Shown here: positions 1-64,000 of the stretch, in pieces
How positions within the stretch are numbered: the first letter of the stretch is position 1
Layout of the letters: the number at the start of each line of letters is the position of its first letter
From: Bacteroidales bacterium
Lineage (GTDB): Bacteria; Bacteroidota; Bacteroidia; Bacteroidales; UBA12077
DNA: 64,000 nt
Assembly (NCBI GenBank): GCA_028282785.1
Contig: JANQHE010000005.1
Coordinates: forward strand, 1-64,000
Direction: 5' to 3'
Notes under the pieces: generated by a model
The model's input: only the letters and a program-made list of their open reading frames with translations
Told to the model about the DNA's origin: nothing
Database searches by the model: none
Made by a program: the position numbers and the translations under genes

Positions 1-2
1 TT

Positions 3-1328
3 GATAACCTTACCATGACGTATGACGGAAACCAACTAAAAACAGCTGATGATAGTGGGGATTTAGCATTAGGTTTTTATGATGGAACTGATGCTGAAAT
101 AGAGTACCATTATGACCATAATGGAAATATGGATGTTGACGATAATAAAGGGTTTACGTTTACTTATAATTATTTGAACTTACCAAAAGAGATCGTTGGT
201 GGAAATGATACGGTAAGGTATATTTATGATGCAAGTGGAGAAAAGTTAAGCAAAGAACTTACACAGGGCGGAGCAGTTAGTTACACTGATTATGTTGGGA
301 ATTTTGTATATAAAGAAGGAGATTTGGATTATATCTTAACCAGTGAAGGACGAATTACAGAACCAGTTTCAGGAACTATACAATACGAATACTTCTTAAA
401 AGATCATTTGGGTAACACTCGCACTGTTTTTGCGGATGGAAACGGCGATGGAGTACTGGCAGACAATGAAGTGTTACAGGAAACACATTATTACCCTTTC
501 GGAATGAGCATTGGAGATTTAGCTATTGACCGTGGAGCTGATAATAAACTAAAATATAATGGTAAGGAATTGCAGGATGATATGCTTAATGGAGTAAAAT
601 TGAACCTTTACGCATACGGTGCTCGTTATTATATGCCAGACGTACCTGTTTTTACTACGCAAGACCCGCTTACAGAATGGTTTTCTGACCAGAGTCCTTA
701 TCTATACGCTTACAATAACCCTATAAGATTCACAGATTTTAAGGGGATGAATGCTAAAGATAAAGTTAAAAAAGAAAAAGATCCAGAAAAGAAAACAGAA
801 AAGAGAAGGTTTTTTAAAAAGAAAGGTAAAAATGGTGAAGATATTGTAGAAGTTTTGCATGATGATGTTGTGTATAAACCGGATAAAGCTGATAGAAAAA
901 AACGAAGGAAATATAAAAGGTTAATGAGGGAAGTAAAAAAATATCAGAAAAATAAAATAAAAAAAGCGGATAGATTCACAAGTTGGATTTTAAGGAATAT
1001 TGATTCGGAAGCACTAAATGAAATACTAGATGCACGTTATCAACCAGATGAAATGGATAGTAACACTTTTAAATATATTCATGACATTCGAAAGGGAGAA
1101 GAAAATGATACAGAGCCAGACGGTGAAATAAAAACTGATTCGCAAGGAAGACCAATTGTTGATAGTATCCCATACATTGTGACTGAAGATATGTGTAAGG
1201 ATAGAAGAAATGGTAAGAAATATCTGACAAGACCAACAATAAATGGAACATATGAAAGTCTTGAGCCAGGTGATACATCACATTGGAATTATATTTATAA
1301 AGATACAACTAAGAATTCAGGAAATTAA
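3..1328 (+). CDS. RHS-repeat polymorphic toxin, C-terminal part (5' end outside window)
   Basis: The reading frame is open to the left edge, so the ATG at 15 is probably internal and the N-terminus lies upstream. The visible part has YD-type repeats (about residues 1-90 counted from 15), then the RHS-associated core (DHLGNTRTVFADGNGDG, ETHYYPFGM, ARYYMPDVPVFTTQDPL, SPYLYAYNNPIRFTDFKGM). After the core's usual end point, about residue 244, comes a lysine-rich C-terminus of about 190 residues that I do not recognise. In RHS proteins the part after the core is the variable toxin tip, delivered by contact or secretion. The 9-bp gap to the lipoprotein gene downstream suggests co-expression with its immunity partner. 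RHS identity is firm; toxin activity is inferred. Confidence 0.85.
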   Translation, partial: DNLTMTYDGNQLKTADDSGDLALGFYDGTDAEIEYHYDHNGNMDVDDNKGFTFTYNYLNLPKEIVGGNDTVRYIYDASGEKLSKELTQGGAVSYTDYVGNFVYKEGDLDYILTSEGRITEPVSGTIQYEYFLKDHLGNTRTVFADGNGDGVLADNEVLQETHYYPFGMSIGDLAIDRGADNKLKYNGKELQDDMLNGVKLNLYAYGARYYMPDVPVFTTQDPLTEWFSDQSPYLYAYNNPIRFTDFKGMNAKDKVKKEKDPEKKTEKRRFFKKKGKNGEDIVEVLHDDVVYKPDKADRKKRRKYKRLMREVKKYQKNKIKKADRFTSWILRNIDSEALNEILDARYQPDEMDSNTFKYIHDIRKGEENDTEPDGEIKTDSQGRPIVDSIPYIVTEDMCKDRRNGKKYLTRPTINGTYESLEPGDTSHWNYIYKDTTKNSGN

Positions 1329-1337
1329 TAAAATATT

Positions 1338-2156
1338 ATGAGACGAATTATATTTTTAATCGTAATTAGCTTGTGCTTATTTTCTTGTAAAAAAAGTACA
1401 AAAGTTGAAGTTGAATTATATAAAGATGGGAAAGTGAAATATGAGAAAAAGTTTCTCTATCCTAATGATACACTTAATTATACTTATACGGAGTATTACA
1501 ATAATGGAATTATAAAGGATAATTACAAAGTTGTAAATGGGAATATACATGGTAGAGCAATAGCCTATTATCAATCAGGAAATATTGAAAATATTTCTGA
1601 CTACGTTTGTGGTAAATTACATGGACTCAACTTAGTCTATAATGATAATAAAGAACTCGTTAGAGAATCACTTTATTTAAACAATCGGCAAAAGATATAC
1701 TTAGCATACCAGAAAAATAAAAAAAATTATATTAAAAAGCTCGCTTATATTGTAAATAATGGGAAAGCTAAGGGGGTTGGACAAATGGTTATAAAAGAGA
1801 CCGGTAATATTGACTATGATTTAACTTATTATTATCAAATTTTTATTGAGGAAGATACAGTAAAATTGGGTGAGATTATTAAAAGTAGTATTGTTCCTGT
1901 AATTGGTAATTGCAATGAAGAATGTTATATTGAAATAGAAATGGGAGAATTTGATGATACTTTCACAATGATTAATAAGAGTGAAGTTGAAGAATTTGAA
2001 TTAAATAATTTGGACACCCTATTATATGATCATAAGGCTGACAAAGTTGGTATTAATTTAATTATGGGAAGAATGAGTGTAAGAAGTAGAATAGATGGTA
2101 GTCTGCTTGGAGAACTTTATATTTATAGAGATTATTACGTTGAATTTTCTGATTAG
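1338..2156 (+). CDS. Lipoprotein with MORN/YwqK-like repeats, candidate immunity protein
   Basis: 272 residues. The N-terminus is a lipoprotein signal (MRRIIFLIVISLCLFSC, lipobox LFSC), so the mature protein is probably lipid-anchored. Residues about 45-130 hold tyrosine/glycine-rich repeats such as YYNNGIIKDNYKVVNGNIHG and YYQSGNIENIS, resembling the MORN-variant repeats of the YwqK family (labelled antitoxins in databases). The rest is unassigned. It starts 9 bp after an RHS toxin tip, the usual place for a cognate immunity gene, and a similar lipoprotein follows the second RHS tip at 3539. The immunity role is inferred from position; an unrelated envelope lipoprotein is possible. Confidence 0.65.
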   Translation: MRRIIFLIVISLCLFSCKKSTKVEVELYKDGKVKYEKKFLYPNDTLNYTYTEYYNNGIIKDNYKVVNGNIHGRAIAYYQSGNIENISDYVCGKLHGLNLVYNDNKELVRESLYLNNRQKIYLAYQKNKKNYIKKLAYIVNNGKAKGVGQMVIKETGNIDYDLTYYYQIFIEEDTVKLGEIIKSSIVPVIGNCNEECYIEIEMGEFDDTFTMINKSEVEEFELNNLDTLLYDHKADKVGINLIMGRMSVRSRIDGSLLGELYIYRDYYVEFSD

Positions 2157-2275
2157 ATATCTAAGCCCAATTCCGTTAGTAACAATATAATGAAATTAAA
2201 AAACTAGGTGCGATTTGTAATTACGTTTTAATTTTTATCGAATTTATAATTTATCAAATCAAGAAGCATTTATTA

Positions 2276-2346
2276 TATATTATTTACGATACAGCAGGAA
2301 TAAAGTTAGGCAAAGAACTTGTACAAAGCGGAGCAATTAGTTACCC
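2276..2346 (+). pseudogene. RHS repeat remnant
   Basis: Translated from 2282, the bases read IYDTAGIKLGKELVQSGAISY. This aligns with IYDASGEKLSKELTQGGAVSY in the first RHS gene (about 218-285). There is no start codon, and the similarity ends exactly where a palindromic REP-like element begins. It is a scrap of an older RHS copy left between cassettes. Confidence 0.7.
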
Positions 2347-2378
2347 CAGCTCGCGCGGACTTGTAGTCCGGGTGTAAG
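2345..2378 (+). repeat. REP-like palindrome, copy 1
   Basis: Contains CCAGCTCGCGC followed by a perfect 6-bp stem CGGACT-TGT-AGTCCG (2356-2370) and GGGTGTAAG. A related copy at 5037 has the same left shoulder CCAGCTnGCGC and right shoulder GTGTAA around a different stem. An inverted relative sits at 54421. Such palindromes are typical of REP elements mobilised by RAYT transposases, and a RAYT remnant lies at 43709. Confidence 0.55.
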
Positions 2379-2467
2379 ATATAACAATAAACCCTGAACG
2401 AATCGATTTTGGAAGTGGTGACAGCATTAATTTTATTTACGATGCAGCAGGAGTAAAACACGCCAGG

Positions 2468-3526
2468 TTGATAGATGGCAACGAGACAGGCGACCGTTAT
2501 TACATAGGCAATATGGAATACAACCAAACACAAACATTAGAGTTTATACATACCAGCGAAGGCCGTGTACGGTATAATGGAGTTGATTATGCCTACGATT
2601 ATTACCTAAAGGACCATTTGGGTAACACACGTACTGTTTTTGCTGATGGTAATGGCGATGGAATACTGGCAGATAATGAAGTGTTACAGGAAACTCATTA
2701 TTACCCTTTCGGAATGAGTATTGGAGATTTAGCTGTTGACAGGGGAGCTGACAATAAAATAAAGTTCGGTGCTAAAGAATTACAAGATGATGTGTTAAAT
2801 GGAGTAAAGCTGAATCTTTATGATTATAATACTCGTTATTACATGCCAGATGTGCCTGTTTTTACCACGAATGATTTATTGTCAGAAACCTACTCTTTCC
2901 AAAGTACATATGCGTATGCAATTAATAATCCGATTAGATTTACAGATTTTTTAGGAATGGGGCCTGAAGATGAAGTGAAAAGGAAGAAAGAAACTGATGT
3001 TAAGTTAGTTGCTTATTGTTTAAGGCAAGGATTACAGTTAGCTAGTATGGCTGTAAGTCAGTATAGTTCGCTTTTTGGAGCAGCTGGAGACGCAATTGGA
3101 GTAACGGAAGGACAATTGCTTCCAAATCCTGATTATGCATCTATGGACTTAACCATCGCAGAGACTTCATTGGAAATTTCATTGAGCAATGGTGATTTTG
3201 AAGATTTTACAGAAGTAGTGACTGATGTAAATAACACACTTGAAGAATATGACTTAAATATGATTGATTCATATTTATTGTCAGATGAACAATTAGACCA
3301 ACTTACAAATGGAGATATTACATTGGATGACCTTACCGATTCAAAAGTAGATGCTGATGATTTAACGAGTGAGATGGATATGGAAGGAAATGAAGATAAA
3401 ATTAATGTATTATTTAATAGACCTGATGAAGAAGGATTTTCCGAGAATCAATTTTTAGTTAATGGAACTATAGCACTATTTAAAAAAGGAGAAGAAGTAA
3501 AAAAGGAAGATGAAACAAAACAATAA
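2468..3526 (+). CDS. Orphan RHS tip (core plus variable C-terminus), cassette 2
   Basis: The frame is open from 2378 (after TAA at 2375). The first usable start is a TTG at 2468 inside RHS sequence, so this is an RHS tip without the large N-terminal shell. The core (KDHLGNTRTVFADGNGDGIL, ETHYYPFGM, TRYYMPDVPVFTT, NNPIRFTDFLGM) is almost the same as in the first gene. After GM, about residue 166, the sequence becomes an unrelated acidic C-terminus of roughly 185 residues with an alanine/glycine stretch (LFGAAGDAIG) and aspartate-rich segments. I cannot name the toxin fold. It may be silent until recombined into the full-length gene through the core. Immunity-like genes follow at 3539 and 4002. 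Confidence 0.7.
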   Translation: MIDGNETGDRYYIGNMEYNQTQTLEFIHTSEGRVRYNGVDYAYDYYLKDHLGNTRTVFADGNGDGILADNEVLQETHYYPFGMSIGDLAVDRGADNKIKFGAKELQDDVLNGVKLNLYDYNTRYYMPDVPVFTTNDLLSETYSFQSTYAYAINNPIRFTDFLGMGPEDEVKRKKETDVKLVAYCLRQGLQLASMAVSQYSSLFGAAGDAIGVTEGQLLPNPDYASMDLTIAETSLEISLSNGDFEDFTEVVTDVNNTLEEYDLNMIDSYLLSDEQLDQLTNGDITLDDLTDSKVDADDLTSEMDMEGNEDKINVLFNRPDEEGFSENQFLVNGTIALFKKGEEVKKEDETKQ

Positions 3527-3538
3527 TAAATTACTGAT

Positions 3539-4015
3539 ATGAAGAATATTTTTTTAATAGCTACAATTATATTTTTGATTGGAATTATTTTTTCATGTAG
3601 AGAAAATAAAGATTATGCTGGAAATAAAGTTTTAGAGTGGCATGATTCATTAGAAACAAATCCTAAAAAGGTTTTCTTGTACTACAAAAGGAATGATTTA
3701 AACAATGGACTTATAAAGCAATATAGAAAGGATAGTTCATTAAAATATGAGATGCCAATAAAAAATGGAGTTGAACATGGTTTGGTAAAAGTCTATTTTT
3801 CAAATGATTCTTTGAATTATAAAGCAAATTATAAGAATGGATTAATGGATGGTTTAATAGAAAGCTATGATAGTAAAGGAAACCTAAAATTTATAGGAAA
3901 CTATCTGGAAAATAAGAAAAATGGAGAGTGGAATTATTATAATAACGATGGTTTGATAATTAAAACCGAAGTTTATAAGAATGATACATTGATTTCAAAT
4001 AATGAAGAAAATTGA
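3539..4015 (+). CDS. YwqK/MORN-repeat lipoprotein, candidate immunity protein of cassette 2
   Basis: 158 residues with a lipoprotein signal (MKNIFLIATIIFLIGIIFSC). Three MORN-variant repeats follow: NGVEHGLVKVYFSNDSLNYKA, NGLMDGLIESYDSKGNLKF and NKKNGEWNYYNNDGLIIK. This is the layout of the 'toxin-antitoxin YwqK family antitoxin' group. It starts 12 bp after the RHS tip and its 3' end overlaps the next gene by 14 bp, so the three genes look like one cassette. The family is likely from the repeats; the immunity role is inferred from position. Confidence 0.7.
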   Translation: MKNIFLIATIIFLIGIIFSCRENKDYAGNKVLEWHDSLETNPKKVFLYYKRNDLNNGLIKQYRKDSSLKYEMPIKNGVEHGLVKVYFSNDSLNYKANYKNGLMDGLIESYDSKGNLKFIGNYLENKKNGEWNYYNNDGLIIKTEVYKNDTLISNNEEN

Positions 4016-4406
4016 GTTGTTTTTAACACAATTAGAGAATTTTGAAGTAGCAAACTTTTATAAATTCAAATTTGATTCTTTTATGCCGAGTTCTCAAAAT
4101 AGTATTCTAAAAGAATTAAAAAAGAGAAATATGAATGTAAATGAAATAGATAAATTTACAATTCCACCTAAGAACTATTTAGAAACAATAGATAAAGATT
4201 TAGTGTGTCCGAATTGTTTATCGAATAAATATTACAATACGAAAGAACAAGACTCGGTAACTTTTAGTTATGTAACAATAGATTATAATTATGATGCAAA
4301 AATATGTTTAGTCTGTTCATATAGCAAGGATAAAGTGGATAATAAAAAAGTAAAAAAGAGTTTATTTTCAGTTCTCAATTTTATAAAAAAAAGAAGCGGA
4401 AATTAA
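4002..4406 (+). CDS. Small cytosolic protein with a zinc-ribbon-like Cys4 motif
   Basis: 134 residues with no signal peptide. Residues about 69-108 carry CPNC-x(35)-CLVC, four cysteines spaced as in a treble-clef or zinc-ribbon metal site, and the C-terminus is lysine-rich. The start overlaps the preceding lipoprotein gene by 14 bp in another frame, indicating translational coupling. I do not recognise the family. As the last gene of RHS cassette 2 it could be a second, cytoplasmic immunity protein. Confidence 0.55.
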   Translation: MKKIELFLTQLENFEVANFYKFKFDSFMPSSQNSILKELKKRNMNVNEIDKFTIPPKNYLETIDKDLVCPNCLSNKYYNTKEQDSVTFSYVTIDYNYDAKICLVCSYSKDKVDNKKVKKSLFSVLNFIKKRSGN

Positions 4407-4554
4407 TAATAAAAAAGAAGTGCTAGAACTTATTTTCTTACGTTGGCAACAATTAGATATGTTCCAGTATGAGCATTTTTTAACAGGCTAGTTAAGCAAC
4501 AGTCTCACTGTTTTTGCTGATGGTAATGGCGATGGAATACTGGCAGATAATGAA

Positions 4555-5046
4555 GTGTTACAGGAAACTCATTATTACCCTTTCGGAATGAGCATTGGTG
4601 ATTTAGCCGTTGACCGTGGAGTCGATAATAAAATAAAGTTTGGTAGTAAAGAATTACAAGATTACGATTTGAATGGTGTGAATTTAGCATTATATGATTT
4701 TCATGCAAGATTAAAAATGAATGACATTCCTGTTTTTACAACCATTGATCCAAAGGCAGAAAAATACTATGAGTGGAGTCCTTATACGTATGCGTTGAAT
4801 AATCCTATAAGATATATAGATCCAGATGGAATGGATCCTTGTGAAGGACGTGTTAATGGTGCAAAAGTTGAACTATCTAACATAACTAAGAATGAAGATG
4901 GATCTTATACATTTACCGAAACATTAACAGTACAAAAGGATAAGTTGATTTTTAAATCTGCTGATACTGAAAATAACATTTATAAAGAAGAAAGAGAACT
5001 AACGGTAACAGAAACAACGACTACAACAACAATTGATTCCAGCTAG
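4555..5046 (+). CDS. Orphan RHS tip, cassette 3, truncated at both ends
   Basis: RHS similarity starts abruptly near 4495, inside the core (LTVFADGNGDGILADNE); the frame is open from 4492 after TAG at 4489. The first start codon available is GTG at 4555. The core continues (ETHYYPFGM, FHARLKMNDIPVFTTIDP, NNPIRYIDPDGM) and is followed by only about 65 residues of C-terminus ending in a threonine run. The stop TAG at 5044 lies inside a REP-like palindrome, so the tip was probably longer before that insertion. No immunity gene follows. It is most likely a decayed donor tip. Confidence 0.65.
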   Translation: MLQETHYYPFGMSIGDLAVDRGVDNKIKFGSKELQDYDLNGVNLALYDFHARLKMNDIPVFTTIDPKAEKYYEWSPYTYALNNPIRYIDPDGMDPCEGRVNGAKVELSNITKNEDGSYTFTETLTVQKDKLIFKSADTENNIYKEERELTVTETTTTTTIDSS

Positions 5047-5070
5047 CGCACGTTTATAACGCGTGTAACG
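5037..5070 (+). repeat. REP-like palindrome, copy 2
   Basis: CCAGCTAGCGC, then a stem around CACGTT-TAT-AACGCGTG (one extra base in the right arm), then GTGTAACG. The shoulders match copy 1 at 2345. It overlaps the end of RHS cassette 3 and provides that frame's stop codon. Confidence 0.5.
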
Positions 5071-5291
5071 AAAGAAAAAGGGAAAATAAAGGTCATGGAC
5101 CAACATGAATGAAAATGAAATTGAGTTTCCGGTTTTCTGGAAACTCTTTTTGGTAATTTCGTATTTAACTAAAATGATTCTTTAGATTACATTATAATGG
5201 GCGAAGTCCGATTAGTTGCAAACAGAACAAATGCCGATTATGAGTATTTCCTGATAGATCCTGCGTTAGCGGGAGCTTATCCAATATTTTC

Positions 5292-5494
5292 AAGCAAGTA
5301 AAAAAGTATAATCCGAATATCCGAAACACAAAACAAATGGGGTTAAGCATAATTACATATTGGTTAAAGAATCATAATCTTAAAAAAAATTCAATACTTA
5401 TCAGGACATAAATATGTAAGTTCAACAAAACGCTATTATGAATGACATTGAGAGTTTACAAAAGCAATTAAACTTGTTCCATTCATTGAGATAA
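5292..5494 (+). pseudogene. Decayed tyrosine recombinase, C-terminal end
   Basis: Pieces of a Bacteroidota-type tyrosine recombinase can be read across three frames: KQVKKYNPNIRNTKQMG then IITYWLKNHNLKK, KIQYLSGHKYVSSTKRYYE (the GH-x-YVSST-x-RY catalytic box with the active tyrosine), and NDIESLQKQLNLFHSLR, ending at TAA 5492. At least two frameshifts separate the pieces, so it is dead. It suggests that an integrative element once ended here between the RHS cassettes and the toxin-antitoxin pair. Confidence 0.65.
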
Positions 5495-5529
5495 TATGGA
5501 TACATTTTGGATATATCTAAAAATAAATA

Positions 5530-5560
5530 TTGTAAAATAGTAACTAATTAGTTACCTTTG
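5530..5560 (+). promoter_or_regulatory. higBA promoter with overlapping palindromic operator
   Basis: TTG at 5530-5532 and TACCTTTG at 5553-5560 (matches TAnnTTTG) are 20 nt apart, the spacing expected for a Bacteroidota promoter. GTAACTAATTAGTTAC (5540-5555) is a perfect 16-bp palindrome that runs into the -7 box, a natural site for autorepression by the HigA-like protein. The start codon at 5570 leaves a very short leader. Confidence 0.6.
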
Positions 5561-5569
5561 TCGTAGATT

Positions 5570-5905
5570 ATGAAGAGAAGTATAATCTTATACAAAAATT
5601 ACTTTGAAGAGTTTTATTGGACTCAGGAAGAAAAGATACGAATGAAAATAGACTTTGTACTAAACATCATTCGAGATCTTGACCAAATACCAGAACAGTA
5701 TTTTAAGCATTTAAAGAATACTGACGGTTTATATGAAGCAAGAATAAAATTAGGAAGTAATATTTTTAGAATAATATGCTTTTTTGACAAAGGAAACCTT
5801 GTAGTATTGCTAAATGGTTTTCAGAAGAAAAGCCAAAAAACGCCAAAGAAAGAAATAGAATTAGCAGAACGATTAAAAAAGGAATATTATGAAGAACAAA
5901 GCTAA
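5570..5905 (+). CDS. higB: HigB/RelE-type toxin (phage Gp49-like, DUF891)
   Basis: 111 residues in the order expected of Gp49-like HigB toxins: an N-terminal helical part (YWTQEEKIRMKIDFVLNIIRDL), then the beta core LYEARIKLGSNIFRIICFFDKGNLVVLLNGFQKKSQKTPKKEI. The arginines and lysines of GSNIFRI and FQKKSQKTP sit where family members carry RNase residues. In type II systems these toxins cleave mRNA, usually on the ribosome. The gene overlaps the antitoxin gene by 17 bp and precedes it (toxin first), as in hig loci. The operator at 5540 suggests autoregulation. Confidence 0.8.
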   Translation: MKRSIILYKNYFEEFYWTQEEKIRMKIDFVLNIIRDLDQIPEQYFKHLKNTDGLYEARIKLGSNIFRIICFFDKGNLVVLLNGFQKKSQKTPKKEIELAERLKKEYYEEQS

Positions 5906-6191
5906 CATAACAACGCTCGACCAGCACTTGGACAAAGCTTACGGAAAGCGTGGAGAAGAAAAAAGAGAAGACTTTGAAAGAAGTTATGAAGCTTTTAAAT
6001 TAGGAGTGTTGATACGAGAAGCCAGGAAGAAAGCGAATTTAACGCAAGAACAACTGGCAGAGAAAACAGGAACAAAAAGAACTTACATCAGTCGAATAGA
6101 ACATGATGCAAGTGATATCCGATTATCCACTCTACTTAGAATCATTGAAAAAGGTTTGGGTGGCAAATTAGAATTAAACATAAACTTATAA
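5889..6191 (+). CDS. higA: HigA-type antitoxin, XRE helix-turn-helix
   Basis: 100 residues. The C-terminal part is a Cro/CI-type helix-turn-helix (LGVLIREARKKANLTQEQLA, then EKTGTKRTYISRIEHDAS). The N-terminal 30 residues are charged and probably wrap the toxin. It overlaps the HigB-like toxin by 17 bp. By family it neutralises the toxin and represses the shared promoter, where the 16-bp palindrome at 5540 is the obvious target. Confidence 0.82.
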   Translation: MKNKANITTLDQHLDKAYGKRGEEKREDFERSYEAFKLGVLIREARKKANLTQEQLAEKTGTKRTYISRIEHDASDIRLSTLLRIIEKGLGGKLELNINL

Positions 6192-6229
6192 AATCCACAC
6201 AGGTAAAGACAGGTAACTTGCTCCGCTAG

Positions 6230-6272
6230 GAGGCTTCTACTTGCTTTACAACATAGAAACCTCTTCTTTTTT
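6230..6272 (+). terminator. Probable intrinsic terminator after higBA
   Basis: GAGGCTTCTA (6230-6239) pairs with TAGAAACCTC (6254-6263) with one mismatch, followed by TTCTTTTTT. Confidence 0.4.
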
Positions 6273-6337
6273 GCCAAATTTATAATTCGGCATGCAAAGC
6301 ATGACAGCCTCTTTTAATTGATAAAATAACGTATTTT

Positions 6338-9139
6338 TTATTTATTCAGCTCGTAGCCCATGGTCTTTCCCTTTTCCGTTGCTGGAATTCCTTTTGTCAT
6401 CCAAACAGGTGCAGGTTCACCTTTCAAATAATGATCAAAGAATTGCATCATTCGTTTGCTAAGATCTTTATTGTTCGGACTTCTTCGTTTTTCATTGTGT
6501 GGTTGACCATTATAATTCAACATCCAAACAGGTTTATTTAAACGCCGCAATGCAACAAAGTATTCAATCCCCTGATACCAGGGTACAGCACCGTCAGCAT
6601 CATTATGACGAATTAAAACAGGTGTATTTATTTTTGGTGCATAGAAAACCGGAGAATTTTCGATATAGTTTAGAGGTCTTTCCCAAAGAGTTCCACCAAT
6701 TCTACTTTGCGATCTTTCGTATTGGAACATTCTACTTAAGCCTGATGTCCATCGGATTCCGCCGTAAGCACTTGTCATATTTGAAACCGGTGCTCCGATG
6801 GAAGCGGCCGAGAATAAGTCTGTTTTAGTGATAATAAATCCAGCCTGATAACCACCCCAGCTTTGTCCTTGAATTCCAAGTTTATTTTTATCAAGATAGT
6901 CTCGTTCATTTAAAAGAGCCAGAGTTCCGCTTACTACATAGTTGTATGCACTTTCTCCGGGATAGCCTTCCTTATAACGAATGTTTGGCATAAAAACAAA
7001 ATAGCCATTGCTAATATAAAAAGTGGGATTTATTACGGAACGACTTGGTTTTGGCACATAATAATTGTGGATATTATCTGAATGAAGTCGGTAAAAGTAC
7101 ACGATCATCGGGTACTTTTTGTTAGGATCAAAGTTCTCTGGTTTATATAATAAACCTTCTTCTTCTGTTCCGTCAGCAGTTATCCATTTAACCAATTCAA
7201 CATCACCCCATAAAAAATCCTTTTGTTGCGGATTCTCATCAGATACTTTTTCAATTTTTTTAAGTTCTGTAGTGCTGGTCCATAAGTCATAATATTCCTT
7301 AAAGTTTTCTTTTTGCCATATTAGCCTATCCGAATCTTTTGATTTTATTGGCCGGTCAAAATGATAGTCACCCATAATAAGTTTTTCCGGATCGGATTTG
7401 GAATTTAAAGTTGTCCTGTAATATCCTGATTGTTTACTTGTATAATTAAATGTTCTTAAAAAGATATCCTCTTTAGGATCTAAATATTCTTCCTTCCTAT
7501 TAAGATTGTATACTCTGAATTCAGTATTCGATTTACGACCTAAATTATTAGTTAAGTTAATAGGAGATTGTTTCATCGTAGGATCGATTTTCCAAATGTC
7601 AAATCGATCATCAATTAAAATATACTTGTCATCTTTTGTCCAGGCAGAAATTCCATATGCATATGCATCCATTGGATAATCATGTTCTTCATCAAAGAAA
7701 TTGACTTTTAGATTTCCGGTTAGATTTTTAGTCAATTGATCTTTAAACGAATAAGAAAACCAAGCTTTTTCATTAAATCGATACCAGCAAATAAATTTTC
7801 CATTTGGAGAGAGGCCAATCTGTGCTTTGAGTTTTTCTTTGAATAGAGTTTTCTTTCCTGTTTCAACATTAATGATGTAAACATCAAAGTATTGTGGAGT
7901 TTCCCACGAATTAAGTTTTTCATAAGGTTTATAATCATATCCTAAGGCATAAGTTCCATTACCCTTTTGGCTAAACTCAATATAGTTAACTTTTTCATTT
8001 TCAAGTTGAATTACTTTATTGGCTTTAATATGATAAACAGCTGTATATGATTTATTAAGGTCATCCTTTAATTCACTTAATTGTTGAGGTTGAAGCCTTG
8101 TATCTGTCCAGCTCCACAAATCCAGAACAACTTTTTCCTCATCAAGTAAAGTATCTTCGGGCTCTTCCATGGGCATATAAGCAGCCTCAAAAAACAGACG
8201 TTGATCATTATCAGAGAAATAAATATCTCCATGCTCACTTACCGTCCATTTTTCAGGTATTGAAGTTGATAAGGTATCTACAATTTTTAGAGGAGTTTTA
8301 TCTTTAGTATTAAAGTAGTATAAGCTATAAACTTTGGTGCCTGTTGTGTCTAAGCTTTGAATATAAGCAATTTGACCTCCTTTATGATCAGAAGTAAGCA
8401 TTTTGATTAACCCATTTACGGGAACTAAACTATCCAACTTTTCATTGTGTGTATCAAAAATGTATAAAGTAGATTTTAATAAAGTATCATTTTGTTGTTT
8501 AATAAAACTTACTAACTTTCCATTCTTAGATAAAGAATATTCAGTTATATTTTCAAACTCATATTTTTTACTTTCGATTGGATTATAAATTGCAAAGTTA
8601 TATTCCTTTGGAGCATCATCATCAAAAGTTTTTTCTTCCTTTTTATTATCTTTTTTTGTGGTATCTTCAGGAATATCCTTTGTGTATAAATAAGCTATCC
8701 ACGATGACTCTTCTTCAGCAATTTTGAATGATTTTATTTTTTCTACTTTAGTGACATGATTATTTCCAAAAACGAAAATTCCCAATGAATCTTTAGGTAA
8801 TTCTTTTTTAGGAGTGTCTTTTAATTTTAAAGTGCGAATCGTGTCTTTGTAAGGATAAATTTTAAATACAGCAAAATCAGAGTTTGGTGAGATTTTGGCA
8901 CCATTTGCTCTTTTAAAAGTTGTTTTTTGTTTTGAACTTACATTATAAAATACGGTTTTTCCATCTCCTTTGTAAGGGTTTGATTCGTACATGATCCAAT
9001 TTCCATTATTAGAAATTGATTTTTTCTCGATATAGTTCCAATTATCGTAATCGGAATAACTTAAGGGCTTTTTGTTTGTTTGACCAAAAATAACACATAT
9101 GGTGGAAACAAAAAATACTAGCAATATAGATCTTTTCAT
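6338..9139 (-). CDS. Secreted S9-family serine peptidase (prolyl oligopeptidase type)
   Basis: 933 residues. A signal peptide (MKRSILLVFFVSTICVIFG) indicates export. A long N-terminal beta-propeller region (about 30-640) with a lysine-rich linker near 165 precedes the alpha/beta-hydrolase domain. Nucleophile motif GQSWGGYQAG (Ser near 760), Asp in RHNDADGAVPW (near 847) and His in GQPHNEKRR (near 879) form the expected triad. Such enzymes cleave short peptides outside the cytoplasm. It stands alone on the minus strand. A second, lipid-anchored S9 peptidase lies at 45430. Confidence 0.88.
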   Translation of the reverse strand: MKRSILLVFFVSTICVIFGQTNKKPLSYSDYDNWNYIEKKSISNNGNWIMYESNPYKGDGKTVFYNVSSKQKTTFKRANGAKISPNSDFAVFKIYPYKDTIRTLKLKDTPKKELPKDSLGIFVFGNNHVTKVEKIKSFKIAEEESSWIAYLYTKDIPEDTTKKDNKKEEKTFDDDAPKEYNFAIYNPIESKKYEFENITEYSLSKNGKLVSFIKQQNDTLLKSTLYIFDTHNEKLDSLVPVNGLIKMLTSDHKGGQIAYIQSLDTTGTKVYSLYYFNTKDKTPLKIVDTLSTSIPEKWTVSEHGDIYFSDNDQRLFFEAAYMPMEEPEDTLLDEEKVVLDLWSWTDTRLQPQQLSELKDDLNKSYTAVYHIKANKVIQLENEKVNYIEFSQKGNGTYALGYDYKPYEKLNSWETPQYFDVYIINVETGKKTLFKEKLKAQIGLSPNGKFICWYRFNEKAWFSYSFKDQLTKNLTGNLKVNFFDEEHDYPMDAYAYGISAWTKDDKYILIDDRFDIWKIDPTMKQSPINLTNNLGRKSNTEFRVYNLNRKEEYLDPKEDIFLRTFNYTSKQSGYYRTTLNSKSDPEKLIMGDYHFDRPIKSKDSDRLIWQKENFKEYYDLWTSTTELKKIEKVSDENPQQKDFLWGDVELVKWITADGTEEEGLLYKPENFDPNKKYPMIVYFYRLHSDNIHNYYVPKPSRSVINPTFYISNGYFVFMPNIRYKEGYPGESAYNYVVSGTLALLNERDYLDKNKLGIQGQSWGGYQAGFIITKTDLFSAASIGAPVSNMTSAYGGIRWTSGLSRMFQYERSQSRIGGTLWERPLNYIENSPVFYAPKINTPVLIRHNDADGAVPWYQGIEYFVALRRLNKPVWMLNYNGQPHNEKRRSPNNKDLSKRMMQFFDHYLKGEPAPVWMTKGIPATEKGKTMGYELNK

Positions 9140-9403
9140 TTTGATTATTATTTATTTATAACTTATTAATACTTGCTTATTTAATTCTTCTAACCTGGTA
9201 CTGAATTATTATAATCGTTCGGATTTTAACCTAATGAAAATTAGAGTGTTTTTTAAGAATTAGGTTTAATTGCAAATGTAAAACTAGAAATTCTGGTATC
9301 ATAAATTAAATGCTGTCAATTTTTCAGTAAGAATAAAAAAATAATCTTTGGCACAAAAAATGATAATATAATAATTTATATATATAGATAAATAAATTTA
9401 AAG

Positions 9404-9979
9404 ATGAAAAAAGTTGAATCTTATAGCATACTACAAAAAGAATTACAAAAAGAAGATGTCAGTTTTCTTCTTTTATATAAAAGTGGTTCAATCCAAAGTG
9501 AATGCGCATTAAGAAACATGAAGGATTTAAGTATTGAGGAAAATCTGAATTTTATGTTAGCAGACGTAAAGTATGTTCGCGATATACATCAAAATTATCA
9601 TATTGATTCTGTTCCTTCACTTTTACAATTCAGGAAAACTAAACTGATTGGTATTTTTAAGGGATGTAATGAAAAGAGCTTCTTAAAATCTTTATTTGAA
9701 GACTCACTTTATTCGGTTATTGAAAATAAAGAAAAGGTAAAACACAAAAGAGTAGTAGTTTATACAACTCCAACCTGCCCTCATTGTACTACTTTAAAGA
9801 ATTATTTGAAAGATAATAGGATACATTTTAAAGAGATCGATGTTGCAAGTGATCAGGTAGCAGCTCAACAAATGGTAAAGAAAAGTGGTCAGCAAGGGGT
9901 TCCGCAGATTGAAATAAATGGTAGAATAATCGTTGGGTTTAATAAACCAAAGATTGACAAGATATTAGAAATAAAATAA
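9404..9979 (+). CDS. Thioredoxin-like / glutaredoxin fusion protein
   Basis: 191 residues and no signal. Residues 1-105 look like a thioredoxin fold that lost its CxxC (the expected site reads SGSIQSEC), ending with a VPSLLQF cis-proline loop. Residues 110-191 form a glutaredoxin with active site TTPTCPHC (Cys near 125 and 128), GVPQIEINGRIIVGF and a C-terminal helix. It likely acts as a cytoplasmic dithiol reductant. The next gene (GroES-like) starts 23 bp downstream, suggesting one transcript. Confidence 0.75.
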   Translation: MKKVESYSILQKELQKEDVSFLLLYKSGSIQSECALRNMKDLSIEENLNFMLADVKYVRDIHQNYHIDSVPSLLQFRKTKLIGIFKGCNEKSFLKSLFEDSLYSVIENKEKVKHKRVVVYTTPTCPHCTTLKNYLKDNRIHFKEIDVASDQVAAQQMVKKSGQQGVPQIEINGRIIVGFNKPKIDKILEIK

Positions 9980-10002
9980 GTTGAATATTAAAATTAAAAA
10001 AG

Positions 10003-10290
10003 ATGAAAGAATTACAACCTTTGAACGAACACGTTTTATTGGATATTACGGAAGAGAAAGAAGAACAAAAGACTGCTTCGGGAATCATTATTCCTGAATC
10101 GGCAAAAGAAAAAAAGAAAATTGCAAAAGTAGTTGCTATAAGCTCAATAGAAAATTCTGCAGTTGCAGTTGGTGATAATGTTTTATATAAGGAATATTCC
10201 GGTACTGAGGCTGAGATCGAGGGAAAGAAATTTTTGTTAATTCCCTATGCAGATATCTTAGCCAAAATAGTTGAAACAGAAGCGATCTAG
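10003..10290 (+). CDS. GroES-like co-chaperonin (stand-alone)
   Basis: 95 residues, the usual length of GroES. The start MKELQPLNEHVLLDI, the mobile-loop region EEKEEQKTASGIIIPESAKEK (with the GIIIP GroEL-binding motif) and the end LLIPYADILAKI fit the family. No groEL is adjacent, and the roof loop is shortened. This could be a second, specialised co-chaperonin rather than the main groES, so I leave the symbol empty. It probably shares a transcript with the redoxin upstream. Confidence 0.78.
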   Translation: MKELQPLNEHVLLDITEEKEEQKTASGIIIPESAKEKKKIAKVVAISSIENSAVAVGDNVLYKEYSGTEAEIEGKKFLLIPYADILAKIVETEAI

Positions 10291-10308
10291 AAAATATTTA
10301 AAAGAAAA

Positions 10309-10336
10309 CCCGCTTTATTTAAAGCGGGTATAATGT
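10309..10336. terminator. Intrinsic terminator
   Basis: CCCGCTTT-ATTT-AAAGCGGG, a perfect 8-bp stem at 10309-10328, followed by a T-rich tract to 10340. It sits between the GroES-like gene and the convergent ferredoxin gene and may serve both. Confidence 0.75.
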
Positions 10337-10352
10337 TTTTTTAGCTTTTGGT

Positions 10353-10520
10353 TTATTCTGGATGAATAGCCTCAACCGGGCAAACATCAGCACAAGCACC
10401 GCAGTCAGTACAAGTTTCAGGATCAATTGTGTAGATATCACCTTCAGCTATTGCCTCAACCGGGCATTCGTCGATACAAGTACCACAAGCTGTGCAATCA
10501 TCATTTATTACGTAAGCCAT
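10353..10520 (-). CDS. 2[4Fe-4S] ferredoxin, 55 residues
   Basis: Read on the minus strand from ATG at 10520 to TAA at 10353: MAYVINDDCTACGTCIDECP, then VEAIAEGDIYTIDPETC, then TDCGACADVCPVEAI. Two CxxCxxCxxxCP motifs give two [4Fe-4S] clusters, as in clostridial-type ferredoxins. It is a small cytoplasmic electron carrier whose partner is not indicated by its neighbours. It is monocistronic, with the terminator at 10309. Confidence 0.92.
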   Translation of the reverse strand: MAYVINDDCTACGTCIDECPVEAIAEGDIYTIDPETCTDCGACADVCPVEAIHPE

Positions 10521-10677
10521 GATTATTTATTTTTAGTTTTAAAAATGTTAATTCAATACAAAATTATTTTCTTAATTTAAACTGAGAAACAAAAAGCTTA
10601 TTAAATAACGCTTTTTTATTAATTTAGAACTGTTCTAAATAAGCTGTTTAAGGGAATAAATCAGTCTCTTAACATGT

Positions 10678-11865
10678 TTAAGTATTCAAATGCTTAATTG
10701 TAACATAAACCATTGTTCCCATTCCGGTTTTCAAAGCATTTTCATCCACATTGAATTTAGGTGAATGTAATGGAAATTTGGTTTCTTCATTTGAAGAGGT
10801 TCCTAAGCGGTAAAAACATGCAGGAACTTTTTGTGAGAAATAAGCAAAATCTTCGGCAGTCATTCTGATATCCAGTTCAGCAACTTGATCATCGCCCAAA
10901 AACTCTTTGGCGAATTGGATCGTTTTTTCTGTTTCATTTTCGTTATTATGTAAAACAGGATATCCATTTTTGATATTTACATCAACAGTTGCTTTCTGTC
11001 TTTTGGCAATAGTTTCACCAATTTCTTTTATATGATCATGAGCAACTTTTCTCCATTCTTCATTAAAAGTCCTAAAAGTTCCTTCAAGATAAACTTCGTT
11101 TGGAATAACATTGGTTGCTCCGTTGGCAGTAACTTTTCCAATGGATAAAACCGTTGGAATATCTTTTGGTGCAAGTTCTTTCGGTATTTGCTGCAAAGCA
11201 ACAATAATTTGTGAGGCAATAAGAACAGTATTTGTGATCTTTTCGGGCATAGCAGCATGTCCGCCTTTACCTTTTACTGTTATATAAATTTCATCCGTTG
11301 ATGCCATATAAATACCTTTTCTAAATCCTACTTTTCCCACTGTTAGCTCAGGATATACGTGCTGTCCTAAAATAAAGTCGGGTTTGGGATTTTCTAAGAT
11401 GCCTTCTTCAATCATTTGTTTAGCACCGCCAGGTAATTTTTCTTCGGCGGGTTGAAATATAAACTTAACAGTTCCTTCAAATGAGTCTTTTAATTGATTT
11501 AAGATTTGTAAAGTTCCTAAAAGAGAGGCTGTGTGGACATCATGGCCACATGCATGCATAACACCTTTATTCTTCGATTTATAGATAAAATTATTTTGCT
11601 CTTCAATAGGAAGGGCATCCATATCTGCCCGAAGAGCAATTACTTTCTTCTCAGGATTTTTACCTTCAACTATACATTCTATCCCGGTATTAGCAATTCC
11701 CGAATGGTATTTGATATTCCATTTATTTAAAAGTGAAATAATATATTTTGATGTTTCGTATTCCTGAAAAGAAAGTTCAGGATTTTCATGTAAATGTCTA
11801 CGAATCTCAACTATTTGGTCAAAATTATTATGAACTAGTTTTATAATGCGTTCTTTTAAATCCAT
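10678..11865 (-). CDS. M20 metallopeptidase / N-acyl-amino-acid amidohydrolase
   Basis: 395 residues, the family's usual size. Metal-site motifs visible: ALRADMDALPIEE, MHACGHDVHTA, FIFQPAEE, GQHVYPE, and a late histidine in FPLHSPKF. The dimerisation domain runs about 180-290. Family members hydrolyse N-acyl amino acids (hippurate, acetyl-amino acids) in the cytoplasm. The start codon shares one base with the stop of the TauE-like gene upstream (TAATG), so the two are translationally coupled. Confidence 0.88.
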   Translation of the reverse strand: MDLKERIIKLVHNNFDQIVEIRRHLHENPELSFQEYETSKYIISLLNKWNIKYHSGIANTGIECIVEGKNPEKKVIALRADMDALPIEEQNNFIYKSKNKGVMHACGHDVHTASLLGTLQILNQLKDSFEGTVKFIFQPAEEKLPGGAKQMIEEGILENPKPDFILGQHVYPELTVGKVGFRKGIYMASTDEIYITVKGKGGHAAMPEKITNTVLIASQIIVALQQIPKELAPKDIPTVLSIGKVTANGATNVIPNEVYLEGTFRTFNEEWRKVAHDHIKEIGETIAKRQKATVDVNIKNGYPVLHNNENETEKTIQFAKEFLGDDQVAELDIRMTAEDFAYFSQKVPACFYRLGTSSNEETKFPLHSPKFNVDENALKTGMGTMVYVTIKHLNT

Positions 11866-12233
11866 TATTTATTAAAAATCATTTTTATGGAAATCAATAG
11901 TAAGAAAATTGCAAATACCTTTTTAAGTATTTTTTCGGGTAAATTTACGGATATTTCCGAGCCTACATAACTTCCTAAGATAAAGGCAACAATTAGTACA
12001 GCTGCAAACTTAAAATTCACATAACCGTTCTTTGCATAATTAATAACACCTAATATACCAATAGGAAATAACAAAACTGCTAAACTTGTTCCCTGAGCAT
12101 GATGTTGTGTGAATCCTAATATAAAAACCAAAGCAGGAACAATAATTATTCCGCCACCAAGCCCTAAGGACCCACCAACAACTCCGGCTAAAAATCCAAT
12201 GATAATAAGTAAAATAAGTTCGTTTATACTCAT
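11865..12233 (-). CDS. TauE/SafE-family membrane permease (half-size)
   Basis: 122 residues, with about four hydrophobic helices and the glycine-rich signature GVVGGSLGLGGGIIIVPAL in the first. Full TauE/SafE proteins have about 250 residues in two such halves, so this is a half-size member that probably dimerises. Family members export sulfite, sulfoacetate or similar anions; the substrate here is unknown. It overlaps the amidohydrolase gene by one base and lies 10 bp after the large gene upstream, so all three may form one operon. Confidence 0.78.
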   Translation of the reverse strand: MSINELILLIIIGFLAGVVGGSLGLGGGIIIVPALVFILGFTQHHAQGTSLAVLLFPIGILGVINYAKNGYVNFKFAAVLIVAFILGSYVGSEISVNLPEKILKKVFAIFLLLISIKMIFNK

Positions 12234-12243
12234 ATCGTTTAAT

Positions 12244-15200
12244 TTAAAAATCTAAATTTAGTGAAAAATAGAATATATGTGGATTTACTTTCTGATTTTC
12301 AATTCCCCAGGCCCAGTCAAATCGTGCATAATAACCAAATAACATGGCTCTAAATCCAAATCCGTATCCTGCGACAATCGGATCTCTTTGTGTGTCTACA
12401 GTGATAATAATCGGTTTTTTGCCTACAATATCTTCATCATAAGCATTTTCATTTGAGTACGGAGTCCATCCACTCCATGCTGTTCCCACATCAAAAAATC
12501 CGACAATTTGTAAGTTCGACCAGAAAGAAGAATTTAAAGGATAATTCGAAAAATATTTAATTACCGGCCATCTAAGTTCGGTATTTATTAAGGCAAAACT
12601 ATTTCCATTTCGTATATTTTGAGGAAATCCCCTCAGGTTTGTAGCAACTGCCTGGAATGCATAATTTTCACCCTGATCAATAGGCACTTCATTTAATGGG
12701 ATAAATGTTGGAGTTTCTTGTGAAAAATTAGTCCAGTTGTCTACTCCTCCCAAATAGTAAATAAGTTTACTTCTGCCAAAAGATGTACTTGCCGCAAAAC
12801 GAGAGGCAAAAATCAAATCCCGATGAACCTTCTGATAATGCCTGAAATCAGCACCAATTACAAAAAGGTCGGTTTTGAAGTAATTAAATGTATCGACGTA
12901 TTCAATCATTCGATTATAATATTCTGCAAATATTTTATATCTCGTTCCATTATAAAGATTTGTTCCAAGTTTAATGGTGTTGTCATAAATATATTCCAGT
13001 TTCAGCCCGGCCCATATTTTATGATCATCAGAATTTTTTAAGGTATTTCTGTCGGTTGATAAATATACCTGCTTATCATGACGTAAGGTAACGGTTCCCT
13101 TTAATGCATTTATTTGACTAAAAGGCATTGTGCGCAAATACATTAACTTGTTAGTTTGTGTTTTAGAGATAAATTCCTCGGTAGTATTTTCAAAACTTTG
13201 ACGATGATAGATATATTGCTCATCTATTTTCTTTTTCAGATTTTCCAGGCTTACCAGGTACTCATTACTTTTAAAGTCTGCAGAGAATCTAACGCCTGCT
13301 ATAATTTTATAATCTTCCAGTAAATCATATGCACCGAGTTTAAATAATGCATTGAATCCGGGATTAAAATATACGGCACCGCCAGTAAAGGCTTGATATG
13401 TAGAGCTTAAAAAACTAAAATCCACTTGACTTACAACATGATCAGTGAAAAATGTTCGCTGATAAATCTGAATTTTTGGAAGGGTGTTTTTTGTTATGTT
13501 TGTATCCGGTTTAATACTATCGTACTTGTAACTGTAATAAGGTTTTTCAATTTCGAAAATATAATTGTTTATATCTGAATAGTTGTCTTCAACTGAAAAT
13601 ATTTGTGCAGAATCTATCAATGATCTTTTTCTTGGATCAACTTTGTCAATACTATCTTGTAACAGAAATTGTTCTTCTAATTTATTTTGATAATTTGTTT
13701 TATTCAATGTATAACTAGTTCCTAAAACGTCCGAATTTAAAGATCCATGTTTAATATCATAATAACCATTACTATAATTGATGAATGCATAAGAGGTTTT
13801 ATTTTTACTTAGATGATGCTCATTAATATGGTTGGAAAAATTTGTAAGTGGTCTTTCATTTAAAAAATATCTATAATGTATTGCTGTATCTATAAAACTA
13901 ATGGTACTATCGTATTTACCTAAAAAAAGATTTCTTATTCCATTTTGATCATTCAAATAATAAAATTCATTATTAATATGTTCGATTGGAAAATGTTCAT
14001 TTTGTTTGTTAGTGCTTGTTAATCTTCTTAAAATTGAATTCTGATCCTCATAATTGTAAATAAATAAATTAAAGTCATCACTATAAGCACTGTTGTTTGT
14101 ATTAAGAGTATCACTTGTACGATTAGAACTGAAAATTATCTCTTTAGAATTACTAATAAACCTGGGATGAAAATCGTCAGCTAAATCAGAAGTTATTTTT
14201 TCATGTGTTGATGAAGCAATATCGAAAACATATATATCCGTTTCACTTTCTTTTACAGCTGAAAATACTAGTTTTGAACCATCATTGGAATAATTAAAAT
14301 TAAGTATCTTGTCAAAATAAAGAAGGTTTCGTTCTATAATTTTATCTTCTTTTAATATATAACTTAAGAATTTTAATCCACCTTCTTTCTCGGTTATTAT
14401 GGTTAAAATATCTCCTGTCGGGTGCCATTCTATTACCGGATATGAATAATCATTGATTTGTTTTATTTTATGCCCCTGCTTTAATATCTGTTCTGATTTT
14501 TTTGTTGTTTTGTCGAATATCCATACTTTTTTCTGACCCAATTCATTACTTATGTATGCAATTTTATCACCATCAGGATTCACTTTAGCCTGACTAAAGT
14601 ATACTCCGGAATTTCTTTTTTTAATGATAGAATTATTTAATATAGAATCATTTGTTACAAATTTCTCATTTTCAAAATAATCCTGATAATACGTTAACCA
14701 TTGTTTGGTGATATCTTTGAAAGTTAATCCAAGCACTCCTTCCAATGCTTTATTTGCTCCTTTAGTAACATGTGTAAGATAAATGATATCTGTGATTACG
14801 GTATTTCCATAATAATCATTTATATATTTCCAGAAAGAATGACCGGCATTTATTGCATCTTCTCCGGTTAAACGATTAAACTTTTTATAACGATTATTTA
14901 GAATTCCGTCCTTAACACGATTCTCAATATCGATATTCCAATCGGAGGCTAAATATGATGTTAAACCTTTTAAATACCACTCAGGAAGATTAAGCATACT
15001 CGAACTGGCAAAATTTTCTGATAGCCCCTCTCCATATAACATTTCCATTACAATCACTTCAGCAATAGCCGACCGCATTTGCGTTAAAAATTCGGCATGA
15101 TCTCCTTGAAAGTACAGGTTAACCTTATTGTTTCTTATTTTGGTAATACCTCCGGTATTATACTCTTCTTTACCGGTTACTAATCCAATATTACTTTGAC

Positions 15201-15504
15201 GAAAATCGGAGAATTTGTTATATACCAGAAATATCAATCGCTTACTTAGTTGATGATTTAATTTTTCTTCGAGTCTTAATATTTCATCTTTAGCGTATTT
15301 TGAAGTAAATCTTGCTATTGCCTCACCGTCCTGGTTAAAATATGTATCAAATTTATCGTATCGATAAAACGACCAGTAAAAATCGTTATACTGAACCCGG
15401 TTTTTACCAAAATCCATTTGATGTCCATTGTAAAATTGTCCAAATGAATTGAAATACAGCGTAATGAAAATAATTGATAATATGGATAACTTTAGTATTT
15501 TCAA
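12244..15504 (-). CDS. Large exported protein: peptidase-MA-like, TolB-type propeller and outer-membrane barrel
   Basis: 1086 residues with a signal peptide (ILSIIFITLYFNSFG). About residues 40-270 resemble the gluzincin-like 'peptidase MA' region (LPEWYLKGLTSYLASDW), but no intact HExxH is visible. Residues about 300-600 hold WD40/PD40-type repeats (SQAKVNPDGDKIAYISNELGQ, FHPRFISNSKEIIFSSNR). From about 700 the sequence has alternating strands ending in FYFSLNLDF, a typical outer-membrane barrel end. It is probably an outer-membrane protein with a periplasmic sensing or binding domain. I cannot name its function. It may head the operon with the permease and amidohydrolase. Confidence 0.7.
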   Translation of the reverse strand: MKILKLSILSIIFITLYFNSFGQFYNGHQMDFGKNRVQYNDFYWSFYRYDKFDTYFNQDGEAIARFTSKYAKDEILRLEEKLNHQLSKRLIFLVYNKFSDFRQSNIGLVTGKEEYNTGGITKIRNNKVNLYFQGDHAEFLTQMRSAIAEVIVMEMLYGEGLSENFASSSMLNLPEWYLKGLTSYLASDWNIDIENRVKDGILNNRYKKFNRLTGEDAINAGHSFWKYINDYYGNTVITDIIYLTHVTKGANKALEGVLGLTFKDITKQWLTYYQDYFENEKFVTNDSILNNSIIKKRNSGVYFSQAKVNPDGDKIAYISNELGQKKVWIFDKTTKKSEQILKQGHKIKQINDYSYPVIEWHPTGDILTIITEKEGGLKFLSYILKEDKIIERNLLYFDKILNFNYSNDGSKLVFSAVKESETDIYVFDIASSTHEKITSDLADDFHPRFISNSKEIIFSSNRTSDTLNTNNSAYSDDFNLFIYNYEDQNSILRRLTSTNKQNEHFPIEHINNEFYYLNDQNGIRNLFLGKYDSTISFIDTAIHYRYFLNERPLTNFSNHINEHHLSKNKTSYAFINYSNGYYDIKHGSLNSDVLGTSYTLNKTNYQNKLEEQFLLQDSIDKVDPRKRSLIDSAQIFSVEDNYSDINNYIFEIEKPYYSYKYDSIKPDTNITKNTLPKIQIYQRTFFTDHVVSQVDFSFLSSTYQAFTGGAVYFNPGFNALFKLGAYDLLEDYKIIAGVRFSADFKSNEYLVSLENLKKKIDEQYIYHRQSFENTTEEFISKTQTNKLMYLRTMPFSQINALKGTVTLRHDKQVYLSTDRNTLKNSDDHKIWAGLKLEYIYDNTIKLGTNLYNGTRYKIFAEYYNRMIEYVDTFNYFKTDLFVIGADFRHYQKVHRDLIFASRFAASTSFGRSKLIYYLGGVDNWTNFSQETPTFIPLNEVPIDQGENYAFQAVATNLRGFPQNIRNGNSFALINTELRWPVIKYFSNYPLNSSFWSNLQIVGFFDVGTAWSGWTPYSNENAYDEDIVGKKPIIITVDTQRDPIVAGYGFGFRAMLFGYYARFDWAWGIENQKVNPHIFYFSLNLDF

Positions 15505-15609
15505 GACGTAAAGCTTACTATGGTTAAAGCTATAATTTGGGTTGAAATTAGTATAATAAATTGAAAAGTTAAAGTTTGTTAACGATTATCACTAAATGTT
15601 TTGAATTAC

Positions 15610-15617
15610 TATTTTTG
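15610..15617 (+). promoter_or_regulatory. -7 box of the DUF1573 gene
   Basis: TATTTTTG matches TAnnTTTG, 45 nt before the start codon. No well-spaced -33 TTG is seen, so confidence is modest. Confidence 0.35.
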
Positions 15618-15661
15618 TTTTGGGTAATAGAACACAAGAATAATTAAATAAAATATAAGCT

Positions 15662-16756
15662 ATGAAAAAATTGATTTTAAGTTTTATGACTGTTGTTGCA
15701 TTTTATGGTTTTATACAAGCTCAACAAAAAGAAGCTTTTATATCATTTGAAAAAGAAGTGCATGATTTTGGAAAGATACAGGAAAGCGAGGGAAAAGTAG
15801 AGTATAAATTTATATTTACAAATACAGGAGGAGCACCGTTAATTATTAACAAGGTAAAAGCTTCGTGTGGATGTACTTCGCCAACATGGACAGAAAAGCC
15901 AATAATGCCAGGTCAAACAGGATTTGTAAGTGCAGTATTCGATCCAAGAAATCGTCCGGGTAGTTTCAATAAAAGCATTTTTGTAGAAACAAATACACAA
16001 AAAGGTAGAAATATTCTGCGAATAACCGGTAATGTAATTCCTCGCGAAAAAACAGTTGAAGATTATTACCCAAAAACATTAGGTGATCTACGATTGGAAA
16101 CAAATCACTTTGCTTTTGTAAAGGTTTATAGTAATCAAATTAAAAAGGATACATTAAAAATATATAATGGTTCGGATTTGGAAATGAAAGTTACATTTGC
16201 CAATATGCCAAAGTACCTTAATTTAAAGGTTGTTCCTGAGGTATTAAAACCTGGAGAGAAAGGATATATTTTAGGCGTATACGATGCAAAAAAAGCTAAT
16301 GATTGGGGATTTGTTTCAGATAGGGTACAAATTTTAATTAATGGTAAATCAGGAAGCAGACAAACACTTACAATTAGCGGGAGAATAGAAGAGGATTTCT
16401 CAAAACTTACAGAGAAAGAATTAGAGAATGCCCCTCTCATTTCATTTGAAGATGAAAGTTATAATTTTGGTAAATCAACACAGCGCGAAAAAATTGAGCA
16501 TGAATTTAAATTTACAAACAATGGAAAAAGCGATTTAATAATCCGTAAGATAAGGTCAACTTGTGGTTGTACGACTGTAGCTCCTGAAAAAACAGTTATT
16601 AAGCCGGGTGAAGCCAGTTCGTTTAAAGCGATATTTAGCCCGGGTTCAAGGAAAGGCAGACAATCTAAGTCTATTTATGTGATTAGTAATGATCCAAAAA
16701 ATTCAAATGTTCGACTTACAATAAAAGGTGAGATAATAACAGAAGAACAGAATTAA
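15662..16756 (+). CDS. Exported DUF1573 protein with two full ASPM/SPD-2-like domains
   Basis: 364 residues with a signal peptide ending near Ala-20. Two DUF1573 units, about 25-125 and 260-360, both carry the hallmark FxKxVHDFGKI / ESYNFGK start, EFKFTNNGxxxLIIxKIRxxCGCT (KASCGCTSPTW; RSTCGCTTVAP) and a PGxxG(F/S)xxAxFxPxxRxG strand. A divergent third unit lies between them. The fold is immunoglobulin-like and common in Bacteroidota periplasmic or surface proteins; its ligand is unknown. Confidence 0.85.
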   Translation: MKKLILSFMTVVAFYGFIQAQQKEAFISFEKEVHDFGKIQESEGKVEYKFIFTNTGGAPLIINKVKASCGCTSPTWTEKPIMPGQTGFVSAVFDPRNRPGSFNKSIFVETNTQKGRNILRITGNVIPREKTVEDYYPKTLGDLRLETNHFAFVKVYSNQIKKDTLKIYNGSDLEMKVTFANMPKYLNLKVVPEVLKPGEKGYILGVYDAKKANDWGFVSDRVQILINGKSGSRQTLTISGRIEEDFSKLTEKELENAPLISFEDESYNFGKSTQREKIEHEFKFTNNGKSDLIIRKIRSTCGCTTVAPEKTVIKPGEASSFKAIFSPGSRKGRQSKSIYVISNDPKNSNVRLTIKGEIITEEQN

Positions 16757-16781
16757 AAAATATAAAAAATATTTAATAATA

Positions 16782-16809
16782 AGAGTAGCTTGTAAAGGCT
16801 GCTCTTTTT
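16782..16809 (+). terminator. Intrinsic terminator after the DUF1573 gene
   Basis: AGAGTAGC (16782-16789) pairs with GCTGCTCT (16798-16805) with one G-T pair, followed by TTTTTG. Confidence 0.6.
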
Positions 16810-16879
16810 GTTTATAAATTCTTTCAATATTTTATAGTTTGTATTCATAGATGTTCTAATTTCGTATAAAATACTATAT

Positions 16880-17989
16880 ATGTCGAAGAAGGATAATGAA
16901 AATACGGAGAAGGATTTTGAATCTGCTTTAAATGTTCAAAAAGGAGTTGATCAGCCGGAATCAATTAATCCCGAAGTTATAAGGAAGTTTAGATTAAAAA
17001 GAAAAGCTCAGCCTTCTGTTGATGAATATGTTAAAGGGATTTTAGAAGGGAACAGAACCATATTGGGTCAGGCCATCACTTTGATCGAAAGCTCTCTTCA
17101 GGAACATATCAGTTTAGCTCAGGAAATTGTTGAAAAGTGCCTGCCACATTCCGGAAATTCAGTTAGAATTGGAATTACAGGTGTACCTGGTGTTGGTAAG
17201 AGTACTTTTATTGAGTCAATGGGGCGTTATATTACCAAACATGAAGGTAAACTCGCGGTATTAGCAGTTGATCCGAGCAGTGAAAAATCAAAGGGTAGTA
17301 TTTTAGGTGATAAAACCAGAATGGAAGAACTGGCAAATGACCCTAATGCATTTATACGTCCTTCGCCTTCTGCCGGGTCATTAGGTGGTGTTGCCAGGAA
17401 AACCAGGGAAACAATTATTTTATGCGAAGCTGCAGGTTTTAATGTTGTTTTTATTGAAACTGTAGGAGTTGGGCAGTCTGAAACAGCAGTACATTCAATG
17501 GTAGATTTCTTTTTACTTCTTATGCTAGCAGGAGCAGGTGATGAATTGCAGGGAATTAAACGAGGGATTATGGAAATGGCAGATGCAATTACAATTACCA
17601 AGGCTGATGGAGAAAATGTTCAAAAAGCCGAAATGGCTAAAGTAGAATATCAGAATGCACTTCATTTATTTCCACCAACAGAATCAGGATGGATTCCAAA
17701 GGTTTTAACTTGTTCATCGCTTAAAAGAGTTGGAATTGATAAAATATGGGATACAATTGAAGATTTTATAAATCAAGTGAAAGATTCAAATTATTTTGAC
17801 AAGAAAAGAAAAGAGCAAGCAAGATACTGGATGTACGAATCTATTAACGATGCTTTGAAAAGTAATTTCTATAACCAGGATGAAATAAATAAGAAGTTAC
17901 AACTATTCGAAGAAAATGTATTGAATGGTAAAATGAATTCTTTCTTGGCTTCCAGAATGATAATCGATGAATATTTTAAGAAATCATAA
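16880..17989 (+). CDS. meaB: Methylmalonyl-CoA mutase-associated GTPase MeaB
   Basis: 369 residues, slightly long because of an N-terminal charged extension of about 45. The P-loop GITGVPGVGKSTFIE (near 98-112), LAVDPSS, the long switch region RPSPSAGSLGGVARKT, FIETVGVGQSE, LLMLAGAGDELQGIKRGIMEMAD and ITKADGEN are all characteristic. It protects and reloads the adenosylcobalamin cofactor of methylmalonyl-CoA mutase. No mutase genes are adjacent; they must lie elsewhere. Confidence 0.93.
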   Translation: MSKKDNENTEKDFESALNVQKGVDQPESINPEVIRKFRLKRKAQPSVDEYVKGILEGNRTILGQAITLIESSLQEHISLAQEIVEKCLPHSGNSVRIGITGVPGVGKSTFIESMGRYITKHEGKLAVLAVDPSSEKSKGSILGDKTRMEELANDPNAFIRPSPSAGSLGGVARKTRETIILCEAAGFNVVFIETVGVGQSETAVHSMVDFFLLLMLAGAGDELQGIKRGIMEMADAITITKADGENVQKAEMAKVEYQNALHLFPPTESGWIPKVLTCSSLKRVGIDKIWDTIEDFINQVKDSNYFDKKRKEQARYWMYESINDALKSNFYNQDEINKKLQLFEENVLNGKMNSFLASRMIIDEYFKKS

Positions 17990-18074
17990 AAAATATTTAA
18001 ATATCTGAAATTCTAATTATGTAGAATTTTTCGTATGTTTATCAGCTAAATATAAAAACTAAAACTTTTTAATC

Positions 18075-19172
18075 ATGAAAAAACTTTTTTATAGTCTTAT
18101 CGCAGTTGTGTTCATGTTTTCATGTACCATGCAACCACAATATAAGATTGAGGGAAATATTAATGGATTAGAATCGGGTTCAGCTGTACTTAGTAAGGTT
18201 GTTGAAAAGGATCTTATAACGGTTGATTCCGTAGCAGTAGTAAATGGATCTTTTTCTTTTAAAGGTTCTATTGAGCAACCGGAAATTTATGTAATAACTT
18301 TTGCTGATACTTTAGAAGGTATTCAGTTGTTTTTAGAGAATGTCGACATTAAAGTTACTGCTAATCTAGATAGTATTGCTGGAGTAGAAGTAACAGGTTC
18401 TCCTTTAACAACTTTATTACATGGATTTAGTAAAGAATATTTGAGTTATAATATGAAATTCAGAGCACTTTATAACGAATATATTCAGGCAAATATGAGT
18501 GGCGACGAAGCAAGAGTTAAGGAAATAGAAAATGAATATGCAGCGGTTGAGGAAGAACAAGTTGATTACATTGATCATTTTGTTAAAGAAAATACAAATA
18601 CAGCTGTAGCTCCTTATATAGTTTATCGTTATATGGCTTATCGTCTTGAGGTTGATGAATTGGAAGAAATAATGAATTCTTTCGGCCCGGAGGTGTTAGA
18701 ATCACAATATGCTATAACATTAAATGATCGCTTAGAGATTATGAAACGTGTTGCAGTGGGCCAACCTTTTGTTGATTTTACTTTAAATGATACAACCGGA
18801 AATCCTATGCCGCTTTCATCAGTTACAGGTAATGGCTATGTATTGCTTGATTTCTGGGCAGCATGGTGTAACCCTTGTAGGCAGGAAAATCCGGTATTAG
18901 TAGCTAACTATGCAAAATATAAAGATAAAGGTTTCGAAATTTTCGGAGTGTCTTTCGATAAAACACGCGACGCATGGATTAAAGCCATAAAAGATGATGG
19001 TATTACCTGGCCACAGGTTTCTGATCTTAAATATTGGGATTCTGCTGCAGGTAAATTATATGCGGTACGTTCAATTCCTCACAATGTACTAATTGACAAG
19101 GATGGAATTATTATTGCAAAAAACCTCAAAGGAGAAAAACTAGGAGAAAAATTAGCAGAATTATTGGATTAA
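18075..19172 (+). CDS. TlpA-like thiol-disulfide oxidoreductase lipoprotein (DUF4369 plus thioredoxin)
   Basis: 365 residues with a lipoprotein signal (LIAVVFMFSC). Residues about 22-120 are a DUF4369 beta domain (YKIEGNINGLESGSAVLSK). A helical middle follows. Residues about 225-365 are a TlpA/ResA thioredoxin domain with active site FWAAWCNPCRQENP (Cys near 263 and 266) and cis-proline loop SIPHNVLIDKDG. It probably acts as a periplasmic reductase. A strong terminator follows at 19197, so the gene is monocistronic. Confidence 0.88.
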   Translation: MKKLFYSLIAVVFMFSCTMQPQYKIEGNINGLESGSAVLSKVVEKDLITVDSVAVVNGSFSFKGSIEQPEIYVITFADTLEGIQLFLENVDIKVTANLDSIAGVEVTGSPLTTLLHGFSKEYLSYNMKFRALYNEYIQANMSGDEARVKEIENEYAAVEEEQVDYIDHFVKENTNTAVAPYIVYRYMAYRLEVDELEEIMNSFGPEVLESQYAITLNDRLEIMKRVAVGQPFVDFTLNDTTGNPMPLSSVTGNGYVLLDFWAAWCNPCRQENPVLVANYAKYKDKGFEIFGVSFDKTRDAWIKAIKDDGITWPQVSDLKYWDSAAGKLYAVRSIPHNVLIDKDGIIIAKNLKGEKLGEKLAELLD

Positions 19173-19196
19173 CTAAAACAAAGATATTTAGATAAG

Positions 19197-19226
19197 GAGT
19201 GTAGATTATTTCTACACTCTTTTTTT
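19197..19226 (+). terminator. Intrinsic terminator after the TlpA-like gene
   Basis: GAGTGTAGA-TTATT-TCTACACTC (19197-19219) is a perfect 9-bp stem followed by seven T. Confidence 0.85.
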
Positions 19227-19354
19227 ATTATTAGAATTTTACAATTCATTACAATTTAATTACAATTCATTTCATTTGGTTTTTAATTGCCATGCTTTCT
19301 TCTGATAATTGTATTATGAAAATAAACCGAAACATTCAATTAATTTAAATAACT

Positions 19355-21085
19355 ATGAAAGCACGATTAATTTTTTTACTAAGTTTTATGTTTTTAGTTC
19401 CATATTTTGCAGAAGCAACTGTAAACGATGCAGCTAGAAATAAAGAGGGTGATAGCAGGGAACATTTTTATAAATCAAAAGATTCATTTTCTGCATACGA
19501 AATAGAATACAAAGGAAAAATGACAGTTTCCGATGATGATAAAAACATTACCGCTATCGAACCTGATGGATATCTAAAAATTACTAAATCCTCGTTTGGT
19601 AACACTCGTAAGATCGAAATTGAAAGCGATAAGCAAGGAAATCTTACTAAAAAGTATTTTGATGGAAGAAAGGAAATTACATTTCAGCCTGAAGGTCAAA
19701 AATGGTTAGAAGAAATTCTTATTGATGTAATTCATAAAACCGGAATTGGAGGCAAAGAACGAATTCTTAGAATTTATAATAAAGGCGGAGTAAATGCTGT
19801 ATTAAACGAAATTGATGAGTTTGAAAGGAATAGTGGATATTCTTATTACAAATCAACAAATCATGCTTTGTTTTATTTTGAATCTGTAGAGTATAGAGGA
19901 TTCAACACAAAATATCTTTATTATAAAACATTGGTTAATGATATTAATTTAAATAAAGAAGAGTTAATTAAAGTACTTAAGGCTATACCTGATATTTCTT
20001 CAAATAGTACCAAAGGAACTCTGTTAAGGGAAATTCTTAGCAAGCACGAACTGGATTCTTATTCGATGGAAAAATTTCTTGATGCCGTAGAAACTTTAAG
20101 CTACAATACAGAAAGAGGAAATACACTCAGAGCATTTATTAAAAAATACCCGGTTAACGCAGAAAATTCACGCGAGTTTTTTGATGTAATAGAAGGTATG
20201 TCAATAAATTCTGAAAAAGGAAATGTATTAAAACCATTGTTAGCATCTCAAAAGATGGATAAAAGAATTCTTTCTGATTTTATAGAGGCTGTAGATGATT
20301 TTAGTTCAAATAGTGAGAGGGCTGCTCTATTTAGATTATTAGTTCCACATGTAATTGGAAATGAGGATTTAACTGCTCAATTAGTCATGGAGGTAAAAGA
20401 TCTATCCAGTAGTTACCATTTATTAGAAGAAGAGATCCTTGAATGGGTTGCAAAAGGAAAAGTAATTACAGAAACAGATTTAAATAAATCAGCAATATTG
20501 AATATGTTGGATATTGGAAGAAATTATAATGCTAACACAAGAAAAACTCCTATGTTAAGAAGTTTACATGGTTCAATGCAAAATGATGAGGAAATTTTAA
20601 AAGCGTATTTTGATGTTATCAAGAGCATGGATAATGAAATGGAAATATATAATGTTTTGTTAGATTTAATTCGTGTACATAAACTGGATAATAAAGGCTT
20701 AATCTATTTATTAGATGCTGCAGAAGATTTAGCAAATGATGATTATAAACATGCGGCATCAGCAATTCTCAGAGAAGTTATTTCTGATTTACCAGACGAT
20801 CCGGATGTTTTAAGATATTTCTTTGATGCATTAGATGAAATTGACCATAACTCAGCAAAAGAAGAAATCATAAGATTGTTCTGTGAAAGAGGTAAATTAG
20901 ATAAAAGAACCACTGTTTATTTACTAAAGGCTGTAGAAGATATCGATGTTGATGTTGAAAAAGCAACTTCGTTAAAGAACATCAAAAAGGTTATGCCATC
21001 CGGTGATGATGAAATAACTTATATTTTTAAAAGTATTGCAGACGAAATAAAGTCAGATTACGAGTACGAAAGGGCAATTAATTAG
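19355..21085 (+). CDS. Exported alpha-helical repeat protein, unknown function
   Basis: 576 residues with a signal peptide ending in FAEA (about residue 22). Residues about 25-195 form a non-repetitive domain. From about 200 to the end, helical repeats of roughly 35-40 residues recur with a shared turn: ISSNSTKGTLLREIL, LSYNTERGNTLRAFI, MSINSEKGNVLKPLL, FSSNSERAALFRLLV, YNANTRKTPMLRSL. This is HEAT/TPR-like but not a family I recognise. It is followed by a strong hairpin 11 nt before a LytS kinase gene, so it may be the extracytoplasmic partner or target of that system. Confidence 0.65.
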   Translation: MKARLIFLLSFMFLVPYFAEATVNDAARNKEGDSREHFYKSKDSFSAYEIEYKGKMTVSDDDKNITAIEPDGYLKITKSSFGNTRKIEIESDKQGNLTKKYFDGRKEITFQPEGQKWLEEILIDVIHKTGIGGKERILRIYNKGGVNAVLNEIDEFERNSGYSYYKSTNHALFYFESVEYRGFNTKYLYYKTLVNDINLNKEELIKVLKAIPDISSNSTKGTLLREILSKHELDSYSMEKFLDAVETLSYNTERGNTLRAFIKKYPVNAENSREFFDVIEGMSINSEKGNVLKPLLASQKMDKRILSDFIEAVDDFSSNSERAALFRLLVPHVIGNEDLTAQLVMEVKDLSSSYHLLEEEILEWVAKGKVITETDLNKSAILNMLDIGRNYNANTRKTPMLRSLHGSMQNDEEILKAYFDVIKSMDNEMEIYNVLLDLIRVHKLDNKGLIYLLDAAEDLANDDYKHAASAILREVISDLPDDPDVLRYFFDALDEIDHNSAKEEIIRLFCERGKLDKRTTVYLLKAVEDIDVDVEKATSLKNIKKVMPSGDDEITYIFKSIADEIKSDYEYERAIN

Positions 21086-21136
21086 AACATTTTGTAGTTG
21101 GTTTTTTTAAGGATCTAATAGTTGTTTTTTGATGCG

Positions 21137-21187
21137 CCTTGAGATTTCAGTTTAAAATTGCTTAAATTAGAAATCTCAAGGTTTTTT
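21137..21187 (+). terminator. Strong hairpin terminator, possible attenuator ahead of the LytS operon
   Basis: CCTTGAGATTTC (21137-21148) pairs perfectly with GAAATCTCAAGG (21170-21181). The 21-nt loop also contains TTTAA/TTAAA, and six T follow. The kinase start codon is at 21198, only 10 nt after the T run. Confidence 0.75.
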
Positions 21188-21197
21188 AATTTAAAAT

Positions 21198-22247
21198 ATG
21201 CAAATCCGAAAAATCATATCAGCCTTTTTTATAAATACAATCCTGGGATTGGTTTTATATTCATACTTGTATTACAGCGAGCTTGGTGAGTTTCCTGCTT
21301 TTTTTAAAGATTGGGTATTAATAATTTACCTGGTAATAGGAGCAAATATTATTGGATTAACTTTAATTTTAGTTAATTCTGTATTGAATAAAATTCCATT
21401 CTGGAGAAAGAAGATCGGATTTAGATTTGTTGTCGGAATTTTTATCAATTATATCTCTATTTTTATTTTAGTGGCATTATTTATTTGGATCTATTTAAGG
21501 TTAAATCAACTAAATTACACCTTAAAAGCATTACTTGAGGAATATAATGAAATTAAGATAAGAACATATATACTCATTTTGGTTTTAGATATTTTATATG
21601 TGGTATTCGACTTTCTAATTTACTCATATAAATATTTTTCTTATGGTCAGATTCAAAATGCAAAATTGGAAAGAAAGCAAATGCAGTTGCAGTTTGAAGC
21701 ATTAAAAACACAACTTAGTCCACATTATTTATTTAATAGTCTAAACACAGTGTCATCATTAATTTACAAAGATGTACATCAAACAGAAGATTATATTCGT
21801 AAGTTAGCAAAAACCTATCAATATATTCTGGCATCAGATAAAAAGCAATTAATAAGTTTAAAAGAAGAAGTTGAATTTATTAAAGATTATAGTTTTTTAC
21901 TGAAGATTCGTTTTGGAAAAGCATTTAAAACCCATATTGATATTGACGTTAATTTACTGGAAAACTTAATTCCTCCGATTAGTATTCAGATATTAGTTGA
22001 AAATGCGGTGAAACATAATGTTTTCGATGATGATCAACCTTTGGAGGTTGACATAATTGCTATGAATGATATAGTATATGTTAAAAATAAAATATTAAAA
22101 GCTCCATCCAGCAGAGAATCATTTAAGATAGGATTAAGTAATATTCGAAAGAGATATAATGTTTTTACAGATAAAAGGATAAAGATTATAAAAGATGATT
22201 ATTTCAAAGTTGAGCTTCCGCTTTTAAAACCAGGCAAAAATGGTTAA
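21198..22247 (+). CDS. LytS-type sensor histidine kinase
   Basis: 349 residues. Four N-terminal membrane helices (about 7-150) are followed by a coiled linker and the HisKA-type box of the LytS/YehU class, LKTQLSPHYLFNSLNTV (His-176 is the acceptor), and the N-box ISIQILVENAVKHNV. The G-box is reduced to IGLSNIRKRY. The sensor part is only the membrane bundle. It overlaps the next gene by 8 bp and is followed by a LytTR regulator, so this is the catalytic member of a three-gene signalling operon. Confidence 0.88.
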   Translation: MQIRKIISAFFINTILGLVLYSYLYYSELGEFPAFFKDWVLIIYLVIGANIIGLTLILVNSVLNKIPFWRKKIGFRFVVGIFINYISIFILVALFIWIYLRLNQLNYTLKALLEEYNEIKIRTYILILVLDILYVVFDFLIYSYKYFSYGQIQNAKLERKQMQLQFEALKTQLSPHYLFNSLNTVSSLIYKDVHQTEDYIRKLAKTYQYILASDKKQLISLKEEVEFIKDYSFLLKIRFGKAFKTHIDIDVNLLENLIPPISIQILVENAVKHNVFDDDQPLEVDIIAMNDIVYVKNKILKAPSSRESFKIGLSNIRKRYNVFTDKRIKIIKDDYFKVELPLLKPGKNG

Positions 22248-23274
22248 GAATATTATAAATAGTGCAGTTTTTAGGATTTTTACTCCGATCTTTTACGGAG
22301 TCACCATGTATATACTTATCTTGTTAATTTTTGATAGGGTTCAGGATTTATCGGAAAACTTTCTGGTAATAGAAGCCATTTTATGCCTGATCATTACATA
22401 TTTGCTTTTTGAATTATTAAGAGTGTATATTTTACAGGTTGAGAAAAGATGTTCTGCCAACTGCAGTATTTCAAGAAGACTTTTGGTCCAGGGAAGCGGT
22501 AGTTTGATAATTGCAGTAATCATTACATCTCTGATTATTTCCTTCTATTTTTCAAAACTCGTAGGATTTAATACGTTTAGAAATGAGTTGATAGTTTTTA
22601 ATACTATTTTTCTTATAACAAGTGTACTTTATAATATGGTTTACTTCAGTTTCTTTTATCTGAATAGAACAAACGAAAGTTTATTGGAAAAAGAAGCTAT
22701 TTTACGCCATAGTGTAGAAATTGAATTAGATACGTATAAGAATAAAATTAATCCGGAATTCTTATATGATAGTTTGGAAACACTAATCAGCCTTTCAAAA
22801 AAAGATGTTGAGGAAGCAGACAAATTTATTATTAATTTATCGGATGTATACAGAAATGTACTTTCAACTAAAAATACTGATCCGGTGAAAATTGAAGATG
22901 AATTTAAGATTATAAATACGCTTATTAACATTTTCAATTATAAACTAAACAATAATCTAAAATTTAATATTAGTAATAAAGACGCTAAGCCAGATCACAA
23001 AATTATTGGAGGAACCTTAGTGGTTATTGTCGAAGATATTGTTAACAGAACCATTATTTCTGAAATTCAGCCTTTAATTATCGAATCAAAAGTTATAAAT
23101 GAGTTTCTTGAAATATCCCATCCGATCAGAAGTAAGTTAATACAGATCTTAGCTAAAGAAACCGAAATTGAACATTTGAAGAAAGCATATTTACAAAATG
23201 GACAAGATTTTTCAATCTCGGAGGCAGATGGTGTGAGAATTTATAAAATACCCGTTTTAAAAATAGAAGATTAA
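22240..23274 (+). CDS. LytS-like pseudokinase lacking the phospho-acceptor histidine
   Basis: 344 residues, laid out like the kinase before it: four membrane helices (about 10-145), a linker, then a degenerate kinase box INPEFLYDSLETLISL where the acceptor position is Glu-173. The N-box position reads VVIVEDIVNRT without the catalytic Asn, and no G-box is visible. It therefore should neither bind ATP in the usual way nor become phosphorylated. It sits between an intact kinase and a response regulator, with an 8-bp overlap upstream and 4 bp to the regulator, which suggests a structural or allosteric subunit. No frameshift or stop is present, so it is not a decayed gene. Confidence 0.75.
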   Translation: MVKNIINSAVFRIFTPIFYGVTMYILILLIFDRVQDLSENFLVIEAILCLIITYLLFELLRVYILQVEKRCSANCSISRRLLVQGSGSLIIAVIITSLIISFYFSKLVGFNTFRNELIVFNTIFLITSVLYNMVYFSFFYLNRTNESLLEKEAILRHSVEIELDTYKNKINPEFLYDSLETLISLSKKDVEEADKFIINLSDVYRNVLSTKNTDPVKIEDEFKIINTLINIFNYKLNNNLKFNISNKDAKPDHKIIGGTLVVIVEDIVNRTIISEIQPLIIESKVINEFLEISHPIRSKLIQILAKETEIEHLKKAYLQNGQDFSISEADGVRIYKIPVLKIED

Positions 23275-23278
23275 TAAA

Positions 23279-24061
23279 ATGAAAATATTAATTATAGAAG
23301 ATGAAAAGCCTGCAGCAGAAAAGTTAGAACTGTTGCTAAAAAAATATGACCCGCAAACTGAAGTTTTATCCATTCTGACAACTATAGAAAAAAGTGTTCA
23401 TTATTTAAAAGATAATCAACAAAATATAGATCTAATATTTTTGGATATTCAGTTAACTGATGGTTTAAGTTTTGATATTTTTAAATCCATTAAAGTTGAA
23501 AAACCAATCATTTTTACCACTGCGTTTAACGAATATGCCATTGATGCTTTTAAATTAAATAGTATAGATTACTTATTAAAGCCATTAAGTTTTGAGGATT
23601 TATCCAATGCAATGGATAAAATTAAGAGTATGCGCGATAATTTACCATCGGAAGAAATTTCGCAAACCAACGTTACCTTGGAAAAATTAGCGGAACTGAT
23701 TTCAGGGAAAAGTCAGAAATACAAAAATCGTTATCTGGTTAAAATAGGTGAACACATAAAGTCTATTTCAGTTAATGATATTTACTTTTTTTATGCAGAA
23801 GGCCGAACTGTTTTTATTATAACCAACGAAAACAGAAAATTCATTGTTGATAGTACTTTGGAAGAACTAACAAATCAATTGGATCCTCAAAAGTTTTTTA
23901 GGGCAAATCGCTCATTTATTATTAATTTCGATCATATTACCGATGTGGTGGTTTATTCAACAAGTCGCTTAAGAGTTAAATTTCCGCATGAATTTGAAAA
24001 AGAAATTATTGTGAGCCGAGAGAAGGTCTCTGATTTTAAAACCTGGTATGGTGGAGAATAA
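23279..24061 (+). CDS. LytTR-type response regulator
   Basis: 260 residues. Receiver domain 1-120 with IIEDEKPAAEKLE, phospho-acceptor Asp in LIFLDIQLTDG, Thr in IIFTTAFNEYAIDAF and Lys in DYLLKPLSFED. LytTR DNA-binding domain from about 145 (RYLVKIGEHIKSISVNDIYFFYAEGRTVFI, FRANRSFIINFDHI). It probably controls envelope genes through the kinase/pseudokinase pair in the same operon. Confidence 0.93.
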   Translation: MKILIIEDEKPAAEKLELLLKKYDPQTEVLSILTTIEKSVHYLKDNQQNIDLIFLDIQLTDGLSFDIFKSIKVEKPIIFTTAFNEYAIDAFKLNSIDYLLKPLSFEDLSNAMDKIKSMRDNLPSEEISQTNVTLEKLAELISGKSQKYKNRYLVKIGEHIKSISVNDIYFFYAEGRTVFIITNENRKFIVDSTLEELTNQLDPQKFFRANRSFIINFDHITDVVVYSTSRLRVKFPHEFEKEIIVSREKVSDFKTWYGGE

Positions 24062-24063
24062 AA

Positions 24064-24084
24064 AGAACGACACAAGGTCGTTCT
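24064..24084. terminator. Bidirectional terminator between convergent genes
   Basis: AGAACGAC-ACAAG-GTCGTTCT, a perfect 8-bp stem. It has T-rich sequence on the plus side and AAAA upstream that gives a T run for minus-strand transcripts. Confidence 0.6.
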
Positions 24085-24113
24085 TCAATTTTCACTATGA
24101 AAACATAATTAAC

Positions 24114-26330
24114 TTAAACATTTAGCCAATAATTTAATTTAAGCACAAACATCAGGTCTTTTTGACTAAAATCGTATGAATTGTAATTATTGGTTACGAC
24201 AAAATAAATATCTGACATGGGCTTGTAGCGCCATTGAATTCGGCTATTAATGTTGAAGTTCTCAGCCTGGGTGTTGTATTGTAAAAATGTGGTCCAGAAA
24301 AGTTTCTTTGAAAATGATATTTCGGTTTTTGTACCTAATAAATGTAAATCCTGACTTCCATAACCTTCTGCAAGTTCAACTTTGTTTAACTGGTAATCGA
24401 CACTGAAATTACCCCATGGTTGTATCCGGTAATTAACCGATGTGCCAACGGTTAATCTTGTTCCATTAAAGAATGAGCCATAACCGCCAAATAAAAATCC
24501 GCTTATTTTTCTGTTTGGACTTGTTCTAAACCTCGTAAAGAAGCCATTATAATCATAACGCTGAGCAGGTAATGAATTATCACTGTCAATTATTTTGGTT
24601 GGAAATGGTAGATCAACCATGGAAAAATAGTATCTGGCATATAGCCAGCTTCTTCCTTTAAATTGAAGAAATACATCGCCAATAAGTTCATATTCCGTTA
24701 AATTATTGGCTGTATTATAAAATAGCCTGGTTATTCCTCCAAATCTATACATATTAAGAATGCCGTTTTTTGGATAGAATTTTATTAATTGTCTCGAAAA
24801 TAGTTCTTTATATCCTAATCTGAACGTTGTATCTCTTTCAGAATCATAGTTATATAACCTTGGTGTGAATCCTACATCAGCAATATAATTTCTATCCATC
24901 TGAAATAGAAAAAGTGATCCGTAAATTTTCCTTGAATTATAAGATGCTCCTGCACTGTAAAATCCACTGCTGGTATATTTCTCAGGAGAAAAACTGTTAT
25001 GATAAAGAGCAGATCCCAGAACCTTTCCATCTTTAGACAAGTAGTTAAACTCTATTCCGCCGACACGATTATAGTCATTCGAAACAAATTGAGAGTTATT
25101 TACAGTTTGACGGTTTACAAAAAAGGTTTTAATGCTCGATCTATCAAGCACCTTTTGTTGAACAGAAGCAATGGCATAATTCTCAGCAGTTATATCACCT
25201 TTTTGACCGGTTTGTATATCCATAAATCCGATTCTTGTATTTTCGGTGATGTTACCACTTAATCTGGCACCCATTATAATTGGAACATTTTCACCATCTT
25301 TTAAACCAATTTTCCTTGTGAAAATTGGCCTGGATTCTCTCGAACCTAAATTTGAAAATAGATCACTATTCTCTAAAAAGAAGTTTCTTTTTTCCGGAAA
25401 ATAAGGATTAAAACGGGATAGGTTAGTTACCTGCTGGTCAACTTCTACCTGTGAAAAATCCGGATTTACGGTTAAATCTAAATTTAATGAAGACGAAATA
25501 GCAATTTTAGAATCTAAACCAAAATTACCGGATGAAGTAGTTGGTATTCCTTCTTCATTGTCTCTTTCAACACTTCCTAGAGTAGAAGGAATTATGACAA
25601 ACTTTTTTGAACTCGAGTTTGGAAGACTTTTGAAAATAACACTTCCGGTATGCCCTAAATCAATACCTTGAAAGTTCATAGGGAATCTTGTCCAGGTAGA
25701 ATATATGTTCCTTTTCATATCATTACGAATGAAATTAATACCCCATTCTTTGTTGCTATTATATTTTAATGAACTAAAGGGGATAGCCATTTCAATATCC
25801 CAATGATCCTCAGCAATACTTATATCGGAATACCAGATATTATCCCAGTTAGGATCAATTGAATTATGACTACCTTCTACAGCAATAAGTCCGTCAAATT
25901 GAGCACCGCCTGCATTTAAACCAAAAATATAACCATTACTTTTAGAGTTAATAGGATCAATAACAACCGCAAAGGCATCACTGTTCCAATATTCATTTTC
26001 AGAATCACGCTTTAAAGTTTGTATTATCTTATCACTACTATTGTCATTCATTTTAACAGCCAAATAAATAAATTCTTCATCATAAGTTATCTTAACTTCA
26101 GTTTGATATTCTGATAAGGTGCTGTCTGAAGGCCAGTGATCCCAGAAATTATCAAAGGTATATGCATTCTTCCATTCACTTTCATTAATTATACCATCAA
26201 TTTCAGGACTTACTTGGGCAGGTTCTACGCTAATGGTATATTCATCGACACTAAAATCTGTTTCCTTTGCTTGTAAGTTAATTACCAAAAAAGCCATTGA
26301 AATCAAGGCAAGTGATTTTTTCATGGACAT
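24114..26330 (-). CDS. DUF5916 outer-membrane protein with N-terminal CBM9-like domain
   Basis: About 738 residues. The frame is open further upstream, but the ATG at 26330 (MSMKKSLALISMAFLVINLQA) gives a proper signal peptide; 26324 is an alternative. Residues about 25-220 form the CBM9-like sugar-binding module common in DUF5916 proteins (ISPEIDGIINESEWKNA, WNSDAFAVVIDPINSKSNGYIFG). The rest is DUF5916, an outer-membrane barrel with FPEKRNFFLEN and a final strand LKLNYWLNV. The role is probably surface binding or transport of a glycan or related ligand. It is divergent from the second LytS gene at 26560, which may regulate it. Confidence 0.83.
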   Translation of the reverse strand: MSMKKSLALISMAFLVINLQAKETDFSVDEYTISVEPAQVSPEIDGIINESEWKNAYTFDNFWDHWPSDSTLSEYQTEVKITYDEEFIYLAVKMNDNSSDKIIQTLKRDSENEYWNSDAFAVVIDPINSKSNGYIFGLNAGGAQFDGLIAVEGSHNSIDPNWDNIWYSDISIAEDHWDIEMAIPFSSLKYNSNKEWGINFIRNDMKRNIYSTWTRFPMNFQGIDLGHTGSVIFKSLPNSSSKKFVIIPSTLGSVERDNEEGIPTTSSGNFGLDSKIAISSSLNLDLTVNPDFSQVEVDQQVTNLSRFNPYFPEKRNFFLENSDLFSNLGSRESRPIFTRKIGLKDGENVPIIMGARLSGNITENTRIGFMDIQTGQKGDITAENYAIASVQQKVLDRSSIKTFFVNRQTVNNSQFVSNDYNRVGGIEFNYLSKDGKVLGSALYHNSFSPEKYTSSGFYSAGASYNSRKIYGSLFLFQMDRNYIADVGFTPRLYNYDSERDTTFRLGYKELFSRQLIKFYPKNGILNMYRFGGITRLFYNTANNLTEYELIGDVFLQFKGRSWLYARYYFSMVDLPFPTKIIDSDNSLPAQRYDYNGFFTRFRTSPNRKISGFLFGGYGSFFNGTRLTVGTSVNYRIQPWGNFSVDYQLNKVELAEGYGSQDLHLLGTKTEISFSKKLFWTTFLQYNTQAENFNINSRIQWRYKPMSDIYFVVTNNYNSYDFSQKDLMFVLKLNYWLNV

Positions 26331-26559
26331 AAAAATTTTATATTTTAAATCAAATGTATATGCTAAATGCATGTATTTCAGAAAATATAGCTTGCTGTTG
26401 ATCTCCGTTCGATGGAAAGCCAATTAAATGATTTAAGTGCAGTTCGCGATTATTTTAGTGATCTTAATCACCTTTTTCATGTAATCAGTCGATATTTTAA
26501 TATTTCATTCTTTTCCTGTATATTAATGCTTTATTTTTATCGTTGTAAATAGTTTGATT

Positions 26560-27633
26560 ATGCGGGGGATCATTTCAAATACACAAGATTTATCGTTTAG
26601 CAGAATAAAATGGCATATTTTATTTTGGTTAGTTTATGTATTCTTTTATACATTTATGCCAATTGCTCTTGGTGAAGATGATACAGTTCTTAAAGATTTA
26701 CAATTTGTTTTATTACAGTTACCTTTAAAGATATTTGCAACATATACTTTAGTTTACTATTTCTTACCACGATTTATTTTAAAAAAGAGATATTTTGCAT
26801 TTGTATTAATAATTCTTCCTTTATCATTTATTCTGGGGTTGGGACAAAGATATCTAATGGCTGCAATTTTATATCCTATTTATTATCCCGAGTCCTTAGA
26901 AAAATATGGATTAATCTATTGGCCAAAAGTATTTTATGCAGCAATAGAAACGTATGCCATAGCAGTAGTTGCTTCTGTAATAAAGTTGTTAAAACAGTGG
27001 TTTCAAACGCAACAACTAACAAATTCCTTAAAACAGGAGAAGTTAGCTGCTGAGCTAAAATTCTTAAAAGCTCAGATTCATCCACATTTTTTATTCAATA
27101 CATTAAATAATTTGTATGCTCTTACTTTAAAGAAATCACCTAAGGCTCCGGAGGTAGTTTTAAAACTTTCGGATTTACTCGATTATATGTTGTATGAATG
27201 TAATGTGCCAAAGGTTACATTAGAGAAAGAAATCAAAATGCTTGAAAACTATATTGAATTAGAAAAAATTCGATATGGTGATGATTTGAAAGTAGAGTTT
27301 AGTAAAGAAAATGATTTATCAGGTTTTTTTATTTCTCCAATGTTACTTTTACCATTGGTGGAAAATTCATTTAAGCATGGAGTAAGTGGTGAAATTCATG
27401 AAAAATGGATTGAGATTAATTTAAATACTCAGGAAAGAACAATAAATTTTAGTATTGAAAATAGCCGCGATGCAAATTCACCGGAAAGAAAAGAATCATA
27501 TACGGAAGGAATTGGATTAAAAAACGTAATCAGACGTTTGGAGCTTGTTTATAAAGATAAGCATCAAATTAAGATCGATGATAAAGGCGAGAGCTATAAA
27601 GTTGTATTAAATATTGATACAAAGGAAGGTTAA
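26560..27633 (+). CDS. LytS-type sensor histidine kinase (second system)
   Basis: ATG at 26560 is preferred to TTG at 26554. The protein has four membrane helices in residues 18-145, a short linker and the kinase box LKAQIHPHFLFNTLNNLYALT (acceptor His near 176). The N-box is LLPLVENSFKHGV and the G-box IGLKNVIRRLELVY. All catalytic motifs are intact, unlike in the pseudokinase at 22240. The LytTR regulator gene begins 1 nt after its stop codon, so the two form a complete two-component pair. Confidence 0.92.
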   Translation: MRGIISNTQDLSFSRIKWHILFWLVYVFFYTFMPIALGEDDTVLKDLQFVLLQLPLKIFATYTLVYYFLPRFILKKRYFAFVLIILPLSFILGLGQRYLMAAILYPIYYPESLEKYGLIYWPKVFYAAIETYAIAVVASVIKLLKQWFQTQQLTNSLKQEKLAAELKFLKAQIHPHFLFNTLNNLYALTLKKSPKAPEVVLKLSDLLDYMLYECNVPKVTLEKEIKMLENYIELEKIRYGDDLKVEFSKENDLSGFFISPMLLLPLVENSFKHGVSGEIHEKWIEINLNTQERTINFSIENSRDANSPERKESYTEGIGLKNVIRRLELVYKDKHQIKIDDKGESYKVVLNIDTKEG

Positions 27634-27634
27634 T

Positions 27635-28366
27635 ATGCAAAAAACAAAATGTATTATAGTCGATGATGAGCCATTAGCAATTGAGGTTATTGAAAATCAC
27701 TTATCAAAGTTCGAAGATTTTGAAATTGTAGCTAAGTGTAATAATGCCGTTACTGCTTTTGAGATAATACGTAAAAAGCAGCTTGATTTAGTATTTCTTG
27801 ATATTCAAATGCCAAAAATTACAGGTGTTGATTTTCTGAAATCATTAAAACATCCTCCAAAAGTTATATTCACTACTGCTTATCGCGATTATGCAATAGA
27901 TGCATATGAATTAGATGTAATTGATTATTTATTGAAGCCAATTTCATTTGAGCGATTTTTAAAGGCAGTTAATAAATTTTATGAAGTTTCGGGAAGGGAT
28001 CTGACCATATTTGGTTCTCAGGAAAATACTATAGTTCAAAACGATGCTTATACATATGTTAAAGCTGATAAAAAAATGTATAAGGTTTACCTGAGGGATA
28101 TTATCTATTTAGAGGCTTTAAAAGATTATGTAAAGGTTATTTGTGAGAAAAAATCCCTAATTACTAAGCACCCAATAAGTGCCTTTGAGGAAAAATTACC
28201 ACAAGATCAATTTATTAGAATTCATAGGTCATACATTGTTTCAATAGCAAAAATCGAAGCGTTTATTTCTACAGAAATAGATATAGCAGATCGGCAACTC
28301 CCAATAGGTCGTAGTTATAAAAATCAAGTATTAAAGGTTCTAAATATTAACGAGGGAAGTATTTAA
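27635..28366 (+). CDS. LytTR-type response regulator (second system)
   Basis: ATG at 27635 (MQKTKCIIVDDEPLAI) is the natural start; an earlier start at 27614 would overlap the kinase. Receiver domain with DDE, acceptor Asp in LVFLDIQMPKITG, Thr in FTTAYRDYAIDAYE and Lys in DYLLKPISFERF. LytTR domain from about 140 (YTYVKADKKMYKVYLRDIIYLEALKDYVKV, FIRIHRSYIVSIAKI). It pairs with the kinase immediately upstream. Confidence 0.94.
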   Translation: MQKTKCIIVDDEPLAIEVIENHLSKFEDFEIVAKCNNAVTAFEIIRKKQLDLVFLDIQMPKITGVDFLKSLKHPPKVIFTTAYRDYAIDAYELDVIDYLLKPISFERFLKAVNKFYEVSGRDLTIFGSQENTIVQNDAYTYVKADKKMYKVYLRDIIYLEALKDYVKVICEKKSLITKHPISAFEEKLPQDQFIRIHRSYIVSIAKIEAFISTEIDIADRQLPIGRSYKNQVLKVLNINEGSI

Positions 28367-28372
28367 CCTGAT

Positions 28373-28395
28373 TAATTCATAAATCTTATGAATTA
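28373..28395. repeat. Palindrome TAATTCATAA-ATC-TTATGAATTA
   Basis: A perfect 10-bp inverted repeat directly after the response-regulator gene. The same ATTCATAA/TTATGAAT words recur at 28463-28517, 33114, 51547-51583 and 51635-51663. There is no T run, so it is not an obvious terminator. Confidence 0.5.
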
Positions 28396-28462
28396 CGCTT
28401 GTTTCGAATAAATAAAAAAGGTTTATTGATTTCAGATTATTTCTAGTTTCTTGTCAATGTGC

Positions 28463-28517
28463 TAGCCTATTCATAAATGCAAAAAAATATAGTAATATTT
28501 ATGAATTCGTCAGGCTA
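28463..28517. repeat. Intergenic inverted repeat (ATTCATAAAT family)
   Basis: TAGCCT plus ATTCATAAAT (28463-28478) pair with ATTTATGAAT (28497-28506) and, after a 5-nt bulge, AGGCTA (28512-28517). It lies just upstream of the zinc-transporter promoter. A similar TAGCCT/ATTCATAA arrangement occurs at 51532. Confidence 0.5.
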
Positions 28518-28534
28518 ATTTCCCTTTTTTCATG

Positions 28535-28567
28535 TATTTTTGTTATTTTAAATTATTCTAAATAATT
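28535..28567 (+). promoter_or_regulatory. Promoter and possible operator of the metal ABC importer
   Basis: TATTTTTG (28535-28542) matches the TAnnTTTG -7 box. AATTATT-CTA-AATAATT (28551-28567), a perfect 7-bp inverted repeat, covers the likely transcription start and ends 5 nt before the ATG. A Fur-family (Zur-like) site is plausible but not proven. Confidence 0.4.
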
Positions 28568-28572
28568 CAAAG

Positions 28573-29469
28573 ATGAGAAAATCAGGGATTTTGTTATTGC
28601 TTGTTTTATTTCTATCAGCCTGCAATAACACTCGTAAAAATGAACCTACCGATAAACCTGTAGTTTCGGTTAGTATTTTACCACAGAAATACTTTGTGGA
28701 AAGAATTTTAGGAGATCATTTTAAAGTTAATGTAATGATTCCTCCCGGAGCAAGTCCTGTCAGTTATGAACCAACTCCTTTACAAATGAAAGAATTATCG
28801 AATTCAGAAGTTTATATTAGAATAGGCCATATAGAATTCGAAAAAGCATGGATGAAGAAAATAAGAAGCATTAACTCGGAAATGGAGATTATTGATCAAT
28901 CTATGAAAGCTAATTTGATTCATGCGGAACATAACCATGAGGTGGATCATGATCATTCGGGACATCATCATCATCATCATGGAACAGATCCTCATATTTG
29001 GATATCACCTAAGGAGGTAACAAAACAAATTGAATTCTTATTTGATTATTTTATTGAGAAGTACCCTTTATTAAAACCAAATTTAGAAAAGAACTATTCT
29101 GTATTTCAAAGTGAAATAGATTCACTGGATTTATATATCCAAAATAAACTAGAGCCTCTACACGGTAAGAAGTTTCTGATTTTTCATCCGGCTTTAAGTT
29201 ATCTTGCAAGAGATTATGGACTGGAGCAAATCTCTATAGAAATAGACGGGAAAGAACCAACTCCGGCAAATATTCGGGAAATAGTGGAAACTGCAAAAAA
29301 AGATAACATTAAAGTTGTTTTTGTTCAACAGCAGTTTAGTACACATAATGCTGAAGTTATTGCAAAAGAAATCGACGGTAAAGTAGTACAGATTGATCCA
29401 TTATCTTATCAGTGGACAGAAAGTGTAAAAATGATTGTTGATGAAATTGTAAAATCATATTCCAATTAA
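28573..29469 (+). CDS. znuA: Zinc/metal ABC transporter substrate-binding lipoprotein (ZnuA type)
   Basis: 298 residues with a lipoprotein signal (lipobox LSAC, Cys near 17). Cluster A-I fold: VSVSILPQKYFVERI, PPGASPVSYEPTP, and a metal site with the conserved GTDPHIWISP histidine, FHPALSYLARDYGL and the C-terminal DPL. A histidine/aspartate-rich loop (about residues 117-137) precedes GTDPH, as in zinc-specific ZnuA proteins. It captures zinc in the periplasm for the permease encoded next. Its stop shares one base with the ATPase start. Manganese specificity is less likely given the His-rich loop. Confidence 0.88.
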   Translation: MRKSGILLLLVLFLSACNNTRKNEPTDKPVVSVSILPQKYFVERILGDHFKVNVMIPPGASPVSYEPTPLQMKELSNSEVYIRIGHIEFEKAWMKKIRSINSEMEIIDQSMKANLIHAEHNHEVDHDHSGHHHHHHGTDPHIWISPKEVTKQIEFLFDYFIEKYPLLKPNLEKNYSVFQSEIDSLDLYIQNKLEPLHGKKFLIFHPALSYLARDYGLEQISIEIDGKEPTPANIREIVETAKKDNIKVVFVQQQFSTHNAEVIAKEIDGKVVQIDPLSYQWTESVKMIVDEIVKSYSN

Positions 29470-30224
29470 TGAGTAAAGTTGTTGAAATACAATCAGTTTT
29501 TGCCGGTTATAATGGTGATATTATTCTAAATGATGTATCAATTGATATTTTTGATGATGACTTCATTGGTGTCATAGGTCCAAATGGAGGTGGAAAAACA
29601 ACATTACTAAATGTAATTCTTGGTTTAATTAAGCCGTATAAAGGATCTGTTAAATTTTGTGATGACCTGAAATTTGGTAGAAATAATAAAATTGGTTATT
29701 TACCACAACAAAATAATATTGATAAAAAATTTCCTATTACAGTTAAGGATGTAGTTCTTTCAGGTTTGATTTACGGGGTGGGTTTTTTAAGCAGGTATTC
29801 AAAACAAGATAAGTTAAAAGCAGAGGAAACATTGCGTAAAATTGGAATCTCAGATTTAAGTAAATATGCCATAGGAGAGTTATCCGGAGGGCAAATGCAA
29901 AAGGTGTTACTTTCCCGTGCCATTGTTTCTTCGCCGCGATTATTAATTTTAGATGAGCCAAATACCTTTGTAGATAATCAGTTTGAAGGTGAACTTTACG
30001 AGATTTTGAATGAACTTAATAAAGAAATGGCAATTATCATCGTTACTCATGATGTTGGTACAATTTCCAGTTATGTAAAAACAATAGCTTGCGTGAATCG
30101 AACTTTACATTATCATAAATCAAATATAATTACCGAAGAACAATTAGCATCCTACAACTGCCCAATTAAATTAATTACTCATGGTGAAGTACCGCATACG
30201 GTACTTAAAAAACACAGTCATTAA
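29469..30224 (+). CDS. znuC: Metal ABC transporter ATP-binding protein (ZnuC type)
   Basis: 251 residues. Walker A GPNGGGKTTLLN (near 37), Q-loop GYLPQQNNID, signature LSGGQMQKVLLSRA, Walker B LLILDEPNTFVD and H-loop IIVTHDVG. Arg/Lys near the signature is normal for the zinc/manganese class. It starts one base before the end of the binding-protein gene and is followed directly by the permease gene, so the three form one operon. Confidence 0.93.
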   Translation: MSKVVEIQSVFAGYNGDIILNDVSIDIFDDDFIGVIGPNGGGKTTLLNVILGLIKPYKGSVKFCDDLKFGRNNKIGYLPQQNNIDKKFPITVKDVVLSGLIYGVGFLSRYSKQDKLKAEETLRKIGISDLSKYAIGELSGGQMQKVLLSRAIVSSPRLLILDEPNTFVDNQFEGELYEILNELNKEMAIIIVTHDVGTISSYVKTIACVNRTLHYHKSNIITEEQLASYNCPIKLITHGEVPHTVLKKHSH

Positions 30225-31058
30225 ATGATTTCCGAGTTTTTACAATATAAATTCATTACAAATTCTTTATTGGCGGGTATTTTAGCAAGTATTAGCTGTG
30301 GGATTATTGGCACCTACATAGTTACTCGACGTATGGTGTTTTTAAGTGGCGGAATAACACATGCCTCTTTTGGCGGTATTGGAATCGGATATTTTTTCGG
30401 TTTAAATCCGATCATTTCTGCAGCAATTTTTGGAGTTTTATCAGCATTAGGGATTGAATTTGTGTCAAAAAAAACTGAAATACGCGAAGATTCAGTTATA
30501 GGTATACTTTGGTCGTTTGGAATGGCATTAGGAATTATGTTTATATTTCTAACTCCCGGTTATGCTCCAAACTTAATGTCTTATCTTTTTGGAAGCATTC
30601 TTACCGTATCTACTTTGGATATATGGATGATGTTCGGATTGAGCCTTATATTAATCATGATTTTTATATTATTTTTTCGCATAATTTTATTCATTTCATA
30701 TGATCAGGAATATGCAAAAACACACAAAATTGCCGTCGATTTAATAAATTACTTATTAATCAGTTTGGTGGCTCTAACCATTGTTTTAAATATCAAAGTA
30801 GTAGGGATTATTTTGGTAATTTCACTATTAACCATTCCTCAATCTATAGCCAATTTATTTACTAAAAATTTTAAAAACATTATCCTTATTTCGATTGTTA
30901 TAGGTCTTATTGGTGCTTTTTTAGGATTAGTTATATCTTATAAAATTAATATTCCATCCGGGGCTTCAATCATTTTTTCTCTTGTGATGATTTTTATTAT
31001 CGCAAAATTATTGCAGTTATTAAAAAGGAAAATTAATTTGAATAGACAACGGATTTAA
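30225..31058 (+). CDS. znuB: Metal ABC transporter permease (ZnuB type)
   Basis: 277 residues, with about eight membrane helices and the ABC-3 family signature GGITHASFGGIGIGYFFG in the second. The cytoplasmic coupling segment contains EDSVIGILWSFGMALGIMF, and IKVVGIILVISLLTIPQSIANL is also conserved. It begins immediately after the ATPase stop. It completes a zinc importer with the two preceding genes. Confidence 0.92.
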   Translation: MISEFLQYKFITNSLLAGILASISCGIIGTYIVTRRMVFLSGGITHASFGGIGIGYFFGLNPIISAAIFGVLSALGIEFVSKKTEIREDSVIGILWSFGMALGIMFIFLTPGYAPNLMSYLFGSILTVSTLDIWMMFGLSLILIMIFILFFRIILFISYDQEYAKTHKIAVDLINYLLISLVALTIVLNIKVVGIILVISLLTIPQSIANLFTKNFKNIILISIVIGLIGAFLGLVISYKINIPSGASIIFSLVMIFIIAKLLQLLKRKINLNRQRI

Positions 31059-31135
31059 AAAATTTTAAAATCATAGAAATAAGCTATAATTTCGCACAAA
31101 ATTTATGAATTAGTAACATAAAAATAAAAATAAAA

Positions 31136-32527
31136 ATGAATTACGATTTAATAGTAATCGGAAGTGGTCCGGGAGGTTATGTGGCAGCTATCAGAGCTTC
31201 GCAACTTGGAATGAACGTTGGAGTTGTGGAAAAAGCAGAATTAGGTGGCATATGTCTTAATTGGGGTTGTATTCCAACAAAATCATTGTTAAAAAGCGGT
31301 CAGGTATTTAATTATGTAAAACACGCGGCTGATTATGGTGTAACCATTGAAGGTGATACAAAGCCTGATTTTGTGAAAATGATAGAAAGAAGTCGAGGTG
31401 TTGCCGATGGAATGAGTAAAGGAATTCAATTTCTATTCAAAAAGAACAAAATAGAGGTTATTCAGGGTTATGGTAAGTTGAAAGATAAACAAATTGTCGA
31501 GGTTACTGATACTAAAGGCAAGACTCAGGATTTACAGGCAAAACATATTATTCTGGCAACAGGTGCAAGATCAAAAGAACTTCCAAACCTTAAACAAGAC
31601 GGTAAAAAGATAATAGGTTACCGTGAAGCTATGACACTACCTAAACAGCCCGAATCAATGATTGTTGTGGGATCAGGTGCTATTGGAAGTGAATTTGCTA
31701 ACTTTTATAACTCAATAGGAACAAAAGTTACACTGGTGGAATTTTTACCTAACGTGGTTCCAAACGAAGATGAAGAAGTTTCAAAACAATTGGGCCGTTC
31801 ATTTAAAAAAGCTGGAATCAAAGTAATGGTAGGTTCATCAGTTGAATCAGTTGATACTAGTGGAGATCTTTGTAAAGCTGTTATAAAAACAAAAAAAGGA
31901 GAGGAAACTCACGAAGCTGAAGTAGTTTTGTCTGCAATTGGAGTTACTCCTAATCTCGAAAATATTGGAATTGAAGAATTAGGAATTGAACTTGAAAATG
32001 GAAAAGTTAAGGTGGATGACTATTACGGAACTAGCGTGGAGGGAGTATATGCAATTGGCGATATTGTTCATGGGCCGGCTTTAGCGCATGTTGCATCTGC
32101 AGAGGGAATTACATGCGTTGAAAAAATAGCAGGATTAGATCCGGAACCTGTTAATTATGGTAATATTCCTGCTTGTACCTATACTTCACCTGAAGTTGCT
32201 TCGGTCGGAATGACTGAGACTGCTGCAAAAGAAGCAGGTTATGAGATTAAAGTTGGGAAATTTCCATTTACAGCATCTGGTAAAGCAAGTGCAGCAGGTG
32301 AAAAGGATGGGTTTGTAAAACTTGTTTTTGATGAAAAATATGGCGAGCTGTTAGGTGCGCATTTAATCGGCGCTAATGTTACCGAGATGATTGCAGAGTT
32401 AGTTGTTGCTAAGAAACTTGAAACAACAGGACACGAAATTATAAAATCAGTTCATCCTCACCCGACAATGTCAGAAGCAATTATGGAAGCTGCGGCTGCA
32501 GCATATGATGAAGTTATTCATATATAG
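31136..32527 (+). CDS. lpdA: Dihydrolipoyl dehydrogenase (E3)
   Basis: 463 residues. FAD motif VIGSGPGGYVAAIRA, redox disulfide GGICLNWGCIPTKSLL (Cys near 40 and 45), NAD motif MIVVGSGAIGSEFANF, FAD motif GVYAIGDIVHGPALAHVASAEG, and the C-terminal catalytic HPHPTMSEAIMEA. It serves 2-oxoacid dehydrogenase or glycine cleavage complexes, which are not encoded here. It is monocistronic with a terminator at 32557. A possible -7 box TAATTTCG lies at 31087. Confidence 0.95.
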   Translation: MNYDLIVIGSGPGGYVAAIRASQLGMNVGVVEKAELGGICLNWGCIPTKSLLKSGQVFNYVKHAADYGVTIEGDTKPDFVKMIERSRGVADGMSKGIQFLFKKNKIEVIQGYGKLKDKQIVEVTDTKGKTQDLQAKHIILATGARSKELPNLKQDGKKIIGYREAMTLPKQPESMIVVGSGAIGSEFANFYNSIGTKVTLVEFLPNVVPNEDEEVSKQLGRSFKKAGIKVMVGSSVESVDTSGDLCKAVIKTKKGEETHEAEVVLSAIGVTPNLENIGIEELGIELENGKVKVDDYYGTSVEGVYAIGDIVHGPALAHVASAEGITCVEKIAGLDPEPVNYGNIPACTYTSPEVASVGMTETAAKEAGYEIKVGKFPFTASGKASAAGEKDGFVKLVFDEKYGELLGAHLIGANVTEMIAELVVAKKLETTGHEIIKSVHPHPTMSEAIMEAAAAAYDEVIHI

Positions 32528-32556
32528 TATATAATATAATAAACCTATATAAAATG

Positions 32557-32586
32557 AAAAAGTGGATGATAATTCATCCACTTTTT
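32557..32586 (+). terminator. Intrinsic terminator after lpdA
   Basis: AGTGGATGA-TAAT-TCATCCACT (32561-32582), extended by AAAA/TTTT pairing and followed by a T run. Confidence 0.85.
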
Positions 32587-32645
32587 GTTTATAAATACAA
32601 TGTTATGAGCTTTCTTAAGAAGAAAGTTGAAAATTTAAAATATTT

Positions 32646-32834
32646 TTACTTTCTAAATTCAGTTTCTTGACTACTAAATAACTCTTTGCTATAATTGCTG
32701 CGAGTTAACGAAAGTAAAAACATTAAAGTAACGATAATAAATATTATTATTACTCCAACATTAAATTCTTTTTTATGAGCTGCTTTGTGGTGCGAACGCG
32801 CACTCATGTTCATAATGCTTAAATTAATTCTCAC
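32646..32834 (-). CDS. Small single-span membrane protein, hypothetical
   Basis: 62 residues or fewer (alternative starts at the internal methionines). A basic, His-rich N-terminus (SARSHHKAAHKKEF) precedes one hydrophobic helix (VGVIIIFIIVTLMFLLSL) and a polar tail. The pattern fits a real small inner-membrane protein. No family is recognised and nothing ties it to its neighbours. Confidence 0.45.
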   Translation of the reverse strand: MRINLSIMNMSARSHHKAAHKKEFNVGVIIIFIIVTLMFLLSLTRSNYSKELFSSQETEFRK

Positions 32835-32989
32835 AATTCAGATTTTTTTGTGGTTTGTTTAATAATATCAACTAGGTTTTAAAATGCCTATAAAAAAGCA
32901 ATTTACAAAAATTATTAACAATTGTACATATTTATTAACAAATATTTACAAAATGTAATGATGTAAGTTAGACGTTATTTGTTGAAAAA

Positions 32990-33043
32990 AGGTTGCGTTA
33001 ATATTAATTTTTCATATACTTCTTATTTATTTGTACGCAACCT
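32990..33043. repeat. Long-loop inverted repeat upstream of the ECF sigma gene
   Basis: AGGTTGCGT (32990-32998) and ACGCAACCT (33035-33043) are a perfect 9-bp inverted repeat with a 36-nt A/T-rich loop. There is no T run. Confidence 0.45.
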
Positions 33044-33118
33044 CATGAATCATTTCTTCATCTAACAAGTGTAAATAACAAAAAAAGTTTTGCAAGCTTT
33101 TTGTAGTGAAATTATTCA

Positions 33119-33126
33119 TAAATTTG
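33119..33126 (+). promoter_or_regulatory. -7 box of the ECF sigma gene
   Basis: TAAATTTG matches TAnnTTTG. It overlaps ATTCATAAAT (33114-33123), a word seen in palindromes elsewhere in the window. Confidence 0.4.
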
Positions 33127-33154
33127 TATATCAACATAAAACTTGGGGTATATT

Positions 33155-33706
33155 TTGGATAATTATTCCGAAATCATAAAAGCTTGCTTGAGAGGCAATC
33201 GTGCAGCACAAAACAGACTTTATCAACTTTTTGCAGATAAAATGTATGGAGTGTGCTTACGGTATGCTGATAATGAAGATGAAGCAAAAGATATTTTGCA
33301 AGACGGATTTATAAAAGTTTTTATAAATCTAAAACAGTTTAATAACAAAGGTTCTTTTGAAGGTTGGATAAGACGGATCATAGTAAATACAGCTCTAGAA
33401 AAGTTTAGAGATAAAAATTATTTATTCGCTGTAAATATGGAATCCGAATATGATCCTAATAGTAATAAGTATGACCATGTTTTGAGCGAGTTGTCGGCTA
33501 AAGACCTGCTACAATTAATTCAGGACCTGTCTCCTCAATACAGGACGGTATTTAATTTATATGCTATAGAAGGATATTCGCATAAGGAAATTTGCGGAAT
33601 GCTAAAAATAAAAGAAGGTACGTCTAAATCTAACTTATCAAGGGCCAGAGAGATTTTAAAGGAAAAAGTAAAAAAATATTACAACGTTAGCATAAATTGG
33701 ATGTAA
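33155..33706 (+). CDS. ECF-family RNA polymerase sigma factor
   Basis: About 183 residues. There is no ATG near the start; TTG at 33155 (MDNYSEIIKACLRGN) has a GGGG tract about 7 nt upstream and fits the family start, while TTG at 33143 is the alternative. Region 2 holds AAQNRLYQLFADKMYGVCLRYADNEDEAKDILQDGFIKVF and region 4 LSPQYRTVFNLYAIEGYSHKEICGMLKIKEGTSKSNLSRAR. Its stop overlaps the next start (TAATG), and that neighbour looks like a fused anti-sigma and barrel protein. Confidence 0.88.
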   Translation: MDNYSEIIKACLRGNRAAQNRLYQLFADKMYGVCLRYADNEDEAKDILQDGFIKVFINLKQFNNKGSFEGWIRRIIVNTALEKFRDKNYLFAVNMESEYDPNSNKYDHVLSELSAKDLLQLIQDLSPQYRTVFNLYAIEGYSHKEICGMLKIKEGTSKSNLSRAREILKEKVKKYYNVSINWM

Positions 33707-35118
33707 TGGGTGCGAATTTTGATCACATAGACGGAGTTTTTAGAAACAAATTAAAGGATTTTTCACGTCCCGCTCCGAACGGATTATGGGATAATATTGA
33801 ATACTCTTTAAATTCAAGAAAAAGTATTAAACGATTTAAATATTATAAAATTGCCGCTGCAATAGTTGCATTAGCAGTTATTGGATCTACGTTTCTATAT
33901 ATTTCAAATAATAAACTCGATACCGAAAGTTTTACAGTCTCGGAAAGTTTTAGTAGTCCGGAACAAGTAAACAATGAGATAATTGAAAAAGAAATTAAGA
34001 AAGAAAATTTATATTTAACTACATCAAAAGAAAAAGCTGAAAAACAACTAAGCACACAAGAAACATTATTGGCTAAAGCGCAACTTGTTCAAAAAAAATC
34101 AGAACAAGTTATAGAGGAAGAGAAAATAGATGCTTTAGTTGGAGAAAAAAAGCAAGAGAAAGTAGGCAGAATTGAAAAGTTGGAAAATATGAGGATTACA
34201 TTGAACTTTAAAAGTAATGAACCTCAATTAATTGATATTAGAGAAAAAAAAGTTGAATCAATTATATATTCTTTACCAAACCTGCATAATTTTTACGCTT
34301 TGAACGAAGCTGTTGAAACTAACAAAGACGAAAAACAGAAATGGGCGATAGGAGGAGAATTTTCTCCTTTGTATTCATATAGACATATTGTTGAAACGGG
34401 AGGTTCATATGATAAAGATTATTATAATGATTCTGAGAATGCGATTATGTCTTATACGGGAGGGATTAATATACAATATAAAGCAATTGACAGGTTAACT
34501 ATTCAAGCGGGGGTTTATTATACAACAATGGGACAGTCGTTTGATTACGTAGCAGTTTATGCTAATGCCGCATATGATATGGTATCTGCCGAGTATCAAG
34601 ATCGTTTTATTAATTCCTACAATATTTCAAATTCAATAGGAAATGTTTCTTTTAATTCGCCTTATGTTGTTATCGATGAAAAATTAGGCAGAGTTAATAA
34701 TTTTACCGATAGCAAAGGTGCTCCTGACGTGTCTGATCCAATTTATAGTAATTTGAATGCTGAAATCCAGCAAAGTTTTCAGTATGTAGAAGTACCATTC
34801 CTTTTGAGATATAAGTTGATTGATAAAAGTATCGACCTAAATCTAATTGGTGGAGTTGGTGCAAATTTTTTAATTGGTAATGATGTTTATTTAAAATATA
34901 GCGGGAGTAAAGAAATAATTGGTGAAACACAAGGTGTAAGTACGGTTAATTATAATGGAACATTAGGATTAGGTATTGAATATCCTTTAATGAATAAGTT
35001 AAATTTGAGATTGGAACCTTCTGTAAAATATTACATAAACGAAATTAATTCAAGTTCATCTGTTGAGTCACATCCATACTCAATAGGAATATATACAGGA
35101 ATTAATTATTCTTTCTGA
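33706..35118 (+). CDS. Fusion of anti-sigma-like cytoplasmic segment, one membrane helix and PorT-type beta-barrel
   Basis: ATG at 33706 is coupled by TAATG to the sigma gene. Residues 1-46 are cytoplasmic and anti-sigma-like (FRNKLKDFSRPAPNGLWDNIEYSL). Residues 47-66 form one hydrophobic helix (IAAAIVALAVIGSTFLYI). Residues about 75-195 are charged and helical with coiled-coil character. From about 205 to the end lies an outer-membrane beta-barrel-like domain (WAIGGEFSPLYSYRH, AIDRLTIQAGVYYTTMGQSF, final NYSF). Probably one chain spans from sigma factor to periplasm. Whether the barrel truly inserts in the outer membrane is unclear. Confidence 0.7.
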   Translation: MGANFDHIDGVFRNKLKDFSRPAPNGLWDNIEYSLNSRKSIKRFKYYKIAAAIVALAVIGSTFLYISNNKLDTESFTVSESFSSPEQVNNEIIEKEIKKENLYLTTSKEKAEKQLSTQETLLAKAQLVQKKSEQVIEEEKIDALVGEKKQEKVGRIEKLENMRITLNFKSNEPQLIDIREKKVESIIYSLPNLHNFYALNEAVETNKDEKQKWAIGGEFSPLYSYRHIVETGGSYDKDYYNDSENAIMSYTGGINIQYKAIDRLTIQAGVYYTTMGQSFDYVAVYANAAYDMVSAEYQDRFINSYNISNSIGNVSFNSPYVVIDEKLGRVNNFTDSKGAPDVSDPIYSNLNAEIQQSFQYVEVPFLLRYKLIDKSIDLNLIGGVGANFLIGNDVYLKYSGSKEIIGETQGVSTVNYNGTLGLGIEYPLMNKLNLRLEPSVKYYINEINSSSSVESHPYSIGIYTGINYSF

Positions 35119-35222
35119 TTTTCCTCATATTTAAGCAAAAAAAATTATCTAATTTTGTTACCTTTATCTTATGTAGTATGTTCATGTACTACAAGAACAA
35201 ATAGAATAGAACTAGCTTGACA

Positions 35223-36197
35223 ATGAAAAAAAAGATTCCTTTTTTAACTATTTCGGTATTAATTATTGTTTTTGTTGTTTTTATTAATTCAGTTAACGAA
35301 AAAAGTACACCTGATGATTATTTTCATCAGGCATTTCAAAAAAAATATTCGGTATTTTCATTACCAATACCTGATAGCCTTATGTTTGCAGGGGAACTTG
35401 TACCTTTGGATTATTTTGATGTCAGAGAAGCTTTAGATCAGGAATTATTAGTAAATACTTATTGGCAATCACAGACCCTACTTTTTATAAAGCGAGCTCA
35501 CAGATATTTTCCGGAGATTGAAGTTGTGCTAAAAGAAAATGGAATACCTGATGATTTTAAATATCTGGTTTTGGCGGAAAGTGATCTGAAAAATGCAGTT
35601 TCTCCGGCCGGTGCAGTCGGAATATGGCAGTTATTAAAAGGTACTGCAAAAGATTATGGGTTGGAGGTAAATAATGAAGTTGATGAACGCTATCATTTTG
35701 AAAAATCGACCCAAGTAGCATGTGAATATTTAAATGATGCATACGAACTGTTTGGTAGTTGGGCTATGGCGGCAGCTTCATATAATATGGGAAGAAGAGG
35801 TTTAATTAGGCAAGTAAACAGGCAAAAAGAAAATAATTATTATGATTTGCTTCTAAACAGTGAAACCAGTCGTTATATATATAGAATTCTGGCAATTAAA
35901 CTTATATTGGAAAATCCTAATGATTTTGGATTTCACGTACGAAACGAAGATTTATATCACCCGATTCCAACAATAGAAGTTAAAGTAGATACAGCAGTAA
36001 CGGATTTTGCCGATTTCGCAAAGAAATTTTCCATAAATTATAAGATTTTAAAGTATTTTAACCCATGGTTAAGAGACTCTTTTTTAACCAATAAAAATGG
36101 AAAAGAGTATTTTGTTAAAATTCCTGAGGACGGATATAGAAGTTATTCAAAAATTATTGATTACTTTGAAAGTGATTCTACAAGTGTTAAAGATTAA
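35223..36197 (+). CDS. Membrane-anchored lytic transglycosylase (SLT family, MltD-like)
   Basis: ATG at 35223 is preferred to TTG at 35217. The N-terminal helix (IPFLTISVLIIVFVVFI) is an anchor or signal. The SLT domain spans about 95-230: catalytic Glu in KYLVLAESDLKNAVSPAGAVGIWQLLKGTAKDYGL, then ASYNMGRRG and SETSRYIYRILAIKLI. The last 90 residues resemble a LysM-like or linker segment. It cleaves peptidoglycan between MurNAc and GlcNAc. UvrA starts 10 bp downstream. Confidence 0.85.
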   Translation: MKKKIPFLTISVLIIVFVVFINSVNEKSTPDDYFHQAFQKKYSVFSLPIPDSLMFAGELVPLDYFDVREALDQELLVNTYWQSQTLLFIKRAHRYFPEIEVVLKENGIPDDFKYLVLAESDLKNAVSPAGAVGIWQLLKGTAKDYGLEVNNEVDERYHFEKSTQVACEYLNDAYELFGSWAMAAASYNMGRRGLIRQVNRQKENNYYDLLLNSETSRYIYRILAIKLILENPNDFGFHVRNEDLYHPIPTIEVKVDTAVTDFADFAKKFSINYKILKYFNPWLRDSFLTNKNGKEYFVKIPEDGYRSYSKIIDYFESDSTSVKD

Positions 36198-36207
36198 ATT
36201 CTAAAAA

Positions 36208-39066
36208 TTGGAGAAAGAAATACTTCAGCAGTTAGAAGAAAAAGTAAAGAAAACATCAGAGGTTACTATTCTCGGAGCAAGGGTTCATAACCTAAAAAAT
36301 ATTGATGTTTCAATTCCTAGAAATAAATTAACCGTGATTACCGGGTTAAGTGGAAGTGGTAAATCATCGTTAGCTTTCGACACAATTTATGCCGAAGGTC
36401 AAAGAAGGTATATCGAAACTTTATCAGCTTATGCCCGGCAGTTTTTAGGAAATATGGAACGACCCGATGTGGATCAGATTACCGGATTAAGCCCGGTTAT
36501 TTCTATTGAGCAAAAAACTACAAATAGAAATCCACGTTCAACTGTTGGTACCGTAACAGAAATTTATGACTTTTTAAGATTGCTGTTTGCCCGAGCATCT
36601 GATGCTTATTCTTATGTTACCGGTGAGAAAATGGTGAAATATACCGATGAACAAATTATAAATTTAATTCTTGAACAATTCATTGATAAAAATATAGTGT
36701 TATTAGCTCCTGTAGTTCAGGGGCGTAAAGGTCATTATCGAGAGCTTTTCGAACAAATGAGAAAGAAAGGATTTTTATATGCCCGAATCAATGGAAAAAT
36801 AACTGAATTAACACATGGCTTAAAGTTAGACAGATATAAAACACACCACATCGAAACAGTAATTGATAAATTAAAAGTTTCCGAAGGCGATGTTAAAAGA
36901 CTGAAAAGGTCGGTGAAGACATCTATGGATCAGGGAAAAGGGGTATTAATGATCCAGGAAAAAGACACAGATAATATCAAGTACTTTAGTCGAAAATTGA
37001 TGTGTCCTACAAGTGGTATATCTTATAACGAACCGGCACCTCATAGTTTTTCGTTCAATTCACCCCAAGGGGCTTGCCCTAAATGCAATGGCTTGGGTTA
37101 TGTAAATGAAATTGATATAAAAAAAATTATCCCGGATTCGAATCAAACTATAAAAAATGGAGGAATTACTCCATTAGGAAAATATAAAAACATTTTGATC
37201 TTTTGGCAACTAGAGGCGATTGCAGCAAAATATAAATTTACACTTGATACCCCAATTAAGAAAATACCTGAAAATGCTCTGGAGATTATTTTATACGGAT
37301 CTGATGAAACTTTTAAATTGTTGAATACACCACTGGGTAAATCCTCTAATTATTTTTTAAGTTTTGAAGGAATAGTAAATTACATCAATAACTATCAACA
37401 GGAAAAAGCAGCTGATAGTGGCAAAAAATGGACCGACCAGTTTGTAAAAAAAGTAACCTGCCCAAAATGTAAAGGGGCCAGGTTAAAAGAAGAATCACTT
37501 CACTTTAAGGTTTCTGATAAAAATATTGCAGAACTTTCATCAATGGATATTGATGAATTATATGCTTGGTTTAAAAATATTGAAGACAATCTTTCCGAAA
37601 AACAAAATGTAATTGCAAGAGATATTTTGAAGGAAATTAGAGAGCGAATCTCATTTTTATTGGATGTTGGACTGAATTATTTATCTCTGAATCGAACTGC
37701 TCGCAGTTTATCAGGTGGAGAAAGCCAACGAATTCGTTTAGCAACGCAGGTAGGATCAAAGCTGGTTAATGTTTTATACATTCTGGACGAACCAAGTATC
37801 GGATTGCATCAAAAGGATAATTTAAAACTTATTAATTCGTTAAAACAACTTCGAGATACCGGAAACTCAATTATTGTCGTAGAACATGATAAAGAGATGA
37901 TATTATCAGCCGATTATGTTTTGGATCTTGGTCCAAAAGCTGGTAGACATGGAGGAAAAGTTGTTGCTGAAGGTTCTCCTGAAAAAATAATGAACTCGTG
38001 TTCGTTAACCGCAGCTTACCTGAATCATAAAAAAGATATAGAAGTTCCTAAAACCAGAAGGGAAGGGAACGGCTTGGAAATAGTACTAAAAGGCGCTGGC
38101 GGACATAACCTGAAAAATGTAGACTTAAAACTTCCGTTAGCTAAGTTTATTTGTGTTACAGGAGTATCAGGAAGTGGAAAATCTTCTTTAATTAATGAAA
38201 CGCTGCATCCTATTTTAAGTAAGCATTTTTATCGAAGTAATAAACAAGCTCTGGAATACAGGTCGATTGAAGGAATTAAAAATATTGATAAGGTCATTGA
38301 GGTCGATCAATCACCTTTAGGACGAACACCTCGTTCGAATCCGGTTACTTATACCGGAGTTTTTTCAGATATAAGAAAATTGTTCGAACAGACACCAGAA
38401 TCTAAAATTAGAGGCTATAAGGCAGGTAGGTTCTCTTTTAATGTAAAAGGAGGAAGATGCGAAACATGTCAAGGTGCAGGTTTACAAACAATTGAAATGA
38501 ATTTCTTACCCGATGTTTATGTCCATTGCAAGGATTGTAATGGAAAAAGATATAACCGGGAAACACTGGAAGTAAAGTTCAAAGGGAAATCGATTAGTGA
38601 CGTTCTGGATATGACAATTAACCAGGCAGTGGATTTTTTTGATCAAGTACCTTCAATTAGGCAAAAACTTAAAGCTTTACAAAATGTTGGTTTAGGTTAT
38701 ATAACTTTGGGGCAACCATCAACAACTCTATCAGGAGGTGAATCACAAAGAGTAAAATTAGCCTCGGAATTAGCCAAGAAAAGTACAGGTAAAACACTTT
38801 ATATATTAGATGAACCAACAACCGGACTGCATTTTGAAGATATAAGGGTATTGTTAAAAGTGTTAAACAATATCGTTGATAAAGGAAATACAGTGATAGT
38901 AATTGAACACAACTTAGATGTAATTAAAGTTGCAGATCACGTTATTGACCTGGGAAAAGAAGGAGGAGCAAAAGGAGGAGAGATTCTTTGCTCCGGATCC
39001 CCGGAAGAAATTATCCAAAACAAAGAAAGTTATACAGCTCAATATTTAATTAAAGAACTACAATAA
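36208..39066 (+). CDS. uvrA: UvrABC excision repair ATPase subunit A
   Basis: 952 residues, full length, starting at TTG. Two ABC modules: Walker A ITGLSGSGKSSLAFDTIYAEG and GVSGSGKSSLINETL, signatures RSLSGGESQRIRLA and TTLSGGESQRVKLA, Walker B LYILDEPSIGLH and LYILDEPTTGLH. Zinc sites: CETCQGAG/CKDCNG is complete. In the first site the second cysteine is replaced (CPTS ... CPKCNGLG), which I believe is common in Bacteroidota. It recognises DNA damage and loads UvrB. Confidence 0.96.
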   Translation: MEKEILQQLEEKVKKTSEVTILGARVHNLKNIDVSIPRNKLTVITGLSGSGKSSLAFDTIYAEGQRRYIETLSAYARQFLGNMERPDVDQITGLSPVISIEQKTTNRNPRSTVGTVTEIYDFLRLLFARASDAYSYVTGEKMVKYTDEQIINLILEQFIDKNIVLLAPVVQGRKGHYRELFEQMRKKGFLYARINGKITELTHGLKLDRYKTHHIETVIDKLKVSEGDVKRLKRSVKTSMDQGKGVLMIQEKDTDNIKYFSRKLMCPTSGISYNEPAPHSFSFNSPQGACPKCNGLGYVNEIDIKKIIPDSNQTIKNGGITPLGKYKNILIFWQLEAIAAKYKFTLDTPIKKIPENALEIILYGSDETFKLLNTPLGKSSNYFLSFEGIVNYINNYQQEKAADSGKKWTDQFVKKVTCPKCKGARLKEESLHFKVSDKNIAELSSMDIDELYAWFKNIEDNLSEKQNVIARDILKEIRERISFLLDVGLNYLSLNRTARSLSGGESQRIRLATQVGSKLVNVLYILDEPSIGLHQKDNLKLINSLKQLRDTGNSIIVVEHDKEMILSADYVLDLGPKAGRHGGKVVAEGSPEKIMNSCSLTAAYLNHKKDIEVPKTRREGNGLEIVLKGAGGHNLKNVDLKLPLAKFICVTGVSGSGKSSLINETLHPILSKHFYRSNKQALEYRSIEGIKNIDKVIEVDQSPLGRTPRSNPVTYTGVFSDIRKLFEQTPESKIRGYKAGRFSFNVKGGRCETCQGAGLQTIEMNFLPDVYVHCKDCNGKRYNRETLEVKFKGKSISDVLDMTINQAVDFFDQVPSIRQKLKALQNVGLGYITLGQPSTTLSGGESQRVKLASELAKKSTGKTLYILDEPTTGLHFEDIRVLLKVLNNIVDKGNTVIVIEHNLDVIKVADHVIDLGKEGGAKGGEILCSGSPEEIIQNKESYTAQYLIKELQ

Positions 39067-39121
39067 AATATTTGCGAAAAAATTATTTTACAACTATAGA
39101 AGCTCATAAAAAATATAGCAT

Positions 39122-39829
39122 ATGACAAACGAAGATAAGATTAAGGATGCATTCGAGGAGAAAGACTGGAATGAGATTCAAACAACGGATACCTGGACCA
39201 TTTTTAAAGTAATGGCAGAATTTGTTGAAGGTTTTTCCAAGCTTTCGCGAATTGGTCCTTGTGTGTCGATTTTTGGATCAGCCAGAACAAAGCCTGATAA
39301 TAAGTACTTTAAATTAGCTGAAGATATTGCATTTAAGCTTACACAACAAGGTTACGGTGTTATAACCGGAGGAGGCCCCGGAATTATGGAGGCTGGAAAT
39401 ATGGGGGCCAAAAAAGGAAATGGTAAATCGGTTGGATTAAATATTGACTTACCATTCGAGCAATCAGCTAATTTCTTCATTGATCCTGATAAACTTATCA
39501 GTTTTGAGCATTTCTTTGTCCGAAAGGTAATGTTTGTAAAATATGCACAGGGATTTATTGTACTACCAGGAGGATTCGGTACATTTGACGAGTTATTTGA
39601 AGCGATTACATTAATTCAAACCGAAAAAATTGGTGAGTTCCCAATAATATTGGTTGGATCTGATTATTGGAATGGATTAATGACATGGATAAAAGACGTT
39701 GTATTAAAAGAAGAAAAGAACATTAGCGAAAAGGATCTTGATCTTATTCAAATAGTTGATACGGCCGAAGAAGCTGTTGATAAAATCAATGATTTTTATT
39801 CTAAATATTTATTGAGCCCAAACTTTTAA
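39122..39829 (+). CDS. LOG-family (TIGR00730) Rossmann-fold protein
   Basis: 235 residues. VSIFGSARTKPDNKYF, then the family signatures GVITGGGPGIMEAGNMGA and VLPGGFGTFDELFEAITLIQT (PGGxGTxxE). These proteins are nucleotide 5'-monophosphate phosphoribohydrolases, known as cytokinin-activating LONELY GUY enzymes in plants; the bacterial substrate is uncertain. It follows uvrA by 55 bp and may be co-transcribed. Confidence 0.88.
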   Translation: MTNEDKIKDAFEEKDWNEIQTTDTWTIFKVMAEFVEGFSKLSRIGPCVSIFGSARTKPDNKYFKLAEDIAFKLTQQGYGVITGGGPGIMEAGNMGAKKGNGKSVGLNIDLPFEQSANFFIDPDKLISFEHFFVRKVMFVKYAQGFIVLPGGFGTFDELFEAITLIQTEKIGEFPIILVGSDYWNGLMTWIKDVVLKEEKNISEKDLDLIQIVDTAEEAVDKINDFYSKYLLSPNF

Positions 39830-39969
39830 ATTGTTATTTTTAGGTACTTGATAATTATTAACAAAGACTTCAAGTTATTAACAAATGTTAATAACTAATG
39901 TTGATATTTTGTTATTATTGTATTAAATAGCTATTTTTATTGGGTCTTGGGAACTTAATGTGATGTAAA

Positions 39970-41301
39970 ATGTTTAAATATTTATTGCTTCTGGTACATA
40001 TGTTTGGCCTTTTTATTCTGAATACATTTTTTTCAGATGTGAGTGTCTATATGAATACAGTTGGGCAAGTAGAAGCAGGAAATGAGATTTTAGTAGAGGT
40101 AACTCTTGATAAATCTGATTTCGAAAGTTTTGCCAGATTTCAACAGGAAATACCCGGAGGTTTAACACCAGTACCAATAAAAACTGCTAATGCCGATTTT
40201 AGTTTTAAAGATCAAAAAGTTAAGTTCCTTTGGTTAAAACTTCCATCTGAACAAAAAGTTACGGTTTCATATAAACTAAGAGTCGACCAAAGACTTAAAG
40301 GTACTTTTAATTTAGGTGGTACCTTTTCATACATCGCTAACAACGAAAGAAAATCTGTTCAGGTTCCTTCTAAAGCAATCGCAATTAATCCCAATTCAAG
40401 TGTAGATCCAAAACTGGTTGTTGATGTTAATGATTTTAAAACACTGGTAACGCCAGTGCAAGTTGCTGAATCGGGTATTGAACAGGTTAAATGTATTCGC
40501 CAGGTTCCATATTTGGCCGATGGTAGTAACGAATACCAGATTAATTTACTGGTAAATAAGGGAAGTAAGGAAAAATTTGCAAAAATTCAGGAAACAGTTC
40601 CGGAAGGATATTCTGCCGTAGCTTCGGAAAGTAAGAATGCTATTTTTACTTTCAAAGATCAAACCGTAAAATTACTATGGATGAATCTTCCATCAGATCC
40701 ATATTTTGTAGTATCATATAAATTGGTGCCAAATGAAGGTATTACAACATCACCAAAAATGGACGGCACATTTTCATACATCGAAAACGATAATACAATG
40801 AGTATTGGAATAGTTGAAAAGGATGTAAGTTTGCAAAACGTATCTGATGAAAATTTATTGGCTATTCTTTCTACAACCGGGCAAAGTATTTCAGTTCCGA
40901 TTAATTATGTTCAGCCACAGGACTATTCTGGAACGGTTAAAATAGAAATAGCAGAAAGTGCATTAAAGCTAATTCAAGAAGATACAAAATTGACAAATAT
41001 GTTAGAACCTGAATCAGGAGTATATTACAGAGTTCAGGTAGCTGCAGGTCATCGTCCGATTAATATAAACAGGTATTTTAAAAAATATAATTTAGATAAG
41101 GAAGTTCGTACTGAATTTCACGAAGGTTGGAGAAAATACTCTGTTGGATCGTTTTATGTGTACAAAGCAGCTAGGGATTACAGGGTGCAAATTTGGAATA
41201 CAACAACAATTGATGATGCATTTGTTTCTGCATATAACAACGGAAAAAGAATTACTGTGCAGGAAGCATTAATGATTACGAATCATGAATGGTATCGTTA
41301 A
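39970..41301 (+). CDS. Exported protein with two DUF11-like repeats and a C-terminal SPOR-like domain
   Basis: 443 residues with a signal-like N-terminus. Two tandem immunoglobulin-like repeats are clear at about 30-125 and 180-280; they share the wording EIPGGLTPVPIKTANADFSFKDQKVKFLWLKLPS and TVPEGYSAVASESKNAIFTFKDQTVKLLWMNLPS, plus VSYKL and GTFSYI. Residues about 355-440 look like a SPOR peptidoglycan-binding domain (YYRVQVAAGH, FYVYKAARDYRVQIW). It probably acts in the periplasm. It lies 18 bp before an outer-membrane protein gene with which it likely works. Confidence 0.68.
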   Translation: MFKYLLLLVHMFGLFILNTFFSDVSVYMNTVGQVEAGNEILVEVTLDKSDFESFARFQQEIPGGLTPVPIKTANADFSFKDQKVKFLWLKLPSEQKVTVSYKLRVDQRLKGTFNLGGTFSYIANNERKSVQVPSKAIAINPNSSVDPKLVVDVNDFKTLVTPVQVAESGIEQVKCIRQVPYLADGSNEYQINLLVNKGSKEKFAKIQETVPEGYSAVASESKNAIFTFKDQTVKLLWMNLPSDPYFVVSYKLVPNEGITTSPKMDGTFSYIENDNTMSIGIVEKDVSLQNVSDENLLAILSTTGQSISVPINYVQPQDYSGTVKIEIAESALKLIQEDTKLTNMLEPESGVYYRVQVAAGHRPININRYFKKYNLDKEVRTEFHEGWRKYSVGSFYVYKAARDYRVQIWNTTTIDDAFVSAYNNGKRITVQEALMITNHEWYR

Positions 41302-41319
41302 TTAAATTAGACTGATCTC

Positions 41320-42660
41320 ATGAGATTAAAGAAGTTTTTACCTCTAATAATAATTTTTGCATTTGCTTCCCAGTTTGCTTTTTCGCAAGGTGGTTATGAG
41401 GATTTATTATATCGGGAAGTTGAAGTTGTAAATCCGGTTTATATGCCAGTAATTGGTATTGGAACAGGTGTTATTAATTATTATGGTGAACTTAAAAACG
41501 ATTACGCAAACCTACTTCAGGGACAACCATCATTTCGATTAAATGTGTACCAGTTTTTAGACAATAGACATTACTGGAAAGCTAATCTTAATTTAGTTTA
41601 TGGAACGCTATCCGGTTATCAGCGTTCATATTCCGATCCTGCACTAAATGCTAACTTTGAAACGGAACTTTTAACCGTTGGGCTTAATGTAGAATATAGC
41701 TTTGGAAACATATATAAGGGTGAAAAGAAAATTGTGCCCTTTATTTCTTTGGGGGCTGAGTATATAGCAAATTTCACTGCTAAAACGGATTTAATGAGAG
41801 ATGGAGAGTTTTATGAGTATCACTCGGATGGAACCATCAGAATAGGAGATAGAATTGTTACCCGAGACAATAAATATGAAACAAATATAAACAGTTTAAA
41901 TCCTTACCAGTATCCTGATGATTATAATAATCAGACAAGTTCTTATGCTGCAGTGGTCGATGCCGGATTCGACTTTAAAGTAAGTAACAGAGTTGCATTA
42001 AGAATAGCTTCTTCATTTCACTATACCTTTACTGATGACCTGGATGGGATACATAAAGAAAATACAGTTGGAGTACAGGGAGATGATCAAAATGATATGT
42101 TTTCATTTACATACGTTTCAATGAATATCGATTTGTTCTCCAGCCCTAAAACGATTAGACAAGATTTATTATTTGCAGAAGTTGAATTTGATGCAGTAAT
42201 GTTTAGTGATAGTGATAGAGATAGAATAACGGATTTCGCTGATGAATGCCCTGATACACCAAGAGGTGTTGTTGTTGACTCGGTGGGTTGTCCTTTAGAT
42301 GGTGATAATGATGGTGTTCCGGATTATATAGACAAAGAGCAATTTACACCAAAGGGAGTTATTGTTGATGAGTTTGGAGCTCAAATGAGTGCTAATAAAA
42401 TTCGTGAAGGATTATTCCAGGATTTAGCCGCAGTTGACAGGGAAGAGGTATATATGGTGCCTGTAGGAATGGGCTGGTCAAAATATTCCGAAATGACAAC
42501 CGTTGAGATTCCGGAAAAGTATAAAAAACTTGATAAAGATAAGGACAATTATATCTCCTTTGATGAACTCCTGGATGCAATTAACGGATTCTTCGACTTC
42601 GATTCGGAATTTACAACAGACGATATTTACGATCTGAATAGTTTCTTTTTTGCACAGTAG
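41320..42660 (+). CDS. Outer-membrane barrel protein with TSP3 repeats and a C-terminal EF-hand
   Basis: 446 residues with a signal peptide ending at AFSQG. Residues about 40-275 form a barrel-like domain. DSDRDRITDFADECPDTP and DGDNDGVPDYIDKE are thrombospondin type 3 calcium repeats that usually link the barrel to a peptidoglycan-binding domain. Instead of OmpA_C, the tail carries a canonical EF-hand loop DKDKDNYISFDE (near 407-418). It is paired with the SPOR protein upstream, which may supply the missing peptidoglycan contact. Confidence 0.75.
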   Translation: MRLKKFLPLIIIFAFASQFAFSQGGYEDLLYREVEVVNPVYMPVIGIGTGVINYYGELKNDYANLLQGQPSFRLNVYQFLDNRHYWKANLNLVYGTLSGYQRSYSDPALNANFETELLTVGLNVEYSFGNIYKGEKKIVPFISLGAEYIANFTAKTDLMRDGEFYEYHSDGTIRIGDRIVTRDNKYETNINSLNPYQYPDDYNNQTSSYAAVVDAGFDFKVSNRVALRIASSFHYTFTDDLDGIHKENTVGVQGDDQNDMFSFTYVSMNIDLFSSPKTIRQDLLFAEVEFDAVMFSDSDRDRITDFADECPDTPRGVVVDSVGCPLDGDNDGVPDYIDKEQFTPKGVIVDEFGAQMSANKIREGLFQDLAAVDREEVYMVPVGMGWSKYSEMTTVEIPEKYKKLDKDKDNYISFDELLDAINGFFDFDSEFTTDDIYDLNSFFFAQ

Positions 42661-42747
42661 TTTGGTTTGATTTGTTTACATGTTAGGTTTTCACATAATA
42701 TATCTTTGTAAGGACTATTATAAAAAATGTTTGATTGAGAATCAAAA

Positions 42748-42778
42748 AATCTGTATAAATTTTATACAGATTTTTTAA
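42748..42778. terminator. Bidirectional intrinsic terminator
   Basis: AATCTGTATAA (42748-42758) pairs perfectly with TTATACAGATT (42762-42772), with a 3-nt loop, T6 after it and A6 before it. It ends both the EF-hand gene and the convergent peptide gene. Confidence 0.8.
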
Positions 42779-42814
42779 AAATAAATTTCAATTTTTGAAA
42801 TATCTTCGCTAAAA

Positions 42815-43024
42815 TTATTCTAAACCTTCATCGTTACACTCATTGACACAATTAGTATTACATCTAGATTTGTCAGTATAATCGCAAAAACCCTGTTCGT
42901 CAGAATAACAGCAATTTGATTCTGCTATTGACCCACCTTTGATATTAATCATATCATAGTTTTGAAGATTAGATATGACGTTCTTGTTTAATGTTAGTTT
43001 GTTTTTAAAGCTTTTCTTTTTCAT
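42815..43024 (-). CDS. Double-glycine-leader RiPP-like precursor peptide, cysteine-rich core
   Basis: 69 residues. The leader MKKKSFKNKLTLNKNVISNL followed by QNYDMINIKGG (Gly-Gly at 30-31) fits the Bacteroidota natural-product leader with its KLxLNKxxISNL motif, as in class I lanthipeptide precursors. The 38-residue core is rich in Cys (six) with Ser and Thr: SNCCYSDEQGFC, then SRCNTNCVNECND. No modification enzyme, peptidase-ABC exporter or cyclase is encoded nearby, so it is an orphan precursor. The core could form disulfides or thioethers. A defensin-like cysteine peptide is the alternative. Confidence 0.72.
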   Translation of the reverse strand: MKKKSFKNKLTLNKNVISNLQNYDMINIKGGSIAESNCCYSDEQGFCDYTDKSRCNTNCVNECNDEGLE

Positions 43025-43108
43025 AATTTTAATGTTTTAATTAACAAGGTAAATAAGATTAATACAATTATAATGAAAATTACATAAAAATTATAAGAAA
43101 ATATAAAA

Positions 43109-43558
43109 TTAGAATTTTCTAATTCGCTCCATATCTCGTTTAAGGTCTTTTTGTTTTATATCGTGTCGTTTGTCAAATTCTTGTTTCCCTTTAGCTAATG
43201 CTATGTCGAGTTTAGCCAGTCCTTTCTCATTTATAAAAAGTCTTGTGGCAACAATCGTAAATCCCTTTTCCGTTGATTTACGCTCAAGTTTTTTTAATTC
43301 TCGCTTTGTTAGCAGTAATTTGCGATCCTGTCTGGGATCATGATTATAGTGAGTTCCGTAAGCATATTCAGTAATATTTAATCCACGAACATATAGTTCT
43401 CCATTTATAAAAATACAATACGCATCAACCAAGCTGGCTTTACCTAAACGGATTGATTTTATTTCGGTTCCGGCCAGTTTAATTCCTGCGGTAAACTTTT
43501 CTACAAAAGTATAGTTAAAAGATGCTTTCTTATTTTTTATGTTAATGTTGCTTTGCAT
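43109..43558 (-). CDS. smpB: SsrA-binding protein SmpB
   Basis: The start at 43558 ([22 protein letters not shown]) gives 149 residues, the family length; the frame is open further upstream but without family sequence. Typical parts: [48 protein letters not shown]-like region, [29 protein letters not shown] and the basic tail [18 protein letters not shown]. It works with tmRNA in rescuing stalled ribosomes. Confidence 0.95.
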
Positions 43559-43626
43559 AAAGTTTAAATAATCTGGTTTGCAAAGGTAAATATTTATTTT
43601 GATCCAACTGTTAAAATACATTTTAT

Positions 43627-43659
43627 AACCTGACCGTGCCTTCAAGACCTGTTAGGGTT
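43627..43659. repeat. REP-like imperfect palindrome left of the RAYT remnant
   Basis: AACCTGACCGTGCCTT, then CAAGACCTGTTAGGGTT: the outer arms AACCTGAC and GTTAGGGTT are nearly inverted. This wording resembles the AACCTGWCAGG-type REP elements of Bacteroidota. It lies 50 bp before the transposase remnant. Confidence 0.45.
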
Positions 43660-43708
43660 ATTAAAAAGAAATCGGTAAAAATCTTTAAATTAGCAGAAAA
43701 CATTAAAC

Positions 43709-43891
43709 GTGCAAGTAAATAATGATAATTATTTAAAACATCTAGTATTTTATATACATGATAATTCGGTTCATCACAGTTTTGTTGAAAATATAGTCGA
43801 TTATCCCTGGACATCATATAATGATCTGATTTTTAAAAAAACAAAAAGAATAAACTTGGGAGAAACGATGGGCTGGTTCGATTCAAAATAA
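43709..43891 (+). pseudogene. RAYT (REP-associated tyrosine transposase) C-terminal remnant
   Basis: The 60-residue frame contains YLKHLVFYIHDNSVHHSFVE, then YPWTSYNDLIF and LGETMGWFDSK. This matches the C-terminal part of IS200-like RAYT proteins (YIHxNPVxHxFV, DYxWSSY, WF). The N-terminal catalytic half with HUH motif is missing, so it is not functional. REP-like palindromes flank it on both sides, as expected of a REPtron. Confidence 0.7.
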
Positions 43892-43967
43892 GAATTTATA
43901 CTATTTCATAAAACAAACACGATCTAAACGAAATAGATACTTTTATAATAGAATAAAATTTAAATCA

Positions 43968-43993
43968 CTGTCAGGTCATTAAGATCCTGACAG
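43968..43993. repeat. REP-like palindrome right of the RAYT remnant
   Basis: CTGTCAGG (43968-43975) and CCTGACAG (43986-43993) are a perfect 8-bp inverted repeat around a 10-nt loop. It is 31 bp before the miaA start and may also act in that leader. Confidence 0.5.
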
Positions 43994-44024
43994 GATTTTA
44001 AGATTAGTAAATGGGAGAAAAGAT

Positions 44025-44945
44025 ATGGAATCGAAATATAACATGCTAACAATTCTAGGAGCTACGGCAGGTGGTAAAACCTCTGTTGCGGCAAGAATGG
44101 CTTATATTTTGGATGGAGAAATTATAAGTGCAGATTCTAGGCAGGTATATAAAGGGATGGATTTAGGCACTGGCAAGGATTTGGAAGATTATATTGTTGA
44201 AGATAAGCCAATACCATATCATTTAATTGATATTGTAGAAGCCGGATATAAATACAATGTTTATGAATACCAAAAGGATTTTTTAAATGCATATTCGAAT
44301 ATACAATCCAAAAAGAAGTTTCCTGTATTTTGTGGAGGATCAGGAATGTACCTTGAGGCAGTGCTTAAAGGCTACAAATTGTTTCCGGTTCCTGCAAACC
44401 CTGAATTGAGAAAAGAGTTAGAAAAAAAAGAAACTGAAGAACTGATTCAAATTTTAAAATCATTTAAAAAGCTTCATAATACAACCGATATTGATTCTAA
44501 AAAACGAGTAATACGAGCCATTGAGATAGAAACATATTACGATAAATCAAAAGATATCGATGATTATTTCCCGGATATCAATTCTTTGATTGTAGGAATT
44601 AAGTTCGATAGAGATTCACGTCGAAGAAGAATCACAGAAAGACTAAGGCAACGCCTGAAAGAAGGAATGATTGATGAAGTAAAAAGAATTCTGGATCAGG
44701 GGGTGGCTCCGGAAGATTTAATTTACTATGGCTTGGAATATAAATATCTTACTCATTATGTAATAGGAGAAATTTCTTACGATGAGATGTTTAAACGGTT
44801 GGAGACTGCTATTCATCAATTTGCAAAACGACAAATGACCTGGTTTAGGGGAATGGAAAGAAAAGGATTTAAAATTCACTGGATTGATGGTTATGCCCCG
44901 ATGAAAGAAAAAACAGATCGAATTTTGGGACTACTTAAAGATTAA
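44025..44945 (+). CDS. miaA: tRNA dimethylallyltransferase
   Basis: 306 residues. P-loop ILGATAGGKTSVA (near 11), ISADSRQVYKGMDLGTGK, PVFCGGSGMYLEAVLKGY, and FAKRQMTWFR near the C-terminus are the family motifs. It adds an isopentenyl group to A37 of tRNAs reading UNN codons. The C-terminal end overlaps the convergent gene at 44942 by 4 bp. Many Bacteroidota carry two MiaA copies and this might be the second type. Confidence 0.92.
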   Translation: MESKYNMLTILGATAGGKTSVAARMAYILDGEIISADSRQVYKGMDLGTGKDLEDYIVEDKPIPYHLIDIVEAGYKYNVYEYQKDFLNAYSNIQSKKKFPVFCGGSGMYLEAVLKGYKLFPVPANPELRKELEKKETEELIQILKSFKKLHNTTDIDSKKRVIRAIEIETYYDKSKDIDDYFPDINSLIVGIKFDRDSRRRRITERLRQRLKEGMIDEVKRILDQGVAPEDLIYYGLEYKYLTHYVIGEISYDEMFKRLETAIHQFAKRQMTWFRGMERKGFKIHWIDGYAPMKEKTDRILGLLKD

Positions 44946-45334
44946 AATAAGAACCAATTAAACTGATCAAGTTTATAAATGATAAATATTGTAATTGCCA
45001 GGTTTATAAATGAAAAGATGTAATTGTAATGTTTGCGGTATTTTTTAAAATTTCTTCTGAAAAGAATTCCAAAGTTTGGAACAAATAAGCTAAATAACAA
45101 AGTAAAGAAAAACGCTTCACTTAATTGGTTTTCTATATCACTTGGTCCATAAAACATAAACAGATATACACTGATTAGTAAAACCAGCAAATATAACAAG
45201 TAAGTAATCTTCAGACTTAATGTTGAAATTAATCTCTTATGATTTAATAACAGTGGTTTTACAATTATAAATGCCAAAACATAAATAATTAAAAACACCA
45301 CCATTAAAAGAAAATGAAAAACTACTTGCATCAT
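44942..45334 (-). CDS. Small polytopic membrane protein, hypothetical
   Basis: About 130 residues from ATG at 45334 (MMQVVFHFLLMVVFLII). An upstream ATG at 45382 would add a less natural segment over the terminator at 45385. Four hydrophobic helices are separated by short basic loops (HKRL, RRNFKKYRKHYN). No family is recognised. It overlaps miaA by 4 bp tail to tail. Confidence 0.55.
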   Translation of the reverse strand: MMQVVFHFLLMVVFLIIYVLAFIIVKPLLLNHKRLISTLSLKITYLLYLLVLLISVYLFMFYGPSDIENQLSEAFFFTLLFSLFVPNFGILFRRNFKKYRKHYNYIFSFINLAITIFIIYKLDQFNWFLF

Positions 45335-45374
45335 TAAAGGAATAATAATGAATAAATTTACATTTTTCTTACAT

Positions 45375-45404
45375 AAAAACAAAAGGCCGGATTTATATCC
45401 AGCC
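45375..45404 (-). terminator. Intrinsic terminator after the lipid-anchored S9 peptidase gene
   Basis: On the minus strand GGCTGGAT-ATAA-ATCCGGCC (one mismatch) is followed by TTTTGTTTTT. Confidence 0.6.
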
Positions 45405-45429
45405 TATGAAAGAGATATTTAAATAAATT

Positions 45430-47514
45430 TTATTCTTCGTCCTTCAACCATTGATCAAGCCAGCTATAGAATTCGCGTTGCCATAAAATTCCGTTCTGGG
45501 GGCTTAATACCCAATGGTTTTCATAAGGGAAATGTAAATATTTACTAGGAATTCCTCTCAATTGTGCAGCGTTAAATGCACTCATTCCTTGAGTATAAGG
45601 AATACGAAAATCCTTTTCACCATGTATTACCATAATAGGAGTATCCCATTTGTCAACAAACCTATGTGGTGAGTTGTCATATGTATTCTTGTTTGATTTA
45701 TCCCAGTAAGGGCCACCCATATCCCAATTAACAAAAAACATTTCTTCTGTTGACAGGTACATAGCATCAAAATTAAAAATACCGCAATGAGATATAAATG
45801 CATCAAAACGTCCTTCATGATGCCCGGCAATCCAGAATACGGAGTAACCACCATAACTAGCACCAATTGCTCCTAAATTATTCTCATCTACAAAAGGTTC
45901 TTTCGAAACTGCATCAATTGCGCTAAAATAGTCCTTCATATTTTGTCCTCCATAGTCACCGGAGATCTGGTCATTCCATTCTTTACCAAATGAAGGTAAT
46001 CCACGACGGTTAGGAGCAACAATAATGTAATCGTTTGCTGCCATCATTTGGAAATTCCAACGGAATGAATAAAATTGGCTAACTGAACCATGAGGTCCTC
46101 CCTGACAATAAAGTAATGCAGGATATTTTTTGTTTGGATCGAAATTAGGAGGATAAATTACCCAGACCAGCATATCCTTATTATCAGTTGTTTTTATCCA
46201 ACGTTTTTCAACTTTGCCGTAAGTAAGCTGATCATGTAGTTTTTTGTTAATAAAAGAAAGCTGAGTTTCTTCTCCGGTTTCAGGATTTATTGCAAATACT
46301 TCCGTTGGTTTTGTCATGCTTTGTTTTGTTCCAATAAGTTTGTCACCATATGGATGAGCAGACCTGTAATTATGAATACCATCAGTAGTTTGTTTTATTT
46401 CTCCGGTTTCAATATTTAAATTATAAATCTGGAAACGAGCATGATAGTCGCTTGTGAAGTATATTGACTTATTATCTTCGGTCCATGATAATCCGTGAAC
46501 GTCCTGATCAAAATTTGCGGTATAATCTTTTCTTTCACCAGTTTTAATATCCATTATAAAAAGACGATTTTGATCAGATTCGTAACCGTCGCGCTCCATG
46601 CTTTCCCACGCAATCATCTTTCCGTTAGGAGAGAAAACAGCACTTACATCATAACCCATTAATCCTTCTGTTATGTTCTTTGTTTTATTCGATTCAAGAT
46701 TATAGATATAAATTGCTGAGTTAGTTGAAAGAGTGTATGCTTTCCCGGCCATCTTCTTGCAAGTATAGGCTATTTCTTTGCTGTCAGGGCTCCAGTTTAT
46801 TTGTTCCATTCCACCAAATGGATTCATCGGGCTGTCGAATCTTTCACCTTCCATAATATCGATTGAGTTGCTTAATGAACTTCCATCATAATCAGCTATG
46901 AAAATATGACTGTAAGCATAATCATGCCACTCATCCCAATGGCGGTACATTAAGTCAGTTTCAATTCTTACTTCTGCTTTTGGTAAATCAGGATGAAGTT
47001 CATTTGCTGTTTTATCCAACTTAACATCTTTAATATAAACTACTTTTGTTTGGTCGGGAGAGTACTTAAATCCATTTATACCACCTTCGATATCTGAAAT
47101 TTGCATTCTTCCGGAACCATCAGGATTCATTTCCCATAATTGCAGATCACCACTTTCTGTGCTAAGAAATCCGATTTTTTTTCCATCCGGACGCCATTTT
47201 GCCGAATACTCACCAGATACGGTATTGGTAATATTTACAGCTTCGCCACCATTAGTTGGCATTATAAATATTTCTCTGTTACCTCTATTTTCCTCAATAT
47301 TATAAAATGAAACTCCAAATAAAAATTGAGAGTTATCAGGAGAAATTTCAACACCACTGACTCTTCCAAAAGACCAAAGTACTTCCGGAGTCATGATATC
47401 TGAAGTTAGTTCAATTTGATCAACAGGGTTGCCAATTTCAATTGACCGCTCATTTGTGCAAGAAATAAGCAAGCTTGATAATACAATTCCTGAAAGGATT
47501 AATAGTTTTTTCAT
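45430..47514 (-). CDS. Lipid-anchored S9-family peptidase (acylaminoacyl-peptidase/DPP type)
   Basis: 694 residues with a lipoprotein signal (lipobox LISC, Cys near 19). A TolB/WD-like propeller occupies about 45-420 (YSAKWRPDGKKIGFLSTESGDLQLWEMNPDG, AVFSPNGKMIAWESMERDG). The alpha/beta-hydrolase domain has GASYGGYSVFW (Ser near 553), HGEKDFRIPY (Asp near 635) and YENHWVLSP (His near 667). It likely trims peptides at the cell envelope. The start lies 6 bp after recA, so it is probably read from the bcp-recA transcript. Confidence 0.9.
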   Translation of the reverse strand: MKKLLILSGIVLSSLLISCTNERSIEIGNPVDQIELTSDIMTPEVLWSFGRVSGVEISPDNSQFLFGVSFYNIEENRGNREIFIMPTNGGEAVNITNTVSGEYSAKWRPDGKKIGFLSTESGDLQLWEMNPDGSGRMQISDIEGGINGFKYSPDQTKVVYIKDVKLDKTANELHPDLPKAEVRIETDLMYRHWDEWHDYAYSHIFIADYDGSSLSNSIDIMEGERFDSPMNPFGGMEQINWSPDSKEIAYTCKKMAGKAYTLSTNSAIYIYNLESNKTKNITEGLMGYDVSAVFSPNGKMIAWESMERDGYESDQNRLFIMDIKTGERKDYTANFDQDVHGLSWTEDNKSIYFTSDYHARFQIYNLNIETGEIKQTTDGIHNYRSAHPYGDKLIGTKQSMTKPTEVFAINPETGEETQLSFINKKLHDQLTYGKVEKRWIKTTDNKDMLVWVIYPPNFDPNKKYPALLYCQGGPHGSVSQFYSFRWNFQMMAANDYIIVAPNRRGLPSFGKEWNDQISGDYGGQNMKDYFSAIDAVSKEPFVDENNLGAIGASYGGYSVFWIAGHHEGRFDAFISHCGIFNFDAMYLSTEEMFFVNWDMGGPYWDKSNKNTYDNSPHRFVDKWDTPIMVIHGEKDFRIPYTQGMSAFNAAQLRGIPSKYLHFPYENHWVLSPQNGILWQREFYSWLDQWLKDEE

Positions 47515-47520
47515 GATTAA

Positions 47521-48549
47521 TTATTCTTGGTTATTTTTAAATGAATCAGTGATTTTGGTTTCTAGCTCTTCCGCTAATTCAGGATTATCTTTTAGAAGTT
47601 GTTTTACAGCTTCTCGCCCTTGTCCTAATTTGGTTTCACCATAACTAAACCACGACCCGCTTTTTTTAACAACCTCTCGTTCAACACCTAAATCGATGAT
47701 TTCACCAATTTTTGAAATTCCTTCTCCATACATAATATCAAATTCAGCCTTTTTGAATGGTGGAGCTAACTTATTTTTCACAATTTTAACACGTGTTCTG
47801 TTTCCTGAAACATCTTCACCATCTTTAATCTGGCCTATTCTACGAATGTCAATTCTTATCGAAGCGTAAAATTTTAGTGCATTACCACCGGTTGTTGTTT
47901 CCGGGTTTCCAAACATAACGCCAATTTTTTCACGTAATTGATTGATAAAAATACAGCATGTATTGGTTTTATTTATGTTCGCTGTAAGTTTACGTAAAGC
48001 TTGTGACATTAAGCGTGCTTGTAATCCCATCCGGGAATCTCCCATATCGCCCTCGATCTCAGCTTTTGGAGTAAGAGCTGCTACAGAGTCAATTACAATA
48101 ACATCAATCGCTCCTGAACGAATTAAATGGTCTGCAATTTCAAGTGCTTGTTCTCCATTATCGGGTTGAGAAATCAAAAGATTTTCAACATCAACTCCCA
48201 GTTTTTCAGCATAAAAACGATCAAATGCATGTTCAGCATCAATAATCGCAGCAATGCCTCCTGTTTTTTGAGCTTCAGCAATGGCATGAATTGCTAAAGT
48301 AGTTTTCCCGGAAGATTCCGGTCCATATATTTCTATTACTCGACCTCTTGGAAAACCTCCAACTCCCAAAGCCATATTCAAAGAAATTGATCCGGACGAG
48401 ATAGAAGGAACATCAGCAATAGCATGATCGCCCATTTTCATAATGGTTCCTTTCCCGTAATCCTTATCAATTTTGTCTAGTGTAAGTTGAAGAGCTTTTA
48501 ATTTTTCTTTATTGATGTTGTTGTCTTTTTTTTCTTTCTCTTTCTCCAT
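47521..48549 (-). CDS. recA: Recombinase RecA
   Basis: 342 residues. Walker [20 protein letters not shown], Walker [40 protein letters not shown], the DNA-binding loop [21 protein letters not shown], and the C-terminal [12 protein letters not shown]. It carries out homologous strand exchange and SOS induction. It sits between bcp (20 bp upstream) and an S9 peptidase gene (6 bp downstream). No SOS box is recognisable, as is usual in this phylum. Confidence 0.97.
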
Positions 48550-48569
48550 GGTAATATAATTTGCTTTTT

Positions 48570-49034
48570 TTAGATTTTTAATTCCTGGTATATCTGATTG
48601 GTATGGTCTTTAGTTTTTACCTTTTCAAATATAGCTTCTATGGTTTGATTTTCAGAAATGATGTATGTTTTCCTTAGAACTCCATCGTAAGTTTTTCCAT
48701 ACATTTTCTTTTCACCCCATGCATGATATAAATTTAATATTTCTTTATCAGGATCAGAAATTAACCTGAATGGTAGTTCATATTTTTCAATGAATTTTTG
48801 GTGTGATTTTTCCGAATCAGGACTAACACCAATAACGTCTAATCCCTTATTTATTAGATCAGAATAATTATCTCTTAAATTACATGCCTCAGCCGTACAT
48901 CCCGGAGTGTTGTCTTTTGGATAAAAATATAAAATTACTTTTTTACCTTTATAGTCATCTAATGATATTGATTCCCCATTTTGATCAACCCCAGAAAATC
49001 GAGGAGCCGGATCTCCAACTTTTAAATTTGCCAT
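48570..49034 (-). CDS. bcp: Thioredoxin-dependent peroxiredoxin (Bcp/PrxQ type)
   Basis: 154 residues. [25 protein letters not shown] carries the peroxidatic Cys (TPGCT, near 45) and the resolving Cys five residues on, the PrxQ arrangement. [21 protein letters not shown] and the arginine in GVLRKTYII complete the active site. It reduces peroxides in the cytoplasm. It is the first gene of the bcp-recA run. Confidence 0.94.
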
Positions 49035-49182
49035 AATGATTTATGTTTAAGATTTGTAAAATTAAAAAATATCATTGATAAGACAGAATTTGTGTTTTAT
49101 TGTTTACTATTCTTTTATCAACAAAAAAATTAATGGAGTAAACACTTGAATTGTAAAATTATAAAACTAATCGGTAATTTTC

Positions 49183-49213
49183 TTTTTCGTATGTCGAAGG
49201 TGTATTAAATTTG
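49183..49213 (+). promoter_or_regulatory. Promoter of the TPR/propeller/SPOR gene
   Basis: TAAATTTG (49206-49213) matches TAnnTTTG. TTTTTCG at 49183-49189 is an acceptable -33 element. Confidence 0.4.
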
Positions 49214-49241
49214 TTGAATGCAAGTATAGTATTCTGGTTAA

Positions 49242-51491
49242 ATGGGAAAATATCTTTTAGGCTTTCTTTTATGTTTTCTGGTATTGTTTGAAATTAAGGC
49301 TCAAACCAATCCCGAATATGATGAATTAAAAGCTGCTTTTGCAAATATTGAGGATAAGAATTATAAAAAGGCTTATCCGTATTTCAGGAAAATGCTAAGG
49401 CAATATCCTAAAGAGCCTACTTACCAATATTATACAGGATTATGCCTTCTGTACCTGGAAAAAGATCCTAATAAGGCAATACCGTATTTGAGATATGCTT
49501 CTTCAAAAAATGTTACCGTAGATGTATATTATTATCTGGGAATAGCTTATTTGCGAAATTACCAGTTTGAAAGATCTGTAAAAAGTTTTGATTGGTTTGA
49601 AAAAAATGCTGACAGAAAAAGATTAAAGGAACTAGATTATCAGATCTATAAGGCTATGGCTCAAAATGGACTTTATTTAACTAAATATATACAAAAGCCA
49701 ACAGTTTATAGTAAAATTAAAAGTGCAGATGAAGATTTTTATAGAAATTACACTTTGGATAATATAGAGGGTTATTTCATTGATACATACGATTATTTTA
49801 AACTACAAAAAGATTCAGTTGATGATAATTCCGTTCTATTTGTTCCGGATAATAGCCGTGAACGTTATTTTGCTAAACGAAATGATAAACGAGGCGATTA
49901 TGATATTTACAAAATCACTCAGCTAAGCGATACATCATGGAGTGCACCTGAGAACCTGGGAGGTGTAATCAATACTCCTTTTGATGAAAATTATCCCTTT
50001 CTGCATTTTGATGGTTCTACTTTATATTTTGCTTCAAAAGGACATTATAGCATGGGAGGTTATGATCTTTATAAAAGTACCTGGAATTGGAATGAGCAAA
50101 AATGGACAGAGCCGGAAAATCTTGATTTTCCAATAAATTCTCCATATGATGATATTTTGTTTGTAGCTACGCCTAATAAACGTAGTGCAATGTTTGCATC
50201 TAACCGCGAAAAACTGCAAAACCAGTTAAATGTTTATCACATTAAATTAACAAACTCAGAACCTTATGTTGAGATTGAGGATCATAAGGAAATACTAAAG
50301 TACGCTCAATTAGATGTAAATGCTAGTATTGAAAATGAGGATAAATCAGAATTCAAATCGAAATATCAAACCGACCAGAAGGATTTGGTAAAAATAAAGA
50401 ATGATGAGAGTTTTTTACATAAATCAAGATATGATAGTTTACTAAACCTGGCCATAAGTTACCAGCTTAAAGCAGACTCGTTAAGATGGATTATTGATGA
50501 AAAGAGAAGTACATTCGATGTAACTAAAGATGGGCAGGAAAGAGCTCAGTTATCAAATGTAATTGTCGAACTTGAGCGAGAAATTTATGGTTTACAAAGA
50601 AATGCAGATAACTGTTATGCCCAGGTTCGCGAAATAGAACAGTTAAATCTGGCATCAAAAAAAGTGATTTACGAAGATCTTAAAAAAGAAGAGGAGATAG
50701 AAGAAACAAATATGGAGGAAACTAATCTTTATTATGAGCCGGTACCAGACTCTATAAATATTAAAAAGCTAGTGCTTGTTGAAGATACCATTGAAGAAGA
50801 TAGTGTTAATTTTCCCGATTTCGGCCTGAGAGTTGAGAATCCTGCGATTTATAATGCTCAAAACCCTATACCGTTAAATGAAACTTTACCTGATGGAATT
50901 ATTTATATGATTCAGTTAGGAGCCTTTAGTACCGAAAAAGCTCCATCAATATTTAAGGGCTTAACACCTTTATCTGTAATTAAAAAAGAAAATAGCAAAA
51001 TCCAAAAGTACTTTGCCGGTAAATTCTTTCTATTGAGTGAAGCTGAAAAAAATATGGGTTTAATAAAATCCAAAGGCTTTAAAGACGCGTATATCGTTGC
51101 TTTTAATGATGGCGAAATAATACCTGTGAAAAATGCGGTAAAGTTAGAGTCTGACAGGGAGATCCCGGTTCTAATCAAAAGTATGAAAGAAGAAGTTCCT
51201 GACTCCGCTAAAGATCAGCCGGAAATTATTTTCGTTTTGAAAGGACAAATAAACCCTGAGAATTCAAGAATGATAGATAGTATCCAGTATTTCTTGACAG
51301 AAAACTTAGAATTTTACGTTGAAAATAATTCTAAAATTTCAATCTTTTTAATTAAATCATTTGCATCTTATGATGAAGCAATACCTATCAAAAATAAATT
51401 GGATGCTATACTGCCCGTTAAAAGTGAGATACATGCATATTTCGACGAAAATCAAATTCCTTTGGAACAGGCAAGAAAAATCACCCAATAA
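49242..51491 (+). CDS. Exported TPR - PD40 propeller - SPOR-like protein
   Basis: 749 residues with a signal peptide ending in EIKAQ. TPR-like helices at about 25-140 (YKKAYPYFRKMLRQYPKEPTYQYYTGLCLLYL). PD40/WD40-like repeats at about 200-330 (FAKRNDKRGDYDIYKITQLSDTSWSAPENLGGVINTPFDENYPFLHFDGSTLYFAS). A coiled coil at about 380-480. SPOR-like segments at about 555-630 (IYMIQLGAFSTEKAP) and possibly the last 80. The layout resembles PorE/OmpA-family periplasmic proteins of Bacteroidota secretion or gliding machines but lacks an OmpA_C domain. No partner genes are adjacent. Confidence 0.72.
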   Translation: MGKYLLGFLLCFLVLFEIKAQTNPEYDELKAAFANIEDKNYKKAYPYFRKMLRQYPKEPTYQYYTGLCLLYLEKDPNKAIPYLRYASSKNVTVDVYYYLGIAYLRNYQFERSVKSFDWFEKNADRKRLKELDYQIYKAMAQNGLYLTKYIQKPTVYSKIKSADEDFYRNYTLDNIEGYFIDTYDYFKLQKDSVDDNSVLFVPDNSRERYFAKRNDKRGDYDIYKITQLSDTSWSAPENLGGVINTPFDENYPFLHFDGSTLYFASKGHYSMGGYDLYKSTWNWNEQKWTEPENLDFPINSPYDDILFVATPNKRSAMFASNREKLQNQLNVYHIKLTNSEPYVEIEDHKEILKYAQLDVNASIENEDKSEFKSKYQTDQKDLVKIKNDESFLHKSRYDSLLNLAISYQLKADSLRWIIDEKRSTFDVTKDGQERAQLSNVIVELEREIYGLQRNADNCYAQVREIEQLNLASKKVIYEDLKKEEEIEETNMEETNLYYEPVPDSINIKKLVLVEDTIEEDSVNFPDFGLRVENPAIYNAQNPIPLNETLPDGIIYMIQLGAFSTEKAPSIFKGLTPLSVIKKENSKIQKYFAGKFFLLSEAEKNMGLIKSKGFKDAYIVAFNDGEIIPVKNAVKLESDREIPVLIKSMKEEVPDSAKDQPEIIFVLKGQINPENSRMIDSIQYFLTENLEFYVENNSKISIFLIKSFASYDEAIPIKNKLDAILPVKSEIHAYFDENQIPLEQARKITQ

Positions 51492-51531
51492 CATGATAAA
51501 TTAATATTTTTATAATAATTTAAGTTGTATA

Positions 51532-51590
51532 TTAGCCTGACATATTCATAATATATTATTATTTCCAATATTTATGAATAGTATGGCTGA
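51532..51590. repeat. Intergenic inverted repeat (ATTCATAAAT family), second copy
   Basis: TAGCCTGAC, ATTCATAATAT, about 20 nt, ATATTTATGAAT, then GGCTGACC. The order and words match 28463-28517 (TAGCCT, ATTCATAAAT, ATTTATGAAT, AGGCTA), although the sequence between differs. Confidence 0.45.
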
Positions 51591-51634
51591 CCTTGACAAG
51601 AAATAATAAGTGATTTATTATTTTTTCGGTACAA

Positions 51635-51663
51635 AATTAATTCACTAATTTTATGAATTAATT
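51635..51663. promoter_or_regulatory. Palindrome upstream of clpS
   Basis: AATTAATTC (51635-51643) and GAATTAATT (51655-51663), a perfect 9-bp inverted repeat with an 11-nt loop, 33 nt before the clpS start. It is a possible operator or leader hairpin. Confidence 0.4.
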
Positions 51664-51695
51664 AGGTTCGACGTTTGATAAAGTAAAATGTAACG

Positions 51696-51980
51696 ATGAT
51701 GAACAGTAAAAGAAAATTTGAGAAAAATCCAAATTTGCAGGAGAATCCGCAAGATGGGAAGGATTATTCTTTAATTTTGCATAACGATGATGTTCATGAT
51801 TTCATCTATGTGATTGATTCGTTAATTGAAGTATGTAATCATGATACGGTGCAAGCTGAGCAATGTACCTATTTGGTGCATTACAGAGGAAAATGTGAGA
51901 TTAAAGTGGGGAAATATAATCAGCTTAAAGAAATGTATAATGAACTTTTAAATAAGGGATTAACTGTTTCAATAAATTAA
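51696..51980 (+). CDS. clpS: ClpP adaptor protein ClpS
   Basis: 94 residues; ATG at 51696 or 51699. DYSLILHNDDVHDFIYVIDSLIEVCNHDTVQAEQCTYLVHYRGKCEIKVG has the NDD-x-(H/T) N-degron pocket residues and the long helix of the family. It delivers proteins with N-terminal bulky residues to ClpAP/ClpCP. It is 4 bp ahead of an NfeD-like gene and starts a four-gene run to 54198. Confidence 0.9.
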   Translation: MMNSKRKFEKNPNLQENPQDGKDYSLILHNDDVHDFIYVIDSLIEVCNHDTVQAEQCTYLVHYRGKCEIKVGKYNQLKEMYNELLNKGLTVSIN

Positions 51981-51984
51981 AATT

Positions 51985-52452
51985 ATGTCATTAACTGCAA
52001 TTATTATATTAATTATTCTGGGAATTTTACTTTTTTATGTTGAGTTCCTGATTGTACCGGGTGTTACCGTTGCAGGAATAGCTGGAGCAATTTTGGTTAT
52101 TGTTGGAGTTTTCTATGGATATAAGGAATATGGAGTACCAACGGGACACTATATTTTAGGTGCTACTGCTATTTTTTCTATTTTTTCAATAGTCATTATG
52201 TTAAGAACAAAAACCTGGGAAAAGATTGCGTTAGATACTAAAATTGAAGGAAAATCGAGCACAGGTCTCGAAGCGGAATTAAGTATTGGAGACCAGGGAG
52301 AAACGGTTACACGATTGAATCCATATGGTAAAGTTCAAATAAAAGATAAATTTTACGAAGCAAAATCTTCGAGTTCATTTATAGATCCTAAAATAAAAGT
52401 AGAAATTAAAAAGATAGACGGATCGCATTTGATTGTTAAACCTTTAAATTAA
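51985..52452 (+). CDS. NfeD-like membrane protein
   Basis: 155 residues: three hydrophobic helices (about 3-75) and then a small OB-fold domain (GDQGETVTRLNPYGKVQIKDKFYEAKSS, KVEIKKIDGSHLIVKPLN), the short NfeD1b form. NfeD proteins accompany flotillin-like proteins in membrane microdomains, and the FloA gene lies 6 bp downstream. Confidence 0.88.
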   Translation: MSLTAIIILIILGILLFYVEFLIVPGVTVAGIAGAILVIVGVFYGYKEYGVPTGHYILGATAIFSIFSIVIMLRTKTWEKIALDTKIEGKSSTGLEAELSIGDQGETVTRLNPYGKVQIKDKFYEAKSSSSFIDPKIKVEIKKIDGSHLIVKPLN

Positions 52453-52458
52453 AATACT

Positions 52459-53430
52459 ATGGGAAGCGTAGGAACATTATTTGTAATTATAATTGTAAGT
52501 ATTATTGGTCTTTGGCTAATTTTATATTTAATTCCAATTGGATTATGGTTTCAGGCACTGGTTTCCGGTGTTAGAATATCGTTAGTCCAACTTATTTTTA
52601 TGCGCTGGCGTAAAGTTCCACCAAGAATTATTGTTAATGCAATGATCGAGGGTAAAAAAGCCGGTATCGAATTATATCGGGATTTATTGGAAGCGCATTA
52701 TTTAGCTGGTGGTCGAGTAGCTGATGTAGTTCACGCATTGGTGTCAGCTGATAAAGCAAATATTGACTTACCATTTAGTATGGCAACCGCAATCGATTTA
52801 GCCGGTAGAAATGTATTGGAAGCTGTTCAAATGTCGGTTAATCCAAAAGTTATAGATACACCTCCGGTGACAGCAGTAGCTAAGGATGGTATTCAGTTAA
52901 TTTGTAAAGCAAGGGTTACTGTACGTGCAAATATCAAACAATTAGTTGGTGGTGCTGGTGAAGATACAGTTCTTGCTCGAGTAGGTGAAGGTTGCGTGTC
53001 ATCAATTGGTTCTGCGGAATCACATAAAGAAGTATTGGAAAATCCGGATTCAATTTCAAGAGTAGTACTTGAAAAAGGTTTGGATGCCGGAACTGCTTTT
53101 GAGATTTTATCCATTGATATTGCTGATATTGATATTGGTAAAAATATTGGTGCAGTATTACAAATGGATCAGGCAAATGCGGATAAAAATATTGCACAAG
53201 CAAAAGCTGAGGAGCGCCGTGCTATGGCTGTTGCATTAGAGCAGGAGATGGTAGCTAAAGCACAGGAAGCTCGCGCAAAAGTAATCGAAGCTGAGGTTAA
53301 GATTCCATTGGCAATGGCAGAAGCGTTTAAACAAGGTAATCTTGGAATTATGGATTATTATAAATTCAAGAATATCGAGGCAGATACAAAAATGAGAGAT
53401 TCAATATCAAAACCAAAAGATAAAAAATAG
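52459..53430 (+). CDS. floA: Flotillin-like protein FloA
   Basis: 323 residues: an N-terminal membrane segment ([30 protein letters not shown]), the UPF0365 region ([24 protein letters not shown]-like, [21 protein letters not shown]), and a helical [40 protein letters not shown] coiled part. It scaffolds ordered membrane domains. It is preceded by its NfeD partner. Confidence 0.93.
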
Positions 53431-53433
53431 AGA

Positions 53434-54198
53434 ATGAAGAAGCTTCTTTTTATCATCAGCTTTTGGATTTATGTAATTAGTGTAAGTGCACAGCAAGATA
53501 CTATTACAACCGAAAGTGGATTAAAATACTTTATTGTACAAGATGGTGAAGGAGAGAAAGTAGAAGAGGGAAAAGAAGTTACTTTACATGGTATTGGCAC
53601 TTTTGAAAGTGGAGAAGTTTTCTGGGAAACAAGAGAAAGCAATTCTCCTTTTCATTTTGTAACCGGAACCAATAGCGTAATAAAGGGTGTTGAAGAAGGT
53701 GTAAGCAAAATGCGGGTTGGTGACCGGTGGATTTTTATTTTACCGCCGGAATTGGCTTATGGCGACAAGCAACGAGGGCCAATTCCTCCAAATTCAGTTT
53801 TAATTTTTGACTATGAGATTCTGGACGTGGCAAATCCTAAGAAATCCATAATTGATACCTTATATAGTACCATAGGTAATTATGGAATAGATAAAGCATT
53901 GGATTTGTATAATGATTTGAAGAAAAAAGATAATATCTATAATTTCAGGGCTGATGAGCTAAATACTTTAGGGTATAATTTGATAAATGAGGGAAAGCTG
54001 GAAGCTAGTAGAGTGATACTTGAGTTAAATACAAAAGAATATCCGAATAACTTTAATACATGGGACAGCTTAGGTGAGATCTATATGAAATTAAATAAAG
54101 ATGACCTGGCTATAGAGAGTTATGAAAAGTCGTTGAAATTGTATCCCAAAAATACCAATGCTGAGGAAATGATTAAAAAAATAAAGGCAAAAGAATAA
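53434..54198 (+). CDS. Periplasmic FKBP-type peptidyl-prolyl isomerase with C-terminal TPR repeats
   Basis: 254 residues with a signal peptide ending in SVSA. FKBP domain at about 22-130: SGLKYFIVQDGEGEKVEEGKEVTLHGIGTF, GVEEGVSKMRVGDRWIFILPPELAYGDKQRGPIPPNSVLIFDYEIL. Two TPR-like units follow (about 175-250; NTWDSLGEIYMKLNKDDLAIESYEKSLKLYPKN). It begins 4 bp after floA, so it is the last gene of the clpS-nfeD-floA run. Confidence 0.9.
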   Translation: MKKLLFIISFWIYVISVSAQQDTITTESGLKYFIVQDGEGEKVEEGKEVTLHGIGTFESGEVFWETRESNSPFHFVTGTNSVIKGVEEGVSKMRVGDRWIFILPPELAYGDKQRGPIPPNSVLIFDYEILDVANPKKSIIDTLYSTIGNYGIDKALDLYNDLKKKDNIYNFRADELNTLGYNLINEGKLEASRVILELNTKEYPNNFNTWDSLGEIYMKLNKDDLAIESYEKSLKLYPKNTNAEEMIKKIKAKE

Positions 54199-54256
54199 AA
54201 GAGTTAAATAATTTTTTGGTAATATCGATCTATTTTATACTTTTGTGCAACTTATT

Positions 54257-54347
<91 letters not shown>

Positions 54348-54350
54348 TCG

Positions 54351-54383
54351 CCCGACATAGCATTAGCGTTGTCGGGTTTTTTA
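54351..54383 (+). terminator. Intrinsic terminator after tRNA-Ser
   Basis: CCCGACA (54351-54357) pairs with TGTCGGG (54370-54376), followed by TTTTTTA. Confidence 0.75.
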
Positions 54384-54420
54384 TATTATATTTGAAATTA
54401 TATATTCTTAGGAATGTGAG

Positions 54421-54461
54421 ATGTTGGGCTTTGGCGGATAAAATCCGCGCTTCCAAAATTC
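54421..54461 (-). repeat. REP-like palindrome, copy 3 (inverted)
   Basis: On the minus strand GGAAGCGCGGATTTTATCCG, then CCAAAGCCC: stem CGGAT-TTT-ATCCG (54435-54447) behind the same AGCGCGGA-type shoulder as copy 1 at 2345. It lies between the tRNA-Ser terminator and the GIY-YIG gene. Confidence 0.5.
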
Positions 54462-54470
54462 AATTTAATC

Positions 54471-54707
54471 ATGTATTATGTTTATATATTAAAATGTTCA
54501 GATGGCACGTTCTACAAAGGATGTACTTCAAATTTAAATGAACGGATAAATCGACATAAACAGGGATATATTAAGTATACTCAAAGCAGGCTTCCAATTG
54601 AATTAGTTACTTATATAGTTTTTAGTGATCAATATCGAGCTTTTGAATTCGAAAAGTACCTTAAATCTGGTTCAGGTAGAGCTTTTATGAAAAAGAGATT
54701 GATTTAA
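54471..54707 (+). CDS. GIY-YIG nuclease-family protein
   Basis: 78 residues, the common stand-alone size. It starts MYYVYILKCSDGTFYKGCTSNLNERINRHKQG (the Y-x-Y-IL and YxG elements of the fold, with Arg in LNERINRH) and ends FEFEKYLKSGSGRAFMKKR. Such short members are frequent next to tRNA genes in Bacteroidota; their cellular role is unsettled. Confidence 0.9.
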   Translation: MYYVYILKCSDGTFYKGCTSNLNERINRHKQGYIKYTQSRLPIELVTYIVFSDQYRAFEFEKYLKSGSGRAFMKKRLI

Positions 54708-54887
54708 TATCAATAAAGCGAATGGAAGTTTTCTTTTTTAGCTATCCCTCAGGGATCAACGAAGTTAATCCCTTATGAAATAGGAGTATCTTAACAATTA
54801 ATTAATAATCTCTAAAAAATTCCACTTTTTACTTTGAAAATTGAAAAACAATTCATTTATTTGCATCCGCAATTCGATATTGCATTG

Positions 54888-54962
54888 CGGGGTGTAGCGT
54901 AGCCCGGTTATCGCGCCTGCTTTGGGAGCAGGAGGTCGCAGGTTCGAATCCTGCCACCCCGA
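54888..54962 (+). tRNA. tRNA-Pro (TGG)
   Basis: Acceptor CGGGGTG/CACCCCG, anticodon stem CCTGC/GCAGG with loop TTTGGGA (anticodon TGG at 54923-54925), T-arm GCAGGTTCGAATCCTGC. CCA is not encoded. It forms the left edge of the accessory region that follows; no second copy of its 3' end is visible in the window. Confidence 0.95.
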
Positions 54963-54973
54963 CAACAGAAAAG

Positions 54974-55000
54974 CCTTGTACGAAAGTACGAGGTTTTTTT
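54974..55000 (+). terminator. Intrinsic terminator after tRNA-Pro
   Basis: CCTTGTAC-GAAA-GTACGAGG (54974-54993, one G-T pair) followed by seven T. Confidence 0.8.
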
Positions 55001-55139
55001 ATTTGACAAAAATGAAAGTTTATTTTCATAAAATTGTCAAATAAAAAAGACAAAATTTGCTTTGCAAATTAGGCTTTTCTATTGATTCAACCTACTTACA
55101 GGATCATGCAATAATCCTGTGCTATTTTCTTTTTATATG

Positions 55140-55830
55140 GGTGATGCTGGTAAGAATCTAGTTCGAACAAAACGAACGAAGTGAGTGTTTTCTTGAGAAA
55201 ATTGTCAAATTTTCGTCAGCCCATTGAGATGCGTTGGAGGTCAGTGTCAACCGAGTGTCGGAGCGTGTCGGGTCGCCTGTTTGGCGTTCGGACAACCGTC
55301 CGATTGGAACCGTCAGCCCATCGGAAAGCGGGTTCGGGCTGTTCAGCCCGTCAGAACGAAAGCCTGAAAGCATTGTCAACAGGGCGAAACGGAATGATTC
55401 GCTTTCCATCAAGGGCGACCATCGGTCGGAAACGTCAGCCGATATTTTTATTAAACAGAACCAAACGGTGGAATCCGCCGTTAAATCTTCCTGCCTTGTC
55501 GCCTGCCTCGCCGTCAGGCAGGGCAGACAGGTCGCCCCATTCGGGGCGGTTTTTGGGCGCTCTTTTATTTTTTGATTTTTGAAGAAAGAGCCAGCCCACA
55601 TATTTTTTGTCACAGTTTTTGAGACCCCATCCCTTCTATGCACATTGCCGTCCTCATTCCTGCGGGCGCCAAAGAGCATTCCAACACAATTATCAAAAAT
55701 TCCGCCAAAAAATAATTGCCCACAACGCTCCAATAAATGTAACTGCCATTGGGTGGACAGGAAGGTCAGTAGCTTTGTTGATACATTGTGTTCCGCCCAC
55801 ATTAACATCATGTTTATAAATTTACAATAG
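55140..55830. other. G+C-rich, hairpin-dense stretch without a convincing gene
   Basis: Visibly richer in G+C than everything around it, especially 55220-55560. Perfect or near-perfect hairpins follow one another: GAAAATT/AATTTTC (55197-55214), CGGAC/GTCCG (55289-55302), CGGGCT/AGCCCG (55335-55350), AACGGTGG/CCGCCGTT (55464-55482), CTGCCT/AGGCAG (55503-55521) and CGCCCC/GGGGCG (55533-55548). The word CGTCAGCC recurs at 55214, 55311 and 55433, spaced about 100-120 bp. Frames are open on both strands at once, as expected of non-coding G+C-rich DNA. It may be a structured RNA or the end of a mobile element; I cannot assign it. Confidence 0.5.
55533..55555 (+). terminator. Terminator-like hairpin in the G+C-rich stretch
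   Basis: CGCCCC-ATTC-GGGGCG followed by GTTTTTG. If the stretch is transcribed rightward, this would be its 3' end. Confidence 0.45.
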
Positions 55831-55946
55831 TTTAATAATTAGCGTATAATGCTATTAGTATAGTATTATATACCATAATATTAGTATTTCAGACTATAAA
55901 TATACAAATTCTAAGTTAAAATAAATTGCTTATATTGCAATTTAAG

Positions 55947-55961
55947 TAGTAAAAAATACTA
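55947..55961. promoter_or_regulatory. Putative operator of the Wadjet-like operon
   Basis: TAGTA-AAAAA-TACTA, a perfect 5-bp inverted repeat ending 5 nt before the GTG start of the XRE regulator. Similar TAGTAT/ATACTA words lie at about 55857-55893. The regulator encoded next is the obvious candidate to bind here. Confidence 0.4.
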
Positions 55962-55966
55962 AATAA

Positions 55967-56194
55967 GTGGTAGATAAGAAGAAGGTTTATAATAGAATCA
56001 AGGCTGTATTAGCTGAAAAAAGTAAAACAAATCTTTGGTTAGCTTCTAAATTGAATGTTAATAGGACTACTGTTTCTAAATGGTGTACAAATGATGTTCA
56101 GCCAACAATGGAAACACTTTTTAGAATTGCAGAAGCTTTAGATGTGAACGTCAGAGAATTATTAGTTTCCACTAAAAAACCGAGTGTTTCATGA
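55967..56194 (+). CDS. XRE-family regulator at the head of the Wadjet-like operon
   Basis: 75 residues from GTG. Nearly all of it is a Cro/CI helix-turn-helix (YNRIKAVLAEKSKTNLWLASKLNVNRTTVSKWCTND, METLFRIAEALDVNVRELL). Its stop overlaps the start of the next gene (ATGA), so it is co-translated with the SMC-system genes. It probably controls the operon through the inverted repeat just upstream. Regulators of this kind are frequent at the front of restriction and other defence operons in Bacteroidota. Confidence 0.85.
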   Translation: MVDKKKVYNRIKAVLAEKSKTNLWLASKLNVNRTTVSKWCTNDVQPTMETLFRIAEALDVNVRELLVSTKKPSVS

Positions 56195-57582
56195 ATTTTG
56201 ATTTTAATGAGTTGTTTACCGATTATGATTTCCTTATTCCTAATAAGATTGAAGGATATGTCATTATTCGGCTGTGGCAAAAGATAAAGTCAAATGAAAT
56301 TCAGGAAGAATTTTCTTATTATGATATTAGAAACGTAATTGACGAAACGGTATCTTTTACTAATGGAAGCACACCTCAAACGGAAAAAATATTAAAAGAT
56401 TTACTTCATTATTTTATTAAAAAGCCTCCTGAAACCGTTTCAAAATATTATCTCTCTGATTATGCAGAAAGGTTTATTCAATTATTAGAAACTAAAATCG
56501 ATAGCCCATACAGAAATTTTCCTTTAAAAAAGAACTTCGAAAAATATTTTTCTGTTGAATTTGAGGAAATTGAAGATTTTGAAGAATTAAACCGCTGGTT
56601 TAGACAGGGTTTTCATGACACTTCCAAAAGAGTTATCCTTGACCATATTGAAAGTCTGCAAGATGAAATTGAATCTTCTATTAAAAAGCTTAATAAAATA
56701 TTGTATTCGGATGAATTACAGGCAATTGAAATGGTAAAATTGTTCGTAGATGAATTCAAAAATTTCGGACTTAAAGCAGAACAAATAAGGGAAGCACTTT
56801 TTCTTAAAAATGAAACTTTAAGAAGCTTAAAAAATGCATCAGACTTCTTCTATTCAAAAATTGAGGAAACAAAACATTTTCAGACTATTGAGGAAGAAAA
56901 ACGTTATGACGAATTAGAATATAAATGGAAAACTGCCAATCAAATAAAAGAAGAGGTTACTGCTTTTTTTGAGAATTTAGATAAGAAGCTTTTAAGAATT
57001 ACTAACCAGATTGTATTTGCCAGTTCAAAACTAAAAGAGTTAGAAGAAAACTTTCAATACCAATCTCTATTTAAAATTAACTTGAAAAAGTTGCTCCAAT
57101 TAGTTCTCGAGACAAGCGGTTTCGATAAAAAAGAGGGCATTCTGTTGCATAAAGATTTTCCTATTAAAGGTATTCCTTATGAAAAAGTACAGCTTTTTTT
57201 CTCACCCAAATATGAGTTTAATATTGAAACTGAAAGTCTTGGAATTATTCCCGAAACGAACATAGACTACGAACAAGCAGAAAGAGCAAAAATTGAAAGC
57301 GATTTGCGAGTGCAAGAGAAAATAGCTTCATGGGTTGATATCTGTTTTTCTAGAATTCAAAAAGAAAAAGAGTTTAATTATTCGTCAGTGTTTTACGAAA
57401 TTTTGGATAATGAACAAAATATAGAAATTCCACTTCAGGTTGGATTCTCCCTATTTCAACAGCTTTCCAATAACAAAGATTTTGATGTTATAATTGATAA
57501 AACAATTGCAAATCCTAATAGAAACGATATACTTACATGGAACATGAAAATACATCGCAAGGAAATCCTTATTCGTTCCTAA
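56191..57582 (+). CDS. JetA/MksF-like kleisin subunit of a Wadjet-type SMC system
   Basis: 463 residues and no signal. Helical throughout: an N-terminal winged-helix-like part (about 10-125), then long amphipathic and coiled-coil helices (about 140-300) and a C-terminal domain. Size, position and helical make-up fit JetA (MksF), the kleisin that bridges the SMC heads. I identify it mainly from context: it precedes a MksE-like, an SMC and a Toprim gene. It overlaps the regulator by 4 bp and the next gene by 46 bp. Direct sequence motifs are weak, so family assignment is moderate. Confidence 0.65.
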   Translation: MNFDFNELFTDYDFLIPNKIEGYVIIRLWQKIKSNEIQEEFSYYDIRNVIDETVSFTNGSTPQTEKILKDLLHYFIKKPPETVSKYYLSDYAERFIQLLETKIDSPYRNFPLKKNFEKYFSVEFEEIEDFEELNRWFRQGFHDTSKRVILDHIESLQDEIESSIKKLNKILYSDELQAIEMVKLFVDEFKNFGLKAEQIREALFLKNETLRSLKNASDFFYSKIEETKHFQTIEEEKRYDELEYKWKTANQIKEEVTAFFENLDKKLLRITNQIVFASSKLKELEENFQYQSLFKINLKKLLQLVLETSGFDKKEGILLHKDFPIKGIPYEKVQLFFSPKYEFNIETESLGIIPETNIDYEQAERAKIESDLRVQEKIASWVDICFSRIQKEKEFNYSSVFYEILDNEQNIEIPLQVGFSLFQQLSNNKDFDVIIDKTIANPNRNDILTWNMKIHRKEILIRS

Positions 57583-58208
57583 GCAATGCCACCGTGCAAA
57601 AATATTTTGCTGACTTGAATATTGAGTTACTTCAAGGAAAACACATTATGGAAGATGATTACTATAGTTTTCAGTTATTACGAGAATACTATGAGCCTGA
57701 GTTAAAACAATATTATAGAGAGCTATACAATTTGAATTTAGAAAAAAACACCGTTGATAACAGTACCTATTTTTATCTTGATTTCCCTATTGATAGTAAA
57801 GGAAAATTGAATAGCTCAAATAGATACAGATAACTCACTGAACAACAAGTAATTATTGGAATTATCTTACTTAACATGTATTACGACAGGTATTTTAAAT
57901 ATCCAAAAGAATTATTTTGGGAAGATATAAAAGCTGAAATAGAACAGAGTGAGTCGAAAGACTTATATAAAATTTTGTTTTTTGCCGAAATAAGAGATTT
58001 CTATACCGATAAAGAGTGGGAAAGAGTACAGGATTTATTCCGTAGGGCAATAAATAGTTTTACACAGCTAGGTTGGCTAAAAAAGCTCTCAAAGGGGAAA
58101 GAGGATATTCATTTCGAATTAAAAGAAAGTATCCATCGGTTTGCAGAATTATATAAATATGAGATTGAGGACTTTCCCCAATTTGTGTCAAAAATTAAAC
58201 TGTATTGA
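57537..58208 (+). pseudogene. JetB/MksE-like subunit, interrupted by one in-frame TAA
   Basis: ATG at 57537 opens a 98-codon frame ending at TAA 57831-57833. The same frame then continues without a break to TGA 58206-58208 (LTEQQVIIGIILLNMYY, then FWEDIKAEIEQSESKDLYKILFFAEI, DLFRRAINSFTQLGWLKKL). Read through, it gives about 223 residues, a normal MksE/JetB size, and the join SSNRYR-stop-LTEQQVIIGIILL sits where the family has a continuous helix. A restart at ATG 57876 would yield a separate 110-residue half. The cause could be a nonsense mutation, sequencing error, read-through or a working split protein. It overlaps the JetA-like gene by 46 bp. Confidence 0.65.
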
Positions 58209-58213
58209 GAATT

Positions 58214-61200
58214 ATGCCTCTACCTAAAATATACTCAATTTCTACCGTTGGAATTTTAAAGCATTTCAACCAAGACTATTTAATACATCCTTTGAGGACT
58301 GATTTTACAGGAGGAAATGGTGTAGGAAAATCAATTTTAGCAGATTTAATTCAGATAATATTCATTTGTGATGAAAAGAATATAAAGTTTGGTACAGATA
58401 GTTTTAATAAAGATAAAAGGGAGATTCAGAAGCTGCCATATAAAAATAATTTTGCATATGCTTTCTTAAATATTAAAGTGGATGAGGAAAAGTTTCTGAC
58501 ATTAGGAGTCAATATACAGTCTAAAAGCGGTAAAAAAATCCGCCCATTTTTAATCCTTGCAAAACCTGAATTAAATGCCCCTTTGAATGAACTCGTTTAT
58601 GATAGCAGTAAGATTCTGACGAATAAAGATTTTCTAAATGACCAAAATAAAATTCTTCCCTTAGACGAACTATCTAAACAACTGAAAGAAAAGTATCAGC
58701 TATTTTTAACTTACTTTTCGTATAAAGAAGATATCGAACAATACCACTCTTTTCTATTTAATAACAACATCCTACCAATAAATCTTACTATTCCTGAGCA
58801 TCTCAAAGCTTTTGCAAAGGTAATACAATCCTTTTCCCGGGTAAGGGACTTAGGGCTTGATAAAGCAAATGGTTTAAAAGCATTTCTATTTGAAGATGAT
58901 GACAAAGAATATTGGGAGGAATATTCAAAGCATGAACTACAATTAGATAAGTTACTAACTGACTTTAAAGAATTAAATATCCGTATTAATGATATTGAGC
59001 AGAAACAGAGAGTACTTGAAAAATTGAGTGACTTTGAAAAAATAAAGAACGAGTCCGCATTAAAATATGAATTACAAGAAATTATAGAATTATATCAACG
59101 ATATACAGAATGCCAAAAACAGGAAAAGAAATTAAATGAGGATTTAAAAAGCAAAAGTAAAAAAAGTGAATGCCTGAAATTACGAGAAAATAAATTTGCG
59201 CGAATAGTTCCAAGAATTGAAAAAGATTATTCAGATGTTGAATCAAATTATACTTTACTCTTAAGATATGAATCAAAGTTCAAAGAATGGAAACGATTTG
59301 ATAACGAAATAAAACAACTCAGACAAATTGCTTATGCTCATTTTTCTGCAGAAACGATAAATAAATCTACTAAAATTGATTTTAAGGATATCACTTCTAA
59401 AGAAATAATAAAGAAAGTAAATTCAACAATCCCATTATTTACACAGTACGGTCAGTTGGATGATATTATTAAAAAACATGATGAGCAGGAAAACGAACTT
59501 TCATCTTTGGTTTTACAAGTAGAGAAAAAACTGAATCACTTAAAACGTATAATCGAGTTATTAAGTGGCAAAGGAACTAATAGCCTATTCGGTCAAATTG
59601 TTCACAAAAAGAAAGTTCTATCCGAGTATCAGGAATCTGTATTATTGGCTCTAATTGACTTGTCATTAGAAAAGCCTGAAATTGTATTCACTGGTATTAG
59701 ATATGCTCTTTCAACCAACATTTTAAACGAAGAAAACTTTGAGATTGATAAACAAAACAATGGAATTTGGTTGAAGTTAGGCGATTTGCGAGAATTTGTT
59801 GAGTTGTCAAAAGAGGAACGAATCTTTGAATATGGTTCTGATTTTGAAAACATTTTATCAAACAAAATCGATGAGTTAAAGATTCAGGTTAAAAAATTGC
59901 AACGGAAAAAAGAAGAATTAGATAAAATAAAAAAATCCCAAGAGTATGATAAGGAAATCATTAAAGATTACGATTTTGACATAAGGCTTATTCAATATTC
60001 TGACATTGAAAACTTAAAAGAGTCTGTCTGGATAATAAATAATAAAGAAATTAAAATTTCTCAATTACTATCTGATAGCTCTCATCTAAAATCAGAAATA
60101 GATGAAATCAAACAAGAAATTACAATTCCGATAGACACTCAGAATCTAACTGAATTAATAAAAGAATATGAAATAAAGAAGGAAATAGCCAATAAACGTA
60201 AAAGAAAAATACTTGACAAAAGGAATTTAGAGTCTAGTGAATTAGCCGGATTAAATGCGGAAATGCCACATCTTCAAAAGAACTTAAAAGAAAAACAGGA
60301 TGAAATATCTGATGTATCTAAATTGTATGAATTAAAAAAGGAAGGGTTTACTAATCAATATCCTGATATAGATATCCATAGTCAGAAAGGCTTTTCCGAA
60401 AACAAACTCCTTAATGAATTGAAAGAGGATTTTGAAACAGCTCATGAAAATTACATTACTGAGTATAAATCAATAGTTAACGTTTTTAATGAAACTAATG
60501 AAGAAAAGAATTCTCAGGTTAATCTTCAAATAAATAAAAAACTATATCAATTTAAGGTATTAGAAGAAGTTTTATTAGGAGGAAAAATTAAGTATCTGGA
60601 TAATATCAGTGAATATTTGCGTGAAGCAAATGAACAACGCCTACGAATTGTTGAGAATATCAGGGACAATATGATTAAAGTTTTTTCTAAAACACTAGCC
60701 CGGTATGAAACCTATGAAAATATTGTCAAGAACCTAAATACATTTTTTATAGGAAAGAAAATAAATGAAACCTATTATCTAAATCTCAATTTTCGAGAGT
60801 ACGATAATATAAAAATTAGTTGGATTGATGAATTACAAAATTCTGCTCGTTGGGTCAATAAACCTGGGGAACTAGAATTTGGACATTCAGTTCAAGAATT
60901 TATAGAACAGTTGTTTAAGAAAATAACCGGAATCCGAAGAGCAATTGAATTTAAGGATTTACTTAACCCGAAGTCATATTTCGATTTATCAATAACCCTC
61001 ACAGATGAATTTAAAAATGAAATTCCGGGAAGTACAGGAGAAACATATTCCGCAATTGTTTTATTAGGTATAGCACGTCTCTCAAAAGTGAGGGATAAAA
61101 ATCATGATGGGCTTAGGTTTATAATTTTAGAGGAACTAGCAAACCTAGATGATATAAACTTTAATTTATTCCCCCTTATTGCAAAAGAGTTTGGATATCA

Positions 61201-61378
61201 AATTCTAACCATGACACCAAAACCTTACAATTCAGATTCTCCAGACGGTTGGTATTTATATCATTTAATAAAGGGGAATAAAGACATTAATATAAATTAT
61301 CCTGTTCCGGCAAGTTATTATAAAACAAGAGAGAATAACCAGGATTTAAAAAGTTACTTAAATGCATTGAATAAATGA
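58214..61378 (+). CDS. JetC/MksB-like SMC ATPase
   Basis: About 1054 residues from ATG 58214 (TTG 58205, overlapping the previous stop, is possible). Walker A is DFTGGNGVGKSILADLIQIIF (near 35-50). Long coiled coils run about 240-380 and 540-800 around a hinge-like middle. The ABC signature is PGSTGETYSAIVLLGIARL and the Walker B region RFIILEELANLDDINF, with Glu where an Asp is normal, then ILTMTP as the switch. This is the DNA-loop-extruding motor expected in a Wadjet/MksB system. It overlaps the Toprim gene by 4 bp. Confidence 0.8.
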   Translation: MPLPKIYSISTVGILKHFNQDYLIHPLRTDFTGGNGVGKSILADLIQIIFICDEKNIKFGTDSFNKDKREIQKLPYKNNFAYAFLNIKVDEEKFLTLGVNIQSKSGKKIRPFLILAKPELNAPLNELVYDSSKILTNKDFLNDQNKILPLDELSKQLKEKYQLFLTYFSYKEDIEQYHSFLFNNNILPINLTIPEHLKAFAKVIQSFSRVRDLGLDKANGLKAFLFEDDDKEYWEEYSKHELQLDKLLTDFKELNIRINDIEQKQRVLEKLSDFEKIKNESALKYELQEIIELYQRYTECQKQEKKLNEDLKSKSKKSECLKLRENKFARIVPRIEKDYSDVESNYTLLLRYESKFKEWKRFDNEIKQLRQIAYAHFSAETINKSTKIDFKDITSKEIIKKVNSTIPLFTQYGQLDDIIKKHDEQENELSSLVLQVEKKLNHLKRIIELLSGKGTNSLFGQIVHKKKVLSEYQESVLLALIDLSLEKPEIVFTGIRYALSTNILNEENFEIDKQNNGIWLKLGDLREFVELSKEERIFEYGSDFENILSNKIDELKIQVKKLQRKKEELDKIKKSQEYDKEIIKDYDFDIRLIQYSDIENLKESVWIINNKEIKISQLLSDSSHLKSEIDEIKQEITIPIDTQNLTELIKEYEIKKEIANKRKRKILDKRNLESSELAGLNAEMPHLQKNLKEKQDEISDVSKLYELKKEGFTNQYPDIDIHSQKGFSENKLLNELKEDFETAHENYITEYKSIVNVFNETNEEKNSQVNLQINKKLYQFKVLEEVLLGGKIKYLDNISEYLREANEQRLRIVENIRDNMIKVFSKTLARYETYENIVKNLNTFFIGKKINETYYLNLNFREYDNIKISWIDELQNSARWVNKPGELEFGHSVQEFIEQLFKKITGIRRAIEFKDLLNPKSYFDLSITLTDEFKNEIPGSTGETYSAIVLLGIARLSKVRDKNHDGLRFIILEELANLDDINFNLFPLIAKEFGYQILTMTPKPYNSDSPDGWYLYHLIKGNKDININYPVPASYYKTRENNQDLKSYLNALNK

Positions 61379-62322
61379 AGTGGAATGTTTTAAAAGATAT
61401 GCATAAGCTTTACGAATGTGGCAAAATAAAAAGAAAACCTTCATTTGTAAACGATTCCTATATAGCTCATCTAATACATTCTACAAAAGAACTGTGCGCT
61501 TTAAGAAAAGAAGTCATTATTCCTGAAGGTTCAACTTTCAGGCAAACTTATGAGAAACTTTACTTCGATAAGTTTATTAGTTATAAGACATTTTTGGAAG
61601 ACAATGATTTAATAAAGCCACAAACGAGATTTGAGCATTCAGATATCGAACAATTAATTGACATTAAAACTCAAATGGATTCAGGTTCATTAAAACTATT
61701 GCGGGAACAAATCCTAAAAGCCAATGAAACCGTTAGAGGAATTTCATTCATGTTTTTTAAGAATGAAAAGTATTTGGATGATAAGAAATCTCTAATCGAA
61801 GCAATTGAAAAAATATTACAAGTACCCGAATTGCCATCTGGAAAGGACAAGCAATATCTTTATGTAGTTCCCTGCAAATCAGCTAAAGCAATTATATTAT
61901 GTGAAAATTTATACTTTTTAAGAGTGCCTGAACGTGTTAAGAATTTTAATATTGAATTGTGGTTTGCAGGTGGCTATAATATCAGCATGTTAGAAAACGT
62001 TGATACCAGGAATCTACCAATTTATTACTCCTGCGATTGGGATTATCACGGTCTCAATATTTTTGATTTAGTCAAAGCCAAAGTTCCACAGATTGAGTTG
62101 TTATTCCCAAATGCTAATCCTGTAGGCATTATAGAATCTGAGCATAATAGTCATTGGAAAAAAGCTCATGCACCTGAAACATTATCAGGTTTGAACACGG
62201 ATTTATTTAGTCTTCAGGAGAAACATTTAATTCAACAATTAATATCCGATAATTCTTGGATTATCGAAGAATCAAATGACATAACGGAAATGATTAAAAT
62301 GAAAATGCTCAAGCTATCATAA
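61375..62322 (+). CDS. JetD/MksG-like Toprim nuclease subunit
   Basis: 315 residues. The C-terminal half has a Toprim layout: ILCENLYFLRVPERV (catalytic Glu), a strand-turn ELWFAGGYNI, and the acidic pair in IYYSCDWDYHGLNIFDLV, as in topoisomerase VI-A/DUF2220 proteins. The N-terminal ~170 residues are helical with a winged-helix-like part, shorter than in classic JetD. In Wadjet systems this subunit cuts the plasmid that the SMC motor has folded. ATGA overlap with the SMC gene shows tight coupling. Confidence 0.75.
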   Translation: MKWNVLKDMHKLYECGKIKRKPSFVNDSYIAHLIHSTKELCALRKEVIIPEGSTFRQTYEKLYFDKFISYKTFLEDNDLIKPQTRFEHSDIEQLIDIKTQMDSGSLKLLREQILKANETVRGISFMFFKNEKYLDDKKSLIEAIEKILQVPELPSGKDKQYLYVVPCKSAKAIILCENLYFLRVPERVKNFNIELWFAGGYNISMLENVDTRNLPIYYSCDWDYHGLNIFDLVKAKVPQIELLFPNANPVGIIESEHNSHWKKAHAPETLSGLNTDLFSLQEKHLIQQLISDNSWIIEESNDITEMIKMKMLKLS

Positions 62323-62330
62323 AAGCAAAG

Positions 62331-62561
62331 ATGAATACAGTATTGGAAAATTTAACCCAAGATTATCAAAGCGCAGAATTTACATGTATGTTTCTGTACG
62401 ATAAGAAAGCAACTAATAAATTAATTCAAAGAAAGTTGGTTGTGTCAAACAAGAATCATTACGCTGTTTTTGTTGATACAGTAAATCATCCTGTGTTTAT
62501 TTTTATTGGTTGAGGGGCTACAATTGCCGGACTTATTATTGCTGTAATAGCATTAATGTAA
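62331..62561 (+). pseudogene. Small protein interrupted by one in-frame TGA, with a C-terminal membrane helix
   Basis: ATG at 62331 gives 60 residues ending at TGA 62511-62513. The frame continues GATIAGLIIAVIALM to TAA 62559-62561, a short hydrophobic helix that would complete a membrane-tail protein (VFIFIG-stop-GATIAGLII). No family is recognised. It starts 8 bp after the JetD-like stop and ends 13 bp before the DUF4238 gene, so it belongs to the same transcript. It is either a decayed gene or a short functional peptide. Confidence 0.45.
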
Positions 62562-62574
62562 TGCTGAAAAACAA

Positions 62575-63600
62575 ATGGCAAAAAAAAGACATCATTATAT
62601 TCCAAAATTTTATTTGAGAAGATTTTCCGTCAATAATAACGGAAGATCTTTAGGGCTATATAATCTTGACAATAAGAAATTTATACAAAATGCACCTTTA
62701 AAAAGCCAAGCTTACGAAAACTTTCTTTATGGAGAAGATGATGAAATAGAAAATGCTTTGGCTGAGATGGAAAATACTGTTGCCAAGATGTTTTACTATT
62801 GGACAGAGAAAAAATTACTTTATCCACCTCCAGTTGAAACCAATGGTTTTAAGTTGTTAAAGCGTTTTATTTTATACCAGACTTTTAGAACGCCAAAGTC
62901 CGGTAACGAGATAATGAAGGGTCTTAATCAAGGTTTAAAAACTGTTGTACAAGAATTTGAGCCTGATTTGTGGGAAAGTTTTAAAGATGGAACATTGGTT
63001 CATGAAAATCCAGTTTTACTAGGTTTATTCCATGCAATTAAGCACGAACAGCTTTTAGATTTTCTTGATTGTAAGTTTTTAGTAAACCTTACACTACTGC
63101 CATTCGTAACTTCGGATGTACCTGTAATTCTTTATAATCAATTAATGGAACACGCAGATAATTATATGGGTTCAACTGGTTTAGTAGTAAAAGGGCTTCA
63201 AATCTTTTATCCAATTCACCCAAGGTTGATGATTTGCTTTTATGACTCCAATGTTTATGATTTTGGAGATGGATACATTAACTGTTGCTCTACAGAATCA
63301 ATTGATGAAGTACATCAGTTGAATGGTCTTCAACTCATCAATTCTAATTCACAACTTTTTTTTGGTGATTCTATTTCTGAAGAGTATATCACAGAGTTAC
63401 TTAATCATTTTGAAAAGTATAGAAAAACAACAAAAAACATAAACCAAATCATCAATCAAGGAAGTAGAAAATTCTTTTTTACAAGTTCGGAAGATGCTCA
63501 TATAGATTTGAGTTTAGATTTTTTTAAATTAAAAGTGAATCCGAACGACTTTAAAAATGAGATTGTTCCAATAAGACATCCCTCATTTGATAAAAATTGA
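62575..63600 (+). CDS. DUF4238 domain protein
   Basis: 341 residues. The start MAKKRHHYIPKFYLRRFS is the DUF4238 hallmark (HYxPxFYLRxF), followed by YENFLYGEDDEIENALAEME, RFILYQTFRTP and VTSDVPVILYN (the TSDxPV motif). Function is not established; members are common in defence and mobile regions. It lies downstream of the Wadjet-like genes and may be an independent cargo gene. Confidence 0.88.
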   Translation: MAKKRHHYIPKFYLRRFSVNNNGRSLGLYNLDNKKFIQNAPLKSQAYENFLYGEDDEIENALAEMENTVAKMFYYWTEKKLLYPPPVETNGFKLLKRFILYQTFRTPKSGNEIMKGLNQGLKTVVQEFEPDLWESFKDGTLVHENPVLLGLFHAIKHEQLLDFLDCKFLVNLTLLPFVTSDVPVILYNQLMEHADNYMGSTGLVVKGLQIFYPIHPRLMICFYDSNVYDFGDGYINCCSTESIDEVHQLNGLQLINSNSQLFFGDSISEEYITELLNHFEKYRKTTKNINQIINQGSRKFFFTSSEDAHIDLSLDFFKLKVNPNDFKNEIVPIRHPSFDKN

Positions 63601-64000
63601 AGCGGATGACCCTACCCAAAGGAGCACGCCAAAAAAATCCTTTTTTACGAAAGCAACCAGAAGGTAAGCTAATTTCCTCTATGGGGAGTCGGGCAAATGA
63701 TAAACTTTCTAAAGGAAGAATCATTAATAGTTGTTGGACTTGATGGATATGTAGGAAGAAAAATCCAGAGCGATTAGTTAAGTGATTAGGAATAAAAGAA
63801 TTCAGATAGCCGTATTAAGAGAAAGAATTTATTTTAGTCTTAAGTTTCCTGAGAATAGGGGTTTGATTTACACAGGATTTGTGAAACAAGGAAACCCTGT
63901 CTGAGTACTTAACAAACACACCAAAACATAATAGCAAACCTGCCCTCCGAAGCCTTGGTGCAGGCGGGGTTACAAGCTGGTTTCAAAATCTGACAAGAAA
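63601..64000. other. Unassigned right end of the window
   Basis: No gene can be supported. A 45-codon frame (ATG 63605, MTLPKGARQKNPFLRKQPEG) and a fragment IVVGLDGYVGRKIQSD in another frame look like scraps of a decayed gene. A palindrome CCTGC...GCAGG around CTCCGAAGCCTTGGT lies near 63946-63970. Nothing matches tRNA-Pro, so the right boundary of the accessory region is not visible. Confidence 0.35.

Follow-up and report, generated by a model that had tools for sequence, protein, structure and literature searches.

Wadjet type I (JetABCD) and MksBEFG systems, as found in E. coli GF4-3, P. aeruginosa PA14 and C. glutamicum (MksG), share the gene order kleisin, KITE subunit, SMC ATPase and Toprim nuclease. 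One report describes the studied systems as cutting small circular DNA, considers the MksBEF of P. aeruginosa to be probably JetABCD minus JetD, and offers an origin of MksBEF and MukBEF from Wadjet as speculation (PMC10586767). Here we describe an operon with the same gene order in a 64,000-nucleotide stretch of Bacteroidales contig JANQHE010000005.1, hereafter the window. With a probability of about 80%, we read it as a probably decaying copy, gained by horizontal transfer, of a divergent Wadjet (JetABCD/MksBEFG) lineage found across Bacteroidota, located in a variable stretch past tRNA-Pro and behind an XRE type that also fronts other defence or restriction operons in the genus. It has a predicted kleisin fold, MukE/MksE Pfam matches and a MukB N-terminal domain in common with E. 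coli MukBEF (NC_000913), but differs from it in the size of the SMC protein (1486 aa in E. coli), in having a nuclease gene and in its accessory distribution.

The kleisin, KITE, SMC and JetD genes stand in Wadjet order on one strand (Table 1), a gene set and order far beyond chance. The first-pass annotation had placed five overlapping genes at 55967..62322, the last four in JetABCD order. ORF positions and Pfam matches confirm its coordinates and gene order, the latter also found in the relatives, and the overlaps span 4-46 bp as it stated (4 bp between the XRE and kleisin genes). An intact mksE, and with it an intact five-gene operon, did not stand, since mksE carries a premature stop and is present as two ORFs in one frame. 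An alternative ATG start for the SMC gene lies at 58214; its use would remove the 4-bp overlap with mksE. Promoter and terminator scans (31 versus 35.7 and 4 versus 3.6, respectively) were both no better than the shuffle level.

Table 1. Positions of the operon genes and flanking features in the window.
Feature	Position	Strand	Remarks
tRNA-Pro (TGG)	54888..54963	+	ARAGORN; end of same-genus synteny
XRE/Cro-type HTH regulator gene	55967..56194	+	75 aa, GTG start; PF01381 HTH_3 4e-10
Kleisin (JetA/MukF/MksF-like) gene	56191..57582	+	463 aa; AlphaFold2 model, Foldseek MukF
mksE/jetB N-terminal half	57537..57833	+	98 codons; PF21980 MksE 1e-9, profile 1-63; closes at in-frame TAA
mksE/jetB C-terminal half	57876..58208	+	110 codons from internal ATG; PF21980 MksE 2.4e-7, profile 85-162
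SMC ATPase (JetC/MksB/MukB-like) gene	58205..61378	+	1057 aa from TTG; PF04310 1.1e-8
JetD/MksG-like Toprim nuclease gene	61375..62322	+	315 aa; PF09983 JetD_C
DUF4238 gene, first past the operon, neighbour outside the system	62575..63600	+	PF14022 4e-32

The last protein has a topo VI-type C-terminal Toprim domain and clear JetD relatives. It matches JetD_C at 24 bits (cut-off 22), and its profile scores 94.9% against type-I-like JetD over the Toprim part in profile-profile comparison. Acidic Toprim residues, of which a pair was noticed at first pass, are conserved: E177, D221 and D223 are invariant in 41 aligned sequences, the window's included, and E298 is invariant too. Foldseek ranks MksG (8b7f) first and JetD (7til) second for the predicted structure, so the window protein resembles the type I and MksBEFG nucleases in both acidic Toprim residues and model. 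It differs from them at its N terminus, where the Toprim part begins at about residue 158 compared with 207-217 in MksG and JetD. The prediction is of high confidence for residues 1-157, a region scarcely covered by the structure alignments and shorter than its counterpart in MksG and JetD. The putative JetD arm of the lineage is shorter by some 50 or more residues, in line with the shortened JetD proposed by the first-pass annotation.

The SMC protein has the P-loop and signature already recognized from the sequence (Walker A GGNGVGKS, signature-like GSTGE) and a Walker-B-like FIILEE, in which Glu replaces Asp; in SMC subclade A, Glu takes the place of the usual Walker B Asp, and the second Walker-B Glu, E977, is invariant across 25 sequences. 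Its Pfam match is to the MukB N-terminal domain, four of the seven matches of its profile to solved structures (E up to 0.01) are MukB chains (best 2.9e-11), and the remaining three are weak matches to other chains. Profile-profile comparison gives 97.6% against JetC and 96.9% against MukB. A RecN/SbcC-like repair SMC is rejected on the basis of these MukB-type Pfam and PDB matches and of its kleisin, MksE and JetD partners. Lamassu is likewise rejected, as there is no LmuA or LmuC match and the operon has a kleisin and MksE; the LmuB model of PADLOC matches the window SMC at E 4.6. Scanning a collection of genome contigs with the single SMC sequence found zero relatives, and a search of a plasmid collection with it gave no match.

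We predict that a JetA-type kleisin subunit is present, on the basis of fold and gene position. The AlphaFold2 model (mean pLDDT 83.2, pTM 0.52) reads as an N-terminal winged helix, a helical middle, a disordered linker at 328-347 and a C-terminal winged helix. In Foldseek, ranks 1-10 are MukF chains and rank 11 is chain E of the E. coli JetABCD entry 8q72 (probability 0.69), which bears out the kleisin-like identity first assigned to the gene. For both the kleisin and JetD, good agreement is limited to domains, because whole-chain TM-scores are low (0.35/0.36 for kleisin to MukF, 0.37/0.32 for JetD to MksG) and the rmsd is large. Sequence comparison yielded no notable match in Pfam or PADLOC, and the kleisin profile did not detect JetA (1.3%) and matched MukF weakly (5.8%). 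Set among 219 decoys, MukF ranked second of 226 behind a decoy and six JetA sequences fell at ranks 8 to 163. In a PDB profile search, designed helical bundles led and no kleisin was among the matches.

The window copy lacks an intact KITE subunit (JetB/MksE). Between the two halves of mksE lie an in-frame TAA (57831-57833) and another 14 codons, and alignment with unbroken relatives places the break within a conserved segment. The gene is a single ORF in 69 of the 70 four-gene relatives, whose intact MksE profile scores 81.5% against JetB. The one other split copy, L113 from Pontibacter, results from a frameshift at another position, and a split site common to both was rejected. Decay is not unusual, because 4 of the 70 four-gene relatives have a single broken gene. 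As PMC10586767 reports that all four Jet subunits are required in B. subtilis, the window copy is probably inactive or impaired.

Two alternatives would leave the operon functional. The stop could be an assembly or base-calling error in an otherwise intact operon, given that the genome is a draft in 81 contigs, that the lesion is a single codon and that all remaining genes are open; we think this unlikely, as the data give no sign of error and broken genes are also seen among the relatives. Still more doubtful is that the halves are made separately by re-initiation, or joined by stop read-through, to form a working KITE subunit. Conserved residues persist in both halves, none of the other four genes is interrupted and an ATG opens the second half 42 nt past the stop, but the 14 codons between the halves are part of the conserved segment, and the single other split among the relatives differs in position and cause. 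We therefore retain probable decay as our reading of the window copy.

Scanning 84,980 species genomes gave 133 relatives of the core system; 80 of these relatives, all Bacteroidota, were retained for analysis. Because some G loci and named loci (L006 and L090, for example) represent one and the same genome, the following counts rest on L070-L150 only: all four genes, kleisin-MksE-SMC-JetD, occur in 70 of 81 fetched loci, and in 66 each gene is a single ORF in the same order and strand. For 10 of the 11 loci short of four genes, the sequence starts in the SMC gene itself or no more than about 1 kb from it, and some of these loci also look broken; L109 is a remnant. The SMC and JetD trees recover identical two clades. 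The SMC tree comprises 60 of 113 rows after family rows more than 80% identical to a retained row were dropped, leaving 7 of 25 JetD-less and 43 of 78 JetD-bearing rows. A very long branch sets the JetC of nine Bacteroidota genomes far outside the family; we call these type-I-like on account of their gene sizes and JetD_C matches, and the tree compares the family with them and with MukB. Other long branches, of uncertain placement, are MukB (2.97) and L066 (1.2, and 3.95 for its JetD).

The lineage is hardly seen by the PADLOC 2.0.0 models for type I, II and III JetA, JetB, JetC and JetD. The window, with MksE supplied as halves, matched JetD1 and JetD3 at 3e-5 to 0.03, and no JetA, JetB or JetC match was listed at E up to 10, a range in which HMMER filters remove most matches above 0.1. 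Relative L071 matched JetB1 (1.1e-5), JetC1 (0.0023) and JetD1 (0.005), with Lamassu LmuB (3.3e-4) ahead of JetC1 as the best match for its SMC, and L129 matched JetD1 alone (0.016). JetD3 matched 18 of 296 genomes of the phylum with a best score of 25.8 bits, so that this search gave no clear type III reference. Together, the 133 relatives, the short JetD arm, the long branch to type-I-like JetC and the weak PADLOC detection uphold the divergent lineage first proposed, and sequence comparison identifies the core as a real divergent Wadjet lineage within Bacteroidota.

The XRE gene does not belong to this lineage. In none of the 67 four-gene relatives whose upstream sequence exceeds 400 nt does an XRE gene precede the kleisin, and relatives of this XRE directly precede unrelated defence or restriction operons in seven of eight stretches examined in the host genus. 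Thus, an XRE as a fixed component is rejected, the built-in transcriptional control once suggested for the lineage does not hold, and the sequences indicate that the regulator is borrowed. It would regulate its own operon. Portable regulators (BrxR/WYL, RptR and CapK/CapS; PMC9122601, PMC12255303, PMC13373217) likewise precede unrelated defence operons; the type found here differs from them in being an XRE with one domain and a length of 65-75 aa, seen in a single genus.

Among the relatives there is some excess of neighbouring genes upstream of the kleisin compared with after JetD. Of 66 relatives with sufficient sequence, 25 have a same-strand gene that ends no more than 70 nt from the kleisin (all 25 at least 258 aa), and a comparable neighbour follows JetD in 17 of 66 (12 at least 258 aa). 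The ten upstream proteins scanned comprised two UvrD helicases, caspase/Schlafen, AAA, PHP/SMC and DUF4917 proteins and four without a match. A common fifth gene was not adopted, as these proteins differ in family, and defence-island packing is the simpler reading.

Within the host genus, the operon is accessory and sits in a variable stretch just past tRNA-Pro. Sibling alignments show same-genus synteny stopping at the tRNA, about 1 kb upstream of the operon, and AbiEii, SWIM, UvrD-like helicase and Fic genes come after it; we found no clear flanking direct repeats. The SMC gene was found in none of the 19 other genomes, which are partly incomplete (70-100%), and the JetD-bearing form is present in 1 of 20.

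JetD-less MksBEF operons of the same class share the SMC family and gene order of the window operon, but differ in their distribution. SMC matches occur in 36 of 395 class genomes; of the 35 besides the window's, 8 showed JetD within the extracted stretch, whereas the other 27 did not. Some stretches stop at the SMC gene, so JetD was searched for separately in the 27 genomes and not found, in a search without a positive control of its own. These operons are near-universal in two genera (7/7 and 6/7 genomes), with shared neighbours, in contrast to the JetD-bearing operon that is rare in its genus. They nest among JetD-bearing rows of the SMC tree, requiring at least three changes. A search of 23 genomes detected ScpA in one, G002; neither the window's genus nor G012 yielded it. 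Because it is so rarely found, its absence from JetD-less genomes does not prove that MksBEF replaced Smc-ScpAB. We give even odds to the view that this Wadjet lineage has repeatedly lost JetD and that at least two JetD-less operons are now fixed core genes, a plasmid cutter having become a resident chromosome condensin on more than one occasion in a single family.

These relatives raise the question of whether the window operon is itself a housekeeping chromosomal MksBEF condensin with an incidental nuclease. Its SMC is most identical over head columns to that of JetD-less L037 (54%), and ScpA was not found in its own genome. We nevertheless consider this very improbable: JetD and its acidic residues are present, defence-type genes adjoin the operon and, because 19 of 20 genus genomes are without it, it cannot be the genus's condensin.

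By analogy with studied type I systems, a defence role would proceed as follows in intact members. The SMC dimer, kleisin and MksE would assemble into a two-motor, loop-extruding complex that reels in DNA, and on a small circle the motors would meet. JetD, with an N-terminal arm shorter than that of the studied enzymes, would then be activated and cut the circle, while the large chromosome would escape. The same SMC-nuclease logic could instead be directed at phage or conjugative elements, since the neighbouring genes are of defence type and function is drawn from type I systems only. We find this target unlikely, as small circular DNA is what the studied systems cut according to PMC10586767, and small plasmids thus remain the favoured target.

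Beside its family the window's copy is ordinary, probably dead and with a borrowed regulator. Because PADLOC models hardly see this little-described lineage, counts of plasmid restriction in Bacteroidota are probably too low. The shorter JetD arm constitutes a natural experiment on the requirements of nuclease control. Additionally, the occurrence of JetD-bearing accessory operons beside JetD-less core operons in one family makes the speculated origin of MksBEF and MukBEF from Wadjet directly testable, and offers a way to study how defence machinery becomes housekeeping.

The operon in the window belongs to a divergent Wadjet lineage, as the first-pass annotation had proposed. In a tree of SMC heads (60 rows), the family forms one clade (100/99), far from MukB and from nine Bacteroidota JetC proteins that we label type-I-like from gene sizes and JetD_C matches, and divides into two halves of 25 rows each (96/87 and 95/93). 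The same two-way split recurs in the JetD tree (43 rows; 97/96), which argues that SMC and JetD have moved as a pair. Across 84,980 species genomes, a scan with a JetD profile gave 167 matching stretches, of which 133 are relatives; all 80 that were retained come from Bacteroidota, as judged by record title. With one additional relative on a contig of a viral collection, 81 loci are available; all four genes (kleisin, MksE, SMC and JetD) occur in 70, and in 66 each is one uninterrupted ORF, with order and strand conserved. JetD in these 66 loci is 276–345 aa long (median 313), the shortest being cut by a contig end (L108). PADLOC models recognise the family poorly, and PF09983, in a whole-genome search, detected the window's JetD and missed those of two other genomes (G002 and G012). 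Among the matches listed from open-licence papers, there was no description of this Bacteroidota family.

A large same-strand gene ends within 70 nt of the kleisin, on its upstream side, in 25 of 66 relatives with enough sequence (L082–L147), and these genes belong to several unrelated families. One metagenome-assembled genome carries a remnant operon (L053/L109): the kleisin and SMC are reduced to pieces of 128 and 86 aa, respectively, so that most of SMC is missing, as is MksE, whereas the JetD gene is open. The viral-collection contig (L150), which may be a provirus, a satellite or a mis-sorted contig, carries all four genes, with SMC in split form. In several genomes of one genus of the phylum (group f19/g60), G098 and G185 among them, JetD_C is matched two to four times per genome, in some cases only partially.

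The five-gene operon originally described stands in its extent and overlaps, but its mksE is interrupted by an in-frame stop that had been missed. The two halves lie in one frame, separated by this stop and 14 further codons, and alignment with unbroken relatives places the stop within a conserved segment. Elsewhere mksE is a single ORF in 69 of 70 four-gene relatives, the remaining one (L113) having a frameshift at a different place in the gene. As all four Jet subunits are needed in Bacillus subtilis, according to PMC10586767, the window's copy is probably inactive or weakened. The SMC or kleisin gene is split in three further relatives (L104, L130 and L150); thus, with a broken gene in 4/70, breakage is not rare in the family.

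The operon lies just beyond the end of similarity to other genomes of the genus, which align with the window as far as tRNA-Pro. This tRNA is matched in seven of the nine sibling stretches taken. One of the seven stops at this point, and past 55010 the remaining six gave no alignment exceeding some 45 nt (E up to 1e-5). Among the genome's own ORFs of at least 120 codons between 54964 and 81000, none had a sibling match (E up to 1e-10) save one, matching an FKBP-type gene that precedes the tRNA in siblings. Downstream of the operon lie DUF4238, then AbiEii, SWIM, UvrD-like helicase and Fic genes. The interval between tRNA-Pro and the operon is GC-rich, without a convincing gene: GC is 0.43–0.56 per 100 bases across 55201–55800, against about 0.2–0.36 on either side.

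Features of the operon and its surroundings
Feature	Coordinates	Strand	Detail
Small ORF	54470–54707		between tRNA-Ser and tRNA-Pro; presumably resembles a GIY-YIG protein
tRNA-Pro	54888–54963		
GC-rich interval	55160–55800		
Operon	55967–62322	+	
XRE gene		+	75 aa; shares 4 bp with kleisin gene
Kleisin/mksE junction		+	46 bp overlap
mksE N-terminal half	57537–57833	+	MksE profile positions 1–63
In-frame TAA	57831–57833	+	
mksE C-terminal half	57876–58208	+	MksE profile positions 85–162
SMC/JetD junction		+	4 bp overlap
ORF matching FKBP-type gene	78785–79741		

Built-in XRE control, suggested earlier as a feature of the lineage, does not extend to the relatives: the XRE protein had no match upstream of the kleisin in any of 67 four-gene relatives. 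XRE matches (E up to 1e-6) occur in 7 of 19 genomes of the genus, both counts including the window's own. In seven of eight further stretches taken from the genus, the XRE relative directly precedes another same-strand gene: DndC and PbeC/DndD (L235; 77% identity), an operon with a GHKL ATPase and methyltransferase (L236), type II/IIG restriction-modification genes (L238 and L242), a ResIII helicase (L239), an operon with a CARF protein (L240) and, from reading of the sequence only, a putative Fic gene (L237). The eighth (L241) heads no operon. Low-E-value DNA similarity between the window and these stretches is restricted to the XRE gene. Thus, the regulator is a local component that is portable, and the small XRE genes of this one family, lying before unrelated defence or restriction operons of the host genus, are a candidate portable defence regulator. 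In the window, we infer that it controls the Jet operon.

The class also contains JetD-less relatives. SMC matches occur in 36 of 395 class genomes, and in 27 of the 35 besides the window's no JetD adjoins the SMC gene; a whole-genome search, run without a positive control, found no JetD anywhere in these 27. The JetD-less rows require at least three changes on the SMC tree, and loss from a JetD-bearing ancestor is the cheaper reading (three changes against four, with the root on JetC and a very long root branch). Descent of MksBEF from Wadjet has already been published, as speculation, in PMC10586767. The JetD-less form is near-universal in two genera (7/7 and 6/7, the missing genome being 66% complete), whose operons have neighbours in common; the JetD-bearing form occurs in 1 of 20 genomes of the window's genus. 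No ScpA (PF02616) was detected in four genomes of the window's genus, its own included (G000, G732, G745 and G736), and the window's genome has only one SMC of this family. The JetD-less MksBEF operons (L038–L052, L054, L057–L065 and L069) are candidate core condensins. Intact JetD-bearing members, to judge by homology, most likely act as Wadjet does: they would extrude DNA, sense a small circle and cut the DNA with JetD.
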